This document shows, piece after piece, positions 1 through 26,327 of a stretch of DNA of 26,327 nucleotides. Made by a program: the position numbers and the translations under genes. Every line of letters begins with the position of its first letter. Position 1 is the stretch's first letter. This DNA comes from a virus: IMG/VR virus record IMGVR_UViG_3300034522_000023, positions 1 through 26,327 of that record. One strand, written 5' to 3'. The notes beneath the pieces are model-generated. The model did no database searches, was not told the origin of the DNA, and saw only the letters and a list, made by a program, of their open reading frames with translations.

Positions 1-2
1 CC

Positions 3-173
3 GGCGACATCGTGAACTACCGCATCAGCCTGGTAGTGCGCATAGGCCAGGACAAGGTGGAGTGGCTGGAAGGGCCGCACGAACCCAAGAAGTACACCAT
101 CGAGCAACTGAAGGCGATGACCGCCGAATACCGGGCAAAGACCAGAGAACTCAAGAAGGGGCAGGCAGCATGA
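3..173 (+). CDS. Hypothetical phage protein, 3' part only
   Basis: The left edge cuts this gene; 56 codons remain, open from the first full codon and ending at TGA 171-173. The visible part begins GDIVNYRISLVV and ends with a charged, probably helical tail (TAEYRAKTRELKKGQAA). I do not recognise the family. Codon use is normal for the phage, with many G/C third positions. It overlaps the next gene by an ATGA junction (ATG at 170), so the two are probably translationally coupled. Placement just left of the lysis genes suggests the end of the replication/regulation region, but nothing in the residues gives a function. Confidence 0.7.
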   Translation, partial: GDIVNYRISLVVRIGQDKVEWLEGPHEPKKYTIEQLKAMTAEYRAKTRELKKGQAA

Positions 174-751
174 AAATCAACTCAGCGCGCCAGGCTTGGC
201 ATGACTGCAAGTACAACCCGGCCCCCGGCCAGACCTCTGACGTTGTGCAGCTGGGCGTGGTGGTGCAGAACACCGAGCGCGGCCCAACGGCAAACCACGC
301 TGTGCACGGGGCGTTGGCGGGGCATATCCAGTCGGCAATTGCCAGGCTACACCCGCAGATCCGCGTCTTCGGTGACTTCATGTACGCCGCCGAGCAAAAC
401 GACGATATCCGGGAGGCGGCGGAAGAGGTCGTATTCCTGCTGGTGCAAAACCGGTCTCCACGGATGACGGCGGCAAAGCGCGATAAGCTGGAGTTCGTGG
501 TAAAGGGCGTGCTACGGCGGTACCAGCACATGCACCAGGGCGGGCAATCGTCCAACGAAGACCCGCTGGCCAACGCCGAGAAGTTCAGGGCCTGGATGTG
601 GCAGGTCTACGAAGTGCGCCTGGAGTCGTGCAATTGGGAGCGGGATTGGGGTGGGGTACTGCAACTGATCTTCGAGTGCTGCGAGGATCTGGACCGGCGC
701 GCACTCAGCCCTGTGGCAGCGGTAATTTACGAAATGCGAGAGGCCGCATGA
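170..751 (+). CDS. Unidentified phage protein upstream of the lysis cassette
   Basis: A 193-residue protein beginning MKINSARQAWHDCKYN. The frame is open further upstream, but this start is preferred because it overlaps the previous stop (ATGA) and follows AAGAAGGGG-rich sequence at 154-162. The middle is helical and charged, the C-terminal third is rich in Trp and Cys (WERDWGGVLQL, IFECCEDLD), and the end is helical. I see no signal peptide, membrane segment or catalytic motif. It is the last gene before a terminator at 836 and the lysis genes. That is where lambdoid phages often keep a late-gene antiterminator, so a regulatory role is conceivable, but this is positional inference only. I do not recognise the family. 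Confidence 0.75.
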   Translation: MKINSARQAWHDCKYNPAPGQTSDVVQLGVVVQNTERGPTANHAVHGALAGHIQSAIARLHPQIRVFGDFMYAAEQNDDIREAAEEVVFLLVQNRSPRMTAAKRDKLEFVVKGVLRRYQHMHQGGQSSNEDPLANAEKFRAWMWQVYEVRLESCNWERDWGGVLQLIFECCEDLDRRALSPVAAVIYEMREAA

Positions 752-835
752 GGGCCTATTGCGTTCCCGTGCGGCTGGTGATACCTTATCGCCACTGTTA
801 GAGTTTTGCCTTCGGCAACTTACTCTTGATCCAAG

Positions 836-863
836 AAAACCCGGCCACCGCGCCGGGTTTTTT
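836..863 (+). terminator. Rho-independent terminator after the first gene cluster
   Basis: A 10-bp perfect stem (836-845 with 852-861, arms AAAACCCGGC and GCCGGGTTTT) encloses a 6-base loop, and the T-run continues to 863. A second small hairpin, TTGCC-TTC-GGCAA, lies just upstream at about 806-818. It lies 85 bases after the stop at 751 and before the small gene at 930, so it probably ends the upstream transcription unit. Confidence 0.85.
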
Positions 864-929
864 ATTGCCCAAATGCAGGCGAAAGACCGGAAAGACCCTC
901 CTGCTCAATCGATGTACGAGGATCTACCG

Positions 930-1169
930 ATGACCAAAATCACCCGCTGCAAAATGACTCTCCGCTCCAAAGGGCCTGTTCAGGGCTCGACGGAATCACT
1001 GACCCGCCTGCACTTCGGTGCCGTCTGGTCGGCCAACCCGGCGGAAGAAGATGCGATCTACGGCAAGTACACCCCGTACGGTGAATACACCGTGAACGTG
1101 GCGGCCGATCGCGCTGAGCATTTCGAAGAAGGGAAGGACTACTACTTCGACATCTCGCCAGCTTTCTGA
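930..1169 (+). CDS. Small hypothetical phage protein
   Basis: A 79-residue protein beginning MTKITRCKMTLRSKGPV. The start is chosen for its ribosome binding site, GAGGA at 918-922 with a 7-base gap; the open frame reaches back to 759 but that part crosses the terminator at 836. The protein is acidic toward its end (ADRAEHFEEGKDYYFDISPAF) and contains a Tyr-rich stretch (YGKYTPYGEYTVNV). It looks like a small soluble all-beta protein. I have no named family for it. It stands alone between a terminator and a 325-base stretch without a gene, which fits an accessory gene. Function unknown. Confidence 0.75.
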   Translation: MTKITRCKMTLRSKGPVQGSTESLTRLHFGAVWSANPAEEDAIYGKYTPYGEYTVNVAADRAEHFEEGKDYYFDISPAF

Positions 1170-1380
1170 TTCACCTGTAGCCAGGACAGCCTTCGGGACG
1201 GCCTGGACGTCGATAGCCGGATAGTGCGACGTACGAGATCAACACCGGCAGCCCGTGCACCTTAGCCCTACCATGCTTGCGGGGTGGCGCGAGACAGGAT
1301 CAGCGCGATCGATGCATTGGGGCGTCGACGCTGGGATTATCTTTGGCTGGCAGCGTGGGAAGACACGCGTACCTATTCAG

Positions 1381-1412
1381 GGCCTCGACATTGATCGGGG
1401 CCTTTCAGTTTT
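1381..1412 (+). terminator. Terminator-like hairpin before the lysis genes
   Basis: GGCCTCGA at 1381-1388 pairs with TCGGGGCC at 1395-1402 (one G-T pair) around a 6-base loop, followed by TTTCAGTTTT. The shape fits an intrinsic terminator with a broken T-run. It lies about 80 bases before the holin, so it may act as an attenuator for the lysis or late operon. Confidence 0.55.
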
Positions 1413-1471
1413 CGGCCCCGCCACACTGTTCGCACTGAGCAGGGAGTGCTGCTGGAGCCGGATTTATCAAT

Positions 1472-1486
1472 CTCCCCGAGGGGAGG
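1472..1486 (+). promoter_or_regulatory. Hairpin containing the holin ribosome binding site
   Basis: CTCCCC (1472-1477) and GGGGAG (1480-1485) form a perfect inverted repeat with almost no loop; in RNA the inner pairs would open. The right arm plus G1486 is the holin Shine-Dalgarno sequence GGGGAGG, 8 bases before the ATG at 1495. If the hairpin forms, it hides the ribosome binding site of the first start codon. Lambda S has a comparable upstream structure (sdi) that sets the ratio of its two starts; the functional parallel is inference. Confidence 0.55.
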
Positions 1487-1494
1487 CAACCCGG

Positions 1495-1818
1495 ATGCCT
1501 ACCATGCCTGATAAGCCAGACACATGGGCCAAGATCTGGCTGGCGTTGAGCAATCCGCTCTGGCAGGGCGCAATCATGGCCATCACAGTATCGTTGCTTC
1601 GAGTCATGTACGACGCGAAGGAGACCAGTAAGCGTCGGATCTTGTTCGAATCGCTGATCTGCGGATCGCTGAGCCTTGTTGCGTCCAGCGTGATCGAGTG
1701 GATGACCTGGCCGCCCAGCCTATCGGTTGCTGCTGGAGGGACTATTGGGTTCCTCGGCGTGACCGCCATCCGCGAACTGGTGACCCGCTTCCTGGGCCGC
1801 AAGGCGGATTCAGTATGA
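1495..1818 (+). CDS. Phage holin, lambda S-like, possible dual start
   Basis: A 107-residue protein with three predicted membrane helices (roughly residues 22-40, 50-69 and 76-95) and a basic C-terminus (RFLGRKADSV), as in class I holins. Length and N-terminus resemble lambda S: MPTMPDKPD here against MKMPEKHD in lambda. Holins oligomerise in the inner membrane and open holes at a set time, releasing the endolysin. Two in-frame ATGs lie 9 bases apart (1495 and 1504), so a longer and a shorter product are possible, as in lambda S107/S105. The extra residues here are Pro-Thr, without the lysine that makes the lambda long form an antiholin. A strong GGGGAGG precedes the first start. The stop overlaps the start of the next gene (ATGA). 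Confidence 0.85.
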   Translation: MPTMPDKPDTWAKIWLALSNPLWQGAIMAITVSLLRVMYDAKETSKRRILFESLICGSLSLVASSVIEWMTWPPSLSVAAGGTIGFLGVTAIRELVTRFLGRKADSV

Positions 1819-2192
1819 AGGCCTTCGCAGCTGCAATCATCATCGCCCTGGTCGGCCTGCTGCTCGTTGGCATTCAGCAATCCCGTGTCGTCGCCCTACG
1901 CGGGGAGGTGGCCTTCGAAGCCGGCGAGAAGAAGAAGGCGGTCGACGCCAACCTCGAAAGCCAGGCGACCATCACTACGCTGCGCGCTGAAGCAAAGCGC
2001 AATGCTGAATACCAGGCAGACCTGGCAAAGCGCCTCAAGGCCAGCCAGGACAAAGCCAAGAAGGCGGAGAAGAACTTTGAAAACCTCAAGCGCAACAGCA
2101 AGCCTGTTCGTGACTGGGCTGCTCAGCCTCTTCCTGACGGCCTGCGCGGCAAAGCCGGTGGTGGTAACAAAGACCCAGGCCGTAAGAATTGA
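1815..2192 (+). CDS. Rz: Inner-membrane spanin (Rz-like)
   Basis: A 125-residue protein with one N-terminal membrane anchor (KAFAAAIIIALVGLLLVGI, residues 2-20) followed by a long charged coiled coil of about 80 residues rich in Glu, Lys and Ala. This is the usual i-spanin build: type II membrane anchoring with a periplasmic coiled coil that meets the outer-membrane partner and helps fuse inner and outer membranes in the last lysis step. The start overlaps the holin stop (ATGA), with AAGGCGG upstream at 1801-1807. The family has low sequence identity, so the call rests on topology and position, and it is strongly supported by the nested lipoprotein gene. Confidence 0.85.
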   Translation: MKAFAAAIIIALVGLLLVGIQQSRVVALRGEVAFEAGEKKKAVDANLESQATITTLRAEAKRNAEYQADLAKRLKASQDKAKKAEKNFENLKRNSKPVRDWAAQPLPDGLRGKAGGGNKDPGRKN

Positions 2193-2349
2193 AGCCCCTG
2201 AGCTGATCCCGTGCGAGCGCATCGACGACAGCGACGAAGACCTTCGCCTCAATGGTGACGTGTGGGAGCTGAAAGACAAGGCCGTCCGGCTGCTGGACAC
2301 CTGCGCTGATCAGGTTGACGCCCAGATCCTCCGAAGCCAGAGCAAGTAA
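2077..2349 (+). CDS. Rz1: Outer-membrane spanin lipoprotein (Rz1-like), nested in Rz
   Basis: A 90-residue protein in the +1 frame relative to Rz, starting inside it and ending 157 bases beyond it. I choose TTG at 2077 because GGAG at 2066-2069 gives a 7-base gap and the product begins MKTSSATASLFVTGLLSLF followed by LTAC, a textbook lipoprotein signal with the lipobox Cys at about residue 23. No ATG lies near this point in the frame, and upstream ATGs give an Arg-rich leader without signal character. The mature part is longer than in lambda Rz1 and contains a second and third Cys (IPCERID, LDTCADQ). The role is to bridge to the Rz coiled coil from the outer membrane during lysis. Confidence 0.85.
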   Translation: MKTSSATASLFVTGLLSLFLTACAAKPVVVTKTQAVRIEAPELIPCERIDDSDEDLRLNGDVWELKDKAVRLLDTCADQVDAQILRSQSK

Positions 2350-2351
2350 TC

Positions 2352-2387
2352 CGCGCCACGTTTTCGCATGCGCCAAATCGTGGCGCG
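2352..2387. repeat. 9-bp perfect inverted repeat between lysis and head genes
   Basis: CGCGCCACG at 2352-2360 is exactly complementary to CGTGGCGCG at 2379-2387, with an 18-base spacer. It fills most of the 52-base gap between the o-spanin stop and the portal start. There is no T-run, so it is not a standard terminator. It could be an RNA processing site, a translational control element for the portal, or a protein-binding site such as a packaging signal. Confidence 0.6.
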
Positions 2388-2401
2388 AGATAGATCAATT
2401 T

Positions 2402-3808
2402 ATGACCACATCAAAACCGCGAATTCAGATTCAGGCCGGCAAGGTCGTGTCAACTGATAGTTTGTCGAACATGGTGGCCAATATCGGCACCAATCGAGAC
2501 AAGCGTACCCACAACGTATTCGGCTTTGAGTTCGTCAACCAGATTGAGCTTGAGGCGGCTTATCAGTCGAACTGGATTGCCCGCCGTATCGTTGACAAGC
2601 CGAACGAGGACGCCCTGCGAGAGTGGCGCACGTTCAATGGCAAGCAAGCCAAGTACATCGCGAACGAAGAGCGCCGCCTGGGAGTGCAGCAGGCATACCT
2701 TGATACGTGCTGCTGGGCTGACCTGTACGGTGGCGCAGCAATGCTGATGGTCACCGGCCAGGACCTAAGCTCCCCGCTGGACCTGGACAAGATCAAAAAG
2801 GGTGGATTGAAGAACCTGGTCGTCCTCGACCGCTGGGACATTCAACCTACTGAATTCAACCTGACCGACCCGCTCAAACCAAACTGGATGCTCCCCGAGT
2901 ACTACATGATGGTGAATGGCGAGCAGAAGATTCACTACAGTCACATCATTCGCCGCACTGGGGCACGCCTGCCGCGCCGCATGCGTATGTTTGAGCAGGG
3001 CTGGGGTGACAGTCGCCTACGTCGGTGCATGTCTGACCTACGCGATGTGGTGGCTACCAAGGGCGGGATTGCGTCCTTGGTGCTGGAGGCCAACGTCGAC
3101 ACGGTCAGCGTGAAGGGGCTGCAAAGCGCTCTCGCCAGCGCTCAGTGCGACAAGATCACTGAGCGCTACCGTCTCTTCGGAATGATGAAGTCCCTGGTGA
3201 ACCTGGGGCTTCTGGATGCTGACAACGAGACCTACGAGCGCAACAGCATCTCGTTCTCGGGGCTCAGCCAGATCATGGAGCAATTCATGGTGTGGACTGC
3301 CGGCGCCGCTGAGATGCCCGTCACCGAGCTATGGGGGCAATCAGCCTCTGGCCTTAGCGCCACTGGTGAGGGCGATCGCAAGACCTACGAAGGCACCATC
3401 AAGGGCAAGCAGGACGGCCAGATGCGTCTCGACCTTGAGGCTCTTGACCAGGTGCTTATCCGCTCCGCCCTGGGCGACTATCCAGAAGATCTTGAATTCG
3501 AATGGAAGCCTCTATCCCTGCCTACAGGGACTGAACAGGCCCAGGAAGATCTGGCGGACGCCCAGGCCGATGCGCTTGCCATCGAGTCGCGCGTGATTCG
3601 CCCAAGCCATGCCATGCGCCGCATTCAGGCGAAAGGCACCTACGCCATAACCGACGAACAGATCGCCGCCCAAGAACAGATCGAGAAGGATCAGGACAAT
3701 GGAATCGGCGACGACGGCAAAGACCTCCCAGGTTTCAACCTTGGAGAAGCTGAAGGCGACAAACCTGGCGATGCTGGAGCAGCGGAAAAAGAAACCCCGC
3801 GCCCCTAA
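2402..3808 (+). CDS. Portal protein, DUF1073 / HI1409 family
   Basis: A 468-residue protein beginning MTTSKPRIQIQAGK. The N-terminal half has the pattern of the HI1409-like portal family (YQSNWIARRIVDKPNEDALREWR, then a Gly/Ala-rich GGAAMLMVTGQDL), and the middle has the family-typical WGQSASGLSATGEGDRKTYEG. Twelve portal subunits form the ring through which DNA enters and leaves the head and to which the neck attaches. The C-terminal 90 residues are acidic and Gln/Ala-rich, as is common. The ATG at 2402 has only a weak upstream GCGAGA; the frame extends back to 2315 but would overlap the o-spanin gene. The last 110 bases overlap the next gene. Normally the large terminase gene would precede this gene; here it does not. 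Confidence 0.9.
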   Translation: MTTSKPRIQIQAGKVVSTDSLSNMVANIGTNRDKRTHNVFGFEFVNQIELEAAYQSNWIARRIVDKPNEDALREWRTFNGKQAKYIANEERRLGVQQAYLDTCCWADLYGGAAMLMVTGQDLSSPLDLDKIKKGGLKNLVVLDRWDIQPTEFNLTDPLKPNWMLPEYYMMVNGEQKIHYSHIIRRTGARLPRRMRMFEQGWGDSRLRRCMSDLRDVVATKGGIASLVLEANVDTVSVKGLQSALASAQCDKITERYRLFGMMKSLVNLGLLDADNETYERNSISFSGLSQIMEQFMVWTAGAAEMPVTELWGQSASGLSATGEGDRKTYEGTIKGKQDGQMRLDLEALDQVLIRSALGDYPEDLEFEWKPLSLPTGTEQAQEDLADAQADALAIESRVIRPSHAMRRIQAKGTYAITDEQIAAQEQIEKDQDNGIGDDGKDLPGFNLGEAEGDKPGDAGAAEKETPRP

Positions 3809-4664
3809 GCCTGTTTTGCCAAGCCAAGAGGCTGAGCGCTACTACAGCGGCCAGCTTCGAGGCATGGTTAGGATGATGGCTGGGGAGCTGGTCAAGGCGC
3901 TTGAGCCTGAGCTGAAACGCTTGAAGCGCGACTACACCGCCGACGCTATGCCTACCATGGATGGCTGGACTGATGACATTCTCGCAGCAATACGCGGGGT
4001 ATCTCGCCGGTTCAGCTCATCCCTGTTCGAATCCCAGATCCAGCGGGTGGCGGCCAGCACTGTCAGCCGAGCCGAGGCCGATAACGCCGAGGACTTCCGA
4101 AAGTCGGTAAATCAGGCAGTCGGTGTCGACTTCCAATTGATCACCCGGCCCAAGGGCATGCAGGACTATCTGGAAGCCTCCACGGCTGAAAACGTCAACC
4201 TGATTAAGTCGATACCTGACGAGTACTTCAAAAACGTCGAGACGATCGTACTGGGCGGCATGAAGGATGGTCTCGCACCTACCGCCATCGCCAAGCAGAT
4301 ACAGGAGCAGACCGGTGTCAGCGCCAGGCGGGCCAAGCTTATTGCGCGGGATCAGGTGTCACAGCTGAACGCTGACCTGACCGAGAAGCGCCAAGCCGCC
4401 GCCGGTATCGAGTTCTACAAGTCTGAGGATGCCGGCGATCAGCGTGTCTCCGGTGCGCCAGGTGGGAAATACCCCAACGCCAAGATCAGCTGCTACGGCA
4501 TTGCTCGCCAAGACATCGGCTACGGCCCTGGCGTCTACAAGGTTGGCGTAGGCGCTTCATGGGGTGGCAAGACCGGATTGAAGCCGGGCAAGCACCACCC
4601 CCTCTGCCGCTGCATCGCCATCGCGATGATCCCGGGCGTGAACTACTTCCCCAAAGACGGGTAA
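3699..4664 (+). CDS. Mu F-like head morphogenesis protein
   Basis: A 321-residue protein with the phage Mu gpF-like minor head domain in its C-terminal half. The ending HHPLCRCIAIAMIPG matches the conserved H..CRC signature of that family, and ARRAKLIARDQVSQLNADL is the typical helix before it. The N-terminal half is basic and helical. These proteins are minor capsid components injected or retained near the portal and needed for head assembly. I use ATG 3699 because GAGAAGGA (3683-3690) lies 8 bases upstream. That gives a 110-base overlap with the portal gene; an alternative start at 3771 (MLEQRKKK) shortens the overlap but has a poor ribosome binding site. Confidence 0.85.
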   Translation: MESATTAKTSQVSTLEKLKATNLAMLEQRKKKPRAPKPVLPSQEAERYYSGQLRGMVRMMAGELVKALEPELKRLKRDYTADAMPTMDGWTDDILAAIRGVSRRFSSSLFESQIQRVAASTVSRAEADNAEDFRKSVNQAVGVDFQLITRPKGMQDYLEASTAENVNLIKSIPDEYFKNVETIVLGGMKDGLAPTAIAKQIQEQTGVSARRAKLIARDQVSQLNADLTEKRQAAAGIEFYKSEDAGDQRVSGAPGGKYPNAKISCYGIARQDIGYGPGVYKVGVGASWGGKTGLKPGKHHPLCRCIAIAMIPGVNYFPKDG

Positions 4665-4668
4665 CCCA

Positions 4669-5784
4669 ATGCAAAGAATGACCATCGATGAGGCATTTAA
4701 GCCTACGTCGCGAACACTCACACCCGAAGGATTCCTCTGCGTTAAGGGCATTGCGGCCCGTACAGGGGTTTATCAGTACCTATCGAGCGAACTGGATCTG
4801 GACGGCCCCGAGCGGATCGTCAACGTCTACCGCTCGCCAGAGGAAGTGTTCTCGCCCGAATCAATGGCGACCTACCTCGACAAGGATGTGACCAACGACC
4901 ACCCGGACGACCTGGTCGACTCGACCACGTTCAAGGATGTCTCAGTCGGCCATGTGCGCGGTGTTGAGCGCGACGGTGACAACCTTATCGTAGACATGAT
5001 CATCAAGGATCAGTCGGCCATCGACGACATCCAGTCCGGCAAGGCCGAACTATCCCCCGGCTACCTCGCTGAATACGTGGAAGCCCCTGGCGTTTCCCCT
5101 GACGGCACCGCCTACGAATACGAGCAGCGTGACATTCAAATCAATCACAACGCCGTTGTAGCAGCAGCGCGGGCCGGAAAGGTCGCCCGCATTTTTGACC
5201 ACAAACCGAAAGGTATTACCCATATGGCGACCCGGAAAGTCTTTCTGGACTCCAAGAAAAGCCGCTCGATCATCCTGGACGAAGAGGCAGCAACGGTAGT
5301 CGAAGACGCCGTGGCAGCCTTGCAAAAGTTCGCGGACGAAGAAGCGGAGCGCGCAGACAAAGCTGAAGCCACCAAGGACGAAGCCGAAGAGAAGCTTGAA
5401 GAGGCCAAGAAGGAAACTTCCGACGCCGCTATCGGCCTGCGCGTGAAAGCAACTCTCGACACCATTGCCGTGGCAGCCAAGCTCGTGAAGAGCTTTGACG
5501 CCAAGGGCCTGGTTTCCCCAATCGAAATCAAGCGCGCAGCGATGGCGAAGCTTAAGCCGACTCGTGACTGGGCCAGCAAGTCTGACGCTTATGTCACTCA
5601 CGTATTCGACTCCGCCGCTGAAGAGGCCGAAGAGAAGAAAACCGAGGACGAAGATGACGATGACGACAAGTCGAAAGTCAACGACAGCCTCAAGCAGTTT
5701 GCCAAGGACGCAGCTGCTCGCGGCCTGAAGCCGACCACTGATGGCACTGACGCCTACAACACGTTCCTGCGAGGTGGCAAGTAA
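4669..5784 (+). CDS. Prohead protease with C-terminal scaffold-like domain (DUF2213)
   Basis: A 371-residue protein. Residues 1-175 match the DUF2213 pattern: NDHPDD near 77-81, LSPGY at 128-132 (probable nucleophile Ser129) and RDIQINHNAVV around 154-163 (probable catalytic His160). From about residue 200 the protein becomes a long acidic coiled coil (EEAERADKAEATKDEAEEK) and then a highly acidic stretch (EDEDDDDDKSKV), as expected for an internal scaffold. The likely role is to shape the procapsid and then cleave scaffold, itself and possibly capsid. An in-frame ATG at 5224 (Met186), just where the coiled-coil part begins, could give a separate scaffold. The stop overlaps the next start (TAATG). 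Confidence 0.85.
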   Translation: MQRMTIDEAFKPTSRTLTPEGFLCVKGIAARTGVYQYLSSELDLDGPERIVNVYRSPEEVFSPESMATYLDKDVTNDHPDDLVDSTTFKDVSVGHVRGVERDGDNLIVDMIIKDQSAIDDIQSGKAELSPGYLAEYVEAPGVSPDGTAYEYEQRDIQINHNAVVAAARAGKVARIFDHKPKGITHMATRKVFLDSKKSRSIILDEEAATVVEDAVAALQKFADEEAERADKAEATKDEAEEKLEEAKKETSDAAIGLRVKATLDTIAVAAKLVKSFDAKGLVSPIEIKRAAMAKLKPTRDWASKSDAYVTHVFDSAAEEAEEKKTEDEDDDDDKSKVNDSLKQFAKDAAARGLKPTTDGTDAYNTFLRGGK

Positions 5785-6293
5785 TGGCTACTGCAATTGA
5801 TACCTTCGGCCAGTACGCCGGCAAGGCCTACGAAGGCCAGATCAATGACCTGAGCATGGCGGATGTAACCACCGCCGTCGCATCGGTCGCCATTCCATTT
5901 GCACGCGCCGTGGTTTCCGCCACTGTCGACAAGCAAGGCGCACTGCCAGCCGCTGGTGCTGGCTTCTTCCTGGGCATCTCCGTGCGTAAGCCTGTGGGCG
6001 TGAGCGGCAGCTACATGACCGGCCAAGTCTCCGACAGCGGTAACGCAGTTGGCGGCTACCGCCTGAACGAAGAAGTCAGCCTGCTCAGCACTGGCCGTAT
6101 CTGGGTCAAGACCCTGGCTGGCGCCACCAAGGGCGCCCAGGTCTACGCCGTGCCGTTGACTGGCGAGCTGACCAACGCTTCCACCGCAGGCAATCACCTG
6201 CTGCCGGGTTGCGTTTTCAAGACCACCGCGGCGGCAGGTGAGTTGGCGCTGGTACAGGTCAAGTCCGACGTCACCACCACCATCGCCGCTTAA
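5784..6293 (+). CDS. Head decoration / structural cement protein
   Basis: A 169-residue protein beginning MATAIDTFGQYAGKAYEGQI, all-beta in character, rich in Gly, Ala, Val and Thr, without Cys-pair or enzyme motifs. Its position between the protease and the major capsid protein and its composition (repeated GVSGSY, NAVGGY, GELALVQV strands) fit the cement proteins that sit on HK97-fold capsids, of the type annotated as Gp24-like structural cement. It overlaps the protease stop by one base and sits 12 bases before the capsid gene, so the two are probably made together at high level. Codon use is strongly biased to C/G third positions, like the capsid gene. The exact family assignment is from memory. 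Confidence 0.7.
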   Translation: MATAIDTFGQYAGKAYEGQINDLSMADVTTAVASVAIPFARAVVSATVDKQGALPAAGAGFFLGISVRKPVGVSGSYMTGQVSDSGNAVGGYRLNEEVSLLSTGRIWVKTLAGATKGAQVYAVPLTGELTNASTAGNHLLPGCVFKTTAAAGELALVQVKSDVTTTIAA

Positions 6294-6305
6294 GGATCAG
6301 ATCGA

Positions 6306-7283
6306 ATGAAGACTTTCGACGCTTCCCCCCAGGCGCAACTGGGCTTCCTGTTGGGTCAACTGACCTACGTTGAACAGGAAGTCCTGCGCCAGCCGTACCC
6401 AGAAATCAAATACCCGTCGATCCTGACCGTGGACACCTCGGCGCCGGACTACACCGAGTCGATCGCCTTCAAGGTACTCGACTACAAGGGTGAGCCGGCA
6501 CCAATCGGTGACGTTTCCCATGACTTCCCGCTGGCTGAAATTGCTGCCAAGGTCGGCGGTGTTGACGTGGTTCAGGCCGGCCTGGGCTACACCTACACCC
6601 AAATCGAAGTCGGCAAGGCCATGCAAATCGCCAACTCTGTCGGCTTCGGTGGTGCGATCAACCTGTTGGCCGAGAAGCCAATCGCAACCCGCACCCTGAC
6701 CGAGCAGTGGCTGGACCGTGTGGCGTTCGTCGGTGATGCTCGCTGGCCTTCGCTGACCACTGGCGGCCTGCTGAAGTATCCAGGCGTACCAGTCGTTGCT
6801 ACTGGCACCCTGCTGGGCGGCGCGAACAAGACCATCGCCCAGATCCTGGCCGCTGGTGGCGAGACCGCTGCAAACGAGATCCTGACCCTGCTGAACAACG
6901 CGATCCTGCGTGTTTACGCTACTCAGACCAACTCGATTTTCCGCCCGACTCACATCCTGCTGCCGCTGGTTGAATACGGCCTGTTGACCACCTTCCGAAT
7001 CCCGAACACCTCGGAAACGCTGGTCAGCTACCTCGAGCGCGTGCTGAACATCAAGATTGAGCCAATCCTGCAGGCGTCCACCGCCGGCGCTGGTGGCGGT
7101 AATCGCATGATGGTCTACACCAAAAACGCCCAGTTCGCCAAGTTCCACCTGCCAATGCCTTACACGCTGAACGCGCCGATCCCGTCTCACGGCGGCCTGC
7201 GCTTCGAAGCCGCTGGTGTGGTGCGCACTGCTGGTACTGAGCTCAGAATCCCGCAAAGTCATTTATATGTAGATAACGTATAA
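6306..7283 (+). CDS. Major capsid protein, DUF2184 family
   Basis: A 325-residue protein beginning MKTFDASPQAQLGFLLGQ; AAGGATC lies 7-13 bases before the start. The body matches the DUF2184 HK97-fold capsid family: FVGDARWPSLTTGGLLKYPG in the middle and YLERVLNIKIEPI later. It forms the icosahedral shell. Codon use is highly biased to C/G third positions until about 7240; the last 10 codons (PQSHLYVDNV) switch to A/T-ending codons (CAT TTA TAT GTA GAT AAC GTA TAA). That end lies directly against the inserted endonuclease gene, and a copy of HLYVD in normal phage codons is found at 8034-8048 beyond it. I infer that this 3' end was replaced when the endonuclease arrived. Confidence 0.9.
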   Translation: MKTFDASPQAQLGFLLGQLTYVEQEVLRQPYPEIKYPSILTVDTSAPDYTESIAFKVLDYKGEPAPIGDVSHDFPLAEIAAKVGGVDVVQAGLGYTYTQIEVGKAMQIANSVGFGGAINLLAEKPIATRTLTEQWLDRVAFVGDARWPSLTTGGLLKYPGVPVVATGTLLGGANKTIAQILAAGGETAANEILTLLNNAILRVYATQTNSIFRPTHILLPLVEYGLLTTFRIPNTSETLVSYLERVLNIKIEPILQASTAGAGGGNRMMVYTKNAQFAKFHLPMPYTLNAPIPSHGGLRFEAAGVVRTAGTELRIPQSHLYVDNV

Positions 7284-7299
7284 ACGACTGAGCGGATTT

Positions 7300-7325
7300 A
7301 AGCCCGCTTATTGCGGGCTTTCTTT
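7300..7325 (+). terminator. Terminator after the major capsid gene
   Basis: AAGCCCGC at 7300-7307 pairs perfectly with GCGGGCTT at 7313-7320 around a 5-base loop, followed by TCTTT. It lies 17 bases after the capsid stop, and the convergent endonuclease gene ends in its loop (stop complement at 7308-7310). It could cut readthrough from the capsid gene into the antisense of the endonuclease gene; downstream head and tail genes then need readthrough or another promoter. Confidence 0.8.
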
Positions 7326-8009
7326 AGACCCTTTTGCCATGTTTTCTTCTTTCCAGAGTGGTTGCAAGTTAGGGAGTGCGTGTATATCTAGGGTCTCAAG
7401 GTTTCCTTCTCGCACAAAAGAGGATACGGGGCGAACGTGATCTATTTCCCATTCGCCGTAGTTATCCCATGACATGCCGTCCTTAAATAGGGACTCCATA
7501 TGTGACTTGAATTCTTCTCTGGAATATCCGAGAGCGGCAATCTTGAAGTCATCGTTCTTGATCTTCTTTAGTCGCTTTATGCTGGCTCGTATTGCATAGG
7601 ATAAAGCCATTTTCTCAGGGTTGTTCTTCCGGTAAAGATCCTGCATGGCCTTTACCTTTTCTGGGTTTTTGCTTTTCCAGTCCTTAGACCATGCATACAT
7701 TTTTTTCCTTCCCTCCGTGGTCGCGAATCGCTTTTTCCAGTTGGCGGACGAGGCTTCATTTGTTTTCTTTCTGAATTCAGGGTCGGCGTGATAGCGACGA
7801 AGATTGTTTTCTCTGCATATCTTCCTTTGCTTTTCTAGGTACTCAGGATTGTTCGCTCTTTCATTGGCTGCCCATTCTGATGCGCAAGTAACGCAGGCAT
7901 AGCTGCTTACGCGCCGGTCAGAAACATGACCGTTTGGGCACTCTTTTCCGCTGAAGTAGTACTTGAGGCCAGTAGCCTTGGCTTCTTTTCGGGAAATTAT
8001 CTCTTTCAT
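7308..8009 (-). CDS. HNH homing endonuclease, free-standing
   Basis: A 233-residue protein beginning MKEIISRKEAKATGLKYYFS. The start at 8009 follows AAAGGAG, a near-perfect ribosome binding site with a 6-base gap; an ATG nine codons upstream (8036) lacks one. Residues 24-42 hold a zinc-binding pattern (CPNGH then YACVTC; Cys24, His28, Cys39, Cys42). A long basic helical region (about 60-170) probably binds DNA. Residues 186-225 hold the HNH nuclease: EWEIDHVRPVSSF with Asp190-His191, LPNLQPLW, and KEENMAKGSK ending the metal-binding finger. The gene lies opposite to all neighbours and is A/T-rich with many AAA, TTT and AGG-type codons. Such genes spread by cutting copies of the phage genome that lack them. 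Confidence 0.85.
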   Translation of the reverse strand: MKEIISRKEAKATGLKYYFSGKECPNGHVSDRRVSSYACVTCASEWAANERANNPEYLEKQRKICRENNLRRYHADPEFRKKTNEASSANWKKRFATTEGRKKMYAWSKDWKSKNPEKVKAMQDLYRKNNPEKMALSYAIRASIKRLKKIKNDDFKIAALGYSREEFKSHMESLFKDGMSWDNYGEWEIDHVRPVSSFVREGNLETLDIHALPNLQPLWKEENMAKGSKESPQ

Positions 8010-8030
8010 TGTCGCTCCTTTGAAATGGAA

Positions 8031-8057
8031 GATCACCTTTATGTGGACGGACTATAC
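8031..8057 (+). pseudogene. Displaced remnant of the original capsid 3' end
   Basis: The nine codons GAT CAC CTT TAT GTG GAC GGA CTA TAC read DHLYVDGLY, matching SHLYVDNV-stop at the current capsid C-terminus, with every shared residue except Tyr using a different codon. The remnant lies immediately after the endonuclease gene and immediately before the ATG of the next gene, which is where the capsid gene would have ended before the insertion. The last codon TAC differs by one base from TAA, so the old stop has probably decayed. The match is short, so the case rests on five identical residues plus exact position. Confidence 0.65.
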
Positions 8058-8228
8058 ATGGCAACGCTCACGAACACCAGCCCCAACCCGATAGTTCTAC
8101 CGAATCGCACGATCCAGCCCGGCGAGGTCATCACTGACTTCGACGACAAGGAAGCCGACAAGCTGAAAGACGACCTGTTCGTCAAGGCTGGCTGGCTGAA
8201 GATCGAGTTCAAGGCGAAAGCCAAGTAA
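8058..8228 (+). CDS. Small head-region protein, unidentified
   Basis: A 56-residue protein beginning MATLTNTSPNPIVLPNRTIQPGEVI, with a Lys-rich end (IEFKAKAK). The N-terminal half looks like a small beta domain, the middle (DFDDKEADKLKDDLFVKAGW) a helix that could interact with another protein. Small proteins of this sort are common between the capsid and neck genes of myophages; I do not know a function. ATG 8058 is preferred (GGACGG at 8045-8050 upstream), but the frame is open back to ATG 8025, and that longer product would carry the capsid remnant at its N-terminus. A terminator follows at 8236. Confidence 0.7.
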   Translation: MATLTNTSPNPIVLPNRTIQPGEVITDFDDKEADKLKDDLFVKAGWLKIEFKAKAK

Positions 8229-8235
8229 TACCGAC

Positions 8236-8262
8236 AGCCCCTCCTAACCCGAGGGGCTTTTG
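8236..8262 (+). terminator. Terminator-shaped hairpin between head and neck genes
   Basis: AGCCCCTC at 8236-8243 pairs perfectly with GAGGGGCT at 8251-8258 around a 7-base loop, followed by TTT and GC. It lies 7 bases after one gene and 19 before the next co-directional gene, so it is either an attenuator within the late operon or is normally read through. Confidence 0.75.
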
Positions 8263-8280
8263 CATTCTGGAGTCTGACCC

Positions 8281-8718
8281 GTGGCTGAACTGACCATTGA
8301 AGTGACGCCGGCGATCATTGCGGACTTCCGAGCGTTCTACGAAGAATTTTCTGACAGTGCTATTTGGTCTGATACCAAGATCACCAAAGCGCTGTACATC
8401 GCACGCGGCGAGTTTGGCGGCTGCGCGCACTGGGGCGACTACAAGCCCTATTCATTCTTCCAGCGAGGCTGGTTCGCCCTGGCGGCGCACTACCTGACCT
8501 GGAACAAGGCTACATCTGATGCCACCGGTGCTGATGGCAGCGCCTCGACGCCGTACGCACAGGCAAGCAAGTCGGTCCGTGATGAGTCGGTGTCCTACGC
8601 CATCCCGGCGGCGAATGCCAGTCTGACGGTGTGGGAAGCATCCCTGGCCCTGACGCCATACGGCCTTGAGTACCTGCACCTGCGCTCTCGGGCTGCTATG
8701 GGAGCGATCTGCGTATGA
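8281..8718 (+). CDS. Head-tail connector protein, DUF4054
   Basis: A 145-residue protein starting with GTG (TGGAGTC at 8268-8274 upstream). The sequence fits the DUF4054 family: FRAFYEEFSDSAIWSDTKI and ARGEFGGCAHWGDYK near the N-terminus, FQRGWFALAAHYLTW in the middle, and a C-terminal LTPYGLEYLHLRSRAAMG. These helical proteins bind under the portal as the first connector ring and link the head to the tail neck. The stop overlaps the next start (ATGA at 8715), which suggests coupled translation. GTG is the only plausible start near the ribosome binding site. Confidence 0.8.
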   Translation: MAELTIEVTPAIIADFRAFYEEFSDSAIWSDTKITKALYIARGEFGGCAHWGDYKPYSFFQRGWFALAAHYLTWNKATSDATGADGSASTPYAQASKSVRDESVSYAIPAANASLTVWEASLALTPYGLEYLHLRSRAAMGAICV

Positions 8719-9212
8719 TCGAGCCAACCATAAGCATGGTCGGGACGCAGCAGGTTGAACAAGCACTGAAGCAGCTGGCCAAGCGGCTTGAAGGTCAGAC
8801 CCGTGTGTTGGTCGGGGTGCCAGAAGGCGCCGGCTCGTACGAAGACGGTCTGACCATAGCCACCATCGCCGCAGTGAACAACTTCGGCTCGGCTGACGGT
8901 CATATCCCGGCTCGACCATTCCTTGAACCGGCTATAACGAAAGGCGCGCCGCAGTACCAGCGCCTCGCCGAGATAATGATTCCAAAGGTGCTTTCAGGCT
9001 CTATGGCCATGACGACCCTGCTTGAACAGATGGGTAGCTTGGCCGAAGGGCATGTAAAGCAAGAAATTACCGACTTAGATACGCCACCAAACGCGCAGTC
9101 CACCATCGACAGAAAGGGCTCAAGCAGCCCGCTGATCGATACGGGGGCTCTTCGCCAATCCATACGCTACGTCATCGACGAAAGCACGGAACCACTCGAA
9201 GAGGGTTTGTGA
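8715..9212 (+). CDS. Neck / tail completion protein, HK97 gp10- or Mu gpG-like
   Basis: A 165-residue protein with the motif order seen in tail completion and virion morphogenesis proteins: VLVGVPEG, then AAVNNFGSADGHIPARPFL, and near the C-terminus PLIDTGALRQSI. The IPARPF and PLIDTG.L..SI signatures are shared by the HK97 gp10-like and Mu gpG-like families, which terminate or stabilise the tail at the neck. No membrane or enzyme features are visible. It overlaps the previous gene by ATGA and the next by TGATG, within a tight neck-gene cluster. Confidence 0.75.
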   Translation: MIEPTISMVGTQQVEQALKQLAKRLEGQTRVLVGVPEGAGSYEDGLTIATIAAVNNFGSADGHIPARPFLEPAITKGAPQYQRLAEIMIPKVLSGSMAMTTLLEQMGSLAEGHVKQEITDLDTPPNAQSTIDRKGSSSPLIDTGALRQSIRYVIDESTEPLEEGL

Positions 9213-9631
9213 TGGGCCTCAATATGCGCGGCCACGTCAGCGGGCCATTCATCACCCACAAGGGCGTGGTGCTCAACCGGTATTCCAGCGCGATCGTGGA
9301 CTTTGAACCGGTCCTGGCCATCACCTACACAGATTCCTTTGACGCGAATGTGCAGCCGGTCGGCGACAAGGAAATCGAATTCCTGCAGATCGGCGCCGAG
9401 CGAATTGACGACTTTCGGGTAGTCCACCGCAACGACGGCAAGGGAATTGAGCTATCTACTGAAGGCAAGCTTTCCGACATCCTGGTCTTTGCTGAGACGC
9501 CAGATAAGGCTGCGTCCTGGTGGAAGGCTGTAAACCGAGACTACCGCCCCTGGCACAACTTCTGCCGGGCCGTGGTGGCCAAGCTTGACCCTGCCGAGAT
9601 AGCCAGCCTGGAGACGCACACCGATGCTTGA
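9212..9631 (+). CDS. Neck-region protein, unidentified
   Basis: A 139-residue protein beginning MGLNMRGHVSGPFITHKGVVL. I use ATG 9212 because GAGGG (9201-9205) then has a suitable 6-base gap; GTG one codon upstream is too close. The N-terminal half is beta-rich (LAITYTDSFDANVQPVGDKEIEF), the C-terminal half helical with an aromatic patch (AASWWKAVNRDYRPWHNFCRAVV). Position between the gpG/gp10-like gene and the neck terminator-like gene suggests a head completion or tail terminator component. I do not recognise a specific family. It overlaps the next gene by 8 bases. Confidence 0.75.
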   Translation: MGLNMRGHVSGPFITHKGVVLNRYSSAIVDFEPVLAITYTDSFDANVQPVGDKEIEFLQIGAERIDDFRVVHRNDGKGIELSTEGKLSDILVFAETPDKAASWWKAVNRDYRPWHNFCRAVVAKLDPAEIASLETHTDA

Positions 9632-10181
9632 CTCCAAAGCGCTATCCAAGGCGGTTTGCCGGATTGTCGTGGCTGTTACTGGCCTGCCGGCCGACAAGGT
9701 GATCCTTGCGGACAACAACACCGCGGCCCCTTCTGGCAGCTACTGCGCCGTACGACTGCAAAACCCTGAGCAATTCGGCCAGGCGCTCAACTCGCAAACC
9801 AACGTGCCGGCCCAGGATGACCCTCAGTACGAGGACATCATCGCCAAAGTGGCTACCCAGTTCACGCTGGGCTTTAGCATCAACTTCTACCGGTCCGGCG
9901 CCGTGATGTATGCCGCCGCCCTGTGCGAGGCCAACAAACGCGAGCCGGTGAAAACGATCCTTCGCACCGCGAAGCTGGGATGGTCCCGCGTATCGCCAAT
10001 CAACAACCTGACTGGCCTGTATCAGGCTGCTATGGAAGAGCGAGCCCAGCTCACCCTGTACCTGTATGGCGAATCCATTGCCGAGGACCGCATCCAGCGG
10101 ATCTATCGCGCGGGTTTCTCCGTGGAAACCGAACAATCTGGCGCCGTTGCGCAAGGGGAAGTAAATGGCTTATCCGGCTGA
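9624..10181 (+). CDS. Phage neck terminator protein, gp12/LIC_12616-like
   Basis: A 185-residue protein beginning MLDSKALSKAVCRIVVAVTG. The patterns ADNNTAAPSGSYCAVRL early, TLGFSINFYRSGAVMYA in the middle, and ERAQLTLYLYGESI late are typical of the neck terminator family that precedes DUF3383 sheath genes in Pseudomonas-type myophages. These proteins cap the tail and join it to the neck. It overlaps the sheath gene by 17 bases. The assignment rests on remembered family context plus position directly before the sheath. Confidence 0.7.
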   Translation: MLDSKALSKAVCRIVVAVTGLPADKVILADNNTAAPSGSYCAVRLQNPEQFGQALNSQTNVPAQDDPQYEDIIAKVATQFTLGFSINFYRSGAVMYAAALCEANKREPVKTILRTAKLGWSRVSPINNLTGLYQAAMEERAQLTLYLYGESIAEDRIQRIYRAGFSVETEQSGAVAQGEVNGLSG

Positions 10182-11295
10182 AAGCATCATCAACATCGAC
10201 ACGCTGATCAGTTCGGCTGGCCTTGGCACTGCCAATTTCGGCGCCGGCATGGTCTTCGCTGATTTCGATTCGTCCAGCGATTCTGGCTTTGTCGAAGGCA
10301 CCTATCGCGATTATGGCTCAGCCGCTGCGGTGGCCGTGGACTTCGACATTGCATCAGACCCATACAAGGCGGCCCTGGCATGGTTTTCAGCTCTGCCGAA
10401 GCCAAAGTCTCTGCGCATCTACCTTCGGGAAGAGCTGCACACCGCCGTCCAGTCGTTCAACGACGCCATCAACAAGCGCATCTGGTTCTACTGGTTCGAG
10501 TTCGAAACATCGATCCGGGCTGTTGATGCTGACGTCCTTGCGCTTGTCGAGGCAGCCGATGCTGCCGGCAAGTTCCTGGCCTTCACCACCAACCAGGCCG
10601 CCGTGCGCGACCCGGCGGTATCCACGGATATCGTGAGCAAGGCATTTGTCCAGGGTTCTCGCCGGATGTTCATCGTCAGCCATGCCACTGAGCTGTACGC
10701 GGGCTTCGAACTTGCTGCGGTGTTCAGTAGGGTCAACTTCAACGCGGCGAACTCGACCATCACTGGCGAATTCAAGAAGCTGCCAGGCATTGACGCCGAG
10801 GACCTGACCCAGACGGCCTACTCCGCGATGAGGCAGAAAGGCGCGGTTTTCTACACCGTGGTGGAGACCGGCGGCGAGAAAGACATGGGCCGAGTCATCA
10901 ACTCGAAGTCCACGTCGACCTTCGGCGAATTCATCGACGATGTGTTCAACCTGGACGCCTTCGTCAACTACTTGACCATCAACCTGTACAACGCGCTGAC
11001 CAAGGTGCCGACCAAGCTGCGCCAGACTTCTGCTGGCCAGCAGGTGCTGATCGATGCGGCCTCGCAGATTGGCGAGCGCTTCATCGACAATGGCTACTTG
11101 GGCGAGCGTTTCTATCCGAGTGACGAAACCGGTGAGCAGGTCCTGAGCCGCGGTTACGAGGTTCTTACCAAGGCTGAGGATATCCGCAACATCACCGATG
11201 CAGAGCGAGCCGATCGCCAGGCCGCGCCGATCATTATGCGTCTGTTCCGTGCCGGCGCTATCCATGCCGTCGACGTGACGGTTCAAGTTGAATAA
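10165..11295 (+). CDS. Contractile tail sheath protein, DUF3383
   Basis: A 376-residue protein beginning MAYPAESIINIDTLISSAG, with AAGGGGAA 4-12 bases before the start. It matches the DUF3383 family: DYGSAAAVAVDF near residue 50, then WFSALPKPKSLRIYLRE, and a C-terminal section rich in DITDAERADRQAAPI-like sequence. The sheath forms the outer tail cylinder and contracts to drive the tube through the envelope, so this gene defines the phage as a myovirus type. The tail tube gene follows 13 bases later, the universal sheath-tube order. At 376 residues it is short among sheath proteins, in line with simple myophages lacking extra decoration domains. Confidence 0.85.
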   Translation: MAYPAESIINIDTLISSAGLGTANFGAGMVFADFDSSSDSGFVEGTYRDYGSAAAVAVDFDIASDPYKAALAWFSALPKPKSLRIYLREELHTAVQSFNDAINKRIWFYWFEFETSIRAVDADVLALVEAADAAGKFLAFTTNQAAVRDPAVSTDIVSKAFVQGSRRMFIVSHATELYAGFELAAVFSRVNFNAANSTITGEFKKLPGIDAEDLTQTAYSAMRQKGAVFYTVVETGGEKDMGRVINSKSTSTFGEFIDDVFNLDAFVNYLTINLYNALTKVPTKLRQTSAGQQVLIDAASQIGERFIDNGYLGERFYPSDETGEQVLSRGYEVLTKAEDIRNITDAERADRQAAPIIMRLFRAGAIHAVDVTVQVE

Positions 11296-11308
11296 GGGGC
11301 GGTAGAGC

Positions 11309-11713
11309 ATGGCACTTTCAGATCTTTCTGTAGAAAACACCATTGTGGTGATCACCGGCGTTGGCGTGCTGGACGACTGGGGTCGCACTGACCCGCCTTT
11401 CACCGTCGAACCCATCGATGACCAGGCGAACCTGAGCCGGGGCTTGGGAGGCAACGCTGTCCGCTTCCATCGCAAGAACCCCGGCCTGCGCCTGACCGTG
11501 AACCTGATGCCGGGCAGTCCGCAGGCCCTGGCATTGCAGGCGCAGATCACGGCCAAAGCCGAAGTCTCCGGCTCCTATGCTTCGATTGCTGGCTTAGAAG
11601 GCGGCGTGTTCTCCGAGGGCGTGGTCACTCGCGGCAAATCCATGGCGCGTGGCGGCCCCGGCATGAATGACGCGACGTTCGTCATGGAATTCAACAAAGG
11701 CGTGATCGTATGA
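11309..11713 (+). CDS. Tail tube protein
   Basis: A 134-residue protein beginning MALSDLSVENTIVVITGVG, mostly beta, with a preceding AAGGGGC. Size, position directly after the sheath and the motif run (DDWGRTDPPFTVEPIDDQ, then NPGLRLTVNLMPGSPQ) fit the DUF3277-like tube proteins of this myophage group. Hexameric rings stack into the inner tube through which DNA passes. The stop overlaps the start of the chaperone gene (ATGA at 11710). Confidence 0.8.
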   Translation: MALSDLSVENTIVVITGVGVLDDWGRTDPPFTVEPIDDQANLSRGLGGNAVRFHRKNPGLRLTVNLMPGSPQALALQAQITAKAEVSGSYASIAGLEGGVFSEGVVTRGKSMARGGPGMNDATFVMEFNKGVIV

Positions 11714-12195
11714 ATCAGGCTGAGTCTCATATCCGCACTGTCGAGCATGACGGCGTGACCTACCGCTTCGCCATGCCCAGCGCGGAGAAGCAGCGCGCGA
11801 TTCTGTTCCGCCTGGGCAAGTACGGCGTGGAGCCGATGATTCGCGGCCTGGCCCTGGCCGAGATCGGTGCCAATTCCTCGGTGGGGGTCGCCGGCGGGAT
11901 CGTTGGCAGCATGCTGGCTCGGATGCCCGAGGATGATTTCAACTTCATCTGCGAGTCGCTATTGGGCAAGCTGTTCAAGGAAGGGTCGTCCACTCCCTTG
12001 ACCCTGGAAGACTTCTCGGGGCGCCTGAAGAGCTACTTCACTATCGTGGTGCTGGCGCTCGGGAGCACGTTCGAGGATTTTACCGGACTCCTGACCCTCT
12101 TCCAGAAATCTACCGCTTCAGCCGAGGCGCAGGATTCGAGTCAGGAGAACGAATCAACCCCGCCGTCGACTGGGAGCTCTGGCGTCCCTGCGTAG
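11710..12195 (+). CDS. Tail assembly chaperone (short, zero-frame form)
   Basis: A 161-residue protein beginning MNQAESHIRTVEHDGVTYRF, helical, with a low-complexity Ser/Glu/Pro-rich tail (from about residue 135). It lies between the tail tube and tape measure genes, where almost all long-tailed phages encode the tail assembly chaperone pair. In lambda (G and GT) the longer form comes from a -1 ribosomal frameshift near the end of the first frame. Here the -1 frame beyond this gene carries a clear coding run without a start codon, ending at 12341. The chaperone would coat the tape measure while the tube polymerises around it. Confidence 0.8.
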   Translation: MNQAESHIRTVEHDGVTYRFAMPSAEKQRAILFRLGKYGVEPMIRGLALAEIGANSSVGVAGGIVGSMLARMPEDDFNFICESLLGKLFKEGSSTPLTLEDFSGRLKSYFTIVVLALGSTFEDFTGLLTLFQKSTASAEAQDSSQENESTPPSTGSSGVPA

Positions 12196-12341
12196 GAATT
12201 CCGGGACTGTGCCCGCCGCTCTGCACCTACCGGGACCTCACGGACGGCACCTATTCGCTCGGCTGGGTCAAGCGGGCGAATCTGGTCATGGACGAAATGA
12301 TCTACGCGCGCCACCTGGCTACCGCAAACAATCAGAAATAG
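12108..12341 (+). CDS. -1 frame extension of the tail assembly chaperone
   Basis: This frame, one base back from the chaperone frame, encodes about 77 residues including IYRFSRGAGFESG, DWELWRPCVGIPGLC and a helical end (VKRANLVMDEMIYARHL), closing at TAG 12339-12341. Codon use is phage-like (C/G-ending) and the product looks like a folded domain. No ATG, GTG or TTG precedes the domain in frame, so access by frameshifting from the upstream gene is most likely; the fusion would be about 210 residues. Candidate slip points are TTT at 12079-12081 (T-TTT, then TAC) and AAA at 12106-12108 (then ATC). I place the start at the second because -1 coding character begins there; the true site is uncertain. 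Confidence 0.65.
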   Translation: MYRFSRGAGFESGERINPAVDWELWRPCVGIPGLCPPLCTYRDLTDGTYSLGWVKRANLVMDEMIYARHLATANNQK

Positions 12342-12369
12342 CCCTGCCCATGCGGGGCTTTTTGTTTTT
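12340..12369 (+). terminator. Terminator-shaped hairpin before the tape measure gene
   Basis: AGCCCTGC at 12340-12347 pairs with GCGGGGCT at 12352-12359 (one T-G pair) around CCAT, followed by a long T-rich tail (TTTTGTTTTT to 12369). It begins inside the stop codon of the chaperone extension and ends just before AAGGAG, the tape measure ribosome binding site. It is one of the strongest-looking terminators in the window, yet it sits inside the tail operon. Confidence 0.8.
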
Positions 12370-12383
12370 CAAGGAGCCGGCCC

Positions 12384-13925
12384 GTGAAGGTGCTCGAATC
12401 GTTTCTTATCGCCCTGGGCATGAAGGTTGACGAAAAGTCTTTTCAGAAGGCTGATGCAGCTTTCGGTGGGCTTACCAAATCGGCTTTACAGCTCGGCGCC
12501 GTATTCGCAAGCAAGCTTGCCATCGACAAGGTGGTGGGGGACTTCAAAAGCGCTGGCACCGAACTGAACAACTTCAACAAGCTGACCGGCTTGAGCACAC
12601 AGAATGTGCAGATGCTCGGCCAGGCGCTGAAGGCTCAAGGCGGAAACGCCTCCGACGCCTTCGCCGCGATGAAGAAGATCCAGGACCTGATGGCATCCCC
12701 TATCACCGGTGACACAGGGTGGTTCGGCGACGTCGCTAAGCTTGGCCTGAATCCGGATGTGATCATCGGCGCGCAGAGCACCGCCGAGGCTCTGGCTGGT
12801 ATCGCGGGCGAGTTCGAGCACATGAGCTCCCTCAATCAGCGATTGGCGGGCCAGGCCCTGGGTCTTGACGACTCGACTGTCCGACTGCTGATGCGCGGCC
12901 GCGACGAAGTAGAGAAGCAACTGGACTCGCGCGGCAAGCTTGCCCTGATGACCCAGAAGCAGATCGAGGACGCTGCCCGGCTGACGCACGCCACCAGCGA
13001 GCTTGACCAGGTGTTCACCGATATTGGCAACACCATTGCCGGCGAACTGACCCCGGCGTTCGCGGAAATGGCCGAAGACTTCGTCGCCTTCTACCGCGAC
13101 AACAAGGACCTGATCGACTCAGGGCTGAAAGAGTTTTTCGGGGGGCTGGCGGACAACATTGAGCTGGTGTCGGCCGCATTGATCCTCATGGGTGGCGCGG
13201 GCGCACTGAAAGGCCTGGCCGCCCTGCGTGCCGTGGTTGGCTTGGGAGCAGCGAGTGCTGGTGCTGCTGGCGGAGCTGCGGCGGCCGGCGCTGGGGCCTC
13301 CATGCTCGGCGTGGCCGGCGGCGGTGCTGCAGCTCTTCTGTACTCCAGCAGCCTCAACGTCGGCGAGGACACCGACCTGCTAAACAACCGCCTGAAGAAA
13401 GGCGGGGGCGAGGCTATTGGCGCTGTCGTTGACTACTTCACGTCGAAGGGTTGGACCAAGGAGCAGGCCGAAGGGATTGCCGCCAACCTCGAAGCGGAGA
13501 GTGGATTCAAGGCAAACGCCACCGGCGACGGTGGTCAGGCATACGGCCTGGCCCAGTGGCACCCAGATCGCCAGGCAGAGTTTGCCAAGCAATATGGCAA
13601 GGACATCCGCAACTCAACCGGCGCCGAGCAACTTGAATTCATCAATCACGAGCTTACCCGCGGAAACGAAAAATCCGCTGGGAGCAAGCTACGTACCGCT
13701 ACCAGCTCATACGATGCCGCATCGATCGTCTCTCGCGAGTATGAGCGACCTGCAGACGCCGCCGGCGAATCAGCAAGACGTGGCGCAGCGGCTGCCGGCT
13801 ACACCGATAACCGCGTGTATCACATCAACGGCGCGGACACTGAAAAGGTCAAGCAAGTGCTCAACGAGCAAATGGGCCAGATGACCGAGCAGACCATGCA
13901 GGATTTCAAGAGCCCTGAACTATGA
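12384..13925 (+). CDS. Tape measure protein with tail lysozyme domain
   Basis: A 513-residue protein starting with GTG (AAGGAG at 12371-12376, 7-base gap). Residues 1-250 are helical and begin MKVLESFLIALGMKVDEKSF, a common opening of short tape measure proteins. Residues about 260-320 are a hydrophobic Ala/Gly-rich segment that could enter the inner membrane. Residues 342-468 form a phage tail lysozyme domain: GWTKEQAEGIAANLEAESG with the likely catalytic Glu near 370-372, then GDGGQAYGLAQWHPDRQ. The protein sets tail length and, after ejection, would open peptidoglycan locally. It is short for a tape measure, predicting a modest tail. It overlaps the next gene by ATGA. Confidence 0.88.
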   Translation: MKVLESFLIALGMKVDEKSFQKADAAFGGLTKSALQLGAVFASKLAIDKVVGDFKSAGTELNNFNKLTGLSTQNVQMLGQALKAQGGNASDAFAAMKKIQDLMASPITGDTGWFGDVAKLGLNPDVIIGAQSTAEALAGIAGEFEHMSSLNQRLAGQALGLDDSTVRLLMRGRDEVEKQLDSRGKLALMTQKQIEDAARLTHATSELDQVFTDIGNTIAGELTPAFAEMAEDFVAFYRDNKDLIDSGLKEFFGGLADNIELVSAALILMGGAGALKGLAALRAVVGLGAASAGAAGGAAAAGAGASMLGVAGGGAAALLYSSSLNVGEDTDLLNNRLKKGGGEAIGAVVDYFTSKGWTKEQAEGIAANLEAESGFKANATGDGGQAYGLAQWHPDRQAEFAKQYGKDIRNSTGAEQLEFINHELTRGNEKSAGSKLRTATSSYDAASIVSREYERPADAAGESARRGAAAAGYTDNRVYHINGADTEKVKQVLNEQMGQMTEQTMQDFKSPEL

Positions 13926-14542
13926 GCCTGATGAGCATCTTCACCAAGACGCTGCCGAAGATCGGGCCGCTGGAGTTCGACGCGAAGCTCGAAGGCATCG
14001 CCAGCAAGGCAATCAGCCTGACGCAATACCCGGTCGAGTTCGGCGCCAACACCAATGATCACGCCATTCTGCTGCCGAATCGCTACCTGCTGACTGGTGC
14101 CGTGTCCAATAGCCCACTGGGTCTCGGCCTGGATGACATCGGGATGATGGGCGCCGGCGCTCTCGCAACGGTTGTCGGCGGGGTTGGAGGAGCAGCGATC
14201 AGTGCCGTTTCCGCGTACCTGCTGTCCGGCGGCGACGACACTAGGGCCTCCACGGCCTGGGCGTCACTGACGGCACTCCTGGAATCCCGCGCCAGGTTCG
14301 ACTTGGACACCGGCAAGGAGATCATGCGCGACATGCTGCTGGTCCGTCTGGATGAGCGCACACGGCCTGAAAACGAGGATGGCCTGGTATTTATCGCCGA
14401 GCTTCAACAGGTTCGAATCGTACGCTCTTCGGTAGGCCGCGGCGTCACGTCGGCTGACCAACTCATGCAGAACGACACCGTATCCACCCAGGGCGCGCCG
14501 ATGGTCTCCACCGGTGACGCAGCAGTAGAGGTAATGCCATGA
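13922..14542 (+). CDS. Baseplate protein, Dit-like
   Basis: A 206-residue protein beginning MSLMSIFTKTLPKIG. The early pattern IGPLEFDAKLEGIASKAISL then YPVEFGANTNDHAILLPNRY is the Dit-like N-terminal domain seen directly after the tape measure gene in this phage group. A Gly/Ala-rich segment follows (about residues 75-105), then a second domain with RFDLDTGKEIMRDMLLVRLDE. Dit-like proteins form the ring joining tube and baseplate. The gene overlaps its neighbours on both sides by ATGA, as do most baseplate genes here. The domain name is from memory of the family. Confidence 0.75.
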   Translation: MSLMSIFTKTLPKIGPLEFDAKLEGIASKAISLTQYPVEFGANTNDHAILLPNRYLLTGAVSNSPLGLGLDDIGMMGAGALATVVGGVGGAAISAVSAYLLSGGDDTRASTAWASLTALLESRARFDLDTGKEIMRDMLLVRLDERTRPENEDGLVFIAELQQVRIVRSSVGRGVTSADQLMQNDTVSTQGAPMVSTGDAAVEVMP

Positions 14543-14841
14543 GCCGTTACAGCGTAGCCGTACAGGCACTGCCGGCCCAGACATTCACTGCGCGGCTCGG
14601 AAAAAACACCGTGACGATCGAGCTGCAATGGATGGCAAGGCTCGAGGTGTTCCGCGTGAACATCCTGACCGCCCTGGGTGTACCTCTTGCCATGGGCCGG
14701 CTCCTTCTGCCCAACGTGAACCTTCTGGCCGGACTTTATCCTCCGCCGACCGTCGCTTACGGGTCTCTGGTCCTGGAGGGCGAGTTAGCAACACCGGAAA
14801 ACCTAGGCATCGACAACGTTTTGGTGTGGTCCGATGAATGA
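14539..14841 (+). CDS. Baseplate plug protein (Pam3 gp18-like)
   Basis: A 100-residue protein beginning MSRYSVAVQALPAQTFTARLG. Small beta-rich proteins of this size between the Dit-like and hub genes correspond to the baseplate plug family described for the simple myophage Pam3; the ending LVLEGELATPENLGIDNVLVW fits a compact beta fold. Its role would be to fill the centre of the baseplate between tube and hub. It overlaps the following gene by 8 bases. The specific family name is from memory; the position agrees. Confidence 0.7.
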   Translation: MSRYSVAVQALPAQTFTARLGKNTVTIELQWMARLEVFRVNILTALGVPLAMGRLLLPNVNLLAGLYPPPTVAYGSLVLEGELATPENLGIDNVLVWSDE

Positions 14842-15784
14842 CGAAATCTTCCTGAGAAACTACCGGCTAAAGGTCGGGCGTAGCACCGGCTCCAGGGTCT
14901 ACGAAATGAGGCCAAGCGAAACCAACCCCGCGCAGGACGGGCTTCGAATCACGTTTCAGGTCACTCACTTCGCCGGCGGGGCCTTCAGTGTCGCCGAGAT
15001 CACCATTTACAACGTGTCGCGGTACTCATCTCGTCAGATGCTTGGAGATGGGTCGGCAGGTAAATATGAGTTCATTACCCTTGAGGCGGGCTATGACGGC
15101 CTCTTTGGGTCGATCTTTACGGGCCAGATCACGAACGTCCAGCTTCACCTTGAGGATGGCGGCGCTACCCGGGGGATTCGCTTCTTCTGCAAGTCCTCAG
15201 CCAAAGAGCGCGATCAGAACCTGATCAACCTGACGCTTTCACCGGAAACTGATCCCGTCCAGATCATCGAGGCCTGCGCTGAGCCGTTTGGTGCCGAAAT
15301 CCAGTTCTACGGAGACTTCTCTGAACTCAAGCGCCGCTCGCGCGGCACCGTCCTACAGGGAAGCCCAACCGCCTGCATGAACGAACTGGGCGAGACGTTC
15401 GCCTTCGACTGGATGGTTGAGAACGGTGCGATCAAGATCATCAAGCGAGACTTCGCGCTGGACAACCAGGTTTACGTTATCAGCGCCGGTACTGGGATGA
15501 TCGGCTCGCCAGTGGTTAGCGACACCGAGGTAGGAATCCGCTACACGCTCAACCCCAAGATCAAGCTCGGCGACACCATCAAGCTTGAATCTATGGCGCC
15601 GCGCTTCGAATTCTCCGGGGCTTTCTTCTACGACGTGCCTCGCACTATTGGCGAGGGTTACTACAAGGTCAACTCACTGGTGTTCGCTGGCGATTCCCAC
15701 GGCGACCAGTGGGAAAGCCAGATCAGCTGCCTACGCCTCAGTGCGGCGGCCCAGGCCGGAATTTCAGAAAGGGCAACGCGATGA
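14834..15784 (+). CDS. Baseplate hub protein, gp27/gpD-like
   Basis: A 316-residue protein beginning MNDEIFLRNYRLKVGRSTGSR. The early section (GLRITFQVTHFAGGAFSVAEITIYNVS) resembles the hub proteins that form the trimeric adaptor between the six-fold tube and three-fold spike. The central part (QIIEACAEPFGAEIQFYGDFSELKRRSRG) and the C-terminal beta domain (GEGYYKVNSLVFAGDSHGDQWESQI) are typical of late control D/gp27-like proteins in Pseudomonas-type myophages. The spike gene follows with an ATGA overlap, the usual hub-spike pair. Confidence 0.8.
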   Translation: MNDEIFLRNYRLKVGRSTGSRVYEMRPSETNPAQDGLRITFQVTHFAGGAFSVAEITIYNVSRYSSRQMLGDGSAGKYEFITLEAGYDGLFGSIFTGQITNVQLHLEDGGATRGIRFFCKSSAKERDQNLINLTLSPETDPVQIIEACAEPFGAEIQFYGDFSELKRRSRGTVLQGSPTACMNELGETFAFDWMVENGAIKIIKRDFALDNQVYVISAGTGMIGSPVVSDTEVGIRYTLNPKIKLGDTIKLESMAPRFEFSGAFFYDVPRTIGEGYYKVNSLVFAGDSHGDQWESQISCLRLSAAAQAGISERATR

Positions 15785-16467
15785 GTGATCCGCTCTCCTC
15801 AAGAACACAGGCTGAATACTCCAAGATGCTGCGCGGGATATTCGGCGAGTACCTGAAAGACAACATGCGCACCAGCGTTCCAGGTCATGTCCTGAGTTTC
15901 GACCCGGCCACGCAGATGGCAGAGGTTCAGATCGGCCTGATGCTGGAAGACCGCCTTGGCTCGCAGCAGCCACGCCGCCCAATCATCCATGTCCCGGTTC
16001 AGTTCTGGGGAGCCGCAGGCGGCACGCTCGAGTGCCGAGTTGCCAGCAACACCGAGGGCGTCCTGTTCTTCTCCCAGGAATGCATTGACTCCTGGGTGGA
16101 TCAGGGGGGCGTGGCCGCTAAGTCGGAGCCTCGTCGGTTCTCGATCAACGATGCCTACTTTATCCCTGGCATCCGATCTATCCCTGGTGCGATCACGAGT
16201 TTCGCAAATGACGGAATCCGCTTACGAAGCAATGACGGATCTCGGTATGTATGGCTGAAAGATGATGCCTCCATCGGGCTCAGCAATGGGGCTGGAAGCA
16301 TCACCATTGGCACTGACGGGGTCGTAAACATCAACGGTGTGACGATCACTCCTGCGGGCCTAGTCCATACGGAGAATGACGTGAAGGCGGGATTAATCAG
16401 CTTGAAGCTGCATAAAACGTCGCAGGTTCAACCTGGCAACGGAGTAAGCGGAGTGCCAACCCCATGA
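15781..16467 (+). CDS. Baseplate central spike protein, gpV/gp138-like
   Basis: A 228-residue protein beginning MSDPLSSRTQAEYSKMLRG; the start overlaps the hub stop and AAAGGG lies upstream. Residues 30-115 form an OB-fold-like domain (TSVPGHVLSFDPATQMAEVQI), as in gp138/gpV spikes. Residues about 140-205 are a triple-stranded beta-helix shaft (GIRLRSNDGSRYVWLKDD, SITIGTDGVVNINGVTI). The tip is LKLHKTSQVQPGNGVSGVPTP. In P2-type spikes the tip carries an HxH motif that binds iron across three chains; here the second His is replaced by Thr (HKT). The trimeric spike pierces the outer membrane when the sheath contracts. Confidence 0.85.
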   Translation: MSDPLSSRTQAEYSKMLRGIFGEYLKDNMRTSVPGHVLSFDPATQMAEVQIGLMLEDRLGSQQPRRPIIHVPVQFWGAAGGTLECRVASNTEGVLFFSQECIDSWVDQGGVAAKSEPRRFSINDAYFIPGIRSIPGAITSFANDGIRLRSNDGSRYVWLKDDASIGLSNGAGSITIGTDGVVNINGVTITPAGLVHTENDVKAGLISLKLHKTSQVQPGNGVSGVPTP

Positions 16468-16829
16468 CGGTACGAAAACTGGACGCCGACGGCGACTTGG
16501 CCCTGGGTCCTCAGGAGTTCTTGACAGGGTACACCGCCGAGGAAGTCGCGCAGAACGTAGTTACCCGTCTCAAGTTCTTCCTCGGCGAGTGGTTCCTCGA
16601 CACAACGGACGGAACGGACTGGTTCGGGAGCGTATTGGGTAAAGGGTCGGTCCTGGCGTCTCGTGAGTCGGTGATTCGTCGTCGAATCCTGCTAACCCCT
16701 GGGTGCGCCGGCATGACTTCGTTCAGCCTCACTACAGACATCAATACCCGACAACTAACCGTCACCGCGTCAATCGTCAGCACATCAGGCGATAGCGCAG
16801 AAATCAATTATGTTCAGGCGATCGTCTAA
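16464..16829 (+). CDS. Baseplate wedge / sheath initiator, gp25-like
   Basis: A 121-residue protein beginning MTVRKLDADGDLALGPQEFLTG. The order of motifs is that of the gpW/gp25 baseplate family: an early GPQEFLTGYTAEEVAQNVVTRLKFFLGEWFLD helix region followed by two beta strands (ASIVSTSGDSAEINYVQ). gp25-like proteins start sheath polymerisation and lock the wedge together. It begins in the spike stop (ATGA) and its own stop overlaps the next start (TAATG), in the universal spike, gp25, J-like gene order. Confidence 0.85.
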   Translation: MTVRKLDADGDLALGPQEFLTGYTAEEVAQNVVTRLKFFLGEWFLDTTDGTDWFGSVLGKGSVLASRESVIRRRILLTPGCAGMTSFSLTTDINTRQLTVTASIVSTSGDSAEINYVQAIV

Positions 16830-18088
16830 TGGCTCAAATCACGGACCAAGGAATCACCGGGCGCTCGCTGAATGAGTATCTCGGCGATATCAAAGAGAAA
16901 ACCCTAGCGATCGATCCTGAATGGAACATTGACCCGGACAGCCCAGATGGTCAGCGGATCGGCATCGAAGCCGAAATGTTCGCCAACCTTGACGAGGCGG
17001 TAGTCGCAGCCTATCGCAGCAAGGATCCGGATAGCGCCACCGGTGAAGCCCTGCGCGATATCGGGAAAATCTCAGGAATTCCGATCAGAGAGGCGACCTA
17101 TTCAGTCGCGCCCATCACCGTGACAGGGCAGACAGGAACCCATATTCCTGCCCAGTCGCAGGTCAGAAGCAGGGTTGATAACACCGCTTGGCTAACAACG
17201 GCCGCTATAGTCATAGGCGTAGGTCAGACAGCTACCGGATTCGCAACGTGCACAACTCCCGGCCGAGTTCTGGCATCTCCAGGCGAGCTGACGGTTATCG
17301 GCACCCCGATAGCCGGATGGTCATCCGTTACCAATGGGGAGGCTGCCGCGGGCGTTCCAGCGGAAAGCGACGAGGACTTCCGCATCCGCAGAAATAACGG
17401 TGTGTCCCGCGCCGGTAGCAACATGCGCGACAATATGGAAGCCAACATCGCCAGCGTCCCAGGCGTTACCGACGTCAAGGTCCTGGAGAATAGTAGCGAC
17501 TCTCCCGTCGACGTTGACGGCGTCCCTTACACCGGGATTGCAGTGATTGTGAATGGTGGGTCTGACGCTGACATCGGTCTGGCCATGTATCAAAAGCATA
17601 ATCCCGGAACTCCGATGCTACCGCGCTACAGCTCGAAGACAGATACCTGGATTGATACGCCGGGCGCGAATGGCGTCAAGGTCGATGTGATCTCTCCCGC
17701 CACCGGGAACAAGGCCGTCATGACCTTTCAGCGGGCGACAGGGCTTCCGATATTCGTTGCCATCACAATCCAGCGCGAGGGCGATCTGCCTTCAAACATT
17801 GAATATCTCATAAAAAAAGCGGTTATCGCCGATTCGACCCGAAGCCTATTCAGTGGCGAGACCAGCACTGGCTTTAATAGGGGCGGGTATGACATCGGCG
17901 AGAAGGTCCCACCGGGCCGGATATACACGCCAGTCAACAAGGTGCTCGGTCAGTATGGTGACAGCTACATCACTTCCTTGACGATTGGGATTAGCGCGGT
18001 AGCTCAAGGCTTAACGCCGATACAGCCGACGATTGCCCAGATAGCCACTTTTGACCCTGACAACATTCAAGTCACGGTGATTCCATGA
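16829..18088 (+). CDS. Baseplate J-like wedge protein
   Basis: A 419-residue protein beginning MAQITDQGITGRSLNEYLGDI. It follows the baseplate_J (gp6/gpJ-like) pattern: IDPEWNIDPDSPDGQRIGIEAEMFANLDEAVV near the N-terminus, then GTHIPAQSQVRS and, centrally, AAAGVPAESDEDFRIRRNNGV. These proteins dimerise into the iris of the wedge ring and transmit the contraction signal. The C-terminal part (QREGDLPSNIEYLIKKAV) matches the family end domain. It is tightly packed between the gp25-like and DUF2612 genes (ATGA overlap at 18085). Confidence 0.85.
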   Translation: MAQITDQGITGRSLNEYLGDIKEKTLAIDPEWNIDPDSPDGQRIGIEAEMFANLDEAVVAAYRSKDPDSATGEALRDIGKISGIPIREATYSVAPITVTGQTGTHIPAQSQVRSRVDNTAWLTTAAIVIGVGQTATGFATCTTPGRVLASPGELTVIGTPIAGWSSVTNGEAAAGVPAESDEDFRIRRNNGVSRAGSNMRDNMEANIASVPGVTDVKVLENSSDSPVDVDGVPYTGIAVIVNGGSDADIGLAMYQKHNPGTPMLPRYSSKTDTWIDTPGANGVKVDVISPATGNKAVMTFQRATGLPIFVAITIQREGDLPSNIEYLIKKAVIADSTRSLFSGETSTGFNRGGYDIGEKVPPGRIYTPVNKVLGQYGDSYITSLTIGISAVAQGLTPIQPTIAQIATFDPDNIQVTVIP

Positions 18089-18744
18089 TCATGGACCACG
18101 TCGAACGAGCAAAATCTCGAATAATTAATGAGTATCGCGGCAAGAACAGAATGGTCAGATGGCTGACCATTGCACCAGAAGTTTCGAACGATCACGTCGA
18201 GCGACCACTTGATGAAATCTATGGGAGCTACGACGTCGACTCTGTGTCGGGAGACATGCTTGACATCATTGGCCGCATCGTCGGGGTTGCTCGCCCAATA
18301 CTGCGAGACGCCGAGTTCGATGTCTTTGGATATGCCGGGAACGATAGCTACACCAATTACAACATCGCCCCATATATCGGTGATGGTGAGGCCATTGACG
18401 CGCCACTCAATAATGATCTGTACCGAAAGCTGATCAAGGCCAAGATTGCAAGAAACATAAGCGACGGCACTGCCGACAGCATCATTCAACTCGTCGAAAT
18501 AATCATAGGCGTAAAAGTTACTGCGCTTGTCGATAATGGCGATAAGTCATTTGACCTCGGCGTTGCATCTCAGTTGGACAACACGACGCTTTACCTGATT
18601 GAGAATTTCGACCTGATACCAAGACCGCAAGGCACAAGGATCGGACAAGTGTTCGTGCTTCCTCCCGAAATTGACGATATTGAATCGTCCTCTTCGCGAA
18701 TCTATGAGTACGGAAATATAACTCTTCCCAGAGATTTATCCTGA
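18085..18744 (+). CDS. Baseplate wedge protein, DUF2612 (gpI-like position)
   Basis: A 219-residue protein beginning MIMDHVERAKSRIINEYRG. The DUF2612 pattern is visible: GDMLDIIGRIVGVARP early, then DDLYRKLIKAKI-like NNDLYRKLIKAKIARNISDGTADSI in the middle, ending in a region linking to fibres. It corresponds in position to gpI/gp53-type wedge proteins that connect the J-like ring to the tail fibres. Third-position A/T use rises here compared with the capsid and neck genes and continues into the fibre genes, as is common toward receptor-binding modules. The stop overlaps the collar-fibre start (TGATG). Confidence 0.8.
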   Translation: MIMDHVERAKSRIINEYRGKNRMVRWLTIAPEVSNDHVERPLDEIYGSYDVDSVSGDMLDIIGRIVGVARPILRDAEFDVFGYAGNDSYTNYNIAPYIGDGEAIDAPLNNDLYRKLIKAKIARNISDGTADSIIQLVEIIIGVKVTALVDNGDKSFDLGVASQLDNTTLYLIENFDLIPRPQGTRIGQVFVLPPEIDDIESSSSRIYEYGNITLPRDLS

Positions 18745-19535
18745 TGGCAAGACAGCCTTTCAATACGCGCTGGGCCCAAGGCGTTGAGTCCCAAGATAAC
18801 CTGAACACCTTCAAGGCCCCCGGCGATGTAAGAATTAATTCTGGCTGGGAGGGCGGCCAGGACAAGGATGCTCCGCCGGCAGGACAGGAAAACTGGTGGC
18901 ATAACCGAGTGGACACCGCCTTGCAGGGCGTTGAGCGAAACGGTGTCATGTCCTGGCATCCTCAGGCCATCTACGGACTTGGCGCTCCAACCTATGGTCC
19001 TGATGGGAACTATTACGAAAGCACGGTCGCCGACAATACTGGCAACAATCCTTCCTCGACAGTTGGTTTCTGGCGTTATTGCGGACCTTCATTTTTCTCC
19101 GGACACATCCCTGGAGATCTGAAGATGGTAGCGCACAACAATATCCCTACTACTGGATGGTTGAAGTGCAACGGTGCAATCCTCACTAGAGCATCGTATG
19201 CACTCCTTTTTGAATCCATAGGGACGATCTGGAATTCCGGCGGAGAGACATCTTTGCAATTCAGGCTGCCTGATTTCAGGGGTGTATTCCTCAGGGGGTT
19301 CTCTGATGGAAGCTCGATTGATGCGGGGCGCGTATTTGGATCTCCTCAGTCAGACGAGTTGAGGTCCCACCGGCACGAACTCAGGAGTGACTTGATAGGT
19401 GCCCAGCCTCTTCAGGGCGGAACTCCAGACGCGAGATTCAACCAGTCAACCGACCTTCTCGGCTACACAGAAAACACCGGCGGCGGCGAAACCAGGCCAG
19501 TCAATCGAACTGTCAGTTACTGGATTAAATATTGA
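18744..19535 (+). CDS. Tail fibre with phage collar domain
   Basis: A 263-residue protein beginning MARQPFNTRWAQGVESQDNLN. The N-terminal 100 residues (APPAGQENWWHNRVDTALQGVE) probably attach to the baseplate. Residues about 130-195 are a tail collar domain: HIPGDLKMVAHNNIPTTGWL, then FRLPDFRGVFLRGFSDG. Residues 195-263 are a tip with GSPQSDELRSHRHEL and a final GGGETRPVNRTVSYWIKY, the usual C-terminus of short collar fibres. It is likely a receptor-binding fibre. It overlaps the small assembly-like gene (TGATG). Together with the separate tailspike at 21885 this gives two candidate receptor-binding proteins. Confidence 0.85.
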   Translation: MARQPFNTRWAQGVESQDNLNTFKAPGDVRINSGWEGGQDKDAPPAGQENWWHNRVDTALQGVERNGVMSWHPQAIYGLGAPTYGPDGNYYESTVADNTGNNPSSTVGFWRYCGPSFFSGHIPGDLKMVAHNNIPTTGWLKCNGAILTRASYALLFESIGTIWNSGGETSLQFRLPDFRGVFLRGFSDGSSIDAGRVFGSPQSDELRSHRHELRSDLIGAQPLQGGTPDARFNQSTDLLGYTENTGGGETRPVNRTVSYWIKY

Positions 19536-19744
19536 TGAATACAAAACTTCAGATGGGCCAGCGTCTGGTTTACCAGACGGACCAAGATGGTTTTTTTGTC
19601 GGAACAACTGTGGCAGACCCCGACCCAAAAAATCCTGGGGTTTGGCTGATTCCTGCTGGCTGCGTAGAGTTGCCGCCGCCGGATGCTGGCGCCGGAAAGA
19701 AAGCCATTTGGTCGGGCTACAAATGGAAAGTCATTGATATGTAG
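19535..19744 (+). CDS. Small tail fibre assembly-like protein
   Basis: A 69-residue protein; the ATG at 19535 (in the previous stop, TGATG) is chosen over TTG one codon earlier. The sequence YQTDQDGFFVGTTVADPDP and PGVWLIPAGCVELPPP is the short pattern seen in the N-terminal part of tail fibre assembly proteins and small proteins after collar fibres, followed by a Trp-rich end (WSGYKWKVIDM). It may fold onto the fibre tip or act as its chaperone. It lacks the larger C-terminal chaperone domain of lambda Tfa-type proteins. Confidence 0.75.
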   Translation: MNTKLQMGQRLVYQTDQDGFFVGTTVADPDPKNPGVWLIPAGCVELPPPDAGAGKKAIWSGYKWKVIDM

Positions 19745-19751
19745 GTGAAAT

Positions 19752-20201
19752 ATGGAACGAAAGCGTAAACGTCACTTCAGCGACAAGATGGAAAAGTTCT
19801 GTCTTGCCTACGTCGAGACAGCTAACGCGGCGGAGTCCTATCGAATCGCCTACAACACTGAAAACATGGCCACGCCCACTATCGGCCGTGAAGGCTATAA
19901 CACCCTGCAAAAGCCCCAGGTTCAAGCCAGGCTCGAAGAATTAAGGAAGAAAGTCATGGAGCGTCACGAAATCACCGTGGACACGCTCCTTGCCGAACTG
20001 GAGGAGGCCCGGAAAGCGGCGCTGGACGCGGAAACGCCTCAGACATCCGCCGCTGTATCGGCCACGATGGGCAAGGCCAAGCTATTGGGTTTGGACAAGA
20101 AGATCGTGGAGCTCACCGGCAAGAACGGCGCACCGATTGAAACCAGCTCCACGGTCACGGTTGACCAGAAGGCCCTGAGTTCTGTGCTGGACTGCCTATG
20201 A
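19752..20201 (+). CDS. terS: Small terminase subunit
   Basis: A 149-residue protein beginning MERKRKRHFSDKMEKFCLAYVETANAAESYRIAYNTE with a basic N-terminus and a helix-turn-helix-like region (residues about 8-65), as in the Terminase_2 family, followed by a coiled-coil part (DTLLAELEEARKAALDAET) and GKAKLLGLDKKIVELTGKNG, a frequent small terminase ending. It recognises the packaging site and regulates the motor. AGGTGA lies close before the start. It overlaps the large subunit by ATGA. Its position after the fibre genes, rather than before the portal, is unusual. Confidence 0.85.
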   Translation: MERKRKRHFSDKMEKFCLAYVETANAAESYRIAYNTENMATPTIGREGYNTLQKPQVQARLEELRKKVMERHEITVDTLLAELEEARKAALDAETPQTSAAVSATMGKAKLLGLDKKIVELTGKNGAPIETSSTVTVDQKALSSVLDCL

Positions 20202-21808
20202 GCAAGCTGCTCGACTGGGATGTAATGAGCAGCGCAGAACGACAAGCAGCAAAACTTATCAGCGAGCACTCGCCGCTGTCGTTCATGCGCGTATTTTTCC
20301 AGCTGAACCAGGGCATGAAGATGCTCTGCAACTGGCACCATCGCTACATGGATCACACGGCCCTGAGGGTGCTGTCTGGTGATCTCAAGAACGTAGTATT
20401 CAACATGCCTCCCGGAGGCACCAAGACTGAGTTCTGGTCGATCCATGTGCCTTCATACGCCATGACCAAGTTCGAACGAACGCGAACGCTCAATGTGTCC
20501 TACTCCAAGGCCTTGGTTGAAGAGAATTCGAACCGCATAAAATCCATAATCATCAGCGATGAATATCAGGATTTGTGGCCGTGCGACCTTGGCAAGGCCG
20601 ACGTGGCCAACTGGGTCATCACCGACGATCGTGGGCGCAACAAGCATCAGATCTTCAGCCGCTCCACTGGCGGACAGATCACCGGCGTGCGCGGCGGCTA
20701 CATCTCCGAAGGTTTCACCGGATTCATTAACCTGGATGACCCGGAAAAGGCCGACAGTGCTTTTAGCGCGACCATGCGCGCCAAGGCCCAGCGGATTGTC
20801 ACCAACACTCTGCGCAGTCGTAGGGCTTCGCCAGATACCCCTGTCATCTGTACCCAGCAACGCCTGCACACGGACGACGTGTCGGGCTTCCTGCTCAAGG
20901 GCGGCATGGGTCTTGATTTCGCGCACATCAAGGTTCCTGCCTTGGTCACGCGCGATTACATCGCAAGCTTGCCTGATGAGATCCGCGAACACGCCGAGCG
21001 CGATGTTTTCGGAAGTCCGTCAATCGTCCGCGGCGGCGTCGAATACTGGTCTTACTGGCCAGCCAAGGAAACCGTCGACGACCTGATGGCCCTGTGGGAC
21101 AGGGACCCGTACACCATGGTCAGCCAGTACCAGCAGGAGCCCGTGGCTCTTACTGGCGGCATGATAGACGCCGACTGGTTTAAGACCTACGAGCAGCTCC
21201 CATTTCTGGTGTGGCGCGGCGTGTACGTCGACACTGCGCAGAAAACTGGGGAGCAGCACGACTTCTCGGTCTTCAACCATTGCGGCCTCGGTGTTGATGG
21301 GAATCTTTATCTCATCGATGTTCACCGCGGCAAATGGGATGCCGGTGATCTTGAGGCCGAAGCTTTGCGCGTTTGGCAAAAGTGGAAGGGCTGGGACCAG
21401 TTCCGCCCGGCAGCCTTGAGGTATATGCGCGTCGAGGACAAGTCATCAGGAACCGGCCTGATCCAGACGATCAGCAAGAAAGGCTCCATTCCAATTGAGC
21501 CGCAGCCTCGAGGTCCAGCAGCGAACAAGGTGACGCGCTGTATGGATGCGGTTCCATGGCTGAAGTCCGGGCGAGTCTTTGTGCCGGCCATTTATGACGA
21601 TCAAGGCCGCAAGATCGAGCACGTCAAAGATCATCGCGGCGAGATTGTTGCCTCCACGGACTGGGTAACACCGTTTCTCACAGAGGCATCCGCCTTCACC
21701 GCTGACGACACCCACGATTTCGACGACCAAGTGGACACCCTGTTCGACGCAGTTGCCGACATGCTCATCAACGGTAACGGCGACTTTTTCTCCGGCAACT
21801 GGCTTTAA
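20198..21808 (+). CDS. terL: Large terminase subunit (ATPase and nuclease)
   Basis: A 536-residue protein. The ATPase half has a Walker A-like loop MPPGGTKTE at residues 70-78 (Lys76) and a Walker B-like FINLDDPEK at 176-184. The nuclease half has YVDTAQKTGEQHDF with Asp345, RVEDKSSGTGL with Asp414 (the gp17-type second acidic site), and THDFDDQVD at 505-513 as the third acidic cluster. It pumps DNA into the prohead through the portal and cuts it. The gene is intact and of normal length. It is followed by a 76-base gap and then the tailspike gene. Confidence 0.92.
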   Translation: MSKLLDWDVMSSAERQAAKLISEHSPLSFMRVFFQLNQGMKMLCNWHHRYMDHTALRVLSGDLKNVVFNMPPGGTKTEFWSIHVPSYAMTKFERTRTLNVSYSKALVEENSNRIKSIIISDEYQDLWPCDLGKADVANWVITDDRGRNKHQIFSRSTGGQITGVRGGYISEGFTGFINLDDPEKADSAFSATMRAKAQRIVTNTLRSRRASPDTPVICTQQRLHTDDVSGFLLKGGMGLDFAHIKVPALVTRDYIASLPDEIREHAERDVFGSPSIVRGGVEYWSYWPAKETVDDLMALWDRDPYTMVSQYQQEPVALTGGMIDADWFKTYEQLPFLVWRGVYVDTAQKTGEQHDFSVFNHCGLGVDGNLYLIDVHRGKWDAGDLEAEALRVWQKWKGWDQFRPAALRYMRVEDKSSGTGLIQTISKKGSIPIEPQPRGPAANKVTRCMDAVPWLKSGRVFVPAIYDDQGRKIEHVKDHRGEIVASTDWVTPFLTEASAFTADDTHDFDDQVDTLFDAVADMLINGNGDFFSGNWL

Positions 21809-21884
21809 CCCCACCGACTAAAACGCTCCGACTTTCGTTGGCCGAATCCGGCCGCGCTCATTAAACACGCCCCAAGGAAAAGAC

Positions 21885-23939
21885 ATGACTGACCAGGCTC
21901 AGCGACTTGAGATCGCCACAGTTCGCGCGGAGATCGGCAGCAACATCACCTATAAATTCAACAACGATGCTCTAGACTCCCCTGAAATTCCGACTGACTC
22001 AGGCCCAATTCCCAATCTCAAACAGGTAATCCGGGATATCAAAGAAGAGGCTCTTGACGAAACACTGCGCGCTGAGCTTGCTGAGCCTGGCGGTTTCGTG
22101 CTGGTCGGCGGTGCATCGGCCACCTTTCAATCCCTAGCTGATCTGGCAACTGCACCGCAAAATAGCTCGCGGTCTTACTTCGTCATTAGCCATTCTTTCG
22201 GGACTGGTAAAGGTGGGGGCACTTTCGTTTGGAATGGAGCCCGCGCGCGCTCAAAACATAATGGTGGAACGATCATCAGTCCCACCGTGCCGCCCTATAC
22301 AGGGGAGTCCGGCTTGTCTAATTTTCTTGCCGGCGTAGGGGAGGCCGCACCTTCTGCGTTTGGTTGCTTTGAGCGGGTAATCCAAAACAACACCCTATCC
22401 ATATATGACTTCGGGGCCCTTAGCTCGTACGCAAACTGTGCCGGCCCGATTCAAAAGGCATTAGCAGAAACGCGTAGTAACAACGGAACGTCACCACATA
22501 TCGGAACCGTTGTTATTTTTCCGCCAGAGCAGTTCATGTTCGGTGGGTCTATTATTATCGGTAGTACGCAGTCGATCGTTATGTACCCTAAAACAGCGCT
22601 TCAGCAGATCGCTGGTACGATTACTGGGGTTAATCAGCCGCTGTTTGCAATAAGCAGTCAGTCGGACGTATCAGTCTATGCGCCAGGCGCCTCGTTGAAG
22701 GGCGTGAAGAACGAGGCAACTTCAGGTGAAGGGCGTTCGGCGGTCAGCGTCTATGCCAGTTCTAGAGTCAATATCGTAGGCCTATCTTGCTATTCTGTAT
22801 CCGGCGACGGTTTCACTGTAAGCGGAAATGCGAGTGACGGCAGCGCACCTTCGTCTGATGTCAACTTGATCGATTGTCGTGCGGATGGGGCGGGTCGAAA
22901 CGGCTTCTCCGTGATCAACGTAAGGCGCTGTAAATTAGTGCGGTGCGGCGCCCTGAACACGAATCCAAACGGACTAGGTGCGTCGGCAGGTGGGCCGTGG
23001 GCCGGTTTTGATATAGAGAACGACGCATCCGGAACTCATGTCCTAGAGGGTGTTAGCCTTGAGGACTGCTGGTCCAAGAGCAACCAGGGTAACGGTTTGC
23101 AGTTCACTTTGCCCTATTCCCCTACGCCGATGTCCATTGATGTTAAAAACTTCAGGTCCGAACTGGACGGGGCCGGGACGCAATACGGCGGCCTGTGTGG
23201 CGGGGTGGGTTTTATCTACGGCGGCGGCTCAACCCTATCTGGCAATAACTACGGCAGCATCACGCTTAAAAATATCACAATCGTGAAACCCTTCGGCAGC
23301 GGCATCCGCTTCAGGAACTGGAGTGCAAAGAACGCGCCGGTATTTATCGACAGCGTGACTATTGACCAGCCTGCTTTTGGTGGTGGCACAGGTAACATTA
23401 ACCGGTGCGGCCTGTGGGCTGACTCTTCTGACTCTTCTGACGTTGTAGAGAACAAGGGGAACTTTGAGGTTCGCAACTTGGTGGTCAACAACCCGCCAGG
23501 TGCTTTTGTAAGAGCTGTTTGGGCTGTAGGTGTGACAGGCGCCCCCATGATCGCAAGTATCAAAAATGTTTTCTTGGACAGGCATAGCTCTGATGGCTCT
23601 GCGTTGCTTCGGACCAAGGTTATCGGGGGGGTAAGCTTTACTGATAAGAAGTTTGTTTCAGTAAATAGCGCATCAAGCATATCCGCGTACGAGTACCTGG
23701 GTCGCGAGCTTGTCCTTTCTGGTGCTGGCGGCGTAATCCTGCCCGCTGCATCGCTTACGGCTGGATGCTCAATAGCGTTACGGAATTCAGGATCTTCAAA
23801 TATTGCCGTTACAACAGAAGGTGGCAGCTTCACAACCAGTACTTTTGCAAGTTATACGAATAACGGCACAACCCTAACTCTTACACCAGGTCAGCGAGCG
23901 TTTATAACAAGCGATGGGACTGCCTGGGTCTTGGAATAA
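21885..23939 (+). CDS. Tailspike with beta-helix body
   Basis: A 684-residue protein; AAGGAAA lies 4-10 bases before ATG 21885. Residues 1-65 form a particle-binding N-terminus (QRLEIATVRAEIGSNITYKF, NLKQVIRDIKEEALDE). Residues 70-130 hold the GGTFVWNGARARSKHNGGTII segment common before beta-helix tailspikes. Residues 165-590 have repeated short strands and turns (SVYASSRVNIVGLSCY, DCRADGAGRNGFSV, GSITLKNITIVK), typical of a right-handed beta-helix. The last 100 residues form a beta trimer-forming end. Such spikes bind and often cut surface polysaccharide; a specific hydrolase or lyase site could not be assigned. Base composition is more A/T-rich than the head genes, consistent with exchange. 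Confidence 0.85.
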   Translation: MTDQAQRLEIATVRAEIGSNITYKFNNDALDSPEIPTDSGPIPNLKQVIRDIKEEALDETLRAELAEPGGFVLVGGASATFQSLADLATAPQNSSRSYFVISHSFGTGKGGGTFVWNGARARSKHNGGTIISPTVPPYTGESGLSNFLAGVGEAAPSAFGCFERVIQNNTLSIYDFGALSSYANCAGPIQKALAETRSNNGTSPHIGTVVIFPPEQFMFGGSIIIGSTQSIVMYPKTALQQIAGTITGVNQPLFAISSQSDVSVYAPGASLKGVKNEATSGEGRSAVSVYASSRVNIVGLSCYSVSGDGFTVSGNASDGSAPSSDVNLIDCRADGAGRNGFSVINVRRCKLVRCGALNTNPNGLGASAGGPWAGFDIENDASGTHVLEGVSLEDCWSKSNQGNGLQFTLPYSPTPMSIDVKNFRSELDGAGTQYGGLCGGVGFIYGGGSTLSGNNYGSITLKNITIVKPFGSGIRFRNWSAKNAPVFIDSVTIDQPAFGGGTGNINRCGLWADSSDSSDVVENKGNFEVRNLVVNNPPGAFVRAVWAVGVTGAPMIASIKNVFLDRHSSDGSALLRTKVIGGVSFTDKKFVSVNSASSISAYEYLGRELVLSGAGGVILPAASLTAGCSIALRNSGSSNIAVTTEGGSFTTSTFASYTNNGTTLTLTPGQRAFITSDGTAWVLE
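23421..23441 (+). repeat. Short tandem repeat in the tailspike gene
   Basis: The 9-base unit GACTCTTCT occurs twice in tandem, followed by GAC, encoding DSSDSSD within the beta-helix region. It is in frame and short; slippage here would add or remove three residues without a frameshift. Confidence 0.6.
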
Positions 23940-23954
23940 TCATATATACTCATT

Positions 23955-23993
23955 TGCCCCGCTCGATTAAGCTCTATTCGAGCGGGGCATTTC
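23955..23993 (+). terminator. Terminator after the tailspike gene
   Basis: A perfect 12-bp stem (TGCCCCGCTCGA at 23955-23966 with TCGAGCGGGGCA at 23978-23989) and an 11-base loop, followed by TTTC. It lies 16 bases after the tailspike stop and before the end of the convergent acyltransferase gene at 24011. It is the strongest stem in the window and probably ends the main late transcript. The opposite strand lacks a T-run, so it is mainly rightward. Confidence 0.88.
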
Positions 23994-24010
23994 AATTCTT
24001 CGTGTGCGAT

Positions 24011-25987
24011 TCAGTGATCAAAATCAGTCCGTGTGGATAATTTATTTTTTAGAGTCGATCCAATAGATTCAATTAGGGCTGGCACTATTTGCTTGCTGAC
24101 GCGCATAGATCCGGCGATTGATAGATGCACTAAATCTGAATACATCAGCTCTCCATCCTGAAACTTACGACATGTCCCGTCAGGACATAATGAATCTGAC
24201 GGGTCAATATAAAGCGTATCTTTAGCGCTTTCGGCGAAGCTGCGAAGCCTTTTGTTAATCTCAAAGGCTGGCGAGTCTTTCGGTTTGAAATTGAAACTTA
24301 AATCACAAGGCTGTGATATGAAGCGAGGGCGCAGCAAGCATGATGCTGCTGAATGGCTTGAGTTCGTGTAAGGCTGAACGCCAACTATTATAAGTGGGCG
24401 ATTGCCAATTTCCTGGCGAAACTCTCCAAGGTTCTTGATGATGAAATCAATGTAAGCGTTATCGTCTTTAAGAGCTATGTATTTGCTGTTTTTGTCTCCA
24501 AGCATATCTCTATATACGGTCCAGGCGGATGCGTATATTAGCGGCTTGCTATCAGATTTTATTGTGTTAAGCACCTGCTGGTAATGATCCAGGCAGGGAG
24601 TGGCAATAGCGCCGTTTTCTATTTTTGTATAGTTGGTTGACAGATAACATCCCTGTCTAACAAGTGTCGCCACTTGAATGTTTTCAGGTGCGAGATAGTG
24701 GTCCAGACCGCTGGCGTATTGCAAGGCGAAGCTATCGCCCACCAGATACGCGTCAGGCTCGCTCTTTTTTGCACCTAATTTTGCGAAGTTATCGAACGGG
24801 TAACCGCCATAATTCTTGGTGTGAAAGTTCGCCGGGTCATCCGTAATACTTTTATAGGCTTGTGGTGTTCTGAAGCTATAGCCTCCAGAAGTTACTGCTT
24901 TGTGAGCTGCAAATGAAATTAAAGAAGCCACGATAATCGTAATGCAAAAACCATAAATTCGTTTTTTGTAGTCCTTCGACTTAAAGGACTTTTCAATAGT
25001 GTGGTGCATGATCGCGCCAATAATAATCGCTATTGCAAGTAAGCAAACTTTCTCGACTGTTTCCATATCTCTGAATATATAGTATTTGTAAAATACAATG
25101 ATTGGCCAATGGACTAGGTAGACGGAATAGGATATTAGCCCGATATACACCACAGGCTTGATACGCAGAGCCTTGCCCAGCCCAGGAGACCGTCCGGCAT
25201 AAATGCACGCCGCCGCACCAAGGCAGGGAACGAGCGCGCGAAGGCCTGGAAACGGGGCAGTCGAGTCAATGAGAAAAGCAGCTGCCACGATAAGTGCCAC
25301 GCCCACCGCAAGAACGCATGACTCGAAAGCTCTTCCTGCGCGGTGGTTGTTGACGAATACCAGCAGCGCGCCAATGGACAATTCAAATACACGAAACGGC
25401 ATCATGAAGTATGCAGCTGATGAATCGTATGAAAGCATCCACTGAGACGCCGCCAGAGACACCACAGTCATTACCGCCAACAGGCCGGCCAGGAATCTCG
25501 GAGATACCTTTAGCGCCGCCCAAACAACGAATGGCCAGACCACATAAAATTGCCATTCGGCCGCCAGCGACCAAGTGTGCAGCAGGGGTTGTGTAAGCGC
25601 GTCAGCATCAAAATATCCTTGGTGCATCCAAAAATAAAAATTAGATGCTGAAAATATGGCGTAGCTACTTGCGCTGGCAAGTGTGCTAAATGAGGCCGGG
25701 TCCATCAGCAGGTATCCGGCGCCCAAGCAAAGAGCGATGGTTGTAAGAAGTGCAGGGTGCAGGCGAAGCAATCGTCTGACGTAAAAGTCAGAGAAGGTGA
25801 ATTGCTTCTTCGAGATTGAGTTTTTTATAACCTCGGTAATTAGAAATCCTGAAATAACAAAAAAAACATCTACTCCTATAAACCCGCCGGGCACGCCAAG
25901 GCCGAAATGGAATAGTAGGACAAGAACAACAGCGATTGCGCGCAGTCCGTCAATGTCGGGTCGATAGCTTGTGTTTTTACTGTGCAT
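24011..25987 (-). CDS. O-antigen acyltransferase, OafA/YrhL type with SGNH domain
   Basis: A 658-residue protein; AAGGGAAG precedes the start at 25987. Residues 1-360 are an acyltransferase-3 domain with about ten membrane helices: RPDIDGLRAIAVVLVLLFH (conserved Arg and His27 in helix 1), then GGFIGVDVFFVISGFLI, FYVRRLLRLHPAL and HTWSLAAEWQFY, all family signatures. Residues about 405-650 are a periplasmic SGNH domain: YLVGDSFALQYASG with Ser419, and SDLVHLS with Asp618 and His621. Fusions of this build acetylate O-antigen or other surface glycans. The gene reads opposite to all phage structural genes except the HNH gene, and is lower in G+C. It sits next to the tailspike, which suggests lysogenic conversion that alters the phage receptor. 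Confidence 0.9.
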   Translation of the reverse strand: MHSKNTSYRPDIDGLRAIAVVLVLLFHFGLGVPGGFIGVDVFFVISGFLITEVIKNSISKKQFTFSDFYVRRLLRLHPALLTTIALCLGAGYLLMDPASFSTLASASSYAIFSASNFYFWMHQGYFDADALTQPLLHTWSLAAEWQFYVVWPFVVWAALKVSPRFLAGLLAVMTVVSLAASQWMLSYDSSAAYFMMPFRVFELSIGALLVFVNNHRAGRAFESCVLAVGVALIVAAAFLIDSTAPFPGLRALVPCLGAAACIYAGRSPGLGKALRIKPVVYIGLISYSVYLVHWPIIVFYKYYIFRDMETVEKVCLLAIAIIIGAIMHHTIEKSFKSKDYKKRIYGFCITIIVASLISFAAHKAVTSGGYSFRTPQAYKSITDDPANFHTKNYGGYPFDNFAKLGAKKSEPDAYLVGDSFALQYASGLDHYLAPENIQVATLVRQGCYLSTNYTKIENGAIATPCLDHYQQVLNTIKSDSKPLIYASAWTVYRDMLGDKNSKYIALKDDNAYIDFIIKNLGEFRQEIGNRPLIIVGVQPYTNSSHSAASCLLRPRFISQPCDLSFNFKPKDSPAFEINKRLRSFAESAKDTLYIDPSDSLCPDGTCRKFQDGELMYSDLVHLSIAGSMRVSKQIVPALIESIGSTLKNKLSTRTDFDH

Positions 25988-26036
25988 GACTTCCCTTTCT
26001 TCGGCAGTGCGGGGGGTGAATTAATATCGCGGCGAT

Positions 26037-26067
26037 TCTACAAGCGATTGTCGAGCATGTCAGTCAA
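26037..26067 (-). promoter_or_regulatory. Weak promoter candidate for the acyltransferase
   Basis: On the minus strand TTGACT (26067-26062) is followed after 19 bases by TGTAGA (26042-26037), about 50 bases before the acyltransferase start. The -35 is good but the spacing is long and the -10 poor, so this is only a candidate. An own promoter is expected because the gene is isolated and inverted. Confidence 0.25.
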
Positions 26068-26090
26068 GAAAAACCTAATCAAATTCCAAG

Positions 26091-26103
26091 CTCAAAATTT
26101 GAG
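26091..26103. repeat. Short inverted repeat upstream of the endolysin
   Basis: CTCAAA and TTTGAG are separated by a single A in the divergent gap between the acyltransferase and endolysin genes. It could be a small operator, but a 6-bp A/T-rich dyad is also common by chance. Confidence 0.3.
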
Positions 26104-26125
26104 ATTTTTACCACAGGAGAAAGCC

Positions 26126-26327
26126 ATGCCCATAACTGAGCAGCAACTGCTGCAGATCCTCCCGAACGCCGGCCGCCAAGCCGGCGTTTTTGTTCCTGCT
26201 TTAAACACGGCCATGAGCCGCTACGGTATCGTGGGCACAGCGCGCGTGGCGGCGTTCATTGCACAGGTCGGGCATGAGTCCGGCCAGTTGCGCTATGTGC
26301 GCGAGATCTGGGGGCCCACCGCGCAGC
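26126..26327 (+). CDS. GH19 endolysin, 5' part only
   Basis: The first 67 codons are present; the right edge cuts the gene. The product begins MPITEQQLLQILPNAGRQAG and continues AAFIAQVGHESGQLRYVREIWG, the N-terminal pattern of chitinase-like (glycoside hydrolase 19) phage lysozymes of Pseudomonas; Glu51 in GHESG is the expected catalytic acid. It would cut the peptidoglycan sugar backbone once the holin opens the membrane. CAGGAGAAA lies upstream at a good distance. No signal peptide is seen, so it depends on the holin at 1495, about 24 kb to the left. A terminator-shaped hairpin lies in its early codons. Confidence 0.85.
   Translation, partial: MPITEQQLLQILPNAGRQAGVFVPALNTAMSRYGIVGTARVAAFIAQVGHESGQLRYVREIWGPTAQ
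26165..26191 (+). terminator. Terminator-shaped hairpin inside the endolysin gene
   Basis: AACGCCGGC at 26165-26173 pairs perfectly with GCCGGCGTT at 26180-26188 around a 6-base loop, followed by a T-run (26187-26191) and GTT. It covers codons 14 to 22 of the endolysin. The shape fits an intrinsic terminator, which would cut transcription early in the lysis gene unless ribosomes or an antiterminator prevent folding. It may also be a chance result of the peptide NAGRQAGVF. Confidence 0.5.

Follow-up and report, generated by a model that had tools for sequence, protein, structure and literature searches.

The window analysed here is a viral DNA of 26,327 nt (IMG/VR record IMGVR_UViG_3300034522_000023, positions 1 to 26,327), probably from a Pseudomonas phage. 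At its capsid locus, a gene for an HNH endonuclease lies on the opposite strand between the major capsid gene and the gene that follows it, and the C-terminal codons of the capsid are found on both sides of this HNH gene. The features of the locus are:

6306 to 7283, plus strand: major capsid gene, 325 aa (PF09950 / phrog_264), the host gene of the insertion, ending in ELRIPQSHLYVDNV-stop
7244 to 8105, strand not assigned: putative foreign (imported) tract, left edge sharp, right edge approximate
7260 to 7283, plus strand: left copy of the capsid C-terminus (functional), in the unusual codons CAT TTA TAT GTA GAT AAC GTA TAA (HLYVDNV-stop)
7300 to 7325, strand not assigned: terminator-like hairpin AAGCCCGC-TTATT-GCGGGCTT followed by TTTCTTT, between the convergent capsid and HNH genes and overlapping the HNH stop
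7308 to 8009, minus strand: HNH endonuclease gene, 233 aa (phrog_1035), with an N-terminal Cys/His-rich motif, a helical middle and a C-terminal beta-beta-alpha HNH domain
8015 to 8021, minus strand: ribosome-binding site of the HNH gene, AAAGGAG, as read from the sequence
8034 to 8051, plus strand: right copy of the capsid C-terminus, in the native-style codons CAC CTT TAT GTG GAC GGA (HLYVDG), now outside the capsid reading frame
8058 to 8228, plus strand: next gene, 56 aa, with its first ~16 codons inside the foreign tract

The capsid has the same length, 325 aa, as in relatives that lack the HNH gene, and its sequence becomes unusual at 7244 (CTC AGA ATC CCG CAA AGT...), slightly upstream of HLYVD. 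On the far side of the HNH gene, positions 8031-8057 read GAT CAC CTT TAT GTG GAC GGA CTA TAC (DHLYVDGLY), immediately 5' of the ATG at 8058. We compared the capsid tail with the stretch running from the HNH gene to the next ATG and found a match as good in 6 of 20,000 random windows of equal length, which shows that the resemblance is not due to chance. The random pool contains real capsid tails, so that this count and those given below for other carriers are upper bounds. A preliminary description of this DNA had noticed a capsid ending in AT-rich codons that is recopied beyond an opposite-strand HNH gene, and both the sequence and the random windows confirm it. The hairpin at 7300-7325 was not listed by our pattern scan; reading the sequence directly, we found it in the second carrier described below (L008) as well. 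Elsewhere in the window, near its end (24011-25987, minus strand), lies a gene for a 658-residue acyltransferase-like protein, possibly, by its sequence only, a cargo gene modifying surface polysaccharides.

We further examined the HNH protein, which is probably the product of a DNA-cutting selfish gene. In an AlphaFold2 model (mean pLDDT 89.5) residues 187-229 form a strand-strand-helix, and the catalytic residues D190, H191, N214 and N223 are invariant, as in beta-beta-alpha metal HNH enzymes. Residues 150-233 are where structural matches to HNH nucleases concentrate, and these matches are weak (Z 3.9 or less); the Pfam HNH model matched 6 of 15 family members, a Foldseek search with the protein returned no significant match, and a PDB sequence search with the HNH profile returned none. 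Despite the PHROG label 'endonuclease VII', we did not place the protein among the DHHRN enzymes (F-CphI, Endo VII motif), which are likewise free-standing homing enzymes of phages (PMC6083498): its C-terminal domain is HNH-like, with the motif EIDHVRPV, has no Cys in residues 150-233, and contains neither DHDH nor the CX2-4C / CX2C pairs. An intron or intein was also rejected, since the capsid frame ends at a stop of its own and has the length seen in relatives, the HNH gene is antisense, and positions 7100-8300 gave no Rfam match at E<=1, in line with the earlier view that the gene resides here without either.

Close relatives of the HNH protein are few: two in 399 Pseudomonas genomes (E<=1e-12), one of them in a carrier (L101), one in 369 genomes of the class, and none found in plasmids.

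Alleles lacking the HNH gene, and the putative foreign tract

Relatives of the capsid gene were gathered from six loci in bacterial genomes, all Pseudomonas, and 59 loci in viral contigs, giving 61 HNH-less loci with a readable end. The next start lies 5-10 nt past the capsid stop in 60 of these, mostly after GC-rich codons, and in 59 the capsid ends HLYVDG (or HAYVDG) and stop with the next ATG 9 or 10 nt beyond; for the homologue of the 8058 gene the distance is 9 nt. The end of L016, for instance, reads TCC CAC CTG TAC GTC GAC GGT ATC TAA GGAGGCTTC ATG, and that of L005/L013, the loci nearest to the next gene of the window, AGC CAT TTG TAC GTA GAT GGC ATC TAA GGGGGTCGC ATG. Where HLYVD is spelled out (27 HNH-less loci), 23 are nearer to the right copy of the window and 3 to the left. 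The first 15 nt of the left copy, CATTTATATGTAGAT, occur in none of the 61 loci, and under the codon use of the 27 relatives the left string has a probability of ~4e-6 vs 3e-4 for the right copy. Since HNH-less alleles are joined and mostly nearer to the right copy, the HNH gene has been inserted, and of the two copies it is the left that is unusual. The preliminary description is supported in reading the HNH gene as an insertion, and its view of an odd left and a native-like right copy is borne out. A gene present or absent at a fixed site, as seen between the window and L008 on one side and the 61 loci on the other, is what is looked for in a free-standing homing endonuclease.

The window matches HNH-less relatives through 7243 and is nearly identical to L005/L013 from about 8106; between these points it diverges all the way from the capsid end, across the HNH gene, to the right copy and roughly 16 codons at the start of the 8058 gene. 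Similar borders are found in L008 and in a further carrier, L127. We read this tract as a whole cassette transferred with short co-converted flanks, and its borders point to horizontal spread of the kind expected from homing. Because both copies sit inside one foreign tract, the right copy probably arrived as part of the element. The earlier proposal that the insertion brought a replacement ending agrees with this, whereas its claim that the old one was left behind is probably not quite right: given a tract running from just after 7243 to about 8105, the right copy is unlikely to derive from the recipient's own capsid gene.

The second carrier (L008, IMGVR_UViG_3300039209_000001) encodes an HNH protein 71% identical to that of the window. 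Synonymous sites between the two genes are saturated (pS 0.87) with a pN of 0.165, showing that the HNH gene is under purifying selection. The first 15 nt of the left copy are identical in the two phages. The right copy of L008 reads TCT CAC CTT TAC GTG GAC GGA TAA TAC ATG, with 17 of 18 nt identical over the CAC-GGA stretch, and is followed by a different next gene; its random-window count is 12 in 20,000. That both short copies were kept beside saturated neighbours suggests constraint or repeated exchange. The L008 phage also carries a second open frame (G006:C1:26524-26646; L099/L102) whose resemblance to the HNH protein is confined to the N-terminal Cys/His-rich part.

The layout in other phages and other essential genes

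Three further capsid carriers have the two-copy layout (L008, L106 and L127), two of them in very different phages. L106 is Vibrio phage 209E38-1, reached through HNH relatives in phage records; it has GCG CAT TTT ATT GAT GGC ATT TAA on the left and GCT CAC TAT GTC GAC GGG GTT on the right (2 in 20,000 random windows), and its left copy is no more distant from relatives than its right copy. Vibrio phage 1.038.O, with 97% capsid identity to L106, is without the HNH gene. L127, found in the profile scan, reads TAT TTT GAC GGC GTA TAG on the left and TAC TTC GAC GGG GTT TCA ATG on the right (29 in 20,000). Its close HNH-less relatives mostly end in TAY TTC GAY GGG GTG TAA, like the right copy, for example L206 with TAC TTC GAC GGG GTG TAA GCC ATG. 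In a tree of 91 HNH proteins the window pairs with L008 and L106 with L127; the deeper order of the four capsid carriers is not separated, so that one insertion and several both fit the tree.

Left-type codons also occur in HNH-less phages. L005/L013 use CAT TTG TAC GTA GAT, L122 and L210/L221 have such codons as well (those of L122 and L005/L013 being so only in part), and L221 is identical to the left copy of L127 over 26 of 26 nt. The different spelling may therefore not have been selected. The preliminary description, which expected left-type codons to be confined to carriers, is contradicted in part, not fully, by L005/L013, L221 and L122. Likewise, the left spelling is unusual as it had said, but 'recoded' is too strong a word for codons that these phages already have. 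The left copy may be how a donor phage naturally ends its capsid gene, or may stem from the spread of a resistant allele; the site would be altered either way, and destruction of the cleavage site by the left ending is plausible.

Twelve HNH relatives adjoin a second capsid type (Vibrio phage 138, Klebsiella, PEAT2 and others) and show no C-terminal copy; adjacency of capsid and HNH genes alone is thus not the pattern, and the duplication is not obligatory. Vibrio phage 138 (L104) and CP-T1 (L223), with capsids 97% identical, are such a pair with and without the HNH gene. In L104 the HNH cassette and an RNA motif occupy the gap after the capsid gene, and no copy of the capsid C-terminus is present.

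This motif, a three-way junction of ~50 nt, lies just upstream of many related HNH genes and is not found in the window. Copies are located at L104:4761-4812, L141:468-519, L144:2913-2964 and L128:2921-2972, and in L169, L119, L115, L134, L152, L148 and others; at L208/L209:4237-4288 it precedes an unrelated small gene. Eleven of its 12 pairs changed on both sides, and the strand read is probably that of the HNH gene, because the antisense strand has 0 G-U vs 13 C-A cells. The L141 copy had no Rfam match.

We then compared the C-terminus of host genes, anchored at the stop, with the stretch beyond the HNH neighbour in 172 pairs, taking as threshold the 99.9% level of mismatched pairs (26). Seven pairs exceeded it, including L145 (56), L137/L194 (36), L151 (33) and L101 (30). 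L148 and L182 were added by inspection: L148 has ITGI-stop on both sides, and the L182 record lacks the terminase end. PHROGs identify the host genes as large terminases (L145, L151, L148), a head-morphogenesis gene (L194, with the L194/L137 pair) and a tail terminator (L101). The layout therefore recurs in further phages and essential genes, at capsid, tail-terminator, terminase and head-morphogenesis loci. L145 and L148 have the HNH gene on the host strand, where its frame enters the old terminase ending and uses the stop of that ending (..KVPIIKPMSRMKISGI-stop and ..KTNLITGI-stop). In L101 the left copy is CCG TAC CGT GCC TAT TAA and the right copy, like that of L233, reads TACAGGGCCTACTGATG; all 11 HNH-less Pseudomonas homologues end in PYRAY-stop, with codons mostly like the right copy. 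Across sites the copies range from 4 to 24 residues, and over eight carrier pairs different codons encode 35 of 46 shared residues. A C-terminal copy is frequent in HNH relatives, not universal.

Some candidates were set aside. L150 and L201 had high tail/flank scores in the first scan and fell below the 99.9% null in the stop-anchored one. L193 (2569-4334) was not counted, being an array of two tandem HNH genes that share a C-terminal tail, KPFQPSLAFGGxL, and may have been inserted one after the other, both reading into one old gene end. L176 was left out as borderline, with a score of 28 for EKSFFDE/ERSFFDT: a head-morphogenesis-like gene, so named from sequence only, ends in EKSFFDE-stop and ERSFFDT-stop lies just past the downstream HNH gene, with the three-way-junction motif between the two.

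Proposed mechanism and rival explanations

We think it likely that the window carries a free-standing HNH homing element at the 3' end of the major capsid gene, consisting of a replacement C-terminus and stop, a convergent HNH gene and a native-like second copy, and we infer that it is mobile and protects itself. The HNH protein would cut or nick HNH-less alleles near the H-L-Y-V-D-G codons, and the break would be repaired from the carrier phage, copying the cassette with ~40 nt of capsid and ~50 nt of the next gene. With the left copy in place the capsid would stay complete; the altered codons of this copy and the interruption of the site would jointly make the new allele uncuttable. The right copy would preserve the sequence before the next gene and may act as a right-hand homology arm. 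Besides the left-type codons of HNH-less phages and the twelve HNH relatives without a C-terminal copy, three further results count against this explanation: the predicted ribosome site of the next gene is weaker in the window (-5.5 vs about -12 kcal/mol in relatives), the left copy of L106 is no farther from relatives than its right copy, and among 61+ loci only two close carriers, the window and L008, were found.

The strongest rival, to which we give a serious chance somewhat short of even, is that no recoding was selected: an HNH gene behind the capsid gene of another phage recombined in with a naturally different ending, protection would come from interruption of the site or be absent, and the codon differences are ordinary divergence. 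This accounts well for left-type codons in HNH-less phages, one of them matching the left copy of L127 at 26 of 26 nt, and for a tract that begins in the capsid gene before the HLYVD codons and reaches into the 8058 gene. It fits poorly with 15 identical nt in two carriers whose HNH genes are saturated, a string absent from the HNH-less loci, and with the same pattern at independent sites (35 of 46 codons differing in eight pairs). A doubtful, though possible, alternative is that the right copy is a regulatory leader derived from the capsid end, holding the ribosome site of the next gene or the promoter or 5' leader of the HNH gene. Its conservation between the window and L008 (17 of 18 nt) would agree with such a role, as would the remaining Shine-Dalgarno-like GTGGACGGA or, in L127, GACGGGG, a TGGTCA-17-TATAAT in L127 that reads into the HNH gene across the right copy, and in L101 a next start that overlaps the old stop (TGATG). 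Promoter scans of the four capsid carriers, however, gave nothing consistent, and a leader leaves the second capsid ending unexplained; as a secondary role it is compatible with the homing element proposed above.

A staggered cut with fill-in, as made by a transposon, could have copied ~18 nt that then drifted apart, and the copies are indeed short and flank the insert. We nevertheless rejected such a target-site duplication as very improbable, because the foreign tract extends past the duplicated part, the left copy being foreign from 7244, well upstream of it. Moreover, copy lengths vary from 4 to 24 residues, it is the non-coding right copy that is native-like and the coding left copy that differs, and in L101 the right copy is again nearer to HNH-less homologues. 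Least credible of all is chance resemblance or random mosaicism without homing. Phage late genes do recombine freely, but in each of the four capsid carriers only 2-29 of 20,000 random windows did as well, and seven of 172 pairs lie above the 99.9% null (26), which refutes chance resemblance for the layout, activity aside. Beyond the window, we lean slightly towards a general class of non-splicing phage homing elements in essential late genes (capsid, terminase, tail terminator, head morphogenesis), each with a replacement 3' end of its host gene whose spelling would shield it from the element's own endonuclease and with the old end kept downstream as a recombination arm or as a tail of the endonuclease.

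Related elements and significance

Mobile ORFs with an inserted C-terminus are known from fungal mitochondria (Glomus atp6, atp9, cox2 and nad3; Allomyces macrogynus atp6; PMC3630166). As in the window, an endonuclease ORF lies near the 3' end of an essential gene, with a foreign in-phase C-terminus upstream and the native one downstream, and the differences between the two are mostly synonymous (PMC3630166). The fungal enzymes are of the LAGLIDADG or GIY-YIG type, act in mitochondria and usually bring longer ends (PMC3630166), whereas the phage element has an HNH enzyme, occurs in tailed phages and, in the capsid and tail-terminator cases, lies on the opposite strand. It works alike; with its HNH fold, we did not file it as a member of the fungal class.

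Among phages, the ShiLan-type insertion in actinobacteriophage methylases likewise places an HNH gene inside a host gene with no detectable intron or intein, and the insert opens with 11 residues similar to the 11 beyond the insertion site (PMC11855218). It differs in being read through in the host frame with no internal stop, with the HNH gene out of frame; the account, as far as available to us, does not describe it as replacing a C-terminus. Free-standing homing endonucleases of T4-like and lactococcal phages are also HNH or GIY-YIG enzymes, for which co-conversion of the recipient cleavage sequence is expected; the parts of these reports available to us describe them beside or away from their target and mention no replacement and stranded ending (PMC2988022, PMC12724721). 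Within a limited open full-text literature we found no phage report of a replacement ending with a stranded old one, which is weak evidence of absence.

For a homing gene to reside in an essential gene, an intron or intein is expected to be required. The element in the window appears to occupy such a gene by replacing its end, and makes a simple, testable prediction on which alleles get cut. If cutting is confirmed, a mechanism described mainly in fungal mitochondria would extend to phages, and the layout would help to explain the swapping of short capsid and terminase endings among them.
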